A DNA stretch of 64,000 nt from Bacteroidota bacterium (GTDB lineage: Bacteria > Bacteroidota > Bacteroidia > JAHEXY01): assembly GCA_023251875.1 (NCBI GenBank), contig JAHEXY010000001.1:62001-126000 (forward strand), given 5' to 3'. Below, piece after piece: positions 1 to 64,000 of the stretch. A program made the position numbers and the translations under genes. Position 1 is the first letter of the stretch. The number at the start of each line of letters is the position of its first letter. A model generated the notes under the pieces. It did not search any database and was not told the DNA's origin. It saw only the letters and a program-made list of their open reading frames with translations.

Positions 1-761
1 TTTTTATTCATACCCAGCTCTTGAGAATAATTAGGAACAGGCTTGGATGAAGCTGTGCTATCAAAACCATCTTTACCTGCCATAACTTCCATCATAATGG
101 CAATATCTTCTACACTTTTTGTAATGGGGCCAATTTGATCAAATGAAGATGCGTAAGCAATGGCTCCCCAACGAGAAACCCTTCCGTAAGATGGTTTTAA
201 ACCTACTGTTCCACAAAAGGATGAGGGTTGACGAATAGAGCCTCCTGTATCAGTTCCTAAAGCTGCTAAACATAAATCGGCACAAACAGCAGCAACAGAA
301 CCACCAGATGAACCTCCGGAAACACGAGTAGTATCAAGTGGATTAAGAACGGGTCCATAAGCAGAATTTTCGTTAGAGCTTCCCATTCCAAATTCATCGC
401 AATTTAAACGACCTATAATTATTGCATCTTCGTTAAGCAAACGCTCAACAACAGTTGCACTGTACAATGAAGTAAACCCTTCTAAAATTTTTGAACCTGC
501 AGAGCATTTATGATTTTTGTAGCAAATGTTATCTTTTATTCCAATCACCATTCCGGCTAATTTGCCTGCTTTGCCTTGAGCAATTTTTTGATCTAGTTGC
601 TCAGCTGCTTTCAAAGCTTCATCTTTATATACTTCTAAAAAAGCATTTAGATTTTTATGTTGTTCAATTCTATTGAGATAATAGTTTACCAATTCAAGGC
701 AACTAACTTTTTTAGCTTTTATATTTTCTTGAATTTGTATTAATGAAGTATAGGTTTGCAT
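1..761 (-). CDS. gatA: Asp-tRNA(Asn)/Glu-tRNA(Gln) amidotransferase subunit A (3' end outside window)
   Basis: GatA is the glutaminase subunit of the GatCAB complex, which converts misacylated Glu-tRNA(Gln) or Asp-tRNA(Asn) to the correct aminoacyl-tRNA in the cytoplasm. Reading the minus strand from an ATG at 761 gives an open frame to the window edge, about 253 of the usual ~475 residues. The amidase signature is clear: GIKDN with the catalytic lysine, then SGGSSGGS and DTGGSIRQP, which hold the Ser-cisSer-Lys triad. Only 2 bases separate its start from the stop of the upstream hydrolase gene, so the two are probably co-transcribed, with tatA further upstream. The C-terminal half lies to the left of the window. 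The family call is firm. Confidence 0.95.
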   Translation of the reverse strand, partial: MQTYTSLIQIQENIKAKKVSCLELVNYYLNRIEQHKNLNAFLEVYKDEALKAAEQLDQKIAQGKAGKLAGMVIGIKDNICYKNHKCSAGSKILEGFTSLYSATVVERLLNEDAIIIGRLNCDEFGMGSSNENSAYGPVLNPLDTTRVSGGSSGGSVAAVCADLCLAALGTDTGGSIRQPSSFCGTVGLKPSYGRVSRWGAIAYASSFDQIGPITKSVEDIAIMMEVMAGKDGFDSTASSKPVPNYSQELGMNK

Positions 762-763
762 TC

Positions 764-1627
764 TTATTTTTTATCTTTTAAAAATTCTAAAATGTATTGA
801 TTAACTAATTCCGGTTTTTCATGTTGAACGAAATGGCCGCACTGTGGTACATATTTAATGAGCGGAGCTTTTTCGCAATATTGATGGGTATTACCTATGA
901 GTTCTTTTCTAAAAGCGGGGTCATTTTCTCCATAAATAAGCAAGACATTATTTTTTATTAAAGGAACATTATCTGTTTTTTCATATAGAAAATACTTAAA
1001 CAATGCTCTATAATAATTTAGGGCTGCTTTATAATTTTGGGGATATTGAAATGCTTTTACATATTCATCAATTTCTTGTTCAGAAATGGTTTGCTTGTTA
1101 TAACATAGGTTTTCAAAAACGCGTTTAAAAAATTTTCTTGGATTCATTCTAAAAAGCAATTCAGGCAAAAAGGGTATTTGAAAAAAATACATATACCAAC
1201 TTCTTTTACGCTGCTTTTTATTGGTAAGTACTTGTTTTTTTAATTCATGCGTTACGGGCATGTTTAAAATAATGAGTTGATTCACTACATCGGGATAATA
1301 AGCCGACAAATACCAAGCAATGGCAGCTCCCCAATCGTGTGCTACAATGGTAGCTTTTTCATAACCAAGTGCATTAATAAATTCTTTAATATCGTTGGCA
1401 AGAATATCTATTTTATAATCTTTAATTTTTGAAGGAACTTCACTTTTATTATAGCCACGCAAATCAAGTGCAAATACTTTATAATGTTTGGCTAATTCAG
1501 GGATTTGATTGCGCCACGAATACCAAAAATCAGGAAAACCATGAAGGAGTATAAGAGGCTCGCCTTCGCCATGCTTTACATAATGTAGTTGAATACCGTT
1601 GGCTTTTATAAAATGGCTATCATACAT
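764..1627 (-). CDS. Alpha/beta hydrolase, soluble epoxide hydrolase type
   Basis: This 287-residue protein has the full alpha/beta-hydrolase layout. The oxyanion-hole motif HGFPDFWYSW is near residue 29. The nucleophile elbow reads HDWGA with Asp98 in place of serine. An acid lies in GENDPAF near residue 235, and the catalytic His265 is in CGHFVQHEKPE. An aspartate nucleophile is typical of epoxide hydrolases and haloalkane dehalogenases, which form an ester intermediate. A cap-domain YYRA segment fits the tyrosine that activates the epoxide in epoxide hydrolases, so I favour that activity. The physiological substrate cannot be read from sequence. It is cytosolic (no signal peptide) and sits 2 bases upstream of gatA. 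Confidence 0.85.
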   Translation of the reverse strand: MYDSHFIKANGIQLHYVKHGEGEPLILLHGFPDFWYSWRNQIPELAKHYKVFALDLRGYNKSEVPSKIKDYKIDILANDIKEFINALGYEKATIVAHDWGAAIAWYLSAYYPDVVNQLIILNMPVTHELKKQVLTNKKQRKRSWYMYFFQIPFLPELLFRMNPRKFFKRVFENLCYNKQTISEQEIDEYVKAFQYPQNYKAALNYYRALFKYFLYEKTDNVPLIKNNVLLIYGENDPAFRKELIGNTHQYCEKAPLIKYVPQCGHFVQHEKPELVNQYILEFLKDKK

Positions 1628-1686
1628 ACAACCTGAAGGGTATATGATTTGTGAAGAAATAGGAAATTAGAACAGAAAAAAATAGA

Positions 1687-1848
1687 TTAACTTTTTTTCT
1701 CTTCATCTAAAGTTTCTCCTTTTGAAGCTGCTTTAAATTCTCTAATTCCCTGACCAAGACCTTTCATTAGTTGAGGTATTTTTGTGCCTCCAAAAAGAAG
1801 TAATAAAACAGCAAGAATTAAAACAATTTCAGTTCCACCTAGATTCAT
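1687..1848 (-). CDS. tatA: Twin-arginine translocase subunit TatA/E, 53 aa
   Basis: This short gene encodes a 53-residue TatA-type protein starting [19 protein letters not shown]. TatA oligomerises with TatC to move folded proteins with twin-arginine signals across the inner membrane. Visible features are an N-terminal transmembrane helix (about residues 6-19), the Phe-Gly hinge (FGGTKIP, residues 19-25), an amphipathic helix ([16 protein letters not shown]) and a charged tail ending EEKKS. The length matches the shortest TatA/TatE proteins. It lies upstream of the hydrolase and gatA on the same strand. No tatC is visible in the window. Confidence 0.92.
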
Positions 1849-1950
1849 AATATTAGTTTTAGTTGTTAGTAATTTGTTGTTAACCTAAATAACAAGCAAA
1901 TATCTTTTACAAAGATAGGAAAGAATTAGCGAGAATGACAGTTTTTGAAC

Positions 1951-3432
1951 TTAAAAGTGATAGGTAATGCCACAATTTATTCCCACCGAAAATGGATACG
2001 TATGGTCATGGATTGGAGTAATGGCAGTTTTAAAGAAAGGTTCAAAATTAAAATGAACATGGGGAGTAAAGCTGTATTCAGCTCCTATTTTTATTAATGC
2101 ACCTGCGGTAAATGATTTTAATGAATCTATTTGAGTAGAAGGCAGCGTATGTAAAATGCCCTCTTTATCAACTAATGTAAGATTAGCACTTGAAAGTGTC
2201 ATATAATTTAAAGAAACACCAAGGGTTGTAGTAAGAGCAAATCTTTTATAATCAATTATTCTATACTTCAGCATGAAAGGAATTTGCAAGCAGATAAAAG
2301 ATTGTTTTAAAGATTTTAGTTGGATGGAGTCTGTGCTTGTAGAATAATTAGAGACAAAAGTACCATAAGACGTATTTATATAAATAGAATGATTTTGTTT
2401 AACATAATAAGTTTCGTAAACGGTTTGTAAAGTATCAATTTGGGTTATTAACATTGAATCTTTATAGGTTGAATATGTAATTTCATTATCTAGGTTTGAA
2501 TATTGAGCGTATTTAGAATAAGAAAGCCCAATGCCAACTGAAATACGCTTACTTATATCATAGAAAACAGCAAGGGATGATGAACAAGAGAAAGCAGGAA
2601 TCTCTTTATCCGATGTATTAGAACTGGTAGCCAGAGCCGTTATTACAGTTGTTGAGGTGTCAATAGGAAGATTTGGTAATTTTTTCAAATTTATTCTATA
2701 CGCAAATTCTGGAGTAAAAGAAGCTGAAATACTTAATCGGCTTAAAGATTTTATTACCGGTTTAGGAATAGAAAGTTGAGGGCGAGTAATAATTTGTGGT
2801 GTAATAGCATTTGGTAAAGGTGTTGGATATAAAATAGCCATTGGATGTACCTCAATCTCTTTTTCTATCTGTACAGTCTTTGTTTGCGGAAGCACATTTG
2901 AAGCCAATAAGTTTTCTAATTGGGGAGAAGATAAAACCGAATCAACAACGGTATAAGCTTTCCTGAATATATTTTTCTTTTTCTGAGGTGCTTTAAATGA
3001 AGTAAAGTGGCTAGAATTATTGTTAGCTATATTATTCTCAGATTGATTTTTGTTTAAGACATTATTCGGTGCATCAGATTTGCCTGAAACACTATTTGTA
3101 TTTACAATCTCCTCTTTTTTTTCTGAAACAACTACGGCACTATTTTTTTGTAGATTATTACTATTAATGGCCGGTTCCTTTTTAATAATTACAGAAGTAA
3201 AATTATTCACATGATTGTTTTGATGATACAATAAAAATGCAAGAGGTAATAATAAAAATACAGCACCTATTGAAGCCCATTTCCACCACAAAAATCTTTT
3301 CTTATACTTTTTTGCATCAAGCTGATCTAATTTTTGCTCAATACCCTCCCACGTCTGAAAGGAAGGTTCCTGTTCAAAATCATTCAAATTTGATTTAAAA
3401 AGATCGTCAATATTTTTTATGGGATCACTCAT
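1951..3432 (-). CDS. Membrane-anchored protein with C-terminal outer-membrane beta-barrel-like domain; putative sigma-factor partner
   Basis: This 493-residue protein begins with a soluble acidic segment (about residues 1-45), then a single transmembrane helix (WKWASIGAVFLLLPLAFLLY region, about 49-69). A long Ser/Asn/Lys-rich linker follows, and a C-terminal half (about 230-493) with alternating aromatic/hydrophobic strands typical of PorT-like or OmpA-type 8-stranded barrels, ending in an aromatic-rich strand (GITYHF). It starts 6 bases after the ECF sigma gene. In Bacteroidota, ECF sigma genes are commonly followed by a protein of this layout, and the N-terminal cytosolic tail could bind the sigma factor like an anti-sigma domain. 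That role is inference: I see no classical zinc anti-sigma motif. It may instead simply be a cell-envelope protein. Confidence 0.7.
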   Translation of the reverse strand: MSDPIKNIDDLFKSNLNDFEQEPSFQTWEGIEQKLDQLDAKKYKKRFLWWKWASIGAVFLLLPLAFLLYHQNNHVNNFTSVIIKKEPAINSNNLQKNSAVVVSEKKEEIVNTNSVSGKSDAPNNVLNKNQSENNIANNNSSHFTSFKAPQKKKNIFRKAYTVVDSVLSSPQLENLLASNVLPQTKTVQIEKEIEVHPMAILYPTPLPNAITPQIITRPQLSIPKPVIKSLSRLSISASFTPEFAYRINLKKLPNLPIDTSTTVITALATSSNTSDKEIPAFSCSSSLAVFYDISKRISVGIGLSYSKYAQYSNLDNEITYSTYKDSMLITQIDTLQTVYETYYVKQNHSIYINTSYGTFVSNYSTSTDSIQLKSLKQSFICLQIPFMLKYRIIDYKRFALTTTLGVSLNYMTLSSANLTLVDKEGILHTLPSTQIDSLKSFTAGALIKIGAEYSFTPHVHFNFEPFFKTAITPIHDHTYPFSVGINCGITYHF

Positions 3433-3438
3433 ATCTTT

Positions 3439-3987
3439 TTAGGCTACAATAGCCTTATCTATTGATTTTTTTTTAAGCATTTCTTGTAACATGGTTCTTG
3501 CTCTTGATAATTGTGATTTTGATGTTCCTTCTGAAATCTGTAACATATCTGCAATTTCTTTATGTGAATACCCTTCTATTGCATACAAGTTAAAAACCAT
3601 TTTATATCCTGCAGGTAACATTTGAATTACGTTTAATAAATCAGTAGCTGCAATTTGTTCAAAGCCATCTTCTATTGCAATAGGTTCTGTTATGTCATCA
3701 ATATTGGTTATGGCATATAGATGATTATTTTGCCGAAATCTTTCAAGTATAGTATTTACTAGTACTCTCCTTACCCAACCTTCAAATGAACCTTGATTTT
3801 TGAATTGATCTATTTTTGTAAAAACTTTTACAAAGCCATCTTGCAATAAATCTTCAGCCTCTTCTCTGTTTTTTGCATAGCGCATGCATACTCCAAACAT
3901 TTTTTTACAAAAATGTTGGTACAATGCATTTTGCGATTTGCGATCTTTTGCAAGGCAACCTTTAATAAGTAGATCCAATTCTCCCAT
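3439..3987 (-). CDS. ECF-type RNA polymerase sigma factor (sigma-70 family)
   Basis: The product directs RNA polymerase to a small stress or surface regulon. From the chosen ATG at 3987 it has 182 residues. Region 2 carries YAKNREEAEDLLQDGFVKVF, and region 4 is a helix-turn-helix near the C terminus (GYSHKEIADMLQISEGTSKS). No sigma-1.1 or region 3 is present, as expected of ECF factors. An upstream in-frame start at 4080 would add 31 residues but would abut the previous stop, and that extension does not resemble sigma-70, so 3987 is preferred. It sits between a T9SS protein gene and the barrel protein gene, probably in one operon. The operon's upstream promoter is itself ECF-like, which suggests autoregulation. 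Confidence 0.92.
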   Translation of the reverse strand: MGELDLLIKGCLAKDRKSQNALYQHFCKKMFGVCMRYAKNREEAEDLLQDGFVKVFTKIDQFKNQGSFEGWVRRVLVNTILERFRQNNHLYAITNIDDITEPIAIEDGFEQIAATDLLNVIQMLPAGYKMVFNLYAIEGYSHKEIADMLQISEGTSKSQLSRARTMLQEMLKKKSIDKAIVA

Positions 3988-4080
3988 TACAATTTTTTTC
4001 TCAATCAGGATTTCAAAGGGAGTAGATATAAAATTACATAATTTATTGTTTAAATGAAATTTAAATACCTTTATTGACAA

Positions 4081-5148
4081 TTATTCTTTAATAATTATTT
4101 TCGATAAAATTTGGTTTTGACTGGTTATATTTAAACTATAAATACCGCTTTTAAAAGATTTTAAACTATAGTTAAGGATTTCGTCATTTTGCAATGTTTT
4201 ATGATCTGATAAAACAGTATTGCCAATAGCGTCTATAAACCTAATTTCTAAGGGTTGATTGCTTATTCCGTTTAAAGCCATGCTAAGATTAGCGCTAACC
4301 GGATTTGGATATACATTTATAAAAATTTCATTATTATGATATTTAGATATTGAGGCAAGCGTTGAGTCGAGTAAACTCCCATAACTCCCTAAATATTCAA
4401 CTGAACAATCAGGGTAAATATTAAATTCCCAACTTCTACGATTAATACATCCTGATAGACAATCGCCCCATCCATAGCTATAAATTAGTTTATGAAATGT
4501 TCCACTACCTGTTAAGTATTCAAAAAAACTAATGGTGTTACCATCGCCATAAGGGTAATTAATTTCAGCCATTGAAACGCCAGGTACAAGTGATATTGAA
4601 TCAACTAAAGCATAAGAGTTGAGCATTGTGGGAAAGCTTAACTCCGCTATAAATGTATAAGGCATAAAACCTATATTAACGGAGGTAACAGTAAGTTTAT
4701 AGGTATTGATTAATGTATCTAAAATAGCATTTCCGGTTGGGTAAGTATTATTCAAAAAATAAGTGATGCTTGTATTGGTATCCATTACATCTGCAATAAT
4801 ACTTTTTGATGGAGAAGGCCATGCATGAATATTAAATATTTCAATAACGGTGTCTCTTGCTGCTAGTGAAGTTGCATTATAAACAGCCATTAATGATTTC
4901 ATTATAGTGTCTTTTTCTGCTTGCGGTATTGCAATTGAAATGGTATCGGAACTTTTTGTATCGTATAACCATTTTAGAGCTAAAAGAGCAGCATCTTCTT
5001 TATACAGTTCCTGAATCGAATCAGTAGCGGAGCATGAAGAAATAACAGTTTGTGCTTGTACTTCTAATAAAGAAAATAAAAAAAATAATGTGAGTATTGT
5101 TTTTGTCATAGAATTTAAAGTATTGATGATTAAAACTAATTTTTTCAT
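4081..5148 (-). CDS. Secreted protein with T9SS type A sorting domain, function unknown
   Basis: This 355-residue protein starts with a signal peptide (an internal Met at base 5109 gives the cleaner version, MTKTILTLFFLFSLLEVQA). It ends in a Por-type C-terminal domain with the hallmark VYPNPVSANL near residue 280 and a final KIIIKE strand, so it should be exported by Sec and then by the type IX system. The central ~240 residues hold many Tyr, Ser and Thr and a few Cys but no domain I recognise. The start at 5148 lies 24 bases downstream of an ECF-like -10 element. The gene appears to be the first in an operon with the ECF sigma factor and its barrel partner. Confidence 0.8.
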   Translation of the reverse strand: MKKLVLIINTLNSMTKTILTLFFLFSLLEVQAQTVISSCSATDSIQELYKEDAALLALKWLYDTKSSDTISIAIPQAEKDTIMKSLMAVYNATSLAARDTVIEIFNIHAWPSPSKSIIADVMDTNTSITYFLNNTYPTGNAILDTLINTYKLTVTSVNIGFMPYTFIAELSFPTMLNSYALVDSISLVPGVSMAEINYPYGDGNTISFFEYLTGSGTFHKLIYSYGWGDCLSGCINRRSWEFNIYPDCSVEYLGSYGSLLDSTLASISKYHNNEIFINVYPNPVSANLSMALNGISNQPLEIRFIDAIGNTVLSDHKTLQNDEILNYSLKSFKSGIYSLNITSQNQILSKIIIKE

Positions 5149-5167
5149 ATCAGATTGCTAGGATTAA

Positions 5168-5202
5168 TCCTATAGATGCTATTTTTAATAAGAAGGTTGC
5201 AT
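5168..5202 (-). promoter_or_regulatory. ECF-sigma-like promoter of the sigma/barrel operon
   Basis: On the minus strand ATGCAACC (5202-5195) is followed after 16 bases by CATCTAT (5178-5172) and then AGGA. The same arrangement recurs upstream of the Kazal lipoprotein gene. The AACC ... CNTCTA layout with 15-16 bp spacing is the usual form of ECF promoters and differs from the TAnnTTTG housekeeping box. It points at the operon that contains the ECF sigma gene. Confidence 0.55.
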
Positions 5203-5214
5203 GGAGGTAATAAT

Positions 5215-5505
5215 TTATTTAATTGAGGTAACATAAATATAGCCTTCATTCTCATGATACATCATACACACAATAACATATTGACTGGTATCGCTACAGG
5301 AACTTGTTTGGTAATAAGAGGCACTTACAACATCTCCGTCATTAAATGATGCAACCGAACTAATATTGCATACTTGATAATCTTTGTTATTATCTCTTAA
5401 ATAAGTTCCGGTACAATCTTTAATTACAGTTACGGAGTTGTTAGATTTTTCTTTTGTGCAAGCAGAAGATAGGGCAATTAGAATTACTAAAAATGATTTT
5501 TTCAT
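5215..5505 (-). CDS. Small lipoprotein, function unknown
   Basis: This 96-residue protein has a short lipoprotein signal with lipobox LSSAC (Cys16), so it is probably lipid-anchored in the envelope. The mature part has five further cysteines (in DCTG, QVCN, SSCSD and IVCMM) that could form disulfides, and beta-strand-like stretches. I recognise no domain. It follows the Kazal lipoprotein gene by 22 bases in the same direction and likely shares its ECF-like promoter. The lipoprotein call is good; the function is unknown. Confidence 0.7.
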   Translation of the reverse strand: MKKSFLVILIALSSACTKEKSNNSVTVIKDCTGTYLRDNNKDYQVCNISSVASFNDGDVVSASYYQTSSCSDTSQYVIVCMMYHENEGYIYVTSIK

Positions 5506-5527
5506 AATCTTTATATTAATAGAATTT

Positions 5528-5776
5528 TTACTTAGATTGATTTAGAACTGCCTTGGTTTTACAAGGCCCTTTTATCCATGAAATTAAACCTGCATTTTCA
5601 GCAGAACCATAATTAAAATAGGTTTTGCCATCACATCCACAAACTGGATCATACGTGCATTCCATAATATGGGCTTTGCCAATTTTTTGTGGATCGATAC
5701 AACAATCTTCATCTCTTTGTTTTGAACAAGCAGAAAAGACTAAGGTAATTGAAGCAATGAGAAAAAATGATTTCAT
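5528..5776 (-). CDS. Kazal-type serine protease inhibitor domain lipoprotein
   Basis: This 82-residue protein has a lipobox FSAC (Cys17) and then a compact domain with CCIDP (25-29), C40, PVCGCDGKTY (44-53), AENAGL (59-64) and a final C72. That is the bacterial Kazal-like fold, whose members block serine proteases by presenting a rigid loop. The position that is usually Cys in the pattern TYxNxCxAE is Gly57, so one conserved disulfide is missing. The domain may be a degenerate or alternatively bridged form. It is first in a two-gene unit with another small lipoprotein, under an ECF-like promoter identical in layout to that of the nearby sigma operon. A role in envelope protection against proteases is inference. 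Confidence 0.75.
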   Translation of the reverse strand: MKSFFLIASITLVFSACSKQRDEDCCIDPQKIGKAHIMECTYDPVCGCDGKTYFNYGSAENAGLISWIKGPCKTKAVLNQSK

Positions 5777-5803
5777 AAATATCTATTTTAGGTTTATGTT
5801 CCT

Positions 5804-5833
5804 ATAGATGCATTTAAAAGGAAAAGGTTGCAT
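5804..5833 (-). promoter_or_regulatory. ECF-sigma-like promoter of the Kazal lipoprotein unit
   Basis: On the minus strand ATGCAACC (5833-5826) is followed after 15 bases by CATCTAT (5810-5804) and AGGA. The start codon lies 27 bases downstream at 5776. It matches the promoter at 5168-5202 in both boxes, in the flanking T/A-rich spacer and in distance to the start codon. Confidence 0.55.
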
Positions 5834-5897
5834 CATTGATTTTTTTTATAGAAATCAATGAAATGAACCGTAAAGCAGAACATTGATAATAATGAAA

Positions 5898-6007
5898 TGG
5901 AGCAAAGCTCCAAGGTATTAACCTTTATCCCGATACGCTCATTCCTCGCTATCGAGATTAGTTCGACTGACAGATTTCAGTTCACTATCGCTCTTAAAAT
6001 CTGAGTC
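5898..6007. repeat. Intergenic hairpins
   Basis: The 234-base gap between the SPOR gene and the Kazal unit holds two stem-loops. TGGAGC-AAA-GCTCCA is at 5898-5912. A looser one is built from GACTGACAGATTT (around 5964-5976) and AAATCTGAGTC (around 5997-6007). They lie downstream of the SPOR gene's stop and upstream of the Kazal promoter region. A terminator or repeat remnant is possible; no T-run follows either stem. Confidence 0.35.
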
Positions 6008-6010
6008 TCA

Positions 6011-6502
6011 CTAATACCCATTAATTTTATCACTTACAATAAAAGCATTTGAGAAATCTGTAGAGAGTACATTCTTAAATCCTTGCGCTTCGAGCATGTT
6101 TCTAAAATCGCCCACACGAATTTTAAAAAAAGGTTGCTCATAAGTAAGGTATGCTGCAACATCAGGATAAAGGGTAAGAAATTTTGATTTAACTTCATTG
6201 GCTTTTGTGCGAGCTTGGGAGCCAGAATCAAAAAATATCTGAACACGATAACCCGCAAATCCGGGATTTTTATCATCAATACGAATTTGTTTATTCATTA
6301 AGCTTTTAATGCGATTATCTTGCATTATGTTCACTTGCCCCTCTGTGGTTTTACGGGTTTGAATTTGATTAATATATTGATCGAAATAATTTTCTTTTAC
6401 TTTGGGCTTTGTAATAACAGTATCTATATTGTTTTCTTGTGAAAAAACAAAAAGAGGAAAAAATACAACAATAATAAAACTAAGTTTTACAAAAGAGAAC
6501 AT
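6011..6502 (-). CDS. SPOR-domain protein
   Basis: From the ATG at 6502 the product has 163 residues: a signal peptide (MFSFVKLSFIIVVFFPLFVFS), a charged linker, and a C-terminal SPOR domain of about 75 residues (GYRVQIFFDSG through the final INGY). SPOR domains bind denuded glycan strands of peptidoglycan, often at division sites. Another in-frame ATG at 6532 would add 10 residues before the signal peptide and is less likely. Proteins with this layout are common in Bacteroidota. The gene is followed by a repeat-rich gap, and I see no partner that would narrow the role. Confidence 0.85.
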   Translation of the reverse strand: MFSFVKLSFIIVVFFPLFVFSQENNIDTVITKPKVKENYFDQYINQIQTRKTTEGQVNIMQDNRIKSLMNKQIRIDDKNPGFAGYRVQIFFDSGSQARTKANEVKSKFLTLYPDVAAYLTYEQPFFKIRVGDFRNMLEAQGFKNVLSTDFSNAFIVSDKINGY

Positions 6503-6570
6503 ACAATTTAATACAATGTGTTTACTATACAAATGTATTTTATTTCTCGGTAACCACCAATTGAGGATGG

Positions 6571-8508
6571 TTAATTACTAATTTTTAGTACTCTTTTAAC
6601 TATTGAATAATTATCTGTGGTAAGTTTAACAAAGTAGATTCCGGATTTATACAATGATAAATCTGTATCAAGAGAAGCTTTTTGTGAATGAGAAAAAGAT
6701 ACTTCTTTAATTTTTTCGCCTTCAATATTTATTAATTCAAGTACAATATCTTCTTTATCTTGAAGTTCAACATTTACGTGAATGTTTCCTCTGGTTGGGC
6801 TGGGGTTTATTTCAAAAATAAGATCTTTCTTAACATTATTTACTGCGGTTACCAGTGTAGAAATATGCACATCTACAGAATCGATGCATCCATTGGCATC
6901 GGTAACAATTAGGTAATATTCTCCTGTTGTTAAGCCAGTAATACTTGATGAAGTAGCTCCTGTACTCCATTTATAAAGATAAGGGGCAGTGCCTCCCATA
7001 ATAGATGCTGTGGCGGTATACTTTCCTTGTCCAAGTGAATCAATAGTAACCGAAGCGTTCAAATCTTTTTTATTGACAAGGGTATACTTTGCGATTAAGG
7101 TTCCATTCAAGTCAATTACTTTCATGGACAATGAGTCATCATTAAAACTTTCAATTTTTCCAAATGTGTTATTAAAATTGGTATTGCCTAAGCCTTGTCC
7201 GCCTTGATCCCAGGCATCAACACCTAAAAGACTTTTCATGAGCCAAACAATTTCTGAATTTATTTTATAAAGATTGGCTGAAAGAATTTCTGGCAATCCA
7301 GCATTTGCTCCATCATCAATAGCTCCTGTATGAGAATCTCCACTTATCACCACAACATTATTAATGCATTGGTTTTTTATAAAACTTAATAAAGAATCTT
7401 GTTCGTATTTATATCCTGCCCAACCATCTATTATTCCGGAAGCAAGAGGCAAACCAATTAGATTGGGTAATGCTAGCAAATCTGTTAATGCATTTTGAAA
7501 GGCTTTATTAAATACCACTCCGGAAACTAAAATTTTCCAATCGGCAGTTGAATTTTTTAAGCCATCTAACAACCATTTAAATTGTTTTCTTCCTAGCATG
7601 GTATACGAAGTATCTTGCACAAAAAAATAATTGCCATTTATTTCTTGCAAACCATTAATATTAGAAGTTCTAGCACTGCGATCATCCAACACAAAAATAT
7701 CAATATTGCCCAATGTAACTTTATGGTAAATGCCAATAGAAGTATCAACCAATGCATATGATGGAAAATGTTCTACATAACCCTTTATGCAATTGAGCCG
7801 TGCCGAAGATGGAATATTATATACCGTAGAAGTGACACCATTAATTGTAAAATCAAATTTAACACCTTGTGTTGCTGATGAATTATTTTCAATAAAATCA
7901 TGATCGTCATGTGTGTAATCAATAGGATTATATAAAAGAAATTGATTTAGATTTACACTTGAATACTTTTTTCTGTATTCACCAGCCACCTTATTATAAT
8001 CTGTAGCATAAAAAACACCATTATCCGGATCACTGTTGGTATTGGAATACATCCAATCACCTGTTTCAATAAATAAATTGCATTGGTGTTTTAGCATTTC
8101 AATAAATACAGCATCATTAGATGTGTCGTCAATACACGAGCCAAATAATAAAGTGTAATTTCCTTTTTGCCCATTTTTTGGAAAGGTTGTAAAGCTGCCA
8201 ACATCTCCTTGCTGAACGCCATTTATTTTTAGTTTGTAAAAGTATTTTGTACTGGCTTGTAAGCCTGGAATGGTAAGAATATTTGAATTGTCTTTGTAAA
8301 TAGATGTTGTTAAATATACAGGGCTATAGCTTGAAAATAATTGTGAAGTTGAAATTTGAATTTCAACTGTTGTAGGAATAGTAGTACGAACATAAATGCG
8401 AGCTGAATTATAGGTTACACCACCTATTATTGGGCCATGTGTTACATTTTGTGCTAAAATAAAAAAAGGGAAACAAAGAGTGATGAATAAAACTTTAAGG
8501 ACTTGCAT
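6571..8508 (-). CDS. PhoD-like alkaline phosphatase/metallophosphatase with SprB-like repeat and T9SS type A sorting domain
   Basis: This 645-residue secreted enzyme begins with a signal peptide (to about residue 19) and a fibronectin-like PhoD N-terminal domain. The metallophosphatase domain follows (about 115-430), with [17 protein letters not shown] and SGDSHTG, the metal-ligand motifs of the PhoD/PhoX-like phosphodiesterase group. After it come a SprB-like repeat (about 505-560, [15 protein letters not shown] and [13 protein letters not shown]) and a type A sorting domain ([17 protein letters not shown] to the end). The predicted role is hydrolysis of phosphate mono- or diesters at the cell surface or outside the cell. 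The addition of a SprB repeat and T9SS tail implies export across the outer membrane rather than the Tat route used by classical PhoD. Confidence 0.85.
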
Positions 8509-8610
8509 ACGATTTTATTAAAATGAAAATTATCTTAATTCAATCAGGTGGGTAGTCAAAAGTAATAATTATTTTATGACTGCAATAACTGTTTTGCAAT
8601 ATTGAATGTT

Positions 8611-9156
8611 TTATTTTAGTATAACTGCAGTTGCTCCAAAACCATAACGCGAAAGTGAAGCATCATAAAATTCATAGCCCATACCATTAAGAATGTTTCT
8701 AATTTCTTGTCGCAATATACCATTGCCAATACCATGAATAAAAATAATTTTTGAAAGCCTTTCTATAATTGCCTCATTCAAGCAACGGTGAAAATAAGAG
8801 ATTTGATAGTTTAAGATTTCTCCATTACTCATGCCTCTATGAGAATCAAAAAGAGATTCTGCATGTAAATCAACTTCTATAATACCATCTGAATTTCGAT
8901 GTTTATCTAATAAGGCGGAAGAAGAAGCTGTTTTTTTTATTTTTTGTGTAGAAAAATTTTCTTTGTTTTCTAGTACGGGAGAAGCTACTCGAATTTTACT
9001 AAAATCATTTATTTTTACTACTTCATTAATACCAATAGGTATCTCAATACCATCGTCAAGTAAAATAAGTAATTGCTTTTTATTTAAAATGGCAATTACA
9101 CTTCCTTTTGAAGCTTCGTTAATGAATGAAATACGATCCCCTATTTTAAATGACAT
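8611..9156 (-). CDS. Smr-domain protein (DUF2027-like N terminus)
   Basis: This 181-residue cytosolic protein has an N-terminal small beta domain (about residues 1-50, KIGDRISFINEASKGSVIAI) and a C-terminal Smr domain (about 95-181). The Smr domain carries VDLHAE, FIHGIGNGILRQEI and the terminal YGFGATAVIL, which match the nuclease-type Smr motifs HGxG and GxGAT. Smr domains bind or cut nucleic acids and occur in MutS2. This solo form with a DUF2027-like leader is common in Bacteroidota, and its exact target is not known. It stands 11 bases downstream of the PKD/type B protein gene, so co-transcription is possible. Confidence 0.85.
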   Translation of the reverse strand: MSFKIGDRISFINEASKGSVIAILNKKQLLILLDDGIEIPIGINEVVKINDFSKIRVASPVLENKENFSTQKIKKTASSSALLDKHRNSDGIIEVDLHAESLFDSHRGMSNGEILNYQISYFHRCLNEAIIERLSKIIFIHGIGNGILRQEIRNILNGMGYEFYDASLSRYGFGATAVILK

Positions 9157-9167
9157 CTGAATATTTT

Positions 9168-10964
9168 TTATCGAACAAGCATTACAAATCCCTCTACATT
9201 GTAAGTAACATTATCAGTACCTAATGCTTTTAAAATATAATAATAAGTTCCTTCAGGAACATCTATTCCGTTATTATTTTTTCCATCCCATCCTTGCTTT
9301 AAATAAGTTGTTTCATACAGTAAAGTTCCCCATCGGTTATATATTTTAAGATCAAATCCTAATTCAGATATTCTTTCATAAGTAGGCAATAAAACATCAT
9401 TAAAATTATCTCCATTAGGTGTAAAAATAGTAGGCATTGATAGTACAGAGGGGCATTCATAATCAATATCAAAATATTGAAAGGTACTGCATCCGTTTGA
9501 ATCGGTAACGCTTACACTATAGTTTCCTGGAGCTAATCCGGAAACAGAAGTGGTGGTTTGAAAAGGAAAAGTAAACCAAAAATAAGAATACGGAGGTGTG
9601 CCACTAATGGGATTAATAGAAGCAGTACCATTAGAATCACAAATAGCATTTGTTTTTGTTGTATCAAATACCAAATCGTAAAAAGTACTATCAACAGCAA
9701 TATTTAAGGTATTGTCACATCCATTTGAATCTGTTGCAGTAACAGTATAAATGCCCGATGAAAGTTTGGTAATATTAGAATCTGTTTGAATAGGATTGGT
9801 GGACCATATATACGAATAAGGAGGAGTACCTCCGCTTGGTGTAACAACAATACTTCCTTTAGAAGTACAAACCACATTCATTTTAGTACTAGATACGGGT
9901 AAAGTTTTTTTGATTTCGATGCTTGTTGAAAAAGTATCACCAGGAAGCTCAATGCAAAAAGCTTGTGTATTGGCACAAATAAGAGTAATGGTATAGGTTC
10001 CTATGCTATCATAAATATGTGTTGGATTTTGTTGGGTAGAAGTATCCCCATCTCCAAAATTCCAATTCCATGAATTAATATTTCCTTGAGATGAATCAAT
10101 AAAATCAACAGTAATGGGCACTGTACATGTTGGAATCACAGATGTGGAAAAAGCAACTTTAATACTATCAACAAATGGAAAGGCGGCCATATCAGATCCC
10201 ATACCACCTATTTCAACATCGTCATTGGGTGTTCCGGGAGAAAAAGAAAAAATACTATCGGTAGTAAACGTAGTTAAATCAAATTTACTAAGCGTTGTGC
10301 CGGCAACACTATTATTCATGCCATACAAATTACCATCTTTTCCAATTGTTGTTCCTCCATAATGGCCTTTTATTTTAAAACCGGGAGTATAATTTGCTAC
10401 TATAACACCTGATGTATCAACCTTTATTATTTGAGATTCATTTCCTAAATAAAGATGGCAATCATACATATTATAGGAAATATCTTGGTAATTGCTAAAA
10501 GATCCGGTATAAGGCCCAAGCACAACACTCATGTTTGAAATAGCATAAGCCTGTAGCTCATCATTAATAATACACCAATACCGACCTTTGTTATCAAAAC
10601 AACCAACAATACTAGTCCCACTTAAATTGCCAATAAAGGCAGAATTACAGGTGAAATTAGTTTTATATAAAGAACTTGTTCCATTATCTGTTTGCAGATA
10701 ATACAAATATCCATCAACAGGATTTGCAGCCAAACCGTTGTGTTGAATAGAAGTAGAAATATTTAAGAGACAAACTTGAGAAACAATTGGAATACCAGTA
10801 TAATTATCAATATATGAAAGGTAAGATGAGCCGCCTATTATTCCGTCTACATCCTGAAAAAAATACAATTTTCCGTCATAAGGAAACTGCGCATACAGAT
10901 TTGAAAAAATAAGTAGAAAGAAAAGCAAAAATGAAAATTCAATATCTATTTTCTTTGTACTCAT
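9168..10964 (-). CDS. Secreted PKD-domain protein with T9SS type B (gliding-motility-like) C-terminal domain
   Basis: This 598-residue secreted protein has a signal peptide, then a ~230-residue region with repeated Tyr/Gly-rich strands resembling a beta-propeller (PVDGYLYYL, GKDGNLYGM). One PKD domain follows near 285-335 (WNWNFGDGDTSTQQNPTHIY), then two SprB-like repeats (SGGTPPYSYIWS and SGTPPYSYFWF). The C-terminal domain starts at MPTIFTPNGDNFNDVL and ends FVMLVR, with IYNRWGTLLYE and GWDGKNNNG, the signature of T9SS type B cargo. It is likely displayed on the cell surface, and adhesion or structure is the usual guess for this architecture. No enzymatic domain is visible. Confidence 0.85.
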   Translation of the reverse strand: MSTKKIDIEFSFLLFFLLIFSNLYAQFPYDGKLYFFQDVDGIIGGSSYLSYIDNYTGIPIVSQVCLLNISTSIQHNGLAANPVDGYLYYLQTDNGTSSLYKTNFTCNSAFIGNLSGTSIVGCFDNKGRYWCIINDELQAYAISNMSVVLGPYTGSFSNYQDISYNMYDCHLYLGNESQIIKVDTSGVIVANYTPGFKIKGHYGGTTIGKDGNLYGMNNSVAGTTLSKFDLTTFTTDSIFSFSPGTPNDDVEIGGMGSDMAAFPFVDSIKVAFSTSVIPTCTVPITVDFIDSSQGNINSWNWNFGDGDTSTQQNPTHIYDSIGTYTITLICANTQAFCIELPGDTFSTSIEIKKTLPVSSTKMNVVCTSKGSIVVTPSGGTPPYSYIWSTNPIQTDSNITKLSSGIYTVTATDSNGCDNTLNIAVDSTFYDLVFDTTKTNAICDSNGTASINPISGTPPYSYFWFTFPFQTTTSVSGLAPGNYSVSVTDSNGCSTFQYFDIDYECPSVLSMPTIFTPNGDNFNDVLLPTYERISELGFDLKIYNRWGTLLYETTYLKQGWDGKNNNGIDVPEGTYYYILKALGTDNVTYNVEGFVMLVR

Positions 10965-10973
10965 TCAAGATTT

Positions 10974-12116
10974 TTAAAAGTATAAAGGATGGAATATAAA
11001 TTTATCTTTTTTATTCCATTCAAGAGCAGAAAATGGAATTTTATATAAGCTCACTGTTTTTAATACTGCATTTAGCCATTTATATCGCGTATGAATTTTA
11101 TTTAATTCCAAATCTAGCGACAAATAATATTGAGGATAACGATCGAAATGAGGTAATGGATTTCCCTTATATTCAGTAGCATTTTCATTTGCTCCTATCA
11201 TTCCTTCTGCTCCATAGCCAATAGAAACACATAACCATTTGGGAATTTTACTTTCTTTTTTCAAGAACGAGCCAATACTTATCGAAAACCAACCACTTTG
11301 GCCGTTATAGTCTTTAAAAAAAGCTTCAGGCCAGCTTGAGCCTAATAAATCAGGACGGTATTGCTGAAATTGCGTATGATGAAAAGAGTATTTAAAATTG
11401 ATTCTTTGTTCTTTCCACAAAGCATTTTGTGCCACCCAAAATAAAGAACCGGAAGCATCTGCAATAATATCTCCCGGAGAAAAGCCCCATTGAGCAGAAT
11501 AGCCATCTAATATTTCAACAGCCCATAAATAAGCTTGCCCAACACCAATGCCTGCCCATATTGCTTGCTTTTTTTTTAGACCCGTCCATTTCATTAAGTC
11601 AATACTTTTGCCGGTGAAATAATAAACGGTTCCGGCATGACCCAATTTATCAATCAATAACCATTCTTTATTGTCGTTAAAAAAATGAAAAGATGATTTA
11701 GGATAATTTTTATACCAAAGTTCATTAAAGCCAATAAAAGAAGAAGTTAAAATGGTGCATTCAGAAATCATTACGGCATCAAAGCGTTTTTTATTAAAGG
11801 TGGGAGAGGGTTCGTAGAATTTTAGTTGGGTTGAATCTTGTTGCTGACCGAAACAGAGAACAGAGAACAGAGAACAGAGAACAATGTAGATTAAAAATTG
11901 AAAAATTGAAAAATTGAAAAATTGAAGACGTTGGTTGTGGTAACTGAGCTTGTCGAAGTTGCCGAAGCCAAAAATTGTAAAATTAAAAGATTGGAAAGAT
12001 TGATTAGAACGAAACTTTAAACCTTGAACTTTAAACTTGAAACTTTTTTTATGCATTCGTTCTAAAAGATAGAATTGGTAACAAATATTCAAGAACTTTC
12101 TGCACCGCATCTTCAA
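10974..12116 (-). CDS. DUF2279-like membrane/periplasmic protein with repeat-built N terminus
   Basis: The conserved part (about residues 105-380) has DKLGHAGTVYYFTG, GVGQAYLWAVEILDGYSAQW and FSPGDIIADASGS, the features of DUF2279 (YfiM-like) proteins of unknown function. The start is uncertain. The frame is open up to 12116, which overlaps cysC by 68 bases, and another ATG is at 12056. The first ~90 residues are translated from low-complexity DNA: an AACTTT-type repeat, a TTCGACAAGCTCAG repeat, an 8-bp tandem repeat and a 7-bp tandem repeat. The hydrophobic signal-like segment FLIYIVLCSLFSVLCFG is itself encoded by the 7-bp repeat. No Met lies between that segment and the conserved domain. 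Either a non-ATG start is used or the signal peptide really grew out of repeats. Confidence 0.65.
   Translation of the reverse strand: MKMRCRKFLNICYQFYLLERMHKKSFKFKVQGLKFRSNQSFQSFNFTIFGFGNFDKLSYHNQRLQFFNFSIFQFLIYIVLCSLFSVLCFGQQQDSTQLKFYEPSPTFNKKRFDAVMISECTILTSSFIGFNELWYKNYPKSSFHFFNDNKEWLLIDKLGHAGTVYYFTGKSIDLMKWTGLKKKQAIWAGIGVGQAYLWAVEILDGYSAQWGFSPGDIIADASGSLFWVAQNALWKEQRINFKYSFHHTQFQQYRPDLLGSSWPEAFFKDYNGQSGWFSISIGSFLKKESKIPKWLCVSIGYGAEGMIGANENATEYKGNPLPHFDRYPQYYLSLDLELNKIHTRYKWLNAVLKTVSLYKIPFSALEWNKKDKFIFHPLYF
11852..11879. repeat. 7-bp tandem repeat, 4 copies (AACAGAG)
   Basis: Four perfect copies of AACAGAG, followed by a near copy AACAATG. It lies in the N-terminal coding region of the DUF2279-like gene and encodes the hydrophobic core of its apparent signal peptide. 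A change of one copy would shift the frame. Confidence 0.9.
11893..11924. repeat. 8-bp tandem repeat, 4 copies (AAAAATTG)
   Basis: Four perfect copies of AAAAATTG, 13 bases from the 7-bp array. It is translated in the same gene as alternating Phe/Asn/Ser/Ile. The unit is not a multiple of three, so copy-number change would alter the reading frame upstream of the conserved domain. Confidence 0.9.
11938..11964. repeat. TTCGACAAGCTCAG-type short repeat
   Basis: The plus strand reads CTGAGCTTGTCGAAG, reverse complement CTTCGACAAGCTCAG. It is a relative of the CTTGTCCTGAGC...TCGAAGG element found in the loop of the palindrome after yebC. Here it lies inside the uncertain N-terminal part of the DUF2279-like gene. 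Confidence 0.5.
12012..12047. repeat. AACTTT-rich spacer repeat, copy 1
   Basis: The stretch contains ACCTTGAACTTTAAACTTG and is a diverged copy of the CCTTGAACTTTCAAACTTT sequence found directly before yebC (13866-13896) and fbp (38501-38529). Here it lies between cysC and the conserved part of the DUF2279-like gene. Confidence 0.6.
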
Positions 12117-12666
12117 TACTCATTTCATTAGTCTTTATCTCTAAATCAGGATGAGTAGGGGCTTCAAATGGAGCATCAATACCCGTAAAGTTTTTAATTT
12201 CTCCCTTACGGGCCTTTTTGTATAAGCCCTTTACATCACGTTCTTCACACACACTTAAAGGCGTATTCACATATATTTCTAAGAAATCATCTTCACCAAT
12301 AATATGCTTTGCTTTTTCTCGCATGTGTACTTCCGGGCTTACAAAACAATTGATTACAATTATTCCACAATTCACAAATAGTTTTGATACTTCAGCAATT
12401 CTTCTAATATTTTCTTCTCTGTCTTCAGATGAAAACGTTAATCCACGATTAATGCCATCACGTACATTGTCTCCATCCAATACTTGAGTTACGAACCCCT
12501 TTTTGTATAGTTCCTTTTCAACTCCTTTAGCAATGGTTGTTTTACCAGAACCCGAAAGTCCGCACATCCAAATTACTTTTGCGTGTTGTTTTAACAATTG
12601 CTCTTTTTCGCCTCTGCTTAGCAGTTGGTCGTAGGTGGTAAAGATATTATCTACAGTTTTGCTCAT
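12049..12666 (-). CDS. cysC: Adenylylsulfate kinase (APS kinase)
   Basis: CysC phosphorylates adenosine 5'-phosphosulfate to PAPS, the activated sulfate used in assimilation and sulfation. The 205-residue product has a Walker A motif GLSGSGKT (about 36-43), then LDGDNVRDGINRGLTFS and REENIRR, which bind APS, and a C-terminal IDAPFEAP typical of stand-alone bacterial CysC. No sulfate adenylyltransferase genes (cysD, cysN) are next to it in the window. Its stop overlaps the uncertain 5' region of the downstream DUF2279-like gene. Confidence 0.95.
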   Translation of the reverse strand: MSKTVDNIFTTYDQLLSRGEKEQLLKQHAKVIWMCGLSGSGKTTIAKGVEKELYKKGFVTQVLDGDNVRDGINRGLTFSSEDREENIRRIAEVSKLFVNCGIIVINCFVSPEVHMREKAKHIIGEDDFLEIYVNTPLSVCEERDVKGLYKKARKGEIKNFTGIDAPFEAPTHPDLEIKTNEMSIEDAVQKVLEYLLPILSFRTNA

Positions 12667-12677
12667 AATGGCTACAA

Positions 12678-12710
12678 TTTACGAGAAAATGAGGGAAATT
12701 TGTACCTTTG
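12678..12710 (+). promoter_or_regulatory. Candidate housekeeping promoter of deoC
   Basis: TTTA (12678-12681), 21 bases, then TACCTTTG (12703-12710) match the Bacteroidota TTTG ... TAnnTTTG promoter form with one mismatch in the distal box. It is the only such box between cysC (minus) and deoC (plus), about 110 bases before the deoC start. Confidence 0.5.
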
Positions 12711-12721
12711 TGCTAAATAAT

Positions 12722-12820
12722 TAGCCTTGGCTGATTAGCTAATGAGATGATTAGCTGATTAGCTAATATGATGTTGATTTTTCTTCATCAGCTAATTATC
12801 ACATCAGCTAATTAGCTAAT
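12722..12820. repeat. GCTGATTAGCTAAT repeat cluster with inverted copies
   Basis: The gap before deoC is filled with copies of GCTGATTAGCTAAT or AGCTAAT. Two direct copies on the left (around 12730-12767) face inverted forms CATCAGCTAATTA and CATCAGCTAATTAGCTAAT on the right (around 12786-12820). The transcript could fold into a long hairpin that ends only 2 bases before the deoC start codon. Confidence 0.8.
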
Positions 12821-12822
12821 TT

Positions 12823-13728
12823 ATGACAACAACATTACCCGATTTATCAAAATCCCCCAGCATCGATCAAGTAGGTGTTGAAGAACGTTGCGCTCGTTTT
12901 GCTAGCAGAAGCCTTAAAAAAGAAGCAAAAGTAGAAGGCCTCAAATTGGCCATGAGCATGATTGATTTAACTACGCTTGAAGGAAAAGACACTGAAGGCA
13001 AAGTAACGCAAATGTGTTATAAGGCCATGCACCTGCATGATGCCTATCCAGGTCTGCCCACAGTAGCAGCTGTATGTGTATATCCTAATCATGTGCGTAC
13101 AGCCAAACAAGCTCTAAAAGGAAGTAAAATAAATGTGGCTTCTGTTTCAACTGCTTTCCCTAGTGGTAATGCACCCATGAATGTAAAAATTGATGATACT
13201 AAATTTGCCGTTGCAGAAGGAGCCGATGAAATTGATATGGTTATTTCTCGTGGTCAATTTTTAAAAGGAGAATACAATTTTGTATTTGATGAAATTGCTG
13301 CCATTAAAGAAGCATGTGGCAAAGCACATTTAAAAGTAATTCTTGAAACAGGAGAACTAAGTACACTCGATAATGTTCGCAAAGCAAGTGATATTGCCAT
13401 GTATGCCGGAGCAGATTTTATTAAAACCTCTACCGGAAAAGTGGTGCCTGCTGCAACTATGCCTGTAACATTGGTAATGCTTGAAGCCATTCGTGACTAT
13501 TATTATGCTACCGGCAAAATGATAGGCATGAAACCTGCCGGTGGAATTGCCACTTCAAAACTGGCATTGCATTATTTAGTGATGTTAAAAGAAACTCTTG
13601 GCGCAGCCTGGATGACACCTGAATGGTATCGTTTTGGAGCCAGCAAACTAGCCAATGATATTTTAATGCAATTGATGAAGGAAAAAACAGGAGTGTATCA
13701 GTCGTTAGATTATTTTTCGCAAGACTAA
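12823..13728 (+). CDS. deoC: Deoxyribose-phosphate aldolase
   Basis: DeoC splits 2-deoxyribose 5-phosphate into glyceraldehyde 3-phosphate and acetaldehyde in deoxynucleoside breakdown. The 301-residue product carries DEIDMVI, KVILETGEL and ADFIKTSTGK, where Lys201 would form the Schiff base, and PAGGIA near the phosphate site. It is about 40 residues longer than the E. coli enzyme, with an N-terminal extension seen in many Bacteroidota. An aldehyde dehydrogenase and an aldehyde-dehydrogenase-like protein lie downstream on the same strand and could consume the acetaldehyde, although repeats and toxin-antitoxin genes now separate them. Confidence 0.95.
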   Translation: MTTTLPDLSKSPSIDQVGVEERCARFASRSLKKEAKVEGLKLAMSMIDLTTLEGKDTEGKVTQMCYKAMHLHDAYPGLPTVAAVCVYPNHVRTAKQALKGSKINVASVSTAFPSGNAPMNVKIDDTKFAVAEGADEIDMVISRGQFLKGEYNFVFDEIAAIKEACGKAHLKVILETGELSTLDNVRKASDIAMYAGADFIKTSTGKVVPAATMPVTLVMLEAIRDYYYATGKMIGMKPAGGIATSKLALHYLVMLKETLGAAWMTPEWYRFGASKLANDILMQLMKEKTGVYQSLDYFSQD

Positions 13729-13730
13729 CA

Positions 13731-13760
13731 CCTCTCCCTAGCCCTCTCCGAAGGAGAGGG
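13731..13760. repeat. GC-rich palindromic repeat, intergenic copy 1
   Basis: A tail CCTCTCCCTA is followed by CCCTCTCC-GAA-GGAGAGGG (8-bp perfect stem, 13742-13760), directly after the deoC stop. It is a member of the family that also occurs inside mfd, mqnD, a glycosyltransferase and a metallo-hydrolase gene. It may also act as a transcript-end hairpin, though no T-run follows. Confidence 0.85.
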
Positions 13761-13865
13761 AACTGGCATTTTATAGATTGTAAGTAGATAATTAGAAAGC
13801 AAACAAATTAAAACCATAACGAACAACCTTAAAACATTAAAACTTTTAACTAATAACAAACTTTT

Positions 13866-13896
13866 AACCTTTGAACTTTCAAACTTTAAACTAAAA
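13866..13896. repeat. AACTTT-rich spacer repeat, copy 2 (before yebC)
   Basis: Contains TTGAACTTTCAAACTTTAAA and ends 5 bases before the start of yebC. A nearly identical copy ends 2 bases before fbp at 38531. The preceding ~60 bases (from about 13808) are built of looser AAAACTTTTAAC variants. Confidence 0.75.
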
Positions 13897-13901
13897 AAAG
13901 A

Positions 13902-14609
13902 ATGGGACGCGCATTTGAATACCGAAAAGAAAGAATGTTTAAACGCTGGGGCAATATGTCTCGCACGTTTTCAAAAATAGGCAAAGAAATAGCAATGGCT
14001 GTTAAAGCAGGAGGGCCCAACCCCGATGTAAATGCAAAATTGAGAGCTTGCATACAAAATGCCAAGGCATCACAAATGCCCAAAGAAAATGTTGAACGAG
14101 CCATAAAAAAAGCCAGTGAAAAAGACCAAGCCGATTACAAAGAAATGGCTTACGAAGGATATGCTCCACATGGAGTAGCTTTAATTATTGAAGCCGCTAC
14201 AGATAATACGACAAGAACAGTTGCCAACGTACGTTCTATTTTTAATAAATATGGAGGTAGTTTGGGCACATCAGGTTCTGTTGATTTTATGTTTGATCGT
14301 AAATCATTTTTTAAAATAGCCAACACAAACGTAAATGTTGAAGAATTAGAATTAGAAGCCATTGATTTTGGAGGAGACGAAATTTTTGTTGAAGGAGAAG
14401 AAGTTGTCATCTATGGAGGGTTTCAAGATTATGGAACGCTTCAAAAATTTTTAGAAGGCAAACATTACGAAATAAAAAGCTCTGGCTTTGAAAGAATACC
14501 TACAACTACAGTTGAAGTATCTCCCGAAGCAGAAGCTGTAGTAAATAAATTAATAGAAAAGCTTGAAGAGGATGATGACATACAGAATGTGTATCATAAT
14601 ATGAAGTAG
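13902..14609 (+). CDS. yebC: YebC/PmpR family protein
   Basis: YebC-family proteins bind DNA or the ribosome; recent family knowledge links them to relief of ribosome stalling, and older work to transcription control. The 235-residue product has the typical start MGRAFEYRKERMFKRWG, then FSKIGKEIAMAVKAGGPNP, and MPKENVERAIKKA and YEGYAPHGVALIIE in the central domain. The full length is normal for the family. It is placed between deoC and a decayed gene, and its start codon directly follows an AACTTT-type repeat. Confidence 0.93.
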   Translation: MGRAFEYRKERMFKRWGNMSRTFSKIGKEIAMAVKAGGPNPDVNAKLRACIQNAKASQMPKENVERAIKKASEKDQADYKEMAYEGYAPHGVALIIEAATDNTTRTVANVRSIFNKYGGSLGTSGSVDFMFDRKSFFKIANTNVNVEELELEAIDFGGDEIFVEGEEVVIYGGFQDYGTLQKFLEGKHYEIKSSGFERIPTTTVEVSPEAEAVVNKLIEKLEEDDDIQNVYHNMK

Positions 14610-14612
14610 AGA

Positions 14613-14670
14613 GCCCATCCCGGCCTTCCCAAAACTTGTCCTGAGCGAGGTCGAAGGAGGGAAGGGGCAG
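14613..14670. repeat. Nested palindromic repeat after yebC
   Basis: The outer element is GCCCATCCCGGCCTTCCC ... GGGAAGGGG, matching the mqnD-type copy of the palindromic family (stem CCTTCCC 14624-14630, GGGAAGG 14659-14665). Its loop holds a second repeat, ACTTGTCCTGAGCGAGG followed by TCGAAGG (14634-14657), related to the sequence at 11938-11964. It looks as if one repeat landed in the loop of another. Confidence 0.75.
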
Positions 14671-14691
14671 GAAGTGCAAAGTCGAAAATTG

Positions 14692-15333
14692 ATGACATCT
14701 AACGAACTAAAATTTATTCTCGAAGAAGGCGAAGGCTACAAACTCGAATTTAAAGAGTCGCTTGATAAAAGCCTTGCCCGTGAACTAGTCGCATTTGCCA
14801 ATGCTTCTGGTGGGAGATTGTTTTTAGGTGTTACTGATGATGGAAAAGCCAAAGGGAAAAAAGTTGTTCGTAGAAATCCTTTAATTGCATCTTTGCTTTA
14901 CAGAGCCGGCTATGTAGAAAATTTAGGAACCGGAATATTAAAAATCAGAAATCTTTTAAAAGAAGGAAAAAACAAAACAGCCGAATTTGAAGCTACAACG
15001 GGCTTTTTTACTATTATTTTTAAACGTAAAAAAATGAATGTTGAGGGAATAAGTGGCGGATTAAATGAGGGGATAAATTCTAAAGATGGCGGATTAAATG
15101 GCGGATTAAACTTACCTTCTGAAATACAAGTCTCTAAAGAAGTAAAGCAACGTTTAGCTAGAATTATTAAACTAATTAAAGAAACTGAAGGCATTCAATT
15201 AAACGAAATAACAACTAAACTTAATATTGCTACACGAACCATTGAGCGCGATCTTGGCTTTTTACGTAAACATTAAATAATTGAACGTGTAGGTGCTAAA
15301 AAAACGGGTGGGTATAAAGTATTAAAAAAATAA
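14692..15333 (+). pseudogene. Decayed AlbA_2 / RecG-like ATP-binding regulator (internal deletion plus in-frame stop)
   Basis: Intact members of this family (~450-500 residues) have an N-terminal AlbA_2 (Schlafen-like) domain, a long middle, a C-terminal ATPase-like segment and a winged helix. Here the N terminus is intact (YKLEFKES, AFANASGGRLFLGVTDDGK). It then jumps at about base 14855 directly to the late motif RRNPLIASLLYRAGYVENLGTG, so roughly 200-300 residues are missing. The winged-helix end is cut by TAA at 15274-15276. In the same frame the sequence continues IIERVGAKKTGGYKVLKK and stops at 15331-15333, which is the expected end of the family. A GTG at 14674 is a possible earlier start but lies in repeat DNA. 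Both lesions together argue for a pseudogene, though a 194-residue product could still be made. Confidence 0.8.
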
Positions 15334-15341
15334 AAAAATTT

Positions 15342-15514
15342 AGAGCCTGTTTAAAATTTATTTGAAAAAATGATTATATCCTTTTTTTAGGGCTAAAGCC
15401 CGTATCTTTGATTGATTTTTAACCCCAGACTTAAGTCTGGGGTTGTAAAATGAGATGTAAAAAGGGGCTTTAGCCATGACAGTAAAATAAAACTATAAAA
15501 TTTAAACAGGCTCT
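15342..15514. mobile_element. 173-bp MITE-like element with nested inverted repeats
   Basis: Perfect 14-bp terminal inverted repeats AGAGCCTGTTTAAA (15342-15355) and TTTAAACAGGCTCT (15501-15514) enclose a second inverted pair, GGCTAAAGCCC (15391-15401) and GGGCTTTAGCC (15465-15475). Between them is a central 24-bp palindrome with arms AACCCCAGACTT and AAGTCTGGGGTT (15421-15444). There is no coding capacity. A hairpin with a related centre (AACCCCAGC/GCTGGGGTT) occurs at 59211-59233. It sits between the decayed AlbA_2 gene and a toxin-antitoxin module. Confidence 0.75.
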
Positions 15515-15518
15515 TAAT

Positions 15519-15725
15519 ATGCAAGCACAAAATAAAACGCCATTATCAAATATTCAAGTTGAATTGTTAAAATTATATTCAACTGATTTATCAGAAACTG
15601 ATTTAAGTGAATTGAAAGAACAATTAGCACAATTTTATGCTAAAAAAGCTATTTATTCAGCTAATGAGAAATGGAAAGAAAAAGGACTTAGTGATAATGA
15701 TATGGATAATTGGTTAAACAAATAG
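15519..15725 (+). CDS. Small antitoxin-like protein, 68 aa
   Basis: A short, soluble, helix-rich acidic protein (MQAQNKTPLSNIQVELLKLY..., ending MDNWLNK). Proteins of this size and pattern (a Q-x-E-L-L-K-L-Y start, a central helix with KKA, and a terminal WL) often precede PIN-domain toxins. Here a DUF2281-like antitoxin and a PIN protein follow within 30 bases. It could be an orphan antitoxin whose own toxin was lost, or part of a three-gene module. The gene starts 5 bases after the end of the 173-bp repeat element, so its promoter may lie inside that element. Confidence 0.6.
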   Translation: MQAQNKTPLSNIQVELLKLYSTDLSETDLSELKEQLAQFYAKKAIYSANEKWKEKGLSDNDMDNWLNK

Positions 15726-15752
15726 TGAAAATCAGAACAAAAATATTATTGT

Positions 15753-15989
15753 ATGAATACAGCTAAATATGAAAAATTAATACTTACAGAAACCAAAGGC
15801 CTTTCTGAAGATGCCTTAGAAGAAGTTCTTAATTTCATTCAATTCTTAAAACAAAAAGTTAATAAAATTAAGTCTGACCGTTATGAAAGAACAGTTTCAA
15901 AAAGTCTTAATAAACTTACTAAATCTGAGATGAGCCATGTTGAAGAAGAATTTGTAAACTATAAAAAACTTTATCCACGTGAAAAGTAA
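15753..15989 (+). CDS. DUF2281-like antitoxin
   Basis: A 78-residue charged helical protein with the motif LSEDALEEVLNFIQFLKQK near residues 17-35, which matches the DUF2281/VapB-like helix found in antitoxins of PIN-domain toxins. The C-terminal half is rich in Lys and Glu, as expected for a toxin-neutralising tail. It overlaps the downstream PIN gene by 11 bases, the usual sign of translational coupling in toxin-antitoxin operons. DNA binding and autoregulation are likely by analogy but not shown by the sequence. Confidence 0.75.
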   Translation: MNTAKYEKLILTETKGLSEDALEEVLNFIQFLKQKVNKIKSDRYERTVSKSLNKLTKSEMSHVEEEFVNYKKLYPREK

Positions 15990-16371
15990 ATATGTAGCAG
16001 ATACTATGTTTCTTGTGCTTTGGTTGGAAAAAAGAAAGTTACCAACTAAAATGAAAGTTATTGTTAATGCTATTGAAAAGAATCAAGTAAGTATTATAAT
16101 TCTCGCAATGGTTTTGGCTGAAGTAGGTTATCTTTCCGAAAAGAAAAGAATCGATTTATCTCTGAAAGAAATAAAAAATGTGTTGCAAAAATTAAGTTCA
16201 GTAAACATTCAAGCCATTAACGAAGAAATTATATTTAGCACTTTTGAAATAAATGATATACCTGAATTGCATGATAGAATTATTGCAGCTACTGCAAAAT
16301 TTTTAAAATTAACATTATTAACTAACGACCCTATAATTACTAAGTCTAAATTTGTTGATGCAATTTGGTAA
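15979..16371 (+). CDS. PIN-domain toxin (VapC-like ribonuclease)
   Basis: A 130-residue PIN-domain protein with the four acidic residues of the Mg2+ site: Asp8 (YVADTMF), Glu48 (VLAEVGYLS), Asp99 (ELHDRIIAATA) and Asp117 (LLTNDPII). Such toxins cut tRNA or rRNA when not bound by their antitoxin. The start is a GTG at 15979 inside the antitoxin gene; no ATG lies early enough to keep the first catalytic Asp at its normal position. The module stands between yebC and the aldehyde dehydrogenase gene, splitting an otherwise metabolic gene group. Confidence 0.85.
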   Translation: MKSKYVADTMFLVLWLEKRKLPTKMKVIVNAIEKNQVSIIILAMVLAEVGYLSEKKRIDLSLKEIKNVLQKLSSVNIQAINEEIIFSTFEINDIPELHDRIIAATAKFLKLTLLTNDPIITKSKFVDAIW

Positions 16372-16384
16372 ACATAAATAAATC

Positions 16385-17863
16385 ATGAAAAAACAAACCA
16401 CCACCACACCCAAACTCGACTTTACTTCTAAATGGGCTTATGCTCCATCACCGGAAAGTACAGATCATGTTCAACTAAAAGAACAATATGATTTGTTCAT
16501 TAATGGCAAATGGGTAAAGCCTGTTAAGGGAAAATATTTTGATACGGTAAATCCGGCAACAGAAAAAAAATTAGCCTCTGTAGCAGAAGCAACACAAGAA
16601 GATGTAGACAAAGCAGTGAAAGCCGCAAGAGCGGCTTATGAAAATGTATGGAGCAAAATGCCGGCTAAAGAACGTGCAAAATATATTTACAGAATTGCGC
16701 GCATGATTCAAGAGCGTGCACGTGAATTTGCTGTAATTGAAAGCATGGATGGCGGTAAAGCCATTCGTGAATCTCGTGATGTGGATGTACCTTTGGCCGC
16801 TGCACATTTCTTTTATTATGCCGGTTGGGCGGATAAGTTAGAATATGCTTTCCCTGGTAAAACAGTAAGCCCTGTGGGTGTAGCTGGACAAATCATCCCT
16901 TGGAATTTTCCATTATTAATGGCTGCTTGGAAAATAGCACCCGCTCTTGCAACCGGAAATACGGTGGTGTTAAAACCTGCAGAAACAACTCCACTAACTG
17001 CTTTGAAACTTGCTGAAATTATAAAAGAATCGGGCTTGCCTGATGGGGTGGTAAATATTATAACTGGTGCAGGAGCAACCGGAGCTGCGATTGTAAATCA
17101 TCCCGGTATCGATAAAATTGCTTTTACCGGTTCTACGGATGTGGGCAAGCTCATCCAAAAAGCTATTGCCGGAACAAACAAAAAACTTACGCTTGAATTA
17201 GGTGGTAAAGCTGCCAATATTATTTTTGAAGATGCGCCTATTGATCAAGCCGTAGAAGGCATCGTAAACGGAATATTTTTTAACCAAGGTCATGTATGCT
17301 GCGCAGGCTCTCGTTTGTTTGTGCAAGAGGGCGTAGCGGATGTTGTGATTAGAAAATTAAAAGACAGATTAGAAAGTTTAATAGTTGGAGATCCATTGGA
17401 TAAGAATACAGACATAGGTGCAATCAATTCAAAAGGCCAACTCGAAACAATTAAAAAATACATTAAAATTGGAATAAACGAAGGTGCAGAAATGTATCAG
17501 AGTTCATGCGCCATTCCAAGCAAAGGTTTTTTTGTAAGACCAACATTGTTTACTAACGTAAGTCAATCTCATACCATTTCTCGTGAAGAAATTTTTGGCC
17601 CTGTATTGGCTATACAAACTTTTAGAACAGTTGAAGAAGTAATTGAAAAAGCCAATAATACTCCTTATGGTCTTTCTGCCGGGGTATGGACAGATAAAGG
17701 CTCTAAAATATTTAGCTTAACCACTAAGCTTCGTGCAGGTGTTATTTGGGCAAACACCTATAACAAATTTGATCCTACTTCTCCATTTGGTGGATTTAAA
17801 GAAAGTGGTTTTGGAAGAGAAGGTGGCTTGCATGGATTGGCGCCTTATCTTGTAATGAATTAA
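16385..17863 (+). CDS. Aldehyde dehydrogenase (catalytic half of an ALDH16-like pair)
   Basis: A full-length NAD(P)-dependent aldehyde dehydrogenase of 492 residues. Key motifs are IIPWNFPL, LKPAETTPL, FTGSTDVGK (nucleotide binding), LELGGK (general-base Glu) and NQGHVCCAGSR, where Cys305 aligns with the catalytic Cys302 of the family. It oxidises an aldehyde to a carboxylate. With deoC upstream, acetaldehyde is a reasonable substrate (inference). The C terminus (FGGFKESGFGREGG) is normal. A separate gene 1.1 kb downstream encodes a second aldehyde-dehydrogenase-like domain without catalytic residues. The two lengths (492 + 318) add up to the size of ALDH16, which has one active and one inactive domain. 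Confidence 0.93.
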   Translation: MKKQTTTTPKLDFTSKWAYAPSPESTDHVQLKEQYDLFINGKWVKPVKGKYFDTVNPATEKKLASVAEATQEDVDKAVKAARAAYENVWSKMPAKERAKYIYRIARMIQERAREFAVIESMDGGKAIRESRDVDVPLAAAHFFYYAGWADKLEYAFPGKTVSPVGVAGQIIPWNFPLLMAAWKIAPALATGNTVVLKPAETTPLTALKLAEIIKESGLPDGVVNIITGAGATGAAIVNHPGIDKIAFTGSTDVGKLIQKAIAGTNKKLTLELGGKAANIIFEDAPIDQAVEGIVNGIFFNQGHVCCAGSRLFVQEGVADVVIRKLKDRLESLIVGDPLDKNTDIGAINSKGQLETIKKYIKIGINEGAEMYQSSCAIPSKGFFVRPTLFTNVSQSHTISREEIFGPVLAIQTFRTVEEVIEKANNTPYGLSAGVWTDKGSKIFSLTTKLRAGVIWANTYNKFDPTSPFGGFKESGFGREGGLHGLAPYLVMN

Positions 17864-17885
17864 AAATTGAAAACAACATATAATT

Positions 17886-18119
17886 ATGAAAGCTTACAAT
17901 ATAACCTCTACTAATACAGAAATAATAATAAGTCTAGATAAAGATAGTTTTGAAACATCTTTTATTACAAGTCTTATTGAAAAAATTGATGTTGAAGCAC
18001 TAGCAAAAAAAGCAAACTTTAGCAAAAATGTATTAGAGCTGTCAGAAAAAATAAAAGAAGAATGGTGGAAAAAGAATAAGAAAAAATATATTACAAAAAA
18101 GAAGGATAAAAAGTCATGA
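17886..18119 (+). CDS. Putative antitoxin of a PIN-domain module
   Basis: A 77-residue lysine-rich protein with a short beta-strand N terminus (TEIIISLDKDSFE), a helix and a very basic tail (WWKKNKKKYITKKKDKKS). It overlaps the downstream PIN-domain gene by 4 bases (ATGA), which suggests a toxin-antitoxin pair. I do not recognise the family from sequence; the role rests on context and size. It follows the aldehyde dehydrogenase gene by 22 bases. Confidence 0.65.
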   Translation: MKAYNITSTNTEIIISLDKDSFETSFITSLIEKIDVEALAKKANFSKNVLELSEKIKEEWWKKNKKKYITKKKDKKS

Positions 18120-18523
18120 GGATTATTGTTGATTCTAACATAATTTTTTCAGCTATGATTTCAAATAACTCTTCTTTTAGAAATACTTTGATTAATAGCA
18201 AAGAACATGAATTTTATTCTCCTGATTTTGTATTTGCCGAGTTAAGCAAAAACATGAAGAAGCTTTTAAAATATTGTAAACTGACAGAATTGGAATTGGT
18301 TTTCTTTTTCAAAAAAATTACTGAAAATATTCATTTTGTTCCTGAAGATTTTGTTTCCCCTAAGAACCAAGAAAGAGCTTATTTGCTTTGTGAAAAAATT
18401 GATCCTAAAGATACTCCATTTATTGCCTTATCTATTGAGTTAGATGCAAGCTTATGGACAGGGGATTTAAAACTTAAAAAGGGATTAATTAAAGATGGGT
18501 TTGACAAATTTTTTAATCCTTAA
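18116..18523 (+). CDS. PIN-domain protein, probable toxin
   Basis: A 135-residue PIN-domain protein with Asp6 in IIVDSNIIFSAM, an acidic residue in FAELSKNM, Asp in DPKDTPFIALS and Asp in LWTGDLKLKKG. These are the four acidic positions of the nuclease site. The order differs somewhat from classical VapC and resembles the PIN proteins that end in a TGDxxL motif. It is translationally coupled to the small upstream gene (ATGA overlap). This is the second such module within 2.5 kb, on the other side of the aldehyde dehydrogenase gene. Confidence 0.82.
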   Translation: MRIIVDSNIIFSAMISNNSSFRNTLINSKEHEFYSPDFVFAELSKNMKKLLKYCKLTELELVFFFKKITENIHFVPEDFVSPKNQERAYLLCEKIDPKDTPFIALSIELDASLWTGDLKLKKGLIKDGFDKFFNP

Positions 18524-18573
18524 AAATTAAGAAACTCTGAAAACCCTCAGCGAACTCTGTGTTAAAAAAAATT

Positions 18574-18990
18574 ATGAAAGCAACTCTGATTCTATTATTT
18601 ATTTTACCCAGCCTCAAAAGTTTTTGCCAAGCAAATGCTAAAGATTCCATTTCTGTTTGTGATACTATATACTCTTATTTTGCAGTTGAAACAAAGCCCG
18701 AATACCCTGGAGGTGAAAGTGAGTTGATGAAGTTTATAGCTAAAAATATTAAATTCCCCCAAACGGATAAGGATGATTATATAGGTAGTAAAATATATGT
18801 CAGCTTTATCATAAATAAAGATGGAGGAATTGAGGATGTGAGAATAATTAAAAGTATAAATGAGAAGGCAAGTTATAATAAAGCAATTACCAATATGGTT
18901 CAATCTATGCCTAATTGGAAACCTGCTATACACAAAGGAAATCTTGTTTGCGTACAATATTCTTTACCGATTACCATCTGTCTAAAATAA
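18574..18990 (+). CDS. Secreted TonB C-terminal-domain protein
   Basis: A 138-residue protein with a signal peptide (MKATLILLFILPSLKSFCQ) and a TonB-like C-terminal domain. The domain has the motif PEYPGGESELMKFIAKNIKFP, the strand YVSFIINKDGGIEDVRI, and the closing MPNWKPAIHKGNLVCVQYSLPI. In Bacteroidota this short stand-alone form without a membrane anchor or proline-rich linker is common, and its partner is unknown. A GTG at 18559 could give a longer form but lies in an intergenic AACTCTG-type repeat (around 18533-18562), so the ATG at 18574 is preferred. Confidence 0.8.
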   Translation: MKATLILLFILPSLKSFCQANAKDSISVCDTIYSYFAVETKPEYPGGESELMKFIAKNIKFPQTDKDDYIGSKIYVSFIINKDGGIEDVRIIKSINEKASYNKAITNMVQSMPNWKPAIHKGNLVCVQYSLPITICLK

Positions 18991-19007
18991 AACATTTCGT
19001 ATCTTTG
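18977..19007 (+). promoter_or_regulatory. Promoter of the ALDH-like gene, probably giving a leaderless transcript
   Basis: TCTG (18977-18980), 19 bases, then TATCTTTG (19000-19007) match the Bacteroidota TTTG ... TAnnTTTG form. The ATG at 19012 is only 4 bases after the -7 box, so transcription would start at or next to the start codon. The same TTTGTAC-to-ATG arrangement occurs at ispH. Confidence 0.55.
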
Positions 19008-19011
19008 TACC

Positions 19012-19965
19012 ATGGAAAAAACAGCAACAAAAACCAAAACTCCTAAAGTTACAGGTGTAAGTTTAAACGGAAACGGACATCATTTAAATGGCAATGGCAA
19101 AAAAGCTGAGCGCTTAAAAGTGCTTAAAACCTATAAATTATATATTGGTGGAGCTTTTCCTCGCACAGAATCGGGCAGGTATTTTACTTTGAAAGATGCG
19201 CAAGGCAATGCCTTAGCAAATATGTGTACAGGATCAAGAAAAGATTTTAAAAATTCAGTTACTGTTGCTCGTGCTGCTTTTGAAAAATGGCATGGCAAAT
19301 CAGCTTATAACAGAAGTCAAATTTTATACCGCATTGCGGAAATGTTAGAAGCTCGTTCTGCCCAATTCATTTCTGAATTAATGCAACAAGGTTCTACACA
19401 AACTCAGGCAGAACAAGAAGTAAATACTTCGGTTGATCGCTTGGTGTATTATGCCGGCTGGTGCGATAAATACCAGCAATTATTTAGTTCTGTAAATCCT
19501 GTTAATACTTCTCACTTTAATTTTTCTGTGTTGGAACCAACAGGAGTTGTGTCTGCTGTAGCTCCTTTAGAAAATAGTTTAATTGGTTTGGTTTCTGTAA
19601 TTGCTCCTATTATTTCAGGCGGCAATACATGTATAGTATTAGCATCTGAAGCAAAACCGCTTTGTTCTGTTACTTTCTCTGAAGTATTAAACGATTCTGA
19701 TTTACCCGGTGGCGTTGTAAATATTTTAACAGGCTTTAGAAAAGAATTGCTTTCGCATATGTCAACCCACATGGATGTAAACATGATCGTATACACAGGT
19801 ACTGATGAGAAACAAATTCAAATGATAAAAGAAAATGCTACGCTAAATGTAAAACGTGTAGTAGTTTACAAAGATGAAAACTGGTTGGCTGAAACTTCTC
19901 AAAGTCCCTATCGCATTGGTGATGCACAAGAGGTAAAAACAACTTGGCATCCTATTGGAATATAA
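19012..19965 (+). CDS. Aldehyde-dehydrogenase-like protein lacking catalytic residues (ALDH16 second-domain-like)
   Basis: This 317-residue protein has the N-terminal and nucleotide-binding region of the aldehyde dehydrogenase fold. Visible landmarks are YIGGAFPRTESGRYF, AYNRSQILYRIAEML, EPTGVVSAVAP in place of the usual IPWNFP, LPGGVVNILTG, and IVYTGTDEKQI in place of FTGS. It stops before the catalytic domain: no ELGGK glutamate and no GQxC cysteine. Its C terminus (TTWHPIGI) looks natural rather than truncated. ALDH16 proteins combine one active and one inactive ALDH domain, so this may be the inactive partner as a separate subunit of the enzyme at 16385-17863. Alternatives are a scaffolding or regulatory role, or a relic. 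Confidence 0.75.
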   Translation: MEKTATKTKTPKVTGVSLNGNGHHLNGNGKKAERLKVLKTYKLYIGGAFPRTESGRYFTLKDAQGNALANMCTGSRKDFKNSVTVARAAFEKWHGKSAYNRSQILYRIAEMLEARSAQFISELMQQGSTQTQAEQEVNTSVDRLVYYAGWCDKYQQLFSSVNPVNTSHFNFSVLEPTGVVSAVAPLENSLIGLVSVIAPIISGGNTCIVLASEAKPLCSVTFSEVLNDSDLPGGVVNILTGFRKELLSHMSTHMDVNMIVYTGTDEKQIQMIKENATLNVKRVVVYKDENWLAETSQSPYRIGDAQEVKTTWHPIGI

Positions 19966-20080
19966 ACTCGTTTGAGGAATTATTGTACTTGTTTTTATTG
20001 AGATGGGAAATTCTACGTGTTAGGCTATAATCTCTTTACCTGAGCCTTCCAACAATACTTTGCTGTATTATTTTAGACTT

Positions 20081-20159
20081 GATTTTTCGGATCTAAAACA
20101 TTCTCCTATTCATTAACCAATAAAGACATAGGTCGAATGTTTTAGAAGCCGAAAAAATC
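20081..20159. repeat. Long imperfect inverted repeat upstream of the S24 repressor gene
   Basis: The left arm (20081-20109) begins GATTTTTCGG and contains CTAAAACATTC and CCTAT. The right arm (20128-20159) begins ATAGG and contains GAATGTTTTAG, ending GCCGAAAAAATC. The ~30-bp arms pair with small bulges around an 18-base AT-rich loop. It lies between the ALDH-like gene and the repressor gene. It could be a small non-autonomous element, a transcript-end structure or a protein-binding site. The preceding 115 bases (19966-20080) show nothing further. Confidence 0.7.
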
Positions 20160-20189
20160 TATATAAATAAATGCTGACAACATTGCAAA

Positions 20190-20230
20190 TATACTATATA
20201 ATGTAGTATATTGTAGCTATAAATTATAGC
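20190..20230 (+). promoter_or_regulatory. Palindromic operators directly upstream of the S24 repressor gene
   Basis: Two dyads lie in the 42 bases before the start codon: TATACTA-N7-TAGTATA (20190-20210) and GCTATA-AAT-TATAGC (20216-20230). Their position is what one expects for autoregulation by an XRE/S24 repressor dimer. Confidence 0.5.
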
Positions 20231-20231
20231 A

Positions 20232-20990
20232 ATGAGCAAAATAGCCTATAACATTAAGCATTTGAGGGAATTAAAAAAACTCTCTCAAGAGGCCTTGGCC
20301 GAAAATTTAAATATAACTCGTGCCCGATTGGGCGCTTATGAAGAAAGCCGTAATGAACCTCCTATTGAAATATTAATTCAATTGTCAGAATATTTTCATG
20401 TGGCCATTGATGCACTTGTAAAAACAGATCTAAGAAAAACGGATTTACAAAGTTTACTCAAAATTGGCAATAATCGATTGTTATTTCCCGTTTTGGTTGA
20501 TAAAGAAAACAACGATCAAATTGAAGTGGTTACTGCTAAAGCATCTGCCGGTTATTTAAATGGCTACTCTGATCCTGAGTATATGGAGAAACTTCCTTTT
20601 ATGAAATTACCTTTTGCATTTGTAGGCAAGCATCGTTCTTTTCCTATTAAAGGAGATTCTATGCCTCCTTTAAAAACGGGAGATTATGTAGTAGGTAAGT
20701 TTGTTGAATCTTTAAATGATGTTGTAAACGGTAGAACCTATATTTTGCTTACAAAAGATGAAGGCATTGTATACAAACGGGTATATAAAAAAAATGCTAG
20801 TGTAGTTGAACTGCATTCAGATAATAAATTGTATGAAGTATACACTGTAAAACCTCAAGATATAATAGAGATTTGGGAGTTTGTGTGTTGTCTTAAAACC
20901 TCAGATAAAAAAGAAGATGAAATTAACCTAGATAGTATAATGAAAATGCTACTCAGTATGCAAGTAGAAATTGAAAGAATAAAAAAATAA
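20232..20990 (+). CDS. XRE-family repressor with LexA-like S24 domain
   Basis: A 252-residue repressor. The N-terminal helix-turn-helix (about residues 5-60, LREKLSQEALAENLNITRARLGAYEESR region) binds DNA, and the C-terminal S24 domain (about 95-220) carries a possible self-cleavage site KASAG, the catalytic Ser in KGDSMPPL, and the Lys in VYKRVYKK. Repressors of this type cleave themselves after DNA damage and release their targets. A short charged tail follows. No phage genes surround it, so it is a chromosomal stress regulator or a remnant of one. Palindromes just upstream suggest autoregulation. uvrC lies about 1 kb downstream, but an unrelated minus-strand gene is in between. Confidence 0.88.
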   Translation: MSKIAYNIKHLRELKKLSQEALAENLNITRARLGAYEESRNEPPIEILIQLSEYFHVAIDALVKTDLRKTDLQSLLKIGNNRLLFPVLVDKENNDQIEVVTAKASAGYLNGYSDPEYMEKLPFMKLPFAFVGKHRSFPIKGDSMPPLKTGDYVVGKFVESLNDVVNGRTYILLTKDEGIVYKRVYKKNASVVELHSDNKLYEVYTVKPQDIIEIWEFVCCLKTSDKKEDEINLDSIMKMLLSMQVEIERIKK

Positions 20991-21014
20991 ATTGATGAGG
21001 CCTTTTGCCTTCTT

Positions 21015-21911
21015 TTAATTCTTAATAAATACCTTTTTTGTTACTACAGCATCTTTTTGTTGTATACTTACTACATAATAACTTCCTGCTTCATCATTTA
21101 ATTCTATTTCGCTACTTGAATTCTGCAATTGCGTTTGATAAACCAATTGTCCCATTAAATTATGAACAGAAACAGTTGCAGAAGATAAATTTTGTGTATT
21201 GCCAATAATTTTAACCTTATTTCCATAGCTGTAAACAGCTAATTCTTTTAATAAATCAGGATTTTGAATAGATGTAGAAACACTTTTTTCTCCCGCAATA
21301 ATAGAAGCAAATGGTTCATCGTTATAGGCAAAATCTTTTAAAGTGATGGTATTTAATTTGCTGTCCACATCTAAGCGTATCCAACCATAAAGTACATTAG
21401 AATTAACTTGAAAACGAACGCCTAAGAATTTGTCTTTTGCTCCCAACCAAGGACTTTGGCTACCGTAATAGGTATAAGTAGTATAATTAGCTAATTGAGT
21501 AAAAAATTCATAATTATTAGAATTCCAGTAACTGCTAATGTTCATCGTCCAATCGAGAGAAAGACCTACTGTATCTCCTTGATCAAGAGCATCAGCTCCA
21601 TTACACCAAACATATTGATTACCATACCAAGATGAAGTATGGCAAAATGCTTTAACCTTATTATTAGGATTATCAGTAGCTAGCAATGCTTGCACACTCC
21701 CCCAATATCCATTTTTTATAGTAAATATAAAATCAACTTTATTATCATTATTTAAATCTAAATCAAATACATTGCCTTGTGTAATATTATAATCTGGATC
21801 AACATTGGTATAAACAATTTCTGCATGAGCAGTTTGTTGTGCTGCAATAAATGATAGAGCACAAGCAGAATAAGACTTAAGCTTTTTTAAGCGTTGTAAA
21901 TTTTTAGTCAT
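21015..21911 (-). CDS. Secreted protein with T9SS type A sorting domain
   Basis: This 298-residue protein has an unusual N terminus (MTKNLQRLKKLKSYSACALSFIAAQQTAHA) with a basic, relatively long signal peptide. A region follows with FDLDLNNDNKVDFIFTI, resembling a calcium-binding FG-GAP-like loop, then aromatic-rich strands. The C-terminal sorting domain runs from about residue 218 (LKELAVYSYGNKVKI) to KKVFIKN. Proteins with this leader and acidic loop are frequent in Bacteroidota and are annotated only as T9SS cargo. No enzymatic motif is visible. It is transcribed toward the repressor gene. Confidence 0.8.
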   Translation of the reverse strand: MTKNLQRLKKLKSYSACALSFIAAQQTAHAEIVYTNVDPDYNITQGNVFDLDLNNDNKVDFIFTIKNGYWGSVQALLATDNPNNKVKAFCHTSSWYGNQYVWCNGADALDQGDTVGLSLDWTMNISSYWNSNNYEFFTQLANYTTYTYYGSQSPWLGAKDKFLGVRFQVNSNVLYGWIRLDVDSKLNTITLKDFAYNDEPFASIIAGEKSVSTSIQNPDLLKELAVYSYGNKVKIIGNTQNLSSATVSVHNLMGQLVYQTQLQNSSSEIELNDEAGSYYVVSIQQKDAVVTKKVFIKN

Positions 21912-22052
21912 AAATAAGCTTTAAATAATTATCTTTCTCTATTGAAAAAATGATTTATATGGGTATTCATGCAAAATTAAAAAATGCTGACTAACAATCC
22001 TATAAAATAATAATGCTTTTATAAGGAGATTTTTTATCTGACATCATATCAA

Positions 22053-23855
22053 ATGATTGACATTCATGATGAAATAAATTTAATTCTCGGAAATTTACCG
22101 GATAGTCCGGGGGTTTATCAATTTTACGATAAAGAGGCCAAACTTATTTATGTTGGCAAAGCCAAAAGCCTTAAAAAAAGAGTAAGTTCTTATTTTCAGG
22201 ATAAACATTTAAATGGTAAAACTACTGTTTTAGTAAAAAAAATAAACGACATAAAGTTTATTATAGTAGATACTGAATTGGATGCTCTATTGCTAGAAAA
22301 TAACCTGATTAAGAAATACCAACCCCGTTATAATATTTTATTAAAGGATGATAAAACATATCCCTGGATTTGTATCAAGAATGAGCCTTTTCCAAGAATA
22401 TTCTCCACAAGAAATCTAATAAAAGACGGTTCTCAATATTTTGGCCCCTATGCATCTGTTAAAATGATGCATACCTTGCTCGATTTAATTCGAGAGCTAT
22501 ATCCTCTTCGTACATGTTCTCATCAGCTTAGTTTAGAAAATATTCAGGCAAAAAAATTTAAAGTTTGCTTAGAATACCATATCGGTAATTGCAAAGGGGC
22601 CTGTGAAGGATTACAAACGGTAGAGGATTACAATGCCTCCATTCAAAATATAAAGGAAATTTTAAAAGGAAATACTTCAACCGTAATTAAAAATTGCAAG
22701 CAATTGATGCAACAATTTGCTGAAAAACTAGATTTTGAAAATGCTCAAACCATAAAAGAAAAAATTGAATTGCTCGAAAAATACCAAAGTAAATCATTGG
22801 TGGTACATCCCTCTATTCATAATGTTGATGTATATTCTTTTACTGAAGATGATGAAATTGGTTATGTTAATTTTATGAAAATTATTAATGGGGCCATTAT
22901 TCAATCGCATACGCTTGAGTTAAAAAAGAAACTGGATGAAACTCCTGCAGAACTACTTTCTTTTGCATTAATAGAATTGCGGCAACGGTTTTATTCTGAA
23001 ACCAAAGAAATTTATGTTCCTTTTCAAATTGAATTAGAAATTCCGGGTGTAGAAATTTTGGTTCCTAAAATTGGCGATAAGAAAAAATTGATAGAGCTCT
23101 CGGAACGCAACGTTAAGTTTTACATGTTAGATAAACATAAGCAAATAGAGGCCGTTGATCCGGATAGGCATGTGAATAGAATATTACACCAAATGCAAAA
23201 AGATTTGCGTTTACAAGAATTGCCTGTACATATTGAATGTTTTGATAATTCAAATATTCAGGGAGCTTATCCTGTTTCGGCAATGGTTGTTTTTAAAAAT
23301 GCAAAGCCTTCTAAAAATGATTATAGGCATTTTAATATTAAAACGGTTGAAGGACCCAATGATTTTGCAAGCATGGAAGAAGTTGTTTATCGCAGATACA
23401 AACGAATACTTGATGATAGCGAAGCACTTCCTCAATTAATTGTTATTGACGGTGGAAAAGGTCAATTAAGTTCTGCTCTTAATAGTCTTGCAAGATTAGG
23501 CTTAAGAGGCAAAGTAACCGTAATTGGCATTGCAAAAAGACTAGAAGAAATATATTTTCCGGGAGATTCTATTCCACTTTATTTAGATAAAAAATCGGAA
23601 ACATTAAAAGTGATTCAACATATTAGAAATGAAGCCCATCGTTTTGGTATTACCCATCACCGTAAAAGTAGGGAAAAAGGAACCATTAAAACTGAACTTT
23701 CAGAAATTAAAGGAATAGGAGATAAGGCAATTACTCAATTGCTAACTACCTTTTACTCTGTAAAAGGCGTAAAAGAAGCTTCATTAGAAGCTATTGAAAA
23801 TACCGTTGGTAAATCAAAAGCTAAAATAGTATTTGAGTACTTTCATAGAATATAA
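22053..23855 (+). CDS. uvrC: Excinuclease ABC subunit C
   Basis: UvrC makes both incisions in nucleotide excision repair after UvrA and UvrB find the lesion. The 600-residue protein has the N-terminal GIY-YIG nuclease (SPGVYQFYD, LIYVGKAKSLKKRVSSYF), a cysteine-containing region (CLEYHIGNCKGACEG), a UVR-type motif near residue 215, the RNase-H-like C-terminal nuclease (IECFDNSNIQGAYPVSAMVV, PQLIVIDGGKGQL), and a final helix-hairpin-helix (IKGIGDKAITQLL). Length and motif order are normal. With mfd in the same window, the transcription-coupled branch of repair is also represented. Confidence 0.97.
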   Translation: MIDIHDEINLILGNLPDSPGVYQFYDKEAKLIYVGKAKSLKKRVSSYFQDKHLNGKTTVLVKKINDIKFIIVDTELDALLLENNLIKKYQPRYNILLKDDKTYPWICIKNEPFPRIFSTRNLIKDGSQYFGPYASVKMMHTLLDLIRELYPLRTCSHQLSLENIQAKKFKVCLEYHIGNCKGACEGLQTVEDYNASIQNIKEILKGNTSTVIKNCKQLMQQFAEKLDFENAQTIKEKIELLEKYQSKSLVVHPSIHNVDVYSFTEDDEIGYVNFMKIINGAIIQSHTLELKKKLDETPAELLSFALIELRQRFYSETKEIYVPFQIELEIPGVEILVPKIGDKKKLIELSERNVKFYMLDKHKQIEAVDPDRHVNRILHQMQKDLRLQELPVHIECFDNSNIQGAYPVSAMVVFKNAKPSKNDYRHFNIKTVEGPNDFASMEEVVYRRYKRILDDSEALPQLIVIDGGKGQLSSALNSLARLGLRGKVTVIGIAKRLEEIYFPGDSIPLYLDKKSETLKVIQHIRNEAHRFGITHHRKSREKGTIKTELSEIKGIGDKAITQLLTTFYSVKGVKEASLEAIENTVGKSKAKIVFEYFHRI

Positions 23856-23861
23856 TTAGAA

Positions 23862-23893
23862 TGTAACCTTTTTTAAAAGCCTACGTAAAGGAT
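23862..23893 (+). promoter_or_regulatory. ECF-like promoter shared by the two giant T9SS paralogues, copy 1
   Basis: TGTAACC (23862-23868) followed 15 bases later by CGTAAAGGAT. The same AACC-N15-CGTAAAGGAT block precedes the second paralogue at 27733-27764. AACC with CGT at this spacing has the form of an ECF promoter. It starts 6 bases after the uvrC stop. Confidence 0.45.
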
Positions 23894-23929
23894 GGTTGAT
23901 TGAACTAATATGTATTTAATCAGCCCCCA

Positions 23930-26900
23930 ATGAAACAATTATATTCATTCATTTTAATATTTGTTATTTCATTAAATTTTATCGCACTAAAAATAATTGC
24001 GCAAGCTCCTGATTGGTCATGGATAAATAATGTTTCCACAAATGTTTTTGGAGAGGGAATTGCAATTGATCAACATGATTTTTTATATGTAACAGGAGGT
24101 TTTGTAACGTCTCCACAAACATTTGGACTAACTACCCTTTATGGTTCCAATAATGGAACAAGTCCAACCTTGTTTTTAATAAAGTACAATAATCTAGGCG
24201 AAGTTATTTGGGCTACATCTGCAAAACAATATCCTTTATCTTCCTATAATGCATGTAAAAGTTATTCGGTTTGTGTAGATAATACCGATAATGCCTATAT
24301 AACAGGGTATTATTCTGACAATACGCTTATAATTGGAAGCGATTCATTAATAAACAGGGGAGATAAAGACGCATTTATTGCGAAATATGATGCAGGAGGA
24401 AATCCTTTGTGGATAAGTAGTGTGAGTGGATTAGGTAATGAGCAAGGAATTGATGTTGCACTTGATAATGATGGAAACCTGTATTGTACAGGTTCATGTG
24501 ATACAGGAACAGTAACCATTGCGTATAATAATAATGGGAGTAAGCAAACAACATCATTACACACTACCGATTCAATCTTTCTATTAAAGTATAATATAAA
24601 TGGAGATCTAATATGGGCAAAAACCATTGATGGTACTATTGTTAAAGCAATGGCTGTAGACAAAAATAATAATGCAATTCTTGTGGGTTATTGGAACGAT
24701 ACGCATCTTACATTTGGCAATTATTCGTATACCAGTATAAAAAAACCGGAGGGTTTTATTGTTTCAATAGATCCAAATGGCAATGTTAAATGGGCTGATG
24801 TAATGAGAGGGTTGGCAAGTCAGGTTATTTATGATGTTGATGCTGATGAATCAATAACCATATTAGGTGCTTTTGGAAACAGTTATTCCTATTTAAGTTT
24901 TGATACACTTTACTGCACTTCATGTGCAATGCTATTATTAGCTAACTATGATACGTTGGGAAATTCGATTTGGCATACTTATTATGAAAATACAAGTACT
25001 GTAGCGCCCAAAAAAATGAATATAAATGATAATAACGAAATATATGTTGGCGGCACACTAGTGAATCAATTAATATTTGATAAAGATACTTTTCTCAATG
25101 GGAATAATGATATATTTATTTCTAAATTTTCTGCAGATGGTAAATATATATGGGCAGAAACAATAGGTGGGAGCGACCTTGAAACTACTCCCAATCTTAG
25201 CTCCGATAGCAAAAATAATTTATTTTTTACAGGAGAATTTAAAAGTGATACTCTGGTAATAGCAGAGGATTCTCTCTATAATACATCAAATTTTTATAAT
25301 CTAATTATAGCGGCTCAAATAGATTTTAGCGATACCGTAAGTATTGTAGACACAACAAAAATATATCGATTTGATAACGGAGGCTTGTATGGGGGCACTG
25401 CAGCGGATTTAACCTACACACCTACTAACCGTTTGTTTTCCGGAATAGAAACTCCCGCTTCTTTATTTGCATCTGATGATGGCGCAACTACCTGGTACCA
25501 GGTTTTTGACAATGATTCATTAGAATATGCTAATGAAACCAGAGGTTGGAGTGGAAAAGCAGAAAAAATATTGGCCAATCAAAGTGGATGGGTGGCAGTG
25601 GAAACCAATCGCCCTGATTTAAAATATTCTTCAGTTGCAATTAGTTTTAGTAATGGAGATACCAATACATGGAAAACCGCAGTAGATCAAACATTACTCA
25701 ACAATTGGGGCAAGGGTACACAGGCCGTAACAAGTATTGGTTTGTCTGATTATTATTTGTTAGCAGCATTGGGCCCCTATATTGTAAAAATAAATTCAGG
25801 ATCTATTAATCCTAATACGGATGTTACAGATATTTTAACTTCAATAAATGGATTACAATCTACTTCTACCATTAATAGCATTGCCCTAGCAAATGCTACC
25901 AGTGGATACCCTTATTATATAGCTATTGATGAACAAGGATCTCCGGGCGGTTATTATAGACTATTATATAAAAATGATGGTATTGCTTTTACTAAAATAG
26001 TTTTACCATCAACATTAACCGGTATTCAATCAGTTTATACGCATCCTAATCAAGTTACAGGAGATACTATTTTTATTACAGGCTATGACGATGTAAATAA
26101 AAAATATAAAATTTATAGCTCTTTTGATTCAGGAATCAACTGGATAGATATTTCTTATTCTTCCGCTACCACCTACTTAAGTGATGTTGATTATAGTCTC
26201 AATTGGAATTTAAGTGCCAGTAATAATCTTGTATTAATTATTCCGGGTAATGCTATTTCAAAAGATTTAGGAAACTCATGGGAAATAATGAGCGACACTA
26301 TTTATCATGCCAATGCTATAAAGCCTGATGATATTAATACCGTTGTAGGATCTAATAAAGTGGTTGAAATAAGTACAACGGGCCCAAGCGGAAGTTTTAC
26401 CAAAACGCCAAGCTATGGCTTAGAAGCCTTGGCTATCAATAAAATTGCAAGAACAGAATCAGAAAAATATTTTTATATCGCCACAAAAAATGGCTTGGGT
26501 TATACCTCTGCCTATCTCGATACAAATGTTATTGCAGGAGCCAAATGGTCATCTCCTTATGGGGAATTTCCAATGATTTCCGACACCATAAATTTTGGAG
26601 CAGTAGCCATTGATCCCACAGATTCCTTGCATGTAATTGCAGGAAGTGGTTACGGATTTTATACATCTACAACTGGGCCAAATGGATTCATGAGAATAGT
26701 ACCCTCAGGCTTTTCAACTAACGACCCACAAGTAAAAGATGTTGTTTTTATCAATCATACTACTGCCATAGCCGTTACAGGAGGAGATAGTTTGTATGAT
26801 GCAGGAAAAGGAAATATATGGAGAACCATTGATGGCGGCTTAACATGGAGTATTGTTTCTCCATCCGGATTCACCAATGGAAATACGATTGCTTTAGGTA

Positions 26901-27694
26901 AATTGGGAACAGATACTATAATTTATATTGGAACAGGATTGTTAAATGTTGAACCTGGTTATTTATGGAAATCCAGTGATCTTGGGCAAACATGGGAACA
27001 AATAAAAAATGGCCCAACAAGTTTAGCCGGAACTACCCATTTGAGTTTGCCAATTAACGATATAGCAGTTGACCCAAGAGGAAAAGACACGGTTTATATT
27101 GCTGCAGGTTATGGTTCTGATTATGCATTTGTATTGTCATTAGATGGTGGAGAAACCTATTTGTATCTTAATTCATATGCTGAAAAACCTTATACCTCAA
27201 TAGGAATCAATAGAACATATCCGGATACGGTTTATTGTGCATCGGGCAGAGAAATATATTTGTATGATTTAGCAAACAACAATTTTCGTTTTGTATATCG
27301 TGGTTTACCCGATGAAAAAATTCCGGATATCATGACAGGTTCAATATTGGTGGGCACAACAACAGGTTTTTATACTTTCGATCCGCAAATTATTGATGAT
27401 ACCACGATTACAAAAATCACGTCTAAAACAAACAATGATATTATAGTAAATGTGTATCCCAACCCTTTTAAGGATGAGGCAACGATAAATATTGGAGTAA
27501 AAGAAAATGGAACTATTGCTATTGAATTGTATGATCTTACAGGAAGAAAGATAACAACAATATATAAAGGTAAATGTACAAGCGGCTCCTCTCATTACAC
27601 CATTTCTTCTGATGGATTAGCTACCGGCTCTTATTTGGTATATGTAAAAATAAATGGCAAAACGGGCAAACGCTTGTTGTATCACGTTAAATAA
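23930..27694 (+). CDS. Giant secreted SBBP/BNR-repeat protein with T9SS type A sorting domain (paralogue 1)
   Basis: A 1254-residue exported protein. It has a signal peptide (MKQLYSFILIFVISLNFIALKIIAQA), then an N-terminal beta-propeller of SBBP-type repeats (residues ~30-460; units such as DNAYITGYYSDNTL and GDKDAFIAKYDAGGNPLW). A ~700-residue region with BNR/Asp-box motifs follows (SDDGATTW, FDSGINW, KDLGNSWE, TIDGGLTW, SSDLGQTW, SLDGGETY). The C-terminal type A sorting domain starts near VNVYPNPFKDEATINI. Asp-box propellers occur in sialidases and sortilin-like binding proteins; no sialidase catalytic set is evident, so binding is more likely. From base 25321 to the end the gene is almost identical to the next gene, while the N-terminal propellers differ strongly. 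Confidence 0.85.
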   Translation: MKQLYSFILIFVISLNFIALKIIAQAPDWSWINNVSTNVFGEGIAIDQHDFLYVTGGFVTSPQTFGLTTLYGSNNGTSPTLFLIKYNNLGEVIWATSAKQYPLSSYNACKSYSVCVDNTDNAYITGYYSDNTLIIGSDSLINRGDKDAFIAKYDAGGNPLWISSVSGLGNEQGIDVALDNDGNLYCTGSCDTGTVTIAYNNNGSKQTTSLHTTDSIFLLKYNINGDLIWAKTIDGTIVKAMAVDKNNNAILVGYWNDTHLTFGNYSYTSIKKPEGFIVSIDPNGNVKWADVMRGLASQVIYDVDADESITILGAFGNSYSYLSFDTLYCTSCAMLLLANYDTLGNSIWHTYYENTSTVAPKKMNINDNNEIYVGGTLVNQLIFDKDTFLNGNNDIFISKFSADGKYIWAETIGGSDLETTPNLSSDSKNNLFFTGEFKSDTLVIAEDSLYNTSNFYNLIIAAQIDFSDTVSIVDTTKIYRFDNGGLYGGTAADLTYTPTNRLFSGIETPASLFASDDGATTWYQVFDNDSLEYANETRGWSGKAEKILANQSGWVAVETNRPDLKYSSVAISFSNGDTNTWKTAVDQTLLNNWGKGTQAVTSIGLSDYYLLAALGPYIVKINSGSINPNTDVTDILTSINGLQSTSTINSIALANATSGYPYYIAIDEQGSPGGYYRLLYKNDGIAFTKIVLPSTLTGIQSVYTHPNQVTGDTIFITGYDDVNKKYKIYSSFDSGINWIDISYSSATTYLSDVDYSLNWNLSASNNLVLIIPGNAISKDLGNSWEIMSDTIYHANAIKPDDINTVVGSNKVVEISTTGPSGSFTKTPSYGLEALAINKIARTESEKYFYIATKNGLGYTSAYLDTNVIAGAKWSSPYGEFPMISDTINFGAVAIDPTDSLHVIAGSGYGFYTSTTGPNGFMRIVPSGFSTNDPQVKDVVFINHTTAIAVTGGDSLYDAGKGNIWRTIDGGLTWSIVSPSGFTNGNTIALGKLGTDTIIYIGTGLLNVEPGYLWKSSDLGQTWEQIKNGPTSLAGTTHLSLPINDIAVDPRGKDTVYIAAGYGSDYAFVLSLDGGETYLYLNSYAEKPYTSIGINRTYPDTVYCASGREIYLYDLANNNFRFVYRGLPDEKIPDIMTGSILVGTTTGFYTFDPQIIDDTTITKITSKTNNDIIVNVYPNPFKDEATINIGVKENGTIAIELYDLTGRKITTIYKGKCTSGSSHYTISSDGLATGSYLVYVKINGKTGKRLLYHVK
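25321..27683 (+). repeat. 2.36-kb direct repeat, copy 1
   Basis: This segment, covering the BNR and sorting domains of paralogue 1, aligns without any gap (offset 3917 bases) to 29238-31600. Two tracts look identical by eye, 25321-25677 and 26176-27683. The ~500 bases between them carry scattered substitutions. Confidence 0.9.
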
Positions 27695-27732
27695 AATTGT
27701 TTTAAGGTTTATTGCATGCTTATTTCATAGAA

Positions 27733-27764
27733 TGAAACCTTTTTAAAAAGTCTACGTAAAGGAT
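27733..27764 (+). promoter_or_regulatory. ECF-like promoter shared by the two giant T9SS paralogues, copy 2
   Basis: ATGAAACC (about 27732-27739), 15 bases, then CGTAAAGGAT. It copies the block at 23862-23893 in spacing and flanking T/A run. The start codon is 32 bases further on. Confidence 0.45.
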
Positions 27765-27795
27765 ATTTAATTGACCAATATTCAATGAAACCCTA

Positions 27796-30700
27796 ATGAA
27801 ACAATTATTATATTCATTCATTTTAGCATTAGTTATTTCATTAAATTTTATTGCACTAAAAATAATTGCGCAAACTCCTGATTGGTCATGGGCCAACCAA
27901 GTTATTGGAACAGATGATTTATATTCCACCGGAATAGTAATAGATCACTATGGAAGTATTTATGTTGCAGGGGATTTCTATGCCAATCAAACTTTTGGCC
28001 AAACGGCTCTTACCGTTGGGAGGTCTGGTGAAGAAAATCCTTTTCTAATAAGATATGATCCACTAGGAAATATCCGATCGGCCGTAAAGCCTGAACAAAT
28101 TAAAAAGGTAAGATGTAATATAAATGCAGTTGCGGTTGATATGAAAAGTAATACCTACATAACGGGCATGTATCGCGATTCACTTGTTTTTGGCTCCGAT
28201 ACACTAATAAATCCTAATACCAATAGTAATTATAATGGATACATTGCAAAAAACGATGCAGGAGGCAATGCAATTTGGGCATTAAATATTGGAGGCAGTA
28301 TGATGACTACGAAAGGCAATAGTGAAGAAGGAAAAGACATAGCTATTGATCAAGATGGAAATATCTACTGTGTTGGAACATTTGAAAAAGGCTATACGAA
28401 AATAAATTACATGAGTAACGGTCAAAAAAAAACATATACATTAACCTCTAATGATTTTAAGTATAAGGATATTTTTCTTTTAAAATATAATGTTGATGGC
28501 AATTTACTTTGGGCTAAAGCATTTGGAGGTACTTCATCTAAAGATTATGTTAATTGTATGGCAATAGATGCCTCAGGTAACGTAATTATTGGTGGGTATT
28601 GGACAAACGGGAGTATTAGTCTTGACACCTATACTTTTTCAAATAATGGAGAAAGAGATGGATATGTATTTTCTGTTGATGGTAATGGAAATATTTTATG
28701 GGCCAATGTTATTAGCGGCACTTCTTTTGATGAAATTACAGATGTAGTTGCTTCAGACTACATTTATGTAACAGGGTATGTAGAAAGTGATGTTATTATT
28801 GGCTCAGGTTCTTTAACAAATAATGGAGTAGCGGATATTGTTTTAGTTAAGTATGATCAAGCAGGAAATGTTAAATGGGCTAATATATACGGTGGTAACG
28901 GAACAGATATCTCTAATGGTTTAGCCTTGGAGGGCGCAAGTGAGAATATTTATATGACTGGTTATTACACGGAAGATATGTATATTGATACTACATTATT
29001 GGTTAATAAAGGTTATAATGATATTCTACTTGCAAAATTTGATTCAAGTGGAAAATCGGTTTGGGCAATGGGGGTAGGTCAAGGGGGAAATGAATATGGA
29101 TTAATCATTACCTGCGATTCAGTTAATAACTTATATTTTTCCGGATGGTATGAATATGGCGATACTTTAATTTTAGGAAACGACACTCTTGCTTCTACAC
29201 TAAGTAATGGTGCGGTTATGTTTGTAGCCGCCTTAATAGATTTTAGCGATACCGTAAGTATTGTAGACACAACAAAAATATATCGATTTGATAACGGAGG
29301 CTTGTATGGGGGCACTGCAGCGGATTTAACCTACACACCTACTAACCGTTTGTTTTCCGGAATAGAAACTCCCGCTTCTTTATTTGCATCTGATGATGGC
29401 GCAACTACCTGGTACCAGGTTTTTGACAATGATTCATTAGAATATGCTAATGAAACCAGAGGTTGGAGTGGAAAAGCAGAAAAAATATTGGCCAATCAAA
29501 GTGGATGGGTGGCAGTGGAAACCAATCGCCCTGATTTAAAATATTCTTCAGTTGCAATTAGTTTTAGTAATGGAGATACCAATACATGGAAAACAGCAGT
29601 AGATCAAACATTACTCAACAATTGGGGTATGAGCACACAGGCCGTAACAAGTATTGGTTTGTCTGATTATTATTTGTTAGCAGCATTAGGCCCCTATGTA
29701 GTAAAAATAAATTCAGGGCCCATTAATCCTAATACAGATATTATAAATATTTTAACTTTAATAAATGGATTACAATCTACTTCTACAATTAACAGCATTG
29801 CTCTTGCTAACTCTCCCAATTTATACCCTTATTATATAGCTATTGATGAACAAGGATCTCCGGGCGGTTATTATAGACTATTATATAAAAATGACGGTAT
29901 TGCTTTTACTAAAATAGTTTTACCATCAACATTAACCGGCATTCAATCTGTTTATACACATCCATTTCAAAATACAGGAGATACTATTTTTATTACAGGC
30001 TATGACGATGTAAATAAAAAATATAAAATTTACCGCTCTTTTGATGCAGGAATCAATTGGACAGATATTTCTTATTCTTCCGCTACCACTTTCTTAAGTG
30101 ATGTTGATTATAGTCTCAATTGGAATTTAAGTGCCAGTAATAATCTTGTATTAATTATTCCGGGTAATGCTATTTCAAAAGATTTAGGAAACTCATGGGA
30201 AATAATGAGCGACACTATTTATCATGCCAATGCTATAAAGCCTGATGATATTAATACCGTTGTAGGATCTAATAAAGTGGTTGAAATAAGTACAACGGGC
30301 CCAAGCGGAAGTTTTACCAAAACGCCAAGCTATGGCTTAGAAGCCTTGGCTATCAATAAAATTGCAAGAACAGAATCAGAAAAATATTTTTATATCGCCA
30401 CAAAAAATGGCTTGGGTTATACCTCTGCCTATCTCGATACAAATGTTATTGCAGGAGCCAAATGGTCATCTCCTTATGGGGAATTTCCAATGATTTCCGA
30501 CACCATAAATTTTGGAGCAGTAGCCATTGATCCCACAGATTCCTTGCATGTAATTGCAGGAAGTGGTTACGGATTTTATACATCTACAACTGGGCCAAAT
30601 GGATTCATGAGAATAGTACCCTCAGGCTTTTCAACTAACGACCCACAAGTAAAAGATGTTGTTTTTATCAATCATACTACTGCCATAGCCGTTACAGGAG

Positions 30701-31611
30701 GAGATAGTTTGTATGATGCAGGAAAAGGAAATATATGGAGAACCATTGATGGCGGCTTAACATGGAGTATTGTTTCTCCATCCGGATTCACCAATGGAAA
30801 TACGATTGCTTTAGGTAAATTGGGAACAGATACTATAATTTATATTGGAACAGGATTGTTAAATGTTGAACCTGGTTATTTATGGAAATCCAGTGATCTT
30901 GGGCAAACATGGGAACAAATAAAAAATGGCCCAACAAGTTTAGCCGGAACTACCCATTTGAGTTTGCCAATTAACGATATAGCAGTTGACCCAAGAGGAA
31001 AAGACACGGTTTATATTGCTGCAGGTTATGGTTCTGATTATGCATTTGTATTGTCATTAGATGGTGGAGAAACCTATTTGTATCTTAATTCATATGCTGA
31101 AAAACCTTATACCTCAATAGGAATCAATAGAACATATCCGGATACGGTTTATTGTGCATCGGGCAGAGAAATATATTTGTATGATTTAGCAAACAACAAT
31201 TTTCGTTTTGTATATCGTGGTTTACCCGATGAAAAAATTCCGGATATCATGACAGGTTCAATATTGGTGGGCACAACAACAGGTTTTTATACTTTCGATC
31301 CGCAAATTATTGATGATACCACGATTACAAAAATCACGTCTAAAACAAACAATGATATTATAGTAAATGTGTATCCCAACCCTTTTAAGGATGAGGCAAC
31401 GATAAATATTGGAGTAAAAGAAAATGGAACTATTGCTATTGAATTGTATGATCTTACAGGAAGAAAGATAACAACAATATATAAAGGTAAATGTACAAGC
31501 GGCTCCTCTCATTACACCATTTCTTCTGATGGATTAGCTACCGGCTCTTATTTGGTATATGTAAAAATAAATGGCAAAACGGGCAAACGCTTGTTGTATC
31601 GTGTGAAATAA
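27796..31611 (+). CDS. Giant secreted SBBP/BNR-repeat protein with T9SS type A sorting domain (paralogue 2)
   Basis: A 1271-residue paralogue of the preceding gene with the same order: a near-identical signal peptide (MKQLLYSFILALVISLNFIALK), an N-terminal SBBP propeller (residues ~30-475; GNIYCVGTFEKG, GVADIVLVKYDQAGNVKW, SGWYEYGDTLILGNDTL), the BNR/Asp-box region and the type A sorting domain. The propeller part is only loosely related to that of paralogue 1, while the last ~790 residues differ at only a few positions. The gene pair probably arose by tandem duplication, after which the 3' part was kept uniform by gene conversion. The conserved upstream block suggests both are co-regulated. 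Confidence 0.85.
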   Translation: MKQLLYSFILALVISLNFIALKIIAQTPDWSWANQVIGTDDLYSTGIVIDHYGSIYVAGDFYANQTFGQTALTVGRSGEENPFLIRYDPLGNIRSAVKPEQIKKVRCNINAVAVDMKSNTYITGMYRDSLVFGSDTLINPNTNSNYNGYIAKNDAGGNAIWALNIGGSMMTTKGNSEEGKDIAIDQDGNIYCVGTFEKGYTKINYMSNGQKKTYTLTSNDFKYKDIFLLKYNVDGNLLWAKAFGGTSSKDYVNCMAIDASGNVIIGGYWTNGSISLDTYTFSNNGERDGYVFSVDGNGNILWANVISGTSFDEITDVVASDYIYVTGYVESDVIIGSGSLTNNGVADIVLVKYDQAGNVKWANIYGGNGTDISNGLALEGASENIYMTGYYTEDMYIDTTLLVNKGYNDILLAKFDSSGKSVWAMGVGQGGNEYGLIITCDSVNNLYFSGWYEYGDTLILGNDTLASTLSNGAVMFVAALIDFSDTVSIVDTTKIYRFDNGGLYGGTAADLTYTPTNRLFSGIETPASLFASDDGATTWYQVFDNDSLEYANETRGWSGKAEKILANQSGWVAVETNRPDLKYSSVAISFSNGDTNTWKTAVDQTLLNNWGMSTQAVTSIGLSDYYLLAALGPYVVKINSGPINPNTDIINILTLINGLQSTSTINSIALANSPNLYPYYIAIDEQGSPGGYYRLLYKNDGIAFTKIVLPSTLTGIQSVYTHPFQNTGDTIFITGYDDVNKKYKIYRSFDAGINWTDISYSSATTFLSDVDYSLNWNLSASNNLVLIIPGNAISKDLGNSWEIMSDTIYHANAIKPDDINTVVGSNKVVEISTTGPSGSFTKTPSYGLEALAINKIARTESEKYFYIATKNGLGYTSAYLDTNVIAGAKWSSPYGEFPMISDTINFGAVAIDPTDSLHVIAGSGYGFYTSTTGPNGFMRIVPSGFSTNDPQVKDVVFINHTTAIAVTGGDSLYDAGKGNIWRTIDGGLTWSIVSPSGFTNGNTIALGKLGTDTIIYIGTGLLNVEPGYLWKSSDLGQTWEQIKNGPTSLAGTTHLSLPINDIAVDPRGKDTVYIAAGYGSDYAFVLSLDGGETYLYLNSYAEKPYTSIGINRTYPDTVYCASGREIYLYDLANNNFRFVYRGLPDEKIPDIMTGSILVGTTTGFYTFDPQIIDDTTITKITSKTNNDIIVNVYPNPFKDEATINIGVKENGTIAIELYDLTGRKITTIYKGKCTSGSSHYTISSDGLATGSYLVYVKINGKTGKRLLYRVK
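29238..31600 (+). repeat. 2.36-kb direct repeat, copy 2
   Basis: Partner of 25321-27683. The identical tracts correspond to 29238-29594 and 30093-31600. Identity stops 11 bases before the stop codon. Confidence 0.9.
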
Positions 31612-31714
31612 AATGTGTATTTCTGAAACATTTTGTGTTCGTTTTTCGTAAACATCTTTTTCAATAGTATGCTTATATAAAAGAGATATTAAAAATAGTT
31701 CTAAAAAATTAGTC

Positions 31715-33559
31715 ATGAAAAAACAGTACACTTTGTTTATTCTTGCAATTTCAGTGTTATTTGCGAATACGAGTTATTCTCAACGTCCATCTTTTTTATG
31801 GGAAAGAACCATAGAAGGGCAAACCAATGAAATTATACCCAAAAAAATAATTGCTGATAATTCAGGTAATGTATATGTAGCAGGCTTGTTTAGTCCGTCT
31901 CAAGATTTTGGATCTACTACTTTAACTGGAGATAATACGCCATCTGTTTATGTTATAAAATACAATACCAATGGAGATATCGTTTGGGCAATAGGAGAAA
32001 GTAAAAACGATTTTACAGGTTCTACAACCATTACTGATTTAAAAATGGATAAAGATGGAAATTTATATTTAACAGGCTGGTTTTATCAGGGCAATACACT
32101 GTTGTCCTTAGGAGGAAAAACAATTTCAGGATACAAAGATAACGGAGATGGTTTTATTTTTAAAATTGATCCGGATAATGGCCAATCTCAATGGGCATTG
32201 AGTATTTCAGGTACTTCGGTAGAAAGTATCAATGGCGTAACAACTGATAATAGCGGGAATGTATACCTTACGGGGTTTCTTCGCAGTACAGATGTATACC
32301 TTCAACATATTAAAGGGGGGGCTATAACTTCTGATACGTTGCATTGTACAAAACAAGATATGTCGGATATGTTAGTTGTAAAGTATGATGCAGATGGAGG
32401 TTTAATATGGTCAAAATCATTTGGCACTGATTCTGCTTTTGAGGTTGGAAGTTCCATTGCATTAGATGATAATAACAATGTATACGTGGGAGGATATTGG
32501 GATTATTCACCCACTACAAGTTTTGGTTCTATTCATGTTAAAAACAATGGCCCTAATAATTTTGATCAAATTATTTTAAAGTTAGATGAAAATGGAAACG
32601 AGCAATGGGCTAAAGCTCCTAAAGGAGGAGCCAACGATTATATTTCACAAATTGAAATTAAAGGTAACAGATTATATACCCTTGGGCATTTCTCAGGAGA
32701 CCTTACCTATACTACTATTACCACTGTAGCTAAAGATGGCAATAATTATGTTAGTCACAATTTGTTAAGCAATCTGAGATTGCAAACTACAGCATATGCT
32801 ACAAGAAGTTGGGATTATTATGATGTTTTTTTAGCTAAATATGATTTGGATGGAAATGTAAAATGGAGCCAAGTGGTAAGTAATTGCAATGAACTTGCTT
32901 CTCCGGGTAGTCCGGTTGAGCATCATTTAAGTGATGGCTTAAGTATTAATGCAAGTGGAGAAGCATTTGTATCTGCTTCTTTTGAAGCAGATACAGTATA
33001 TATTGGCAGTAATGAAGTTTATAATAACGGACAAAAAGATTTTTTCTTGGCAAAATATAATGCTGCAGGTAATGCCAGTTGGTCGTTGGATATTGGAGGT
33101 AGTGGCAATGAATACAATGGAGGTTTAAGTTGTGATAATGACGATCATATATTTATTGCCGGAGGTTTTAGTTATTTGAGCACAATTCTTTTAGGTAATT
33201 ATTCTTTAACGAGTGCCGATGCCATTAATGATATGTTTGTTGCTAAAATAGAAGATTATATAGCTCCTGTGTCTTCTAATATTTCGGAAAATGCTATTGA
33301 AAAAAATGAAATAAATATTTATCCTAATCCTTTTGTCAATAATGTTACAATTAAATTAGCATTAAAAGAAGATGCTGATGTAACTATTGATTTACTTGAT
33401 TTAACTGGAAGAGAAATTTCTAACATTTATAATGGAAAAATTAATAAAGGCATAAGCAAGTATACCATTGCCGCTGAAAATAGGGCTTCAGGTACTTATT
33501 TTATTGCTGTGAAAACAAATGGTGATGTAAGTAGAAAACTATTGTATCATGTAAAGTAA
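31715..33559 (+). CDS. Secreted SBBP-repeat protein with T9SS type A sorting domain
   Basis: A 614-residue exported protein with a signal peptide (MKKQYTLFILAISVLFANTSYS) and a single SBBP-type propeller (about 25-520; DKDGNLYLTGWF, GNVYLTGFLRST, NNNVYVGGYW, GQKDFFLAKYNAAGNASW). The C-terminal type A sorting domain has IYPNPFVNNVTIKLAL and ends KLLYHVK. It is related to the N-terminal propellers of the two genes upstream but lacks the BNR module. The C-terminal ~80 residues resemble theirs only moderately. The three genes form a tandem family on one strand. Function is unknown; surface binding or structure is likely. Confidence 0.83.
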   Translation: MKKQYTLFILAISVLFANTSYSQRPSFLWERTIEGQTNEIIPKKIIADNSGNVYVAGLFSPSQDFGSTTLTGDNTPSVYVIKYNTNGDIVWAIGESKNDFTGSTTITDLKMDKDGNLYLTGWFYQGNTLLSLGGKTISGYKDNGDGFIFKIDPDNGQSQWALSISGTSVESINGVTTDNSGNVYLTGFLRSTDVYLQHIKGGAITSDTLHCTKQDMSDMLVVKYDADGGLIWSKSFGTDSAFEVGSSIALDDNNNVYVGGYWDYSPTTSFGSIHVKNNGPNNFDQIILKLDENGNEQWAKAPKGGANDYISQIEIKGNRLYTLGHFSGDLTYTTITTVAKDGNNYVSHNLLSNLRLQTTAYATRSWDYYDVFLAKYDLDGNVKWSQVVSNCNELASPGSPVEHHLSDGLSINASGEAFVSASFEADTVYIGSNEVYNNGQKDFFLAKYNAAGNASWSLDIGGSGNEYNGGLSCDNDDHIFIAGGFSYLSTILLGNYSLTSADAINDMFVAKIEDYIAPVSSNISENAIEKNEINIYPNPFVNNVTIKLALKEDADVTIDLLDLTGREISNIYNGKINKGISKYTIAAENRASGTYFIAVKTNGDVSRKLLYHVK

Positions 33560-33566
33560 TTTATTC

Positions 33567-34505
33567 TTATGCCATAGGTTTTGGAGATGCTAAGGGAGCG
33601 TTTCTTTTAGTGTTAATAACATATATTCCTGCAAAGATTAAAAGTGTAGCAAAAATTTTCACTAGCGTTATTTCATCTTTACCTGCGAGTATGGCTATAA
33701 TAGCCGTACATACAGGTTGTATGTATATGTAGAAACTAATTAGTGAGGGCGAAAGAGTTTTTAAACTATACATGTTTAAAAAATAAGCTACAAAAGTGGT
33801 CATCAAAATAACATAAAGAATTCCTAAGCCAATAGTAAGAGGCATATTGATCCAATCAATATTTATAAAATCATGTAAGCCAAAAGGAATTGCCCAGCCA
33901 CATCCTAATAAAAAAGCCCATTTGGTAATGGTAATGGGATGGTATTTATGCATAAGAGGTTTGGCTAATACAAGATACAATCCCCATGAAATGGAGTTTA
34001 AGAAAATAAGTCCATTGCCCAATAATGCATTGGAATTTAAATTAATTTCTCCTCGATTGGTAATTAAAATTATAGCTCCCGCAAATCCTAAAGCAACACC
34101 TGAAATTTGATTGGTGAGAAGTTTTTCCTTTAAAATAATGGCGGTTAGCGCAAGTACTATAATAGGAGTACACGACATCATAATTGAAGCATCAACAGCA
34201 GAAGCAAGGTTAAGGCCTTTTAAAAAAAGAATTTGGTTTAAGCCTACTCCAAATATGCTGCACAGTAGTAACCTGGGCCAGTCTTTTTTTTCTATTTTAT
34301 CTTTTTTAATAAATAAGCTAGTAAGCCAAAATAAGATCATTGCTCCCCATACTCTTAAAATAATAAAACCAAAGGGCTTTACATATTTTGGCATCACTTC
34401 TTTAGCAATAATATAATTAAAACTGTGAATTAGATTAACGCCAATAATGCTAGCATGAGCCTTCCATTCGCTAATCGGCATACTATTATTCTTTGCACTA
34501 CTCAT
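33567..34505 (-). CDS. EamA/DMT-family transporter
   Basis: A 312-residue inner-membrane protein with ten predicted transmembrane helices arranged as two EamA repeats, typical of the drug/metabolite transporter superfamily. Landmarks are LNQILFLKGLNLASAVDASIMMSCTPIIV in the first repeat and NSISWGLYLVLAKPL plus a second ~130-residue unit ending NTKR. Members export amino acids, purines or other small metabolites; the substrate here is not evident. The gene is convergent with the SBBP gene (7 bases between stops) and starts about 110 bases from hemW on the other strand. Confidence 0.88.
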   Translation of the reverse strand: MSSAKNNSMPISEWKAHASIIGVNLIHSFNYIIAKEVMPKYVKPFGFIILRVWGAMILFWLTSLFIKKDKIEKKDWPRLLLCSIFGVGLNQILFLKGLNLASAVDASIMMSCTPIIVLALTAIILKEKLLTNQISGVALGFAGAIILITNRGEINLNSNALLGNGLIFLNSISWGLYLVLAKPLMHKYHPITITKWAFLLGCGWAIPFGLHDFINIDWINMPLTIGLGILYVILMTTFVAYFLNMYSLKTLSPSLISFYIYIQPVCTAIIAILAGKDEITLVKIFATLLIFAGIYVINTKRNAPLASPKPMA

Positions 34506-34540
34506 GTATTGTAATTTTTAATTAATTTTATAAATACCGT

Positions 34541-34610
34541 TGTTAGTTGATTGTTGTTAGTTGTTGATAAATACATTCACGAATAACTAACAACTAAAAA
34601 CTAACAACTA
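34541..34610. repeat. GTTAGTTGTT repeat with inverted copies before hemW
   Basis: The left part (34541-34566) contains GTTAGTTGATTG and GTTAGTTGTTG. The right part (34585-34610) contains AACTAACAACT twice, the reverse complement. The arms could form an imperfect hairpin ending 5 bases before the TTG start of hemW. Confidence 0.75.
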
Positions 34611-34615
34611 AACCT

Positions 34616-35749
34616 TTGGCCGGCATCTATATTCATATTCCCTTCTGCAAGCAAGCTTGTCATTATTGCGATTTTCATTTTTCTACATCCTTAAAAATGA
34701 AAGATCGTTTTTTAATTGCATTACTAAAAGAAATTGATGTTCAAAAAAATTATCTTGAACATGAAAATATTAAAACTATTTATTTTGGAGGAGGCACTCC
34801 CTCTCTTTTAACAAGTATTGAAATTAATAGCATTATTGATGCATTAAAAAAATACCATACTATAAGTGCAGATGTAGAAATTACACTCGAAGCCAATCCT
34901 GACGATCTAACTTTTCAAAAACTAGAAGAATTAAAACAATCTCCCCTTAATCGTTTAAGTATAGGCATACAATCTTTTTTTGATGAAGATCTCAAATGGA
35001 TGAATCGTGCACATCATGCCAAACAAGCCAAAGAATGTATTGTTCAGGCTCAGCAAATAGGGTTTAAAAATATTACCATCGATTTTATTTATGGCACTCC
35101 AACTTTAAGCGATAAAAATTGGCTTTTAAATTTAGAAACGGCATTTCATTTAAATGTGCCTCATATTTCTGCTTATTCTTTAACTGTTGAACCGAGAACT
35201 GCTTTAGCAGGTTTTGTGAAAAGTAAAAAATTAAAAGCTCCTGATGAAGAACAAGCTTCTCGTCAGTTCGAAATGCTTATGGAACAAATGGCGCTAAATA
35301 ATTTTAGCCATTATGAAATTTCAAATTTTGCGAAAGAGGGTTTTGTATCACAACATAATTCTTCTTATTGGAGAGGAGAAAAATATTTAGGTTTAGGTCC
35401 TTCAGCACATTCGTATAATCGGATTACCCGCCAATGGAATATTGCCAATAATGCTATTTATATAAAATCACTTGACGAGAATAAAAAAGCATTTGAAGAA
35501 GAACGTATTACTACCGCCAACCGTTTTAACGAATATTTACTTACTTCCTTAAGAACAATTTGGGGCTGTGATAGCGAATACATTAAAAAGTATTTTCCGG
35601 TAGCGTATTACGATCATTATATAAAACAATCACAAATCTATCTTCAACAAGGCTATATCCAACAACATCAAGCTATACTGACTTTAACCAATAAAGGAAA
35701 ACTATTGGCAGATAAGATCACCGCTGATTTGTTTTTTACTGAAATTTAA
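34616..35749 (+). CDS. hemW: Radical SAM heme chaperone HemW
   Basis: HemW-family proteins resemble oxygen-independent coproporphyrinogen oxidase but act in heme handling; they bind a 4Fe-4S cluster and SAM. The 377-residue protein starts MAGIYIHIPF with the cluster motif Cys11-x3-Cys15-x2-Cys18 (CKQACHYC). FGGGTPSLL and the C-terminal HemN-type domain (GLGPSAHSY) follow. The start codon is TTG (34616); no ATG fits before the Cys motif, and the resulting N terminus matches the family exactly. The 75 bases upstream are a repeat, so any promoter must lie in or before it. Confidence 0.9.
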   Translation: MAGIYIHIPFCKQACHYCDFHFSTSLKMKDRFLIALLKEIDVQKNYLEHENIKTIYFGGGTPSLLTSIEINSIIDALKKYHTISADVEITLEANPDDLTFQKLEELKQSPLNRLSIGIQSFFDEDLKWMNRAHHAKQAKECIVQAQQIGFKNITIDFIYGTPTLSDKNWLLNLETAFHLNVPHISAYSLTVEPRTALAGFVKSKKLKAPDEEQASRQFEMLMEQMALNNFSHYEISNFAKEGFVSQHNSSYWRGEKYLGLGPSAHSYNRITRQWNIANNAIYIKSLDENKKAFEEERITTANRFNEYLLTSLRTIWGCDSEYIKKYFPVAYYDHYIKQSQIYLQQGYIQQHQAILTLTNKGKLLADKITADLFFTEI

Positions 35750-35912
35750 AAGCATTCAAATCTTTGTGATAATTTGTGCCATTCGTATCTACTGAATTTA
35801 GGGTTAAGTCCTAAAATCGTTAATAAATCAAAAAATAGCTTTATTGCTACCATACATTTTTATTGGGATATTGTATCTTAGCGCAAGTAGAATCATTAAT
35901 ATATTTTGTTAA

Positions 35913-37562
35913 ATGAACGAAAATAAAGACAGATATAGAATATACCATCCACTCATTATTGCAAGTGTACTCGTTATAGGCATTTTAATTGGAGCCTACC
36001 TAAGTGTTGTTACGGGAGCTTGGCTAGGGCGAACAGAGATTGGAATGGGTAAAAAAATATTCCCCTTGCGTGTACCTGAAATTGGCCATTTCAATAAACT
36101 CAATGAAATTATTAATTATATAGATGAATATTATGTTGATACAGTTGATAGAAGTAAGCTCGAAGATAAAGCCATTGATGCTATTTTTCAAGAATTAGAC
36201 CCCCACTCTGCCTATATTCCTCCCAGCGATTTGCAAGCCGTTAATGAATCTTTAGAAGGCAATTTTGAAGGTATTGGTATTGAATTTAATATTAGAAACG
36301 ATAGTATTGTTGTTATTTCTGCTATTTCGGGAGGGCCTTCTGAAGCATTAGGCATACAAGCGGGAGATCGCATTGTAATGATAGACGGAGATGTTGTTGC
36401 CGGCAAGGGAATTGTGAGTAAAGATGTAATCAGTAAACTTAGAGGAAAAAAAGGAACTAAAGTAACCGTTCAAATTTTTAGAAGAAATACTAAAGATCTT
36501 TTAAAATATATTATTACCCGTGATAAAATTCCGGTTTATAGCATTGATGCTTCGTATATGGTAAATGATAGCATTGGCTATATAAAAGTGAATCGCTTTG
36601 CCGAAACAACTTATGAGGAATATTTACAAGCATTCGATTCATTAAGTAAAAGAGGCATGACGAGAATGATTCTCGATTTAAGAGGCAATCCTGGAGGGTA
36701 TTTAAATCAAGCCAAAGATTTAGCCGATGAATTTTTAAGCGATGGCAAAGTAATTGTATTTACCGAAGGCCGTGCAAGACCTAAAAAAATATACAAAGCC
36801 ACTTCAAAAGGAGGTTTTGAAAATAAAGATATGGTTGTACTCATAGATGAAGGCTCTGCATCGGCAAGTGAAATTGTATCGGGTGCCATACAAGATAACG
36901 ATAGGGCTTTGATTGTGGGCAGACGTTCATTTGGAAAAGGCTTGGTGCAAGAACAAGCGGATATGCCCGATGGCTCAGCCTTGCGCCTAACCATTGCAAG
37001 GTATTATACTCCAACAGGCAGATGCATACAACGATCGTATGAAGAAGGAAAAGAGGCTTATTATAATGACATTACTGAACGCTTTAAAGATGGAGAAATG
37101 CAGGATAAAGACAGTATTCATTTTCCTGATTCGTTAAAATTTACTACTCCAAAAGGAAAAGTTGTGTATGGAGGAGGGGGCATTATGCCGGATGTATATG
37201 TGCCCATTGACACATCTGAAAACACAGAATATTTAACAGATTTATTTATTAATGGAGTAGTAAGTCAATTTTCATTTGAATATGCTGATAAGCATAGAGC
37301 TGAGCTTTCAAAGTTTGCTGATGCAAAAAAATACGATAAAAACTTTAATATTGACGACAAACTTTTTAATGATTTTATTACCTATGCTGAAGGCAATAAG
37401 GTGAAGAAAAATCCAAAAGAAATTAAGCGTTCTGAACGATTGATCAAATACCAATTAAAATCTCAAATAGCTCGTAATATCTGGAATAATGATGGCTATT
37501 ATTTGGTGATACATCATATTGACGATACTTTTCAAAAAGGATTAGAATTGTTAGAGAAATAA
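35913..37562 (+). CDS. S41-family C-terminal processing peptidase
   Basis: A CtpA/Prc-like periplasmic protease of 549 residues. The N-terminal membrane anchor covers about residues 13-38, followed by a helical segment, a PDZ domain (about 113-200; GIGIEFNI, GIQAGDRIVMIDG) and the catalytic S41 domain. By alignment with the Tsp spacing, the catalytic dyad is Ser317 (in GSASASEI) and Lys342 (in SFGKG), with Asp328 nearby. The C-terminal ~170 residues are a family-specific extension. Such enzymes trim lipoproteins and cell-wall hydrolases. A TATCTTAG box ~30 bases before the start resembles a weak -7 element. Confidence 0.92.
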   Translation: MNENKDRYRIYHPLIIASVLVIGILIGAYLSVVTGAWLGRTEIGMGKKIFPLRVPEIGHFNKLNEIINYIDEYYVDTVDRSKLEDKAIDAIFQELDPHSAYIPPSDLQAVNESLEGNFEGIGIEFNIRNDSIVVISAISGGPSEALGIQAGDRIVMIDGDVVAGKGIVSKDVISKLRGKKGTKVTVQIFRRNTKDLLKYIITRDKIPVYSIDASYMVNDSIGYIKVNRFAETTYEEYLQAFDSLSKRGMTRMILDLRGNPGGYLNQAKDLADEFLSDGKVIVFTEGRARPKKIYKATSKGGFENKDMVVLIDEGSASASEIVSGAIQDNDRALIVGRRSFGKGLVQEQADMPDGSALRLTIARYYTPTGRCIQRSYEEGKEAYYNDITERFKDGEMQDKDSIHFPDSLKFTTPKGKVVYGGGGIMPDVYVPIDTSENTEYLTDLFINGVVSQFSFEYADKHRAELSKFADAKKYDKNFNIDDKLFNDFITYAEGNKVKKNPKEIKRSERLIKYQLKSQIARNIWNNDGYYLVIHHIDDTFQKGLELLEK

Positions 37563-37673
37563 AAATTAAAGAAATTCTTTATTTAAAGTTTAATGGTTAT
37601 TCGCTCTCGGGGAGAAGTATGAGATAGGTTATAAGACAAAGACCCTTAATGTACTCTAATTTGTAATAAATAA

Positions 37674-37736
37674 GATAGTTTTTATTCTATCGTATTATTC
37701 AATACCAGCTATCGATTTTCTTATACCAACTATCGA
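37674..37736 (+). promoter_or_regulatory. Phased CTATCG sites upstream of the superoxide dismutase gene
   Basis: CTATCG occurs at 37687, 37709 and 37730, i.e. at 22 and 21 bp steps (two helical turns). The last two are within 14-mers ATACCAGCTATCGA and ATACCAACTATCGA. The first is also half of a dyad GATAG-N8-CTATC (37674-37691). Position just upstream of the promoter fits an activator or repressor site. Confidence 0.5.
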
Positions 37737-37764
37737 ACTTCCATAGTAAATAAGTTAAATTCTG

Positions 37765-37772
37765 TATATTTG
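37765..37772 (+). promoter_or_regulatory. -7 box (TATATTTG) of the superoxide dismutase gene
   Basis: TATATTTG matches the TAnnTTTG box perfectly and is followed by C, as is common. The start codon lies 37 bases downstream. The distal TTTG element is not clear. Confidence 0.5.
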
Positions 37773-37808
37773 CATAATATTTTATTATTAATCTTAAACC
37801 TATAAATC

Positions 37809-38432
37809 ATGGCTTTTGAATTACCAAAATTAACTTATGCGTATAATGCGCTTGAGCCACATATTGATGCTCGCACAATGGAAATACACCACACCAAGCA
37901 CCATGCAGCATACACTACCAATTTAAACAATGCTATTGCAGGTACAGAAATGGAAAAAATGACCATTGAAGAAATTTGCAAAAACATATCAAAATACCCA
38001 ATGCCGGTTCGTAATAATGGTGGAGGCTTTTATAATCACAATTTATTCTGGACAATCTTAGCTCCTAATGCAGGTGGCACACCAACAGGTATTGTTGCAG
38101 ATGCTATTAATGCTACTTGGGGTTCTTGGGATAAGTTTAAAGAAGAATTTGCAAAAGCAGCCACTACTCGTTTTGGATCAGGCTGGGCATGGCTTTCAGT
38201 TGCAAACGGTAAATTAGTTATTTCTTCTACTCCTAATCAAGATAACCCTTTAATGGATGTTGCTGAAGTAAAAGGCACACCAATTCTAGGATTAGATGTT
38301 TGGGAACATGCTTATTATTTAAATTATCAAAACAGAAGACCGGATTATATCAATTCATTTTGGAATGTTGTAAACTGGAATGCTGTAACCAAATATTACG
38401 AAACAGCAATGAATTTAAAGGCTGTTGCTTAA
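37809..38432 (+). CDS. sodA: Superoxide dismutase, Fe/Mn family (Mn-type residues)
   Basis: A cytosolic enzyme that dismutates superoxide to oxygen and hydrogen peroxide. The 207-residue protein has all four metal ligands: His27 ([11 protein letters not shown]), a His in [10 protein letters not shown], and Asp and His in [14 protein letters not shown]. The glycine in [11 protein letters not shown] and the glutamine in TPNQDNPLM are the residues that usually mark the manganese or cambialistic type, so the symbol sodA is used with reserve. Phased CTATCG sites and a TATATTTG box upstream, and a strong terminator downstream, make this a single-gene unit. Confidence 0.95.
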
Positions 38433-38440
38433 ATTTTTTA

Positions 38441-38471
38441 AAAGTCCTGTCCTAAAAAGCAGGACTTTTTT
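38441..38471 (+). terminator. Rho-independent terminator after the superoxide dismutase gene
   Basis: AAAGTCCTG (38441-38449) and CAGGACTTT (38460-38468) form a 9-bp perfect stem with a 10-base loop, followed by a T run. It lies 9 bases after the stop codon. Confidence 0.9.
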
Positions 38472-38500
38472 ATTATCCATAATATCTAAAAACTTTATAA

Positions 38501-38529
38501 CCTTGAACTTTCAAACTTTAAACTAAAAG
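38501..38529. repeat. AACTTT-rich spacer repeat, copy 3 (before fbp)
   Basis: CCTTGAACTTTCAAACTTTA and the following AACTAAAAG match the block before yebC almost base for base. It ends directly at the fbp start codon. Confidence 0.8.
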
Positions 38530-38530
38530 T

Positions 38531-39565
38531 ATGGCAGAATTTAAAAAAGAAATTGTTACACTCTCTGAATTTATTATTCAACGTCAGGCCGATTTTAATT
38601 ATGCAAAAGGAGAGCTTTCTCGTATTCTTCGTCAAATTGCATTTGCTGCAAAATTGGTAAATAGAGAAGTAAACAAAGCAGGCTTGGTTGATATTTTAGG
38701 TGCAGTTGGTTCTACAAATGTGCAAGGAGAAACCGTTCAAAAATTAGATGAGTTTGCCAATACTAAATTTATTGAAGCATTAATTTCCGGTGGAGAATGT
38801 GCCGGTGTTGCTTCTGAAGAAAACGAAGAATTTATTCCTATCAATACAGATTTAAATTCAAATGCAAAATATGTTGTGATGATTGATCCTTTAGATGGAT
38901 CTTCAAACATTGATGTAAATGTTTCTATAGGAACTATTTTTGCAGTGTACAGAAGAGTTACAACTTCAGGCTCTGTAACAGAAGCTGATTTTCTTCAACC
39001 CGGGACCAAGCAAGTAGCTGCCGGTTATGTTATTTATGGTTCATCAACCATGCTTGTATATACTACGGGTAATGGATTAAATGGTTTTACACTTGACCCA
39101 TCAATTGGAGAATTTTGTCTCTCTCATCCTGATATGAAAACCCCAAGTACAGGAAAAGTATATTCCGTAAATCAAGGTAATTTCTTACATTTTCCACAAG
39201 GCATTAAAGATTATATTAAGTGGTGCCAAGAAATTGACAAATCTACAAAACGTCCTTATTCATTACGTTATATTGGCTCAGCCGTTGCTGATTTTCATCG
39301 CAATATATTAACAGGCGGAATATTTTTATATCCTGCCACAACAACAGCTCCTAAAGGAAAACTTCGTTTACTTTATGAATGTAATCCATTAGCTTTTATA
39401 ATTGAACAAGCGGGTGGCAAAGCAACAACAGGTACGCAACGTATTTTAGAAGTTATGCCTGAAAAATTACACCAACGTGTTCCGCTTATTTTAGGTTCTT
39501 CTGAAATGGTTGATTTAGCTGTGAAGTTTTATAAGGAACATGAAGAAAAAGTGGCGCAAGTATAG
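38531..39565 (+). CDS. fbp: Fructose-1,6-bisphosphatase class I
   Basis: Fbp removes the 1-phosphate of fructose 1,6-bisphosphate in gluconeogenesis. The 344-residue protein carries the metal-binding and catalytic motifs [25 protein letters not shown] and the C-terminal [21 protein letters not shown], all typical of the class I enzyme. The length is normal. It is followed 11 bases later by mfd, so the two may be co-transcribed. The start codon directly follows a repeat shared with yebC, so the ribosome-binding region is entirely repeat-derived. Confidence 0.97.
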
Positions 39566-39576
39566 AGAAAACGTAA

Positions 39577-42500
39577 ATGCACACCACCAATATATTTGAT
39601 TTTTATTCTACTCATTCCATTAAGCAGATTAGTTCTGTTTTAAATTCGGATTCAAAAAACATTCACCTTAAAGGATTATCGGGTTCCATTTCTTCTGTTA
39701 TTATTTCATCTTTATTTAAAGAACATGCTCAACCTTTTTTAATTATTCTTGATGATAGAGAAACAGCTGCTTATTTTTTAAACGATCTTGAAAATTTATT
39801 GGGTCAGCAATACGTGATGTTTTTTCCTGCATCATATAAAAATGCTTTTCAGCATGATCAAATTGATAACATGAATGTGCTATTACGTTCTGAAGTCCTT
39901 AATAAAATAATTTCACATGGTAATAAATTTGTTGTAGTTACCTATCCTGAAGCATTATTGGAAAAAGTAGTTACAAAGAAAGAATTATCGCAAAATACCA
40001 TTCACATAAAAGTTGGAGAAAAAATTGCAATAGATGATTTAACCAATTTTCTTTTTGATATGGCTTTTGAAAGAAAAGATTTTGTGTACGAGCCCGGGCA
40101 ATTTTCAGTTAGAGGAGGAATTATTGATGTGTATTCATTTTCAAATGAACATCCTTATCGTATTGAGTTTTTCGAAAATGAAATAGAGTCCATTCGTTCA
40201 TTTGACCCCAGCACCCAGCTTTCAATAGAAAAATATGATCGAATAGATCTTACGCCCAATACCAATGAAAAAGCCTTGTTCGAAAAACGAGAATCATTTT
40301 TAGAGTACTTATCTAAAGATTATAAAATTTGGTGTAATGATATTGAAAACGCAAGAGAAATTATCAATAGAGAATTTGAAAAATCAGAAACAGCATATCA
40401 AAAAAGTACCGCGGTAATCAAACAACTGCCCCCAATAGAAACTTGCATTAATGGGAATGTATTTATCGAGCAGTTACAACAATTCAAAATTGTGGAGTTT
40501 GGTAAAAAATCTTACTTAACTAAAAATTATGGCACCGAAGGTTCAGATAGCCTCCCCTCTCCTTTCGGAAGAGGGGCTAGGGGTGAGGGCCTAGAATTCT
40601 CTTCGTCCCCACAACCACCCTTTCACAAAAATTTTAAGTTATTAGCAGAAAATATTGCCGCCAATGCAAAAAATGGCTATCAAAATATTATTCTTGCCAG
40701 CAACGAAAAACAAGCAGATAGAATTAGAAAAATATTTGATGATATTAACCCTGAATTGCCTTTTATAGTCATTCAATTAACCCTTCATGAAGGTTTTGTT
40801 GATCATCAAAATAAAATTACTTGCTATACCGATCATCAAATTTTTGATCGTTACCACCGCTTTAAACTAAGAGATGGTTTTAAAAATCATGAAGCATTAA
40901 CATTAAAAGAATTACAAGGTTTACAGCCAGGCGATTTTGTTACGCATATTGATCATGGCGTTGGGCGTTTTGATGGATTAGAAATATTAAACATAAGCGG
41001 AAAGCCACAAGAAGCAATTAGATTAATTTATAGAGATAGCGATATATTGTATGTAAGTATTCATTCCATTCATCGTATTTCAAAATTTTCAGGCCAAGAA
41101 GGAGTTGCACCTAAACTTAGCAAATTAGGCTCCCCTGCATGGGCAACACTTAAACAAAAAACAAAAAGTAAAGTAAAAGATATTGCCAAAGATTTAATCA
41201 AGTTATATGCACAACGCAAATCTTCCCCTGGTTTTCAGTTTTCTGCTGATACGTATTTACAAAATGAATTAGAGGCTTCTTTTATTTATGAGGATACTCC
41301 TGATCAATACAAAGCTACTGTTGATGCAAAGAAAGATATGGAATCTCCACAGCCTATGGATAGATTGGTTTGTGGTGATGTAGGTTTTGGAAAAACAGAA
41401 ATTGCTATTCGTGCAGCATTTAAAGCAGTAACAGATAGTAAGCAAGTAGGTGTATTGGTTCCAACCACTATTTTAGCTTTACAACATTATCAAACTTTTT
41501 CTGAACGCTTAAAAGATTTCCCTTGTAAGGTTGATTACATCAATCGTTTTAAATCGGCCAAAGAACAAAAAGTTGCGCTAGAAAAATTAGAGAAAGGAGA
41601 AATAGATATTTTAATTGGTACACATCGTTTAATTAGTGCCGATGTTAAGTTTAAAGATTTAGGTTTGCTTATTGTTGATGAAGAACAAAAATTTGGTGTA
41701 GCCGCAAAAGAAAAATTAAAAGCCATAAAAGTAAATGTAGATACGCTAACCCTTACCGCTACTCCCATACCAAGAACCTTGCAATTCTCTATGCTTGGCG
41801 CAAGAGATCTATCTATTATTAATACGCCTCCACCCAATCGCTTTCCCGTAGAAACACAATTGCATGTACTCAATGATGAGATTTTACGTGATGCCATTTA
41901 TTATGAAGTTTCTAGGGGTGGGCAAGTATTTTTTGTGCACAACAGAATTAATAATTTAAAAGATATTGCAGGCTTAATTCAACGCCTTTGCCCGGAAGTA
42001 AAAATTGCAACTGCGCACGGACAAATGGACGGTAAAGAATTAGAAGAAGTAATGCTTAATTTTATTGAAGGCAATTATGATATTTTGGTTTCAACTTCTA
42101 TTATTGAAGCTGGATTAGATATTTCAAATGCCAATACTATTATTATAAATAATGCACATCAATTTGGTTTAAGCGATTTGCATCAATTGCGTGGTCGTGT
42201 GGGGCGTTCGAACAAAAAAGCATTTTGTTATTTATTTTCTCCTCCGGTTTCAACATTAACTGCCGAAGCAAGGAAAAGATTAAAAACCATTGAAGAATTT
42301 TCAGATCTAGGAAGCGGTTTTAACATTGCCATGCGCGATATGGATATACGTGGCGCAGGTAATTTATTGGGAGGAGAACAAAGTGGATTCATCAATGAAA
42401 TTGGTTTTGAAACCTATCAGCGTATTTTAGAAGAGGCCATGACTGAATTAAAGGAAAATGAGTTTAAAGATTTATTTAAAGATCAATTGGCTCAAAAAAG

Positions 42501-42954
42501 AGATTTTGTAAGCGATTGCCAAATTGATACCGATCTCGAAATTTTAATTCCGAATAATTATATAACCATATCATCAGAGCGATTGTATATATACAAAGAA
42601 ATTGATGATATAGAAACTGAAGAAAAATTAAAAGAATACGAAATAAAATTGATTGATCGTTTTGGCCCAATTCCAACTTCATTAAAAGAACTCTTTAATG
42701 TTGTTCGTTTACGTTGGCTTGCAAAACATCTAGGCATCGAAAAAATTGTTTTAAAAGGAGGCAGAATGATTTGCTATTTCGTGAGCAATCCCCAGTCGGA
42801 ATATTATCAATCAGAAATTTTTAATCAAGTTTTGCAATATGTGCAAAAGCACCAACACCGCTGTAAAATGAAAGAAGTAAACGGAAAATTATCTCTTTCG
42901 TTTGGTTTAATAGGAGAAACAATGGATGTACTCAATATTTTAAACGCTATATAA
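39577..42954 (+). CDS. mfd: Transcription-repair coupling factor
   Basis: Mfd is a DNA translocase that removes stalled RNA polymerase and recruits the UvrABC system. The 1125-residue protein has a UvrB-like N terminus (FVYEPGQFSVRGGIIDVYSF), the polymerase-interaction domain (GDFVTHIDHGVGRFDGLEI), RecG-like helicase motifs (Walker A CGDVGFGKTEIA, DEEQ box, TATPIPRTL, GLDISNANT, QLRGRVGRS) and a C-terminal TRCF domain. Residues ~326-340 (SLPSPFGRGARGEG) are the translation of a GC-rich palindromic repeat inserted in frame near the end of the UvrB-like module, a region that varies between species. The insertion leaves the reading frame and all motifs intact. Confidence 0.97.
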   Translation: MHTTNIFDFYSTHSIKQISSVLNSDSKNIHLKGLSGSISSVIISSLFKEHAQPFLIILDDRETAAYFLNDLENLLGQQYVMFFPASYKNAFQHDQIDNMNVLLRSEVLNKIISHGNKFVVVTYPEALLEKVVTKKELSQNTIHIKVGEKIAIDDLTNFLFDMAFERKDFVYEPGQFSVRGGIIDVYSFSNEHPYRIEFFENEIESIRSFDPSTQLSIEKYDRIDLTPNTNEKALFEKRESFLEYLSKDYKIWCNDIENAREIINREFEKSETAYQKSTAVIKQLPPIETCINGNVFIEQLQQFKIVEFGKKSYLTKNYGTEGSDSLPSPFGRGARGEGLEFSSSPQPPFHKNFKLLAENIAANAKNGYQNIILASNEKQADRIRKIFDDINPELPFIVIQLTLHEGFVDHQNKITCYTDHQIFDRYHRFKLRDGFKNHEALTLKELQGLQPGDFVTHIDHGVGRFDGLEILNISGKPQEAIRLIYRDSDILYVSIHSIHRISKFSGQEGVAPKLSKLGSPAWATLKQKTKSKVKDIAKDLIKLYAQRKSSPGFQFSADTYLQNELEASFIYEDTPDQYKATVDAKKDMESPQPMDRLVCGDVGFGKTEIAIRAAFKAVTDSKQVGVLVPTTILALQHYQTFSERLKDFPCKVDYINRFKSAKEQKVALEKLEKGEIDILIGTHRLISADVKFKDLGLLIVDEEQKFGVAAKEKLKAIKVNVDTLTLTATPIPRTLQFSMLGARDLSIINTPPPNRFPVETQLHVLNDEILRDAIYYEVSRGGQVFFVHNRINNLKDIAGLIQRLCPEVKIATAHGQMDGKELEEVMLNFIEGNYDILVSTSIIEAGLDISNANTIIINNAHQFGLSDLHQLRGRVGRSNKKAFCYLFSPPVSTLTAEARKRLKTIEEFSDLGSGFNIAMRDMDIRGAGNLLGGEQSGFINEIGFETYQRILEEAMTELKENEFKDLFKDQLAQKRDFVSDCQIDTDLEILIPNNYITISSERLYIYKEIDDIETEEKLKEYEIKLIDRFGPIPTSLKELFNVVRLRWLAKHLGIEKIVLKGGRMICYFVSNPQSEYYQSEIFNQVLQYVQKHQHRCKMKEVNGKLSLSFGLIGETMDVLNILNAI
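40551..40590. repeat. GC-rich palindromic repeat inside mfd
   Basis: The stem CCCCTCT (40554-40560) pairs with AGAGGGG (40570-40576), followed by the tail CTAGGGGTGAGGG. This is the reverse orientation of the copy after deoC. It is translated in frame as SLPSPFGRGARGEG. Confidence 0.85.
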
Positions 42955-42956
42955 AC

Positions 42957-45900
42957 ATGATGAAATATACAATAAGAATTGTTCCTATTACCCTTGTATT
43001 GGTTATTATTTCTTTATTAGCATATAACGATATTAAAACAGATGACAATTATTGTTTGAATATTGCAAAGAATTTTCATTTGAATGAGCAATATGATTCA
43101 GCAATTTTCTACTACAACAAAATTTCTAATAAATATATAGATAGTGATCCGAAAAAATATTTAACATGTCAAAGAGGAATCGGTAATGCCTATAACCGAT
43201 TGGGTAAATTTGATGTGTCAAATGAAATTTACTTTTCGGCCTTAAGTATTGCAGAAAAAAACAAAATGGATAAGTTTATAGTTGTTCTTAAATACGATAT
43301 CGCATTAAATTACATGTCGATGGGACAATCTAATAAGGCAATAGCATTTGCACAAGAGGCTTATTTAAAGAGTAAAAACTGTTTGGTTAATCAAAATAAC
43401 GATACACTAGCAGAAATATATTCCTGTATGGGCAATTCCTATAGGAAAATTGGTTATGCAGATAGCGCAATTTATTTTCTTGAAAGATCAAATACGATTA
43501 GAAGTAATATTGTTGGCATTACTCCAAGAAAATTAGGAATGAATGTGTTTAATCTTGGTATCGTATACGAATCTATTGGCGATTATGAAAGAGCATTAGA
43601 TTTATTTCAAGAGTCCTTAAATTATTATAATAAGGATACAGCAACTAAAGAAACATCTTTTGCAAAAGTGTATGCTATGATTGCCGATGTGTATAATTAT
43701 CAGGCGCGATATCAAGATGCACTTGATTATCATTATAAAGCCTTACATATTTTTGAAAAATATTTGGGCCCCTCACATTTTTATTGCTTAAGTGTTTGTG
43801 GAAATATTGGCTTAGCGTATGAAAATTTAGATGATTATCAGATGGCTAATGATTATCTAAAAAAAACAATACGTGGACTTAAAGAAAATTATCCAACCAA
43901 TATCCTTGAAATACGAACATTTTATTATGATTTATCTAATTTGTGTTACAGAACTAAACAATATGATGCTGCAATAGCATATGTAGATACTGCTATTGCT
44001 ATGCTTTCTCAAAGTAAGGATAATAATATATTGCATTTAAGTATTTATTTAGAAGGTAAAGCCAATAATTACTTGCAAAAAGGAAACTATTCACAATCAT
44101 TAAAATTATATGAAGAGAGTCTGAAAATGCTTGTTGATAACCATTATGGTAAAAAAGATATATCTGCATTGTATGCTGATATTGGCTCATTTTATTATGA
44201 TATGAAGCAATATGATAAGGCAAATGCTTATACAGATTCTTCTTTAAATGTTCTTTACCCGGGTATCAAATTTGAACAAGTTGTATTAAATAAAGATTTT
44301 CCAATTATTTCGGAAACCGAGTTTATAAATTCACTTCAGTTAAAGGGTAAAATATTAGCCAAAGAGAAACAGGTGCTTTTGGCATTAAAAATTTCAAACA
44401 ACATGATTGGTGTTTTAGAGAAATTATTATTTAATGGAAGAGATTATTCTTTGTATAAAAAAACAATTGATTATGTGAATGAATTGGTTTCAATAATTGG
44501 AAATGATAATTTGGAAAAAGAATACAAGTACGAACTATTTGAGCTTACAGAAAAAACAAAATCAATTTATTTGAGGAGTTATTTGAGAGAAATTTCAGCA
44601 AAAGAATATGCAAATATTCCGGATAGTTTTCTTTTTCAAGAATCTACTTTAAAATCTGAAATAAGTTATTATCAAGAAAAGATTCAAGATGGTGATGTTG
44701 ATTCTGCTAAGGCTATTGAGATGCAAAATATTGTATTTAATAAAAAAAATCAATATGAATCGTTGAAAAATAATTTAGAAAAAAATTACCCAAGCTATTA
44801 TAAAATCAAATATGATTTTTCTATCCCCCAAGTAAGTGCTATTCAAAAAGAAATGGCAGCTGAAAACAGTGCTTTAGTCGAATATTTTATAAACGATAGT
44901 AGTTTATGTGTATATACCATTACAAAAGATAATTTCAATTTGAATTATCAAAAAACAGATTCGTCCTTTATTGAACTGATCAACACCTATAAAAAATGCT
45001 TATCAGATTATAATTATATGAGTGCTAATCCCCAAAAATCTTATGAAGAATATATAAATAGTTCAACTAAATTATATCAGTATTTATTTCCCGATTCAAG
45101 TAGGCAGTTAATAGAAAAATATTCCAAACTTTTTATTATTCCTGATGGAATGCTGCATTATATTTCTTTTGATGCTTTACTTACAGACCAATCCAATACT
45201 TCAAATAGAAATTACAAACAGCTTTCGTACTTAATTAACAAGCACGAAATATCTTATTTAAGTTCTTCAGAATTTTTATTCCCAACAAATAATAAACTCG
45301 AAAAATCAAAAGACAATTATTTAGGAATGGCTCCTGTGTATGATAATAACTGGCTAGCTGAATCAAAAGAAGTATCAATATATAGCAGTTTTAGAAGCGC
45401 TCCCGGTAATTTGATCAATAACTCTATTGAGGTAAAAGATGTAGCTAGTTTGTTTAATGGAAATATGTTATTAAATGAAAATGCAAGCGAGGGAGAATTT
45501 AAAAAGCAAGCAGGTAATAATAAAATTATTCATCTCGCTATGCACGCTTTAATTGATGATAAAGATCCTATGCGTTCAAAGTTGCTATTTTCCCATACAA
45601 ATGATTCTACAGAAGATGGATTTTTAAATGCATACGAATTATACAACATGAATATTAATGCCGACTTAGCTGTTTTAAGTGCATGTAATACCGGTGATGG
45701 TAAATTAGTAAAAGGAGAGGGCGTAATGAGTTTATCACGTGCATTTATGTATGCAGGTTGCCCAAGTATTGTAATGAGTTTGTGGAAAGCAGAAGATAAA
45801 TCAACAGCTTCAATTATTGTCGATTTTTTTAAACACATAAAAAATGGAGAAGAAAAGGATGTTGCACTTAGAAATGCCAAATTAAACTTTATTCAAATTG

Positions 45901-46079
45901 CCGATCCTATTACATCTAATCCTTTCTTTTGGGCAAACTTTGTAGTAGTTGGTGATAATAGTTCAATTGATACAAGCCCGAACGTGTGGTTTTGGATATC
46001 TCTTATACTAATTCTTAGTACCGGTATTATCATGGGCATTATTTTTTTTAAGAAAAAAGGCAATTTAAAATCGTTATAA
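42957..46079 (+). CDS. TPR-CHAT protein (caspase-like peptidase domain), membrane-associated
   Basis: A 1040-residue protein. It has an N-terminal membrane helix (IVPITLVLVIISLLAY), about ten tetratricopeptide-like repeats (residues ~30-440; e.g. GNAYNRLGKFDVSNEIYFSA), a coiled-coil-like linker, and a CHAT domain (about 720-1000). CHAT is a caspase-clan peptidase domain. Its catalytic pair is seen as His863 (HLAMH) and Cys910 (SACNTGDG). A second membrane helix near the C terminus (ISLILILSTGIIMGIIFF) ends in a short basic tail. In family knowledge, TPR-CHAT proteins act as activated proteases, e.g. in CRISPR-linked systems, and many in Bacteroidota have no known partner. It starts 2 bases after the mfd stop and overlaps the convergent plsC-like gene by 6 bases. 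Confidence 0.88.
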   Translation: MMKYTIRIVPITLVLVIISLLAYNDIKTDDNYCLNIAKNFHLNEQYDSAIFYYNKISNKYIDSDPKKYLTCQRGIGNAYNRLGKFDVSNEIYFSALSIAEKNKMDKFIVVLKYDIALNYMSMGQSNKAIAFAQEAYLKSKNCLVNQNNDTLAEIYSCMGNSYRKIGYADSAIYFLERSNTIRSNIVGITPRKLGMNVFNLGIVYESIGDYERALDLFQESLNYYNKDTATKETSFAKVYAMIADVYNYQARYQDALDYHYKALHIFEKYLGPSHFYCLSVCGNIGLAYENLDDYQMANDYLKKTIRGLKENYPTNILEIRTFYYDLSNLCYRTKQYDAAIAYVDTAIAMLSQSKDNNILHLSIYLEGKANNYLQKGNYSQSLKLYEESLKMLVDNHYGKKDISALYADIGSFYYDMKQYDKANAYTDSSLNVLYPGIKFEQVVLNKDFPIISETEFINSLQLKGKILAKEKQVLLALKISNNMIGVLEKLLFNGRDYSLYKKTIDYVNELVSIIGNDNLEKEYKYELFELTEKTKSIYLRSYLREISAKEYANIPDSFLFQESTLKSEISYYQEKIQDGDVDSAKAIEMQNIVFNKKNQYESLKNNLEKNYPSYYKIKYDFSIPQVSAIQKEMAAENSALVEYFINDSSLCVYTITKDNFNLNYQKTDSSFIELINTYKKCLSDYNYMSANPQKSYEEYINSSTKLYQYLFPDSSRQLIEKYSKLFIIPDGMLHYISFDALLTDQSNTSNRNYKQLSYLINKHEISYLSSSEFLFPTNNKLEKSKDNYLGMAPVYDNNWLAESKEVSIYSSFRSAPGNLINNSIEVKDVASLFNGNMLLNENASEGEFKKQAGNNKIIHLAMHALIDDKDPMRSKLLFSHTNDSTEDGFLNAYELYNMNINADLAVLSACNTGDGKLVKGEGVMSLSRAFMYAGCPSIVMSLWKAEDKSTASIIVDFFKHIKNGEEKDVALRNAKLNFIQIADPITSNPFFWANFVVVGDNSSIDTSPNVWFWISLILILSTGIIMGIIFFKKKGNLKSL

Positions 46080-46871
46080 TTTACCAATAATAGGGATTCT
46101 ATGTTTTGCTAATCGATCCATTTCAGCTTGCATGATTTGAGTTACTTCTTCATTAATTTGTTTTAAAACTTCAGGATTACTTGCATCTTCTACTGAATAT
46201 TTTTCGATAGAATAAGGAGGCAGGATACTAATAGTAATTTGAGAAGGCAAGGGTAATGAAAAATTAGGTAAGTGACCAATATGCCAACCAAAGGGAAAAG
46301 ACCAGTAAACAGGCCATGAATGCACCTTAGTCAATTTCGTTAACCCTGTTAATTCGGCTATTTTTTCTCCTGATGAAAGCACAAATAATGTTTCTCCTCC
46401 ACCAATGCCCACGATGGGTAAAATAGGGACACGGGCTTTTATCGCTAATTCAATATAGCCAGCATGTTCAAAAAAATTGATCCTATATCTGTCTTTAAAT
46501 GGTTTGGTATTTTCTCTATCTCCTCCTGGATAAACCGTAAGTGCATTTCCTGTTTCTAATGCATGAATGGCATTTTCAGGAGTAGCTTCTAATATGCCAA
46601 ATGCTTTTTCGGGTAATTTTAAAAACGCAGCTACTTCATGAAAAACGTGATGAACCAAAATATTCATGGGTACAGGTAAATTCATACTGTGGTATTTGCT
46701 CATCCACAAAAAAGTTTCGGGCATAAAATGTACGCCCAAATGATTTCCCACACCCAAAAATGGAGTGATAGGAATATTTTCAAGCCCTTTAAATTTCGCT
46801 CGAAAATAGGTTTCAAGCATTGGCAAATATAATTTAGCTGCTTTTTTTACAAAATTTGCGTCTATATCCAT
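46074..46871 (-). CDS. Lysophospholipid acyltransferase family protein (PlsC-like)
   Basis: A membrane-associated acyltransferase of the PlsC/LPLAT group, 265 residues from the ATG at 46871. The catalytic block is GNHLGVHFMPE, a variant of the HX4D motif in which the acidic residue comes later. It is followed by VYPGGDRENTKPF and VPILPIVGIGGGE. The variant is typical of the group that includes diacylglycerol acyltransferase-like and hydroxylated-lipid acyltransferases, so the acceptor is uncertain. An ATG at 46904 would add an 11-residue N terminus with no family similarity. It is divergent to the NagB/hydrolase fusion gene (90 AT-rich bases between), which may point to a shared lipid or envelope context. 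Confidence 0.82.
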   Translation of the reverse strand: MDIDANFVKKAAKLYLPMLETYFRAKFKGLENIPITPFLGVGNHLGVHFMPETFLWMSKYHSMNLPVPMNILVHHVFHEVAAFLKLPEKAFGILEATPENAIHALETGNALTVYPGGDRENTKPFKDRYRINFFEHAGYIELAIKARVPILPIVGIGGGETLFVLSSGEKIAELTGLTKLTKVHSWPVYWSFPFGWHIGHLPNFSLPLPSQITISILPPYSIEKYSVEDASNPEVLKQINEEVTQIMQAEMDRLAKHRIPIIGKL

Positions 46872-46993
46872 AGTTTTGTTTTCGGTACAAATTAAAAATA
46901 ACATAAAAAATAATGATTATATTATTATTATCAATTGTTACATTATTATCACAAATAGATTAATTGCAAAATTAACCAAAGAAGAAATTTATA

Positions 46994-48832
46994 ATGGAAA
47001 ACAACATTAAAGCATATTTTGTTACTGAACCCAAGGGTAGTGCAATTTATAAAGCTCCAAGAACATATTATTGTAAAACAAAAACAGAATTTGATGAATC
47101 GGTTGCATTAGATTTTATAGTACATGCCAATAAAATTACTGAAAATGGAGAGCGGTTTTTGGTTGGGCTCTCACACGGGCAATCACCCTCAGGTCCTTAT
47201 CAATATATATTAGATCATTTTTCTGATTTAAAACATCCTGAACTTATTCGCTATACTTTTGTTAATTCAAAATTAAAAAGACAAAGAGGATTAATTGGGG
47301 TAATGGATGCCATAGCATTTGTAAAAAAATTACTTGCTGAAAATCTTATAACCAAAGATCAAATTTTAGGTCGCAGTTTGGATAGAGATAATTTTGATAC
47401 TTATAAAGATGGCTTAAACAGGACATTATCTACGTATCTAAAAAAATTAAATAAGAATGGATTAGATTATGTTTTTTTAGCTTCAGATCCGCGTGGGCAA
47501 GTTGCCGGAATTACCAGAACTTCAAAAGCATTTGATTCAAATGATATATGTGTTGTTGTAAAAGATCATATTGATTTTGATTTAACTTTTACGCCATCAT
47601 TTTTAATGAAGTCGAAACGCATTGCATTTTTGGCAACTAAGGCAGAAAAAAGACGTCCCTTGGCTTGGCTTTATTATCGATGGGGAAAACAAAATGAAAG
47701 TCCTAGTTTTTTGAGATTTATAGATGATGTTGAAAATAGAATGACCGTTTTTATTGACGACAAAGCATTAACCTGGCCACAAATAGAATTATTTAGAGTT
47801 ACGCCTTACGGCAATACCACCATTCGTATTGATATGGCCATGCCCTATAACGAAGATCAGAAAACAAAACTACCTGTTGTTTTAATGGTTCATGGCTTTT
47901 TAGGTTTAAATACTTTTGATGCTTTACTGGCTTTTCTGCCTTCAAAAAAATATGTTGCTGCGGCCATGCATTATGGCTCTATCCCCAATGATTTGCCTAC
48001 TAAAGAATATTCGCAATTTGTGACTGAAAATATTAATACCGTAGTAACTTATTTTGGTTCTAGAGGGCATGCCGTTTATTTGTTTGATCATTCCATTGCC
48101 AATACTTATTTTTTACTAATGGATAGAGATTTAGATAAACTACCGGGTATTAAAAAATATTGTAAAGGCAGAATTTCTTCCAATCCATTTTTTGGAGAAG
48201 AGGCCAAACATGCATCCATGGGTTTTATGGACAATGTGATATTAAAATCGAATATTTCAATTATTGATAAAGTTGTGTTTCAATCTGCCAGAACTTTAAT
48301 GGTTTTTGAAACGAGAAAAGGCGTGAGAAGAATTGGAATAAATTTAACCGATTGGCTCATCAGAAGAGATTCTGCTGTTAGAGAAAGTATCTGGAAAGCG
48401 GTAAAGGAACGTATACTTTTTTTAGTGTCAAACCTTGATAATATTCCACACTTAAATAGAGTGCCCTTGGAACAAACGCTATCACGATTACCTGTAAAGG
48501 TTTTTGCCATACAAGTAAATTCTGCTTTAGATGATTCAGCAAAATTTGATAAACAAAGAGAGCTAAACGATTTTGCAAAAAATAACATTCCGGTACTTAT
48601 TTTAAAAAGTGAAAAAGATGCAGTTGCAAAATTTGTTCCTCGTATTTATGAAAACAATAAAAATGTTCAAATAATTGATGTTACCAATCACCAAGAAAAA
48701 GAACTATTCAAAGAACATCTTTTTTACATGATCCATCCTCAAACTACTATTAATATTATTGATCATTTTATTAAAGAAGTTGAAGAAAAGCGGGAGAAGA
48801 AATTAGAGGAAAATATTATTTCTAATCAATAG
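46994..48832 (+). CDS. Fusion of NagB/6-phosphogluconolactonase-like domain and alpha/beta-hydrolase-like domain
   Basis: This 612-residue protein has two parts. Residues ~1-250 resemble the NagB/6PGL isomerase fold: VGLSHGQSPSGPYQYI in place of GLATGSTP, FVNSKLKRQRG, LASDPRGQVAGI in place of the GxDGHIA loop, and LTFTPSFLMKSKRIAFLATKAEKR. Residues ~265-600 look like an alpha/beta hydrolase: VVLMVHGFLGLN (oxyanion region), VYLFDHSIANTYF (nucleophile elbow with Ser but not GxSxG), KSEKDAVAKF, and a His-rich end (NHQEKELFKEHLFYM). The key catalytic residues of NagB are not all present, so the first domain may bind rather than convert a sugar phosphate. I do not know a characterised protein with this fusion. 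Confidence 0.7.
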   Translation: MENNIKAYFVTEPKGSAIYKAPRTYYCKTKTEFDESVALDFIVHANKITENGERFLVGLSHGQSPSGPYQYILDHFSDLKHPELIRYTFVNSKLKRQRGLIGVMDAIAFVKKLLAENLITKDQILGRSLDRDNFDTYKDGLNRTLSTYLKKLNKNGLDYVFLASDPRGQVAGITRTSKAFDSNDICVVVKDHIDFDLTFTPSFLMKSKRIAFLATKAEKRRPLAWLYYRWGKQNESPSFLRFIDDVENRMTVFIDDKALTWPQIELFRVTPYGNTTIRIDMAMPYNEDQKTKLPVVLMVHGFLGLNTFDALLAFLPSKKYVAAAMHYGSIPNDLPTKEYSQFVTENINTVVTYFGSRGHAVYLFDHSIANTYFLLMDRDLDKLPGIKKYCKGRISSNPFFGEEAKHASMGFMDNVILKSNISIIDKVVFQSARTLMVFETRKGVRRIGINLTDWLIRRDSAVRESIWKAVKERILFLVSNLDNIPHLNRVPLEQTLSRLPVKVFAIQVNSALDDSAKFDKQRELNDFAKNNIPVLILKSEKDAVAKFVPRIYENNKNVQIIDVTNHQEKELFKEHLFYMIHPQTTINIIDHFIKEVEEKREKKLEENIISNQ

Positions 48833-48883
48833 TCATTTGGATAAATATGAACATTGCCAAAGTTTTAAATTTTGGAAAAGATC

Positions 48884-51001
48884 TCATTCCGGATGATAAA
48901 TACGCTCCGCTTCTTTTAAAATAGCATCTTTATTCAATGACATTTTTTTTGTTTTTTGATGGGTATATAATTCCATTTGATCGTTATAATGTGGACTTGT
49001 TGGATTATTAGATGCACCGTATGCATTGATGGTTTCAATTTCTGTACTGTCTTTTCCAAAACGAACTAATTCGATATATGATTCTCCTGCATAAGCTTTA
49101 AACCTTCCATGTCCATGTTTATAAGGTTTTGAATACATAGCAGCCAACACATCGGGAAATCCAGAAAGCGGCATATCATCATCTCCCCTTACCAAGCGCT
49201 GCAAATTTCCTAATGGAACCAGCATAGTATTAAAAAATTTCATCAAATGTTTCTTTGCTTTTTTTACAGATTTCTCATACAATCTTTCAGAAACTTCTAT
49301 ATCGGCAATGCTATGACTATTTTTTTTATCTACTAAATTTTTTAAATAATAACCACTCAACATTACGATGCTGGCCTCAACACTTTCCATATTTGAAGTA
49401 TGGTCCCATTTTTGAATAAGACGCAAGGCATCTGCAATTTTAGGATAATCATCAGGATTCATTTCAAAAATTTCATTAATGTTTAAATTAAAAATACTTA
49501 AAATAGTATCGGGTAATTTTAAATCATATTTTAAGTTTTTAAAATCTTCAAAAGTAAATGCATCATTGTTTTTGATTAATGATTCTACTCTACACGAACG
49601 GTTATTTTTGATTAACTCATACCCCATGGTTTGATCGTAACAATCGGTCTTAAAATTTTCTTTTTCACAGGTAGCTTCAAATGGCGAGTTGTTTACATTG
49701 TAAATATATCCGCAAGATGGATTGAGCACTTGTGGTATATCTTCTAGTTTATGAAATTGAGTCCATAAAGTATTGGAGGTATTTCCGGGAAGTACTTTTC
49801 TCCAATTATAACCAACAGTGCGTTCAGGAACTAAGCCATTGCTTAAGTAATAAATGGTATCAAACTTATCGGCATAAATAATATTAAAACACGGCAGGGC
49901 TTGCATTTGCAAAGCTTTTTGAAATTCTGTGAAATTTTGTGCTTTGTTCATGTGGTACCATTGTTCGGCCCCGCGTATATCCATGTTTGCACCATAGCGA
50001 ATAGAATAAAAGGTGTTTTTATCTCCTTTTTTTGCTTTAAGCGTTGCTCCATATTTACTCCAAAAAGCTTTTTTCTCAATAGTAATGGGAATAAATCCAA
50101 ACAATTTTGTTTTCAGCTTTACTTTTCTTACTTCTAAATTGGTAGGCTCACCATCAAAATAATATTGGTATTTTTCTTTCGGATTCATTTGCAATTGGTA
50201 CACATCAATAAAATCTACAGAATTTACCGTGTGCCCCCAACCCATATTGCCATTGGTACCACAAAAGGCAGAAACTCCTCCTGGAAATAATCCCCCCAAA
50301 ATATTAAGCCCTTCTTTGCTTACCAAATGCGCTTCATACCAAGATAATGGTCCTTCGAGTGGTTGATGAGAATTAATGTCTAAAAAAGTTTCTCCATTGG
50401 CAGTTTTTGTTGAATTCATGGCAATGCCATTAGAGCCTATTACTTGCGAAAAATAAGGCTCTATTTGTCCATTATTGATTTTATTTAACACATCGTTTAG
50501 CTTGCAAATTAATGAAAACGATAACACATAAGCGGTTAGAATATCTTTTGGATTAATGGGGAAAAGCTTCTTACATGCCAGCTCTTGGGGATGAGATTGG
50601 GCATATGCATTTATGCCTTGTGCATAAGCATTTAAATATTCTTTAAATTTTGGAGAAATATCGTTTTCGTATTTTTCATCAACAACGGCTCTTGCTTTAA
50701 TAAGCTGCACTACATAATCAATCACCATTCCTTTTTTTCCTTTGTTTAGCCCTTCCATATTTTTAGCAGCTAAATAGGTTTCTTGAATGGTTTGAAAATC
50801 ATCTTCGGCATTGGCCCAAGCCAAGCCATATGCCACATCAGCATCGGTAGTGCCATAAATGTGGGGCACTCCCCATTTATCTCTAATAATAGTTACAGAA
50901 TCGGGATTAATAAGATTTGAACAAGTAGTATCTATTTCCGCTGCCTGAACAGACATAGAAAAAAATAATACATAAACGAAAAACAAATAGGGGGACTTCA
51001 T
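48884..51001 (-). CDS. Penicillin acylase family Ntn-hydrolase (PvdQ/AHL-acylase-like)
   Basis: A 705-residue exported precursor: signal peptide to about residue 20, alpha subunit with VTIIRDKWGVPHIYG and GLAWANAEDDFQT, then the beta subunit starting at the self-processing site VIG|SNGIAMNS, where Ser190 becomes the N-terminal nucleophile. Downstream, SHQPLEGPLSWYEAHLVS and GHTVNSVDFIDVYQLQM match acyl-homoserine-lactone acylases of the PvdQ type more than classical penicillin G acylase. The enzyme would hydrolyse amide bonds of acylated substrates in the periplasm or outside. Quorum-signal breakdown and use as a nutrient are both possible. It is divergent to the acyltransferase gene across a 229-base gap with a direct repeat and a hairpin. 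Confidence 0.88.
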   Translation of the reverse strand: MKSPYLFFVYVLFFSMSVQAAEIDTTCSNLINPDSVTIIRDKWGVPHIYGTTDADVAYGLAWANAEDDFQTIQETYLAAKNMEGLNKGKKGMVIDYVVQLIKARAVVDEKYENDISPKFKEYLNAYAQGINAYAQSHPQELACKKLFPINPKDILTAYVLSFSLICKLNDVLNKINNGQIEPYFSQVIGSNGIAMNSTKTANGETFLDINSHQPLEGPLSWYEAHLVSKEGLNILGGLFPGGVSAFCGTNGNMGWGHTVNSVDFIDVYQLQMNPKEKYQYYFDGEPTNLEVRKVKLKTKLFGFIPITIEKKAFWSKYGATLKAKKGDKNTFYSIRYGANMDIRGAEQWYHMNKAQNFTEFQKALQMQALPCFNIIYADKFDTIYYLSNGLVPERTVGYNWRKVLPGNTSNTLWTQFHKLEDIPQVLNPSCGYIYNVNNSPFEATCEKENFKTDCYDQTMGYELIKNNRSCRVESLIKNNDAFTFEDFKNLKYDLKLPDTILSIFNLNINEIFEMNPDDYPKIADALRLIQKWDHTSNMESVEASIVMLSGYYLKNLVDKKNSHSIADIEVSERLYEKSVKKAKKHLMKFFNTMLVPLGNLQRLVRGDDDMPLSGFPDVLAAMYSKPYKHGHGRFKAYAGESYIELVRFGKDSTEIETINAYGASNNPTSPHYNDQMELYTHQKTKKMSLNKDAILKEAERIYHPE

Positions 51002-51040
51002 AAAATAAAATAATTAAAGATTGTTCTTGGTGGGTAAATA

Positions 51041-51122
51041 CAAAATTCAACAATTTTTTTGAACAAGCCTAGTATTTTGCGCTTTACATTTATTTAATAA
51101 AATCAGCAGATGTGAACATCTG
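51041..51122. repeat. ~82-bp direct repeat flanking the acyltransferase/metallo-hydrolase cassette, left copy
   Basis: It aligns with 53856-53939 at roughly 85% identity by eye; both contain AAGCCTAGTATTT, CTTTACATTTATT and AAAATCAGCAGATGTGAA. Read on the minus strand, this copy ends in the frame FTSADFIK-stop, closely matching the C terminus of MqnD (FTSADFA-stop) encoded in the right copy. Confidence 0.8.
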
Positions 51123-51129
51123 TCTTAGA

Positions 51130-51156
51130 ACATGATCTTATTAAAGAAGATCATGT
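51130..51156. repeat. 10-bp perfect hairpin in divergent intergenic region
   Basis: ACATGATCTT (51130-51139) and AAGATCATGT (51147-51156) with a 7-base loop. It lies between the divergent acylase and acyltransferase genes and next to the left direct repeat. It could be an operator or an end of a lost element. Confidence 0.7.
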
Positions 51157-51230
51157 CGTTTAGTTCGGCAATATTTTTAATAAAAATATTACTTTAGCCA
51201 CGAATAAGAATTAAAGCAAGGATAGCGTTA

Positions 51231-52379
51231 ATGGAACAAAATGGATTTTCTGTAAATGAAAAAAAGACACTAAAAACAGATGGAGATAACCCTAGCGAAA
51301 GGATTTATTTTCCTGAACTAGATGGATTGAGATTTTTTGCATTTTTATTAGTATTCATATACCATCATATTTTATTTTCTACTATACCCTGTCTTTCTTT
51401 TTTGTTTATAAATGGCTGGATAGGTGTTGATCTTTTTTTTGTGTTATCTTCTTTTTTATTTACTAAACTTCTTATAGCAGAATATAAAAAAAACAATACA
51501 ATAAGTTTTAAGAAGTTTTATATCAGGCGTATATTCCGCATTTGGCCAATATATTTTTTGAGCATTGTTTTTTCTTTATCATACATCTTTTTACAACATC
51601 AGGAAATATCTAAATATATTGGAATTCGCATAATAGGTATGTTTACTTTTTCTGATAACATACTATCCTCAATTTATGGCTTTAATCCCATGTTTTCTGT
51701 ATCACATTTATGGACGATTAGCTACGAAGAACAATTCTATATTTGTATCCCAATTATCATATTATTATTGGTTCGTTCATCTACTAAGACAAAAGTTCTT
51801 TCTTTAATGTTAACGCTTATTGTGTTCAATACAATAAAATTTATGCTAATAGCGAATCATATAACTAAACTTGCAATATTGATGTTGCCAATTACTCGCT
51901 TTGAATCAATTATTTTTGGAATAGTTATGGGCTTCGGAGGTATGGATATTTTATTAAAAAAAATTAATCAAAATATTTTAAGCGTTATGAGTATACTTTT
52001 TTTTGTTTTAATTTGTCATATACCGCGTTATGATAACATCTCATATTGGTTAATAGTTTCTCCTTTAGTTGGAATGTCAACTTCATTGTTAACGTATTCA
52101 GTTTTAAATACTAGTTTTTTTAAAAAAGTGTTTACACATAAAGTGCTTGCGTTTTTAGGTAAACGATCATACGGATTATATGTATATCATTTATTTTGTA
52201 ATGCGCTAGCGAACTATATGATAAAAAGTATACCTACAATTCCATCAAGTCCACTTGCATCATTTTTTTATTCACTATCTTTTACTATACTGGCTTCTAT
52301 AGTTTCGTATAAGATTATTGAAACACCATTTTTGAATTGGAAGAAAAAATTTGAAGTAGTGACATCAAGGCCAATTTAA
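51231..52379 (+). CDS. Acyltransferase family 3 (OafA-like) membrane protein
   Basis: A 382-residue integral membrane O-acyltransferase with about ten helices. Family hallmarks are FPELDGLRFFAFLLVFIYHH near the N terminus with the conserved His, GVDLFFVLSSFLFTKLL, FYIRRIFRIWPIYFLS, and HLWTISYEEQFY. Such proteins transfer acetyl or other acyl groups to exported sugars, lipopolysaccharide, antibiotics or secondary metabolites; the substrate here is open. It forms a two-gene unit with the metallo-hydrolase that follows, and the pair is enclosed by the direct repeats at 51041-51122 and 53856-53939, so it may have arrived as a cassette. Confidence 0.9.
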   Translation: MEQNGFSVNEKKTLKTDGDNPSERIYFPELDGLRFFAFLLVFIYHHILFSTIPCLSFLFINGWIGVDLFFVLSSFLFTKLLIAEYKKNNTISFKKFYIRRIFRIWPIYFLSIVFSLSYIFLQHQEISKYIGIRIIGMFTFSDNILSSIYGFNPMFSVSHLWTISYEEQFYICIPIIILLLVRSSTKTKVLSLMLTLIVFNTIKFMLIANHITKLAILMLPITRFESIIFGIVMGFGGMDILLKKINQNILSVMSILFFVLICHIPRYDNISYWLIVSPLVGMSTSLLTYSVLNTSFFKKVFTHKVLAFLGKRSYGLYVYHLFCNALANYMIKSIPTIPSSPLASFFYSLSFTILASIVSYKIIETPFLNWKKKFEVVTSRPI

Positions 52380-52448
52380 AAATGAATATATTTTTACCTG
52401 ACAAAATTCTTCTCATCAGAAGAATATACTAAGAAACGGAAATCGCAT

Positions 52449-53822
52449 ATGAAAATAACCTATATTAATCATGCTGGTTTTATTATTGAATATGAAGGTA
52501 TAAAAATTTTTTGCGATCCATGGATTGAAGGCCGAGTGTTTAATAATGCTTGGAGCCTTATAAGTAAAACGCTTTTTGATTATACTGATTTTTCTCAAAT
52601 CAATTATATCTGGTTCTCTCATGAACACCCGGATCATTTCTATCCTCCCAATTTATTAAAAATTCCAAGTGAAATAAGAAAAAATATTTCTATTCTTTAT
52701 CAATTTACCGAGGATAAACGATTAGTAAACTTTTGCAAGGAATTAGGATTTAAAAACATTATTGAACTCCCAAAAGGAATTCCTATAGAAGTAGCAAAAG
52801 ATTTTTTTCTATTATGCGAACACTACAAAGATGGCGATTCATGGATTTATATAAAAACTCCAACCACGACATTATTAAATTTGAATGACTGTGAAATTAA
52901 TTCATCCCATATTGCAAATGAAATATTAAAAAAAACGGGTAATCCGGATATTTTAATGTCGCAATTCTCTTACGCATATTGGGGTGGCAATAAAGAAAAT
53001 ATAAGATATAGACAAAAAGTAGCTGAAGACAAACTTAAACTGCTTCAATGGCAATGCAATTACTTTCTGCCAAAGTTTATTATACCTATTGCTAGCTATA
53101 TATACTTTTGTCATGAAGAAAATTTTTATATGAACGATTCTATTAACACAATAGAAAAAACGTATTCTTATTTAAAAGAAGCAGTACGCGCTTCTCCTGT
53201 AATATTATATAAGAATGAAAGTTTTACGATTCACACAATGCACAATTCAAAAAAATCAATTCAATTGCATGCAAAAGATTTGGCTGAATCGTTAATAAAT
53301 CCCGTATTATCAAAGTCTAGTTTTATAAATGAAAATATTGTAAATAAAGAGATCGTTCTATTTAATGCATTAGTGAAACAATATCCATGGTATGTGAAAC
53401 TATTTTTACGTGCCCCAATCATTTATATTTCTGATTACAAATCAGCCCGAAAATTAAATTTAACGAATGGATTAATTCCTGTTAAATGTCAAAAAAATGA
53501 AAGTGATATTATTATAAGTTCCGAGTCGCTTTATTTTTGTTTAAAATTTCCTTATGGATTAGAAACCTTGTTAATTGGATCAAGGCTCCAAATTCCAAGT
53601 CATGGCCATTATTCCCGATTCTATAATTTATTTAGATTTGAATTAGCCCAATACCAAGGTTACAAGCTAAATGTGAAATACTTTATCAAATTAGCAATAA
53701 ATAAAATAAAAAAAGGGGTTTTTAAGGGTAGTACCAAAAATTACAATTTGTGTCCCTCTCTTCGAGAGGGATTAAGGGAGAGGAGGCAAAAAAAATCAAT
53801 TTTTGGAACTGCCCTTAAATAG
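52449..53822 (+). CDS. Metallo-beta-lactamase-fold hydrolase (UlaG/CMAH-like) with repeat-derived C-terminal tail
   Basis: A 457-residue protein. The N-terminal half has the metallo-beta-lactamase fold: INHAGFIIEYEGIKIFCDPW and the metal motif HEHPDH (His58, His60, Asp62, His63). The FNNAWSL segment after DPW recalls the hydrolase part of CMP-sialic acid hydroxylase homologues. I see no Rieske domain. The C-terminal half has no motif I recognise. The last ~34 residues (from base 53721; CPSLREGLRERR in the middle, ending IFGTALK) are translated from a 99-bp inverted-repeat element, so the original C terminus was probably replaced. Linked with the acyltransferase gene, it may process an exported sugar or lipid. 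Confidence 0.75.
   Translation: MKITYINHAGFIIEYEGIKIFCDPWIEGRVFNNAWSLISKTLFDYTDFSQINYIWFSHEHPDHFYPPNLLKIPSEIRKNISILYQFTEDKRLVNFCKELGFKNIIELPKGIPIEVAKDFFLLCEHYKDGDSWIYIKTPTTTLLNLNDCEINSSHIANEILKKTGNPDILMSQFSYAYWGGNKENIRYRQKVAEDKLKLLQWQCNYFLPKFIIPIASYIYFCHEENFYMNDSINTIEKTYSYLKEAVRASPVILYKNESFTIHTMHNSKKSIQLHAKDLAESLINPVLSKSSFINENIVNKEIVLFNALVKQYPWYVKLFLRAPIIYISDYKSARKLNLTNGLIPVKCQKNESDIIISSESLYFCLKFPYGLETLLIGSRLQIPSHGHYSRFYNLFRFELAQYQGYKLNVKYFIKLAINKIKKGVFKGSTKNYNLCPSLREGLRERRQKKSIFGTALK
53721..53819. mobile_element. 99-bp palindromic element forming the 3' end of the metallo-hydrolase gene
   Basis: 22-bp near-perfect terminal inverted repeats (left TTTAAGGG...CCAAAAATT at 53721-53742, right AATTTTTGG...CCCTTAAA at 53798-53819, two mismatches) enclose CCCTCTC-TTC-GAGAGGG (53754-53770) and the tail ATTAAGGGAGAGG. 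The reverse complement aligns without gaps over ~80 bases to the element at 59984-60070. It is read through in frame and contributes the stop region. Confidence 0.8.
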
Positions 53823-53855
53823 AACTCTAAAGTTGCAAGCTAGTATGGAGCTCTT

Positions 53856-53939
53856 CAAAATTCAATAGTTTTTTGAATAAGCCTAGTATTTGGTACTTTA
53901 CATTTATTAAGCAAAATCAGCAGATGTGAAGATCGGCTG
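53856..53939. repeat. ~84-bp direct repeat, right copy, overlapping the 3' end of mqnD
   Basis: Partner of 51041-51122. On the minus strand it encodes the last ~10 residues of MqnD plus about 50 bases beyond the stop. Similarity ends abruptly inside the mqnD coding sequence. Confidence 0.8.
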
Positions 53940-54752
53940 AAGTGGTTTTAAAATGAGTTTTGCTGCAATAGCTTTTTCAAACATTAATTCAATGGCTTCT
54001 TTGCCCTTTTTTCCTAAATCAATAGAGTAATTATTTACATAAAGTTCAATATGTTTTTGAATTACCTCATCACTCATTTCTTGTGAATGGGCTTTTATAA
54101 AAGCTTTGCTGGATAAAGGATTAGCAAAGGCATATTCGATACTTTTACGCAGTAAACGGTTAATTTTTCGTTGTATTTCTATTGAATATTTTTGCTTAAT
54201 GGCAATACCGCCAAGCGGAATAGGCATTTGAGTTTGCTTGTACCAATATTCTCCCAAGTCCATAATTTTAAAAAGGCCTTTGCTTTCATAAGTAAAACGG
54301 TTTTCATGAATAATCACACCGGCATCTACTTTTCCACTTAAGATAGCTTCTTCAATATCTGAAAACAACATTTCTTGTTTATTGCTTACGTTAGGATACG
54401 CAATACTTAACAAATAATTGGCAGTGGTATATTTTCCTGGAATTGCAATTAAGGAGCGATCTCCCTTCCCTTTGGGAAGGGTCGGGGATGGGCTAATAAG
54501 TAATGGCCCGCAATTATCTCCCAAAGCACTACCTGAATTTAAGAGAGCATATTTTTCAGTTAAATAAAGAAAGGCGTGAAAACTCAATTTTGTAATATCT
54601 AAAGCTTGTTCAAAAGCTTTTCTATTGAGTTCTTCCACATCAGCCATGGTAACTTTAAATTCAAAACCTTCTGTATCTATTTTATGATGAATAAGGGCAT
54701 CAAAAATAAAAGTATCGTTGGGGCAGGGTGAAAAACCAAGGGTAAAAATCAT
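53907..54752 (-). CDS. mqnD: 1,4-dihydroxy-6-naphthoate synthase (futalosine menaquinone pathway)
   Basis: MqnD converts cyclic de-hypoxanthine futalosine to 1,4-dihydroxy-6-naphthoate in the alternative menaquinone route. The 281-residue protein has the periplasmic-binding-like fold with the family start GFSPCPNDTFIFDAL, LGDNCGPLLIS, and IAIPGKYTTANYLL. Residues 87-98 (SPSPTLPKGKGD) are the in-frame translation of a GC-rich palindromic repeat. It replaces or extends the short loop between the GPLL and AIPG motifs, close to the ligand site but probably at the surface. The C terminus (FTSADFA) lies in a direct repeat that recurs 2.8 kb away, a possible integration scar. No other mqn gene is in the window. 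Confidence 0.93.
   Translation of the reverse strand: MIFTLGFSPCPNDTFIFDALIHHKIDTEGFEFKVTMADVEELNRKAFEQALDITKLSFHAFLYLTEKYALLNSGSALGDNCGPLLISPSPTLPKGKGDRSLIAIPGKYTTANYLLSIAYPNVSNKQEMLFSDIEEAILSGKVDAGVIIHENRFTYESKGLFKIMDLGEYWYKQTQMPIPLGGIAIKQKYSIEIQRKINRLLRKSIEYAFANPLSSKAFIKAHSQEMSDEVIQKHIELYVNNYSIDLGKKGKEAIELMFEKAIAAKLILKPLQPIFTSADFA
54461..54492. repeat. GC-rich palindromic repeat inside mqnD
   Basis: Plus strand CTCCCTTCCCTTTGGGAAGG and GTCGGGGATGGG: the 7-bp stem CCTTCCC (54464-54470) and GGGAAGG (54474-54480) plus the tail. On the coding strand it is translated as SPSPTLPKGKGD. It matches the outer part of the repeat after yebC. Confidence 0.85.
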
Positions 54753-54814
54753 AACAATTACGGAATGAGTGATTGGGTGAATGATAAAAGTACTTATTTA
54801 AGCAATAAATTTTG

Positions 54815-54822
54815 TAATTTTG
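54815..54822 (+). promoter_or_regulatory. -7 box (TAATTTTG) directly before ispH
   Basis: TAATTTTG is a perfect TAnnTTTG box and is followed after 5 bases by the ATG at 54828. This would give a leaderless or nearly leaderless mRNA, as at the ALDH-like gene at 19012. It also supports the ATG at 54828 over the in-frame start at 54765. Confidence 0.5.
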
Positions 54823-54827
54823 TACTC

Positions 54828-55712
54828 ATGAACGTAACTATCGACCCTAATTCGGGCTTTTGTTTTGGAGTGGTATATACTATTCAAATGGCAGAAGAAG
54901 AACTTGACAAATCAGGTGAGTTATATTGCCTGGGTGATATTGTGCACAACAATAAAGAAGTTGAACGCCTTACTAAAAAAGGCCTTAAGATTATTAATTA
55001 CGACCAATACCAAGAATTAAAAAACTGTAAGGTACTTATTCGTGCACATGGTGAGCCGCCTGAAACATATAAAATAGCACTTCAAAATAATATTGAATTA
55101 GTGGATGCTTCATGTCCTGTTGTACTCAAATTGCAACATAGGGTTAGAAATGGGTTTGATGAGGCTACAGGTACCGAAGGCCAAATTGTAATTTATGGTA
55201 AACCCGGGCATGCCGAAGTAAATGGATTGGTTGGGCAAACTGAAGGTAAAGCAATCATTATTACTACTCCTGAAGATCTTGAAAAAATTGATTATACCAA
55301 GCCCGTTTATTTCTTTTCACAAACTACTAAAAGTATGGCCGGCTTTACTAAAATGGCTGACGAAATTCAAAAAAGAATAAAGGAAAAAGGAAGTGATGTA
55401 AAATTTGTTGCCAATGATACCATTTGCAGGCAAGTCTCAAATAGAGAACCTCAATTAAAAATATTTGCCAAACAACACGATGCCATTGTTTTTGTAAGCG
55501 GCCAAAAAAGTTCTAATGGTAAAGTGCTTTTTAATGTATGCAAAGAACAAAATCCAAATAGCTATTTTATTTCAGATAAAAGTGAAATACAAGCCGAGTG
55601 GTTTATTAATATACAATCTGTAGGCATTTGTGGAGCCACCTCAACTCCTTTGTGGCTTATGGAGGAAGTTTCTAAGTACCTTTCAGAATTAAGCGCAGTA
55701 AAAGTAGCATAA
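54828..55712 (+). CDS. ispH: 4-hydroxy-3-methylbut-2-enyl diphosphate reductase
   Basis: IspH is the last enzyme of the methylerythritol phosphate route and makes isopentenyl and dimethylallyl diphosphate with a 4Fe-4S cluster. From the ATG at 54828 the protein has 294 residues, with the three cluster cysteines in SGFCFGV (Cys12), DASCPVV and DTICRQV, plus IVYGKPGHAEVNGL, FFSQTTKS and the TSTP-like GATSTPLWL near the C terminus. An earlier in-frame start at 54765 would add 21 residues before the universally conserved MNVTIDPNSGFCFG and would lie upstream of the promoter box. It is divergent to mqnD. Confidence 0.96.
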   Translation: MNVTIDPNSGFCFGVVYTIQMAEEELDKSGELYCLGDIVHNNKEVERLTKKGLKIINYDQYQELKNCKVLIRAHGEPPETYKIALQNNIELVDASCPVVLKLQHRVRNGFDEATGTEGQIVIYGKPGHAEVNGLVGQTEGKAIIITTPEDLEKIDYTKPVYFFSQTTKSMAGFTKMADEIQKRIKEKGSDVKFVANDTICRQVSNREPQLKIFAKQHDAIVFVSGQKSSNGKVLFNVCKEQNPNSYFISDKSEIQAEWFINIQSVGICGATSTPLWLMEEVSKYLSELSAVKVA

Positions 55713-55842
55713 TCAATTTCCCCTCCTTTTTAATTTTTCTTGCAAAAGCCGAAACTTATTTTCATATTAACCGTAAAAATAATTAGGGTCAATTTCTCTA
55801 ATCTTATTTTTACTTCTAACCAATCCAAAAAAAATAAAACAA

Positions 55843-58800
55843 ATGAAGAACTATTTACTTACTACGGCAATTTGTTTAGGTATTATTCTTAACACAGTAA
55901 ATGCACAACAAAAAACAGCATTTAAAAAAATTGCAAAAAATTATTTTGTAATGCCTTCGGGTGCTACTTCTGAAGACTATCTTCCGCAAACTTTAATTTT
56001 TAAAGTTAAATCCGGCTTTAGAAATGTATGTGATAAAGAAAGCATCAATATACCGGTATTGCAAGATGCTTTAAATACTTTAGGCATTAAGGAAATGTAT
56101 AAACAATTTCCTAATCATACAGTTCCTGAAAGGCCAACCAATAGTCTTGGGCAAAAGCTTACCGATTTATCTTTAATCTATAGATTAAAATATTCTTCTA
56201 ACACTCCAATTGAGGATGCGGTTAATTTGTTATACCAATCAGGCGTGTTAGAATATGTTTGTTTATCGGTAACTCCAAAACCGATGTTCACACCCAATGA
56301 TACCTATGTTAGTTCAAATCAATATGCACTTAAAAGAATTAAAGCATTTGATGCTTGGGATATAGAACAAGGAGATACAAATGTTGTAATTGGGATTACA
56401 GATACAGGTTTTGAGTTAACTCATGAAGATTTAGGTGCTAATATGAAATATAATTATGCCGACCCTATTGATGGTATCGATAATGATAATGATGGTTACA
56501 TTGATAATTTTAGAGGTTGGGATATGTCGATGAATGATAATGACCCAGCTTGGGTTACACATTCACATGGAGTGGGGGTTGCTGGCGCTGCTGCTGCAAC
56601 AACCAATAATGGAAAAGGAATAGCCGGTGTAGGGTTTAATTGCAAATACCTTCCGGTAAAATGTATGGATGATTTAAGCAATACATTAATGACAAATACT
56701 TATGAATCAATTGTGTATGCTGCCGATCATGGTAGTAAGATCATTAATTGTTCTTGGGGAGGTACATTAATGCCAGGCCAATACGGACAAGATGTTATAG
56801 ACTATGCCGTAATTAATAAAGATATTGTTGTTGTGGCATCTGCAGGTAATAATGGCAATACTGATGTGTTTTATCCGGCTTCCTATAATTATGTAGTGAG
56901 TGTTGCTGCGGTTGATTCTAACGATTTAAAACCAAGTATTTCTTGCTATGGCTATTATATTGATGTGGCATCTCCGGGTAAATCGGTTTACCTAACCTAT
57001 AAAAATAATGCTTATGGTAATGGTACGGGTACTTCTGTTGCAGCACCCGAAGTTTCAGGCGGTGCCGCATTAATTCGTTCGCATTTTCCTAATTTATCTG
57101 CATTGCAAGTTTTACAATTACTCAAATCAAGTGCTGATAAAATTGATACACTTGCCGGTAATGCTGCTTATGTAGACGCTCTGGGTGCCGGCAGAATAAA
57201 TTTATATAAAGCCTTAACTGACTCTATATCTCCGGGCATTATGATGATTTCAAAAAATATTACCGATGGAAATGATGAAAATTATTATTCAAACGATACA
57301 TTATCTATTACTGCTGAATTTGCAAATCTTCTTGCTCCAACATCAAATTTAACGGTAACGCTAAGTTCAACTGACTCCAATGTGAATATTATTAACGGTA
57401 GCATTAACTTAGGTGTAATTAATACTTTAAATGAAAAAGACAATAATAACAATCCATTTAAAGTGGCCATTCTTTCAAGTGCTACTACTGATGAAGAAAT
57501 ACCTTTAAAAGTAACGTATTCAGATGGAGCATATACTTCGTTCGAATATATTGTGTTTAAAGTAAACCAAGATTATTTAAATATTGTACCCAATCAAATT
57601 GCTACAACACTTACCGGTATAGGAAGAATCGGTTATAATGGAACATTTGCCTCTGAAGGAAACAGCATTACCTATCATGATTATGGCTTGGCTTATGCAA
57701 GTAGTTTTTTAATTGGTAACTCTGCATCAAATGTTGAAGATGGATTTTATAGTGGAACCTTGCTGTATGATTATACTTATGATAATGATTTTACTACAAT
57801 AGATAATATTAAAGAAGTAAAACCTGCTGTATATGCCGATAATGATTATTACACCAAATTTAATGATAACAATGCTACCGCTCCGTTAGGAGTTGAAGTT
57901 GCACAACGTACCTATGCTTGGAATGAAACAGGGTATGATAAATTTATAATTGTTGAATATGATGTTAAAAATACGAATGTTTCTACACTAAGTAATTTAT
58001 ATGCAGGTATCATTACCGATTGGGATATTTTTTATTCTACCCTAAATGCTGCTCATATTGATACCACTCATAAAATTGGTTATGCAAAAAGTTTAACACA
58101 TAATATATTTACCGGAGTTCATTTAATTACCTCTGGAAATTTTATTTCTTATGGCATTGATTGGAATCAGGATAATGGAAGTGTTGGATATTATGTTGAT
58201 GGAGGATTTTCAGATGCCGAAAAATTTACTTGCCTTACCACAATGAGAGATAGTGCAGGATATACAGGTAGTGCTTACGGAGAAGATGTTGGAAATTCAG
58301 TTTCAATGGGGCCATTTTCATTAAATGCAAGTGCATCTACTACAATTGCTTTTGCAATAATGGTTGGTAGTAGTGAAGGAGAATTGCAAAACATTGCTGC
58401 TGCGGCAGATGAAAAATACAATTTAATGCACTCTCCAATGGCAATAATAGAGAATCAAATTAACAATACTTGTAATGCCTCCTGTAATGGAGAAGCAGAA
58501 GTTGGAATTGCAGGTGGGGCACAACCATTCTCATATTTATGGACTGATGCTGATAGCCAAACTACAGCTGTAGCTACAAATTTGTGTGCAGGAAATTATT
58601 CAGTTGTTGTTGCGGATGCAAATGGTGTTTTTGATACGCTTGCAGTAAATATTACAGAACCGGATCCAATTATAACTTCATTATCTGGTGGTATTGATGA
58701 TGGCAATTGTAATGGAGAAGCAACTGTAGATACTATATTTGGCGGAACATCTCCATATACATATCTATGGAATGATTCATTACTACAAACCGATTCAAAC

Positions 58801-59175
58801 GCAACCATGTTGTGTTATGGAATGTATACAGTTATGATTCTTGATGCTAATGGTTGTGTTCATTATGACTCAGTGAATGTAAATCTTTGGGTTGGTATTA
58901 ATGAATTAAGTATTAGCAATGGCTTAGGTAATTATTATCCTAATCCAACATCAGGCAAATTGGTTCTTGATGTAAATATTGCAAAAGTTGGAAATTATGA
59001 AATGGGAATTTACAATGTAACAGGAGAAAAAGTTTTTGATATTGTAAACGGAAAATTATCTCAACAAAATTATAAATATACTATTGATGTAAGTTCATTA
59101 CCTGCAGGGGCTTATTTTATTCAGTTTATGAGCGATGAAGGAACTCAAGCTAAAAAAATAATTATAGCAAGATAA
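55843..59175 (+). CDS. Secreted S8 subtilisin-like protease with SprB-like repeats and T9SS type A sorting domain
   Basis: A 1110-residue exported protease. It has a signal peptide (to about residue 21), a prodomain (~25-150) and a subtilase domain (~155-455) with the triad Asp187 (GITDTGFELTHED), His242 (SHGVGVAG in place of HGTHVAG) and Ser398 (GTGTSVAAPEVSGG), and the oxyanion Asn in ASAGNNG. A ~400-residue beta-rich region follows, then two SprB-like repeats (about 880-1025; CNGEAEVGIAGGAQPFSYLW and CNGEATVDTIFGGTSPYTYLW), and a type A sorting domain with YYPNPTSGKLVLDV. It probably degrades external protein. The Thr-to-Val change in the His motif is unusual but not at a catalytic atom. 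Confidence 0.92.
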   Translation: MKNYLLTTAICLGIILNTVNAQQKTAFKKIAKNYFVMPSGATSEDYLPQTLIFKVKSGFRNVCDKESINIPVLQDALNTLGIKEMYKQFPNHTVPERPTNSLGQKLTDLSLIYRLKYSSNTPIEDAVNLLYQSGVLEYVCLSVTPKPMFTPNDTYVSSNQYALKRIKAFDAWDIEQGDTNVVIGITDTGFELTHEDLGANMKYNYADPIDGIDNDNDGYIDNFRGWDMSMNDNDPAWVTHSHGVGVAGAAAATTNNGKGIAGVGFNCKYLPVKCMDDLSNTLMTNTYESIVYAADHGSKIINCSWGGTLMPGQYGQDVIDYAVINKDIVVVASAGNNGNTDVFYPASYNYVVSVAAVDSNDLKPSISCYGYYIDVASPGKSVYLTYKNNAYGNGTGTSVAAPEVSGGAALIRSHFPNLSALQVLQLLKSSADKIDTLAGNAAYVDALGAGRINLYKALTDSISPGIMMISKNITDGNDENYYSNDTLSITAEFANLLAPTSNLTVTLSSTDSNVNIINGSINLGVINTLNEKDNNNNPFKVAILSSATTDEEIPLKVTYSDGAYTSFEYIVFKVNQDYLNIVPNQIATTLTGIGRIGYNGTFASEGNSITYHDYGLAYASSFLIGNSASNVEDGFYSGTLLYDYTYDNDFTTIDNIKEVKPAVYADNDYYTKFNDNNATAPLGVEVAQRTYAWNETGYDKFIIVEYDVKNTNVSTLSNLYAGIITDWDIFYSTLNAAHIDTTHKIGYAKSLTHNIFTGVHLITSGNFISYGIDWNQDNGSVGYYVDGGFSDAEKFTCLTTMRDSAGYTGSAYGEDVGNSVSMGPFSLNASASTTIAFAIMVGSSEGELQNIAAAADEKYNLMHSPMAIIENQINNTCNASCNGEAEVGIAGGAQPFSYLWTDADSQTTAVATNLCAGNYSVVVADANGVFDTLAVNITEPDPIITSLSGGIDDGNCNGEATVDTIFGGTSPYTYLWNDSLLQTDSNATMLCYGMYTVMILDANGCVHYDSVNVNLWVGINELSISNGLGNYYPNPTSGKLVLDVNIAKVGNYEMGIYNVTGEKVFDIVNGKLSQQNYKYTIDVSSLPAGAYFIQFMSDEGTQAKKIIIAR

Positions 59176-59210
59176 TTGATTTGTAAAATAAATTTTTAAA
59201 TCTCTTGAAC

Positions 59211-59233
59211 AACCCCAGCCTTAAGCTGGGGTT
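59211..59233. terminator. Hairpin between convergent genes, likely bidirectional terminator
   Basis: AACCCCAGC (59211-59219) and GCTGGGGTT (59225-59233) form a 9-bp stem with a CTTAA loop. It lies between the stop of the subtilase gene and the stop of radC. The sequence resembles the centre of the 173-bp element at 15342-15514, so it may be repeat-derived. No long T run follows. Confidence 0.5.
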
Positions 59234-59251
59234 AAACGGGGTTCTTATTAA

Positions 59252-59950
59252 TTACAGAATGCCTTCATCAGCAAAGCTATAATAGCCACTATCACTTATA
59301 ATGATATGATCTAGTATTGGAATTTCGAGCATTTTACCGGCATCCATTAATTTTCTAGTAATATTTATATCTTCTTGGCTAGCTAAAAGATTACCTGAAG
59401 GGTGGTTATGAGCCAGAATAATTGCAGATGCTAAATTATCCAAGGCATATTTAAAAATTATTTTAGGATCGGCAACTGTTCCATTAACACCGCCTTTGCT
59501 TACGTTGTATTTGCCAATTACTTTATTACTGCGATTAAGAAGCAATACCCAAAATTCTTCATGCTTTAAATCTCCTAAAACGCCTACTAGTATTTCATAA
59601 GCATTTTTGCTTGTTGAAATAATGGGCTTTACCAATGCCTCAGTTTCTTTTCTTCTTTTACCTAATTCTAATGCCGCAACAATACTTACGGCTTTAGCCT
59701 CTCCAATGCCTTTAAATTTGGTAAGATCTTTTACAGAAAGCTTACTTAATTCTGCCAAATTATTATTTACAGCATTTAAAATACGTTTTGAGAGCGCAAC
59801 CGCAGATTCATCTCTGCTACCTGATCCAATTAAAATGGCAATTAACTCGGCTTCACTTAATACTATACTTCCATGCTGAAGCATTTTTTCACGTGGACGA
59901 TCAGCTTCTGACCAATCTTTTATGGCAATATGGGCTGAAGTTATTTCCAA
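59252..59950 (-). CDS. radC: RadC family protein (JAB/MPN metalloprotein)
   Basis: A 232-residue protein with an N-terminal helix-hairpin-helix-like region (SEAELIAILIGSGSRDESAV, KFKGIGEAKAVSIVAALELG) and the C-terminal JAB1/MPN domain, with the metal site HNHPSGN followed by Ser and Asp (SQEDINITRKL). Despite the name, family knowledge does not support a firm role in DNA repair. Solo chromosomal copies such as this one are widespread, and others travel with mobile elements. The gene starts 34 bases from a palindromic element (59984-60070), which may carry or disturb its promoter. Confidence 0.93.
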   Translation of the reverse strand: MEITSAHIAIKDWSEADRPREKMLQHGSIVLSEAELIAILIGSGSRDESAVALSKRILNAVNNNLAELSKLSVKDLTKFKGIGEAKAVSIVAALELGKRRKETEALVKPIISTSKNAYEILVGVLGDLKHEEFWVLLLNRSNKVIGKYNVSKGGVNGTVADPKIIFKYALDNLASAIILAHNHPSGNLLASQEDINITRKLMDAGKMLEIPILDHIIISDSGYYSFADEGIL

Positions 59951-59983
59951 GGCAGTTAAAAAATAAAAATAATTTTAGCAAAA

Positions 59984-60070
59984 GAGAGTTCTAAAAATTA
60001 TATTTTTTTGTTTCCTCTCCCTTAATCCCTCTCAAAGAGAGGGACATAAACTGTACTTTTTAGAACTCTC
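59984..60070. mobile_element. 87-bp palindromic element upstream of radC
   Basis: Perfect 14-bp terminal inverted repeats GAGAGTTCTAAAAA (59984-59997) and TTTTTAGAACTCTC (60057-60070) surround CCTCTCCCTTAAT and CCCTCTC-AAA-GAGAGGG. It is homologous, in opposite orientation, to the element that forms the end of the metallo-hydrolase gene at 53721-53819. Confidence 0.85.
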
Positions 60071-60106
60071 CAAAAGAGTAATAAGACAATAAAGGTAAAA
60101 AAAATA

Positions 60107-61129
60107 CTAAATCTCTTTTAGGTTGCAGATAGCATCTAAATTAAATTCATCTTGTTTAAAATAAATTGCGTTTCCTTTAGCCGCATGATAGCTTGCTAAA
60201 TATTCTTGTTCCGTTTGCCCCGGGGTAGGAATAAAAACGGCCTTTTTATTTAATACCGCTAAATCCATTATGGTTGAATAACCGGAACGGCAAAGAATAA
60301 TTTGAGCATTTAAAATTGCTTCTTGCATTTGATTTGTTTCAAGATGAGAATAAAGGGTAACGTGATTGGGAGCATTTAATTTTTCTGTTAATCCGGGAGT
60401 GCCTCTTACAATTGTAGTTTTGATTTTTATGGTTGTTAATTGTTCCATTATTTTTTTTTCTAATATTGTTCGTTGCGGTTCCGGACCAGAAAGTAATATT
60501 AACAGTTTTTGCCCCTCTTCCCTTAAGGAAGATGTTGGGGAATGAGCCGTAAACCTACTTAATGGACCAATAAATTTTGCATTGTGCGGTAAAGGATATT
60601 GGTGTGATAGATCTCCCGACAAATTATTTTCTCCCGCATAATCCGGAATCCAGCATTCATCATAATGTTTAATAAACCATTTATTAATACGGTATAAAAT
60701 GGGTTCAAGGAATTTTAATTGATTTGTACTCTTAATCATTATTTGATGGGTCATAAAAATGCATTTCACATTTTTATTCCAAAGGCCATAGCGGTTATCA
60801 GAAATAACAGTATCTATCTTATATTCATCAATTATTTTTTCTAGCGCTTGATGTTCTTGATAAATTTTAAATACAATTTTTGGAGACGAAAACAACATTT
60901 GCAAAACCATTGATCGGTTTTCAGCATACGCAATATCATATCCTAAAAATTTTACAAATTGTAATTGTGGAAATTCATTTTGTAATAATACGAAAGGCCT
61001 TCCTTCTGCAGCAATAATTACTTCGGCTTTTTCTTCTAAATACTTTCTAATTATTGGAATACATCTGGTAGCATGGCCAAGGCCCCAATCAAGCGGGCAA
61101 ATAAGAATGCGATTTTGTTTGTTGCTCAT
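60107..61129 (-). CDS. MurG-like glycosyltransferase family protein
   Basis: A 340-residue cytosolic protein with a GT-B fold. The N-terminal half starts ILICPLDWGLGHATRCIPII, the MurG/UgtP-like GxGHxxR loop. The C-terminal half has LLILLSGPEPQR, the donor-site pattern ILCRSGYSTIMDLAVLNKKAVFIPTPGQTEQEYLA and a short end. It resembles the MJ1255/glycosyltransferase family 28 C-terminal group; donor and acceptor are unknown. Residues ~195-206 (HSPTSSLREEGQ) are an in-frame palindromic repeat located in the linker between the two halves. Upstream ATG codons at 61135 and 61144 are possible starts; MSNKQNRILI at 61129 gives the best family fit. Confidence 0.8.
   Translation of the reverse strand: MSNKQNRILICPLDWGLGHATRCIPIIRKYLEEKAEVIIAAEGRPFVLLQNEFPQLQFVKFLGYDIAYAENRSMVLQMLFSSPKIVFKIYQEHQALEKIIDEYKIDTVISDNRYGLWNKNVKCIFMTHQIMIKSTNQLKFLEPILYRINKWFIKHYDECWIPDYAGENNLSGDLSHQYPLPHNAKFIGPLSRFTAHSPTSSLREEGQKLLILLSGPEPQRTILEKKIMEQLTTIKIKTTIVRGTPGLTEKLNAPNHVTLYSHLETNQMQEAILNAQIILCRSGYSTIMDLAVLNKKAVFIPTPGQTEQEYLASYHAAKGNAIYFKQDEFNLDAICNLKEI
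60512..60545. repeat. GC-rich palindromic repeat inside the glycosyltransferase gene
   Basis: Plus strand CCCCTCTTCCCTTAAGGAAG and ATGTTGGGGAATG: the stem CTTCC/GGAAG with flanking matches, plus the tail. On the coding strand it is translated as HSPTSSLREEG. It is the most diverged of the four intragenic copies. Confidence 0.75.
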
Positions 61130-61191
61130 CACCATAAGCAACAAATATACAGTAGAGTTTATATAAATTTAGCAACATTATCTTTTTTTAA

Positions 61192-61227
61192 GCCCTCATC
61201 CCATCCTTCTCCTAAAGGAGAAGGGGA
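61192..61227. repeat. GC-rich palindromic repeat, intergenic copy between two minus-strand genes
   Basis: GCCCTCATCCCAT, then CCTTCTCC (61205-61212), loop TAAA, and GGAGAAGG (61217-61224), then GGAG. Same family and orientation as the deoC copy. It lies in the 157-base gap upstream of the glycosyltransferase gene; the rest of the gap is AT-rich without clear signals. Confidence 0.85.
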
Positions 61228-61301
61228 GTTTGGAATTAATGAATAGATACTTAACTAATATAAACTCTAGTGTAAATAATTGGATTTAAAATTTGATTTT
61301 T

Positions 61302-64000
61302 TTATCTGATAAGATGCACACCACCTTTAAACTGTTGTTCTTTGCCATTTTCGTATTTAATGGCAACTTCATATACATACATACCTTGAGTAGATTTGTC
61401 TCCATTTATATTAGTGCCATCCCATCCATTTTGCATTTTGTCGGTTGAAAAAATTTGGTCTCCCCATCTGTCGTAAATACGCATTAAAAATTGATCAATG
61501 CCTAATCCTACTACTGTAAAATTATCATTTTTGCCATCACCATTCGGAGTAAATGCATTAGGAATATACAATGAATTATCCGGTTTTATTCTCACTGTTT
61601 TCATACTTGAATCAATACAACCTGAATTATTTGAAGCAACCAATAAAACTGTATACATACCTGTATCTGCATACGCATGTGAAAAATCAGTTTCATTATT
61701 TTTTGTGTTGCCATCACCTAAAAACCAAACTAAAGACTGAGCTCCTGTAGAATTATCAGAAAAATCAATAGTTGATTCTAATAAACTTGTTTCGCTCTTA
61801 CTCAAATCAAAATCTGCTTTTACTTCATTAAATGTAGTATTGATGGTTTCTTCTGAAACGGCTTTGCAACCTTCAATCGAGATAACGGTTAATGTAATTA
61901 CGTGAGCTCCTTGAGTAGAAAAAATATGACTTGGATTAATTTGAGTGCTACTTGCACCATCTCCAAAACTCCAATTCCAATTACTAATTGTAGAATTTGA
62001 AATAGAAGATTGATCTGTATATTCTACCGTTTGAGCGGTGCACTGATAAGTATCTTGGTAATCAAAAGCAGCAATAGGAGATGGATATACATTAATAGTT
62101 TGTGTTAAGCTATCTAAACATCCTTTATTAGATGCAATTAAGGTAACTGAATATTTTCCGGCACTAGCAAAAATCGGACTTGGATTTTGTATTGAAGATG
62201 TATTTCCATCACCCAAATTCCAAGTCCATGATAAATTATTATTTCCAACAACAGAAGTTTGATTTGTAAAATCAACTTGCTGATTGGTACAAGCCAGTGA
62301 TGTACCAAAATCAACAATGGGTCTTTCATTTACATTTACCTGAGCAAATGCAGTATCCTTACATCCCAATATAGAGGTAACAATTAAGCTTACTTCAAAA
62401 GTAGAGTCTGTATTATATGAATGAACCGGATTTGCTAAAGTTGAAGTGTTATTGTCTCCAAAATTCCATTGCCAGGTTGAAATTCCTCCGTTTGATATGA
62501 ATGATTTATCAGAAAACGGAATGCTATCTAATTTACAAGCATCCGTAACACCTGTGTTTGCAACAGGTAAAGGATTAATTTGAACTTGTTGCGTATCTTG
62601 ATCAACACATCCTAAATCAGAAGTTACTTCTAATGTTATTGCATAGTTACCACTACCCGAATAAGCATAACCAGGTTTTTTAAGCCTTGAAATATATCCA
62701 TTACCAAAATTCCACACATAATCTTTTATACTTGATCCACTTGATGCTTGTGAAGTATTTACTAAACTCAAGCTATCATTTTCACAAAACATATTTGAAG
62801 AAAGATTAAAACCGGCAATAGGGCTATCATATACACTAACTTGTTGAGTTGTAAAAGCAGTACAACCTGAATCTGTAGTAATGGACAATGTTACAGCATA
62901 ATTTCCTGCTGCTGCATAAACATGTATCGGATTTTTAATGGAAGCATAATTACCATCCCCCAAATCCCAATTCCAACCATTTATTTTTCCTACGCTTGCA
63001 ATACTTGCATCAGTAAAATTGGTGGTATCTCCAATACAAACATTAGCTGCTTTAAATGCAACTATAGGATTTGCTGTAGCTCTTATGCTTTCTGAAAAAG
63101 AAGCACTACATCCGTTTGAACTAATTACTGATAAATTTACCAAATAGCTCGTTTTTGTGCTGTACACATGAATTGGATTGCTAACAGAATCTGTTGAACC
63201 ATCACCAAAATTCCATGACCACGAAACAAGATTTGAAGCTGATGTTGTATCCATAAAAACAATAGTATCATTTTGACAAGAGGTTTGATAAGTAAAGCCA
63301 ACATTTATTTCTTCTACATTTATGGCAAGTGTATCATTTAAAATGCAAGTTCCAATATTTACTTGCACTGAATAAGTATCTGCAACATTAACTTGTATAC
63401 TTGTTGTAGTTGCTCCGGTTGACCATAAATAAGTAGCTCCCGAAGAAGTTGCATCAAGAGTTACCGTTGCCCCTGAACAAATTAAGGTATCATTACCTAA
63501 ATTAATTTTTGCAGGCATATTGATATTTATTGAAGCGGTATCGTATAAAATCTTACATCCTGAATAAACGGTAAGAGCAGCTAAATAGGTTCCATTTATG
63601 GTATACGTATGTGATAAACTTAAATCATTAGAAAACGATCCATCGCCATAGGTTAATACTATTGAATCGGGTTGGCTAGAAAAATTACTCGAAAAAGAAA
63701 CTTCTATTCCATTATTACAGGCGCCCAGATTATAACTTAACACCAATGGACTATTGTTGGAATCAAAAAAGTTTTGTGGAAAGTTGGGAAGCCCCCATTT
63801 GCATATTCTCCCATTCAAGCCAACTGCAGAATCAACATAAGCACATGCCGTACCGGCAGCATTGGGATTGGTAATAGCACCAATAGAAGCTGCACCGTAA
63901 GTAGCCACATAAATTTTTCCGTCAGGCGCATTTTGTAATGAACCAATATAGCTTGCTGCAGTAGTTCCTACCAATATTTGTGAGGCAGCAATATTGGATG
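61302..64000 (-). CDS. Large secreted multi-PKD protein with T9SS type B domain (5' end outside window)
   Basis: The frame is open to the window edge. The first visible residues are SNIAASQILVGTTAAS, so no start codon is inside the window, and 899 residues are seen. The visible part begins with the end of a propeller-like domain (GSLQNAPDGKIYVATYG), followed by eight PKD-like domains with motifs such as WSWNFGDGSTDSVSNPIHVY and WNWDLGDGNYASIKNPIHVY, and a C-terminal type B domain (IPNAFTPNGDGKNDNF, IYDRWGDQIFS, GWDGTNING, ending GGVHLIR). PKD tandem repeats form a stalk on cell-surface proteins, so an adhesin-like role is plausible. The domain order is the one usual for gliding-motility-associated T9SS cargo, with more PKD units than the protein at 9168-10964. 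Confidence 0.9.
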   Translation of the reverse strand, partial: SNIAASQILVGTTAASYIGSLQNAPDGKIYVATYGAASIGAITNPNAAGTACAYVDSAVGLNGRICKWGLPNFPQNFFDSNNSPLVLSYNLGACNNGIEVSFSSNFSSQPDSIVLTYGDGSFSNDLSLSHTYTINGTYLAALTVYSGCKILYDTASININMPAKINLGNDTLICSGATVTLDATSSGATYLWSTGATTTSIQVNVADTYSVQVNIGTCILNDTLAINVEEINVGFTYQTSCQNDTIVFMDTTSASNLVSWSWNFGDGSTDSVSNPIHVYSTKTSYLVNLSVISSNGCSASFSESIRATANPIVAFKAANVCIGDTTNFTDASIASVGKINGWNWDLGDGNYASIKNPIHVYAAAGNYAVTLSITTDSGCTAFTTQQVSVYDSPIAGFNLSSNMFCENDSLSLVNTSQASSGSSIKDYVWNFGNGYISRLKKPGYAYSGSGNYAITLEVTSDLGCVDQDTQQVQINPLPVANTGVTDACKLDSIPFSDKSFISNGGISTWQWNFGDNNTSTLANPVHSYNTDSTFEVSLIVTSILGCKDTAFAQVNVNERPIVDFGTSLACTNQQVDFTNQTSVVGNNNLSWTWNLGDGNTSSIQNPSPIFASAGKYSVTLIASNKGCLDSLTQTINVYPSPIAAFDYQDTYQCTAQTVEYTDQSSISNSTISNWNWSFGDGASSTQINPSHIFSTQGAHVITLTVISIEGCKAVSEETINTTFNEVKADFDLSKSETSLLESTIDFSDNSTGAQSLVWFLGDGNTKNNETDFSHAYADTGMYTVLLVASNNSGCIDSSMKTVRIKPDNSLYIPNAFTPNGDGKNDNFTVVGLGIDQFLMRIYDRWGDQIFSTDKMQNGWDGTNINGDKSTQGMYVYEVAIKYENGKEQQFKGGVHLIR

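Follow-up and report, generated by a model that had tools for sequence, protein, structure and literature searches.

What could a protein do that joins the fold of a pentose-phosphate or aminosugar enzyme to a hydrolase? The question is raised by one open reading frame in the window, the 64,000-nucleotide stretch of Bacteroidota DNA that was analysed, for which a preliminary description had proposed a NagB/6PGL-like domain fused to an alpha/beta-hydrolase-like domain. This pairing was borne out by profiles for the N-terminal half and by predicted folds for both halves, and the two-domain architecture is near certain. An AlphaFold model of the full protein has a mean pLDDT of 83.5 and a pTM of 0.85, and relatives keep the fusion as a single open frame. 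The gene and its halves are arranged as follows:

46994-48832, + strand: fusion gene, NagB/6PGL-like plus alpha/beta-hydrolase, 612 aa with an ATG start (family alignment, AlphaFold model)
47051-47767, + strand: NagB/6PGL-fold half, residues about 20-258 (PF01182 profile, fold comparison)
47768-48829, + strand: capped alpha/beta-hydrolase half, residues about 259-612 (AlphaFold models, fold comparison)

We read the whole protein, with a probability of roughly 0.5, as a serine esterase or acyl-transferring hydrolase carrying a catalytically dead 6PGL domain that binds a phosphate-bearing ligand. On its own, the window protein scores weakly with Pfam PF01182 (E 0.005, 17.2 bits; cut-off 27), and no model in Pfam or NCBIfam matched it above cut-off. 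Searches of Pfam, NCBIfam, PADLOC and PDB sequences did not place the whole protein in one known single family, and a role in anti-phage defence was rejected as there was no PADLOC match. By eye no signal sequence can be made out, and the protein is probably soluble.

The family is coherent, with 53-67% identity among the 19 aligned members, and the fusion was found at 20 loci in genome contigs. Carriers make up 8 of 99 related genomes, its own included. At class level 18 of 395 genomes match, of which 17 are counted as carriers, G492 being left out because its match (E 8.8e-4) is a fragment of 28% identity interrupted by stops. At phylum level (395 genomes) the only fusion found by the full-length profile is the one in its own genome; seven further hits are independent reading frames, about 240-260 aa long, that read as NagB/6PGL-type proteins. 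A hydrolase half standing alone was found in none of the 395 phylum genomes, the C-half profile matching its own genome only. Among the genomes examined the family occurs only in Bacteroidota, and all named records are metagenome-assembled genomes. There was no match in plasmids, and 11 pattern stretches in viral contigs gave no confirmed relative; spread by plasmids or viruses was rejected on these grounds. Two copies, at 2337-4150 of locus L027 and at G552:C129:3668-5420 (possibly the same contig), are broken by frame changes or stops, reflecting either decay or assembly error. The fusion proteins under genus label g10 split into two well-separated tree clades (L013 and L064 in one; L060, L061 and L066 in the other), hinting at gene transfer or at an old duplication followed by loss.

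In fold comparison, residues 18-261 of the predicted model align with the 6PGL structure 4tm8 with a Z of 23.5 and an rmsd of 3.0 over 229 residues. PF01182 matches all 19 aligned family members at E<=1 (best 3.1e-11), and its curated cut-off is exceeded by the fused protein in 7 of 12 carrier genomes, the window protein lying below it. We aligned the N-half with seven Bacteroidota 6PGL-type proteins to compare active-site motifs. The phosphate loop (LSGGSTP, here LSHGxSPxG) and the Lys of TGxxK are kept; DER is replaced by NS[KP], DGH by xGx, and the R of RIT by E, K or D. The positions concerned are:

47168-47200, + strand: phosphate-loop equivalent LSHGQSPSGPY, residues 59-69; L59, H61, G62, S64, P65, G67 and Y69 are invariant
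47264-47269, + strand: N91-S92, invariant, replacing the Asp-Glu of the 6PGL DER motif in the alignment
47492-47500, + strand: RGQ, residues 167-169, replacing 6PGL DGH in the alignment; the catalytic His is replaced and its position is variable
47639-47653, + strand: KAEKR, residues 216-220; K216 is new and invariant, K219 is the equivalent of the conserved 6PGL Lys, and R220 is invariant

The catalytic Asp of DEY and the Asp-Gly-His motif, which we take to be the NagB deaminase residues, are absent as well, the equivalent columns in the alignment to the 6PGL-type proteins being N91 and the variable 167/169. Six catalytic-site residues of 6PGL are named in PMC6165198 (T/S, T, R, H, R, K). When their numbers are mapped to family columns by motif, two of the six are kept in the fusion family (T as S64; K219); R93 is replaced by K or P, H151 by Q, R, M, L or S, and R182 by E, K or D, while the first T/S is variable.

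Judged from the alignment, this pocket looks re-used rather than decayed, because invariance is commoner in its motif columns than elsewhere in the half and the new residues H61, N91, S92 and K216 are invariant in 19/19 members. Invariant positions account for 17 of the 45 old active-site motif columns against 34 of 192 in the remaining N-half (Fisher p 0.005), the 45 columns counted as the site being defined by motif and not shown to line the pocket; motifs of this kind are frequently conserved for structural reasons.

The C-half can be placed by predicted structure. In the full model, residues 254-600 match alpha/beta-hydrolases (21dl, Z 21.1; 4psu, Z 20.9), and the hydrolase half modelled separately (pLDDT 81.1) scores about equally against many capped hydrolases (Z 19-21), so that no subfamily can be named. 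This half has no Pfam or NCBIfam match above cut-off; weak Pfam matches are to Chlorophyllase (7/19 members, best 0.0044) and Abhydro_lipase (4/19, best 0.028), and a PDB sequence search with the C-half profile gave chance-level hits only. The predicted fold, together with the order of invariant Ser, Asp and His, identifies this half as an alpha/beta-hydrolase, with the following elements:

47891-47905, + strand: HGFLG, residues 300-304, an HGxxG of the oxyanion-hole type after a strand; H300, G301, F302 and G304 are invariant, and the role is presumed
48086-48103, + strand: DHSIAN, residues 365-370, nucleophile elbow; Ser367 is present in 19/19, with strand 361-367 followed by helix 369-378 in the model
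48617-48619, + strand: Asp542, presumed triad acid, 19/19, after strand 534-538 in the model
48716-48718, + strand: His575, presumed triad base, 19/19, after strand 558-562 in the model

S367, D542, H575, H300, G301 and G304 are each conserved in 19/19 and sit at the nucleophile, acid, base and oxyanion places of the model. The elbow reads D-H-S-(M/I)-(G/A/S) in all 19 members and not GxSxG. The nucleophile elbow varies within the alpha/beta-hydrolase superfamily, and an elbow other than GxSxG does not bar membership. The three motifs singled out in the preliminary description, SHGQSPSGPY, DPRGQVAG and DHSIAN, lie at residues 60-69, 165-172 and 365-370. Its view that the active-site motifs of both halves are altered holds for the NagB half, where catalytic residues are lost, but not for the hydrolase triad, which is intact; there only the small residues flanking the nucleophile differ.

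We propose that the C-terminal capped hydrolase carries out the chemistry. Ser367 would attack the carbonyl of an ester or thioester, helped by a relay of Asp542 and His575 and by HGFLG as the oxyanion hole; the substrate would thereby be hydrolysed or its acyl group transferred. The N-terminal 6PGL/NagB-fold domain would have given up both 6PGL and NagB chemistry, and its re-shaped anion pocket (the SHGxSPxGxY loop, K216/K219/R220 and the new H61, N91 and S92) may bind a small molecule or head group that carries phosphate. This domain would then either regulate the hydrolase or present the phosphorylated substrate to it. In the window's clade the substrate would most likely be an acyl (lipid) ester, because acyltransferase genes adjoin the fusion gene. 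A more specific and distinctly tentative version is that the dead 6PGL domain serves as a metabolite sensor or head-group clamp controlling an acyl-ester hydrolase or transferase, such that the level of a sugar-phosphate or glycerol-phosphate would set lipid turnover; if true, this would be a new type of regulated serine hydrolase.

The preliminary description had noted that the gene is divergent to a PlsC-like acyltransferase, and this was confirmed by a PF01553 match and by conservation of the divergent neighbour in the window's clade:

46074-46904, - strand: PlsC-like acyltransferase, 276 aa, divergent neighbour (PF01553 E 5e-5, 23.5 bits, cut-off 23)
46905-46993, no strand: intergenic stretch of 89 bp between the divergent genes

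A promoter and terminator scan gave nothing usable, with 15 promoter-like sites where shuffling predicts 10.7. The same divergent arrangement is seen at L009/L073 (one contig), L010, L012, L028, L062, L068, L069 and L072. A second PlsC-like family lies directly downstream of the fusion in five f4 loci (gaps of 1-126 bp) and 1.1-2.4 kb downstream in L016, L018 and L019, which belong to a distant clade; its L062 member is over the PF01553 cut-off and its L016 member under it. Among the 99 relatives, the first PlsC-like gene is present in 8/8 carriers and 3/91 non-carriers, a contrast (Fisher p 1e-9) that ignores relatedness. It is also present in 10 of 23 further carriers, giving 18/31 in total. 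On a tree of 27 rows, with L070 and L071 scored as PlsC-adjacent by inference across contig breaks, adjacency requires two changes, close to one inherited state. Inheritance thus explains much of the pattern, the 8/8 versus 3/91 figures do not count as independent evidence, and the association with PlsC is bound to clade. The fusion gene has no adjoining acyltransferase in most other clades. Its neighbours in f10 encode a thioredoxin-like protein and a DUF3089 protein, and there, as in most other clades, what lies immediately beside the fusion has no clear connection with acyl lipids.

The strongest rival on biology is a generic esterase with no lipid tie, whose acyltransferase neighbours reflect inherited gene order. 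It overlaps with our preferred reading on the roles of the two halves and differs on the substrate. That PlsC adjacency is nearly confined to one clade, and that 13 of the 23 further carriers lack the PlsC-like gene, both speak for it. However, a second, different PlsC-like family occurs near the fusion gene in two separate clades, and the first is kept elsewhere in G009, G053 and G090 though not adjacent to the fusion. We judge the generic esterase possible but the less probable choice, and regard the link between the fusion and acyl lipids as a suggestive lead. The earlier idea of a lipid-linked sugar or polymer-related substrate is still a guess, which gains some support from the two families of PlsC-like neighbours and loses some through those same 13 carriers.

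Other acyltransferase-type genes occur at these loci. In L027 a WS/DGAT gene adjoins the fusion; wax-ester or triacylglycerol storage as a general link was rejected, since PF03007 is found in 1/99 relatives and in 0/8 of the carriers among them. A stand-alone 2-oxoacid-dehydrogenase-type acyltransferase domain lies a little downstream of the fusion in two f4 loci (L062, 7258-8070; L070, 3353-4165; PF00198 tested for L062). In the fusion-free f14 genomes of L093, L094 and L095 the PlsC-like relative instead stands divergent to a gene of D-arabinono-1,4-lactone oxidase type, as identified for L093 and, through relatives, for L094 and L095.

On mechanism, the strongest rival is a bifunctional enzyme, in which the new N-terminal site (H61, N91, S92, K216, R220) would carry out a new sugar-phosphate reaction and the C-half a second, linked step. 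Complete invariance of the new residues, hard to explain by simple decay, and a mean conservation of the N-half close to that of the C-half (0.69 vs 0.72) speak for such an enzyme. Against this, all three classical catalytic side chains given in PMC6165198 (His and two Arg) are gone together with the Asp-Glu pair, and besides H61 no candidate general base stands out, so we consider a second active site unlikely. Somewhat less likely still is that the hydrolase half, too, acts as a pseudoenzyme or non-catalytic partner, making the whole a two-part binding or scaffold protein. The usual Gly at the -2 position of the elbow, before the nucleophile, is replaced by Asp in 19/19 members, which could hinder catalysis, and the half lacks an alpha/beta-hydrolase profile match above cut-off; yet Ser, Asp, His and HGxxG are all invariant, in the correct order and placement.

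The metabolic setting bears on the 6PGL function itself. Glucose-6-phosphate dehydrogenase (G6PDH, PF02781) is present in 0/12 carriers compared with 9/14 control genomes, which indicates that the N-half has no part in the oxidative pentose phosphate pathway. With G6PDH missing from 12/12 carriers and a separate PF01182 protein found in only one (G086), 6PGL service is not expected, and such a role for the fusion protein is unlikely. The very improbable notion that the fusion supplies the missing 6PGL of its carriers, to which the absence of another PF01182 protein in 11/12 had lent some appeal, was dropped because these genomes have no G6PDH and the protein no longer has the catalytic His or either Arg.

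Both folds are known. The fusion family resembles 6-phosphogluconolactonase (PF01182; 4tm8, 3oc6, 3e7f) in the fold of residues 18-261, the phosphate-loop position, the TGxxK Lys and the PF01182 match of all 19 members, but differs in the replaced His and both Arg, the change of DER to NS[KP], the hydrolase partner and the G6PDH-free genomes. Glucosamine-6-phosphate deaminase NagB (PF01182) shares the fold (1dea, Z 21.2; 2bkv, Z 21.1), whereas its Asp and Asp-Gly-His motif are missing here. The C-half is similar to capped alpha/beta-hydrolases (haloalkane and fluoroacetate dehalogenases, aryl esterases, epoxide hydrolases, PhaZ 8ynv) in its fold with a helical cap (best Z 20.8, many tied) and in its nucleophile-acid-base order; it is set apart by 8-14% identity, the lack of a profile match and the D-H-S elbow. 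Dehalogenases use Asp as the nucleophile, whereas the presumed nucleophile here is Ser. Plant phytyl ester synthases combine a hydrolase with an acyltransferase, and a literature search found no bacterial parallel to them. In Giardia, a 6PGL domain is likewise fused to another enzyme domain in G6PD::6PGL, both domains being active in one pathway according to PMC6165198 and PMC8399836; in the present family, by contrast, a hydrolase is the partner and the 6PGL residues have been lost. No pairing of NagB/6PGL with an alpha/beta-hydrolase turned up among the families, structures and open-access literature searched, which is weak evidence that the pairing is new.

If our preferred reading is right, this is a further case of a pentose-phosphate or aminosugar enzyme fold being converted to a binding domain, here fused to a serine hydrolase, in uncultured Bacteroidota without G6PDH. 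The protein offers H61, K216 and S367 as testable residues and supplies a candidate acyltransferase partner. For annotators, PF01182 alone is insufficient to name such proteins 6-phosphogluconolactonase.

Several further features of the window were noted. A large TPR and CHAT-domain protein (42957-46079; CHAT E 9.3e-52) adjoins the PlsC-like gene; the other loci compared do not retain it next to the fusion. On the other side, the fusion gene is adjoined by a penicillin-amidase-family protein (48884-51001; PF01804 E 1.8e-101), for which the PvdQ-type NCBIfam model is far below cut-off. Two open reading frames contain a short, in-frame, GC-rich and partly palindromic stretch, of which a short BLAST found no second copy within the window. 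One, at 40531-40651, lies in an Mfd-type transcription-repair helicase (39577-42954; TRCF, UvrB_inter, CarD) and encodes LPSPFGRGARGEG; the other, at 54447-54497, lies in a menaquinone-biosynthesis-type frame (53907-54752; PF02621) and encodes SPSPTLPKGKG. Both look like small inserted hairpin elements.
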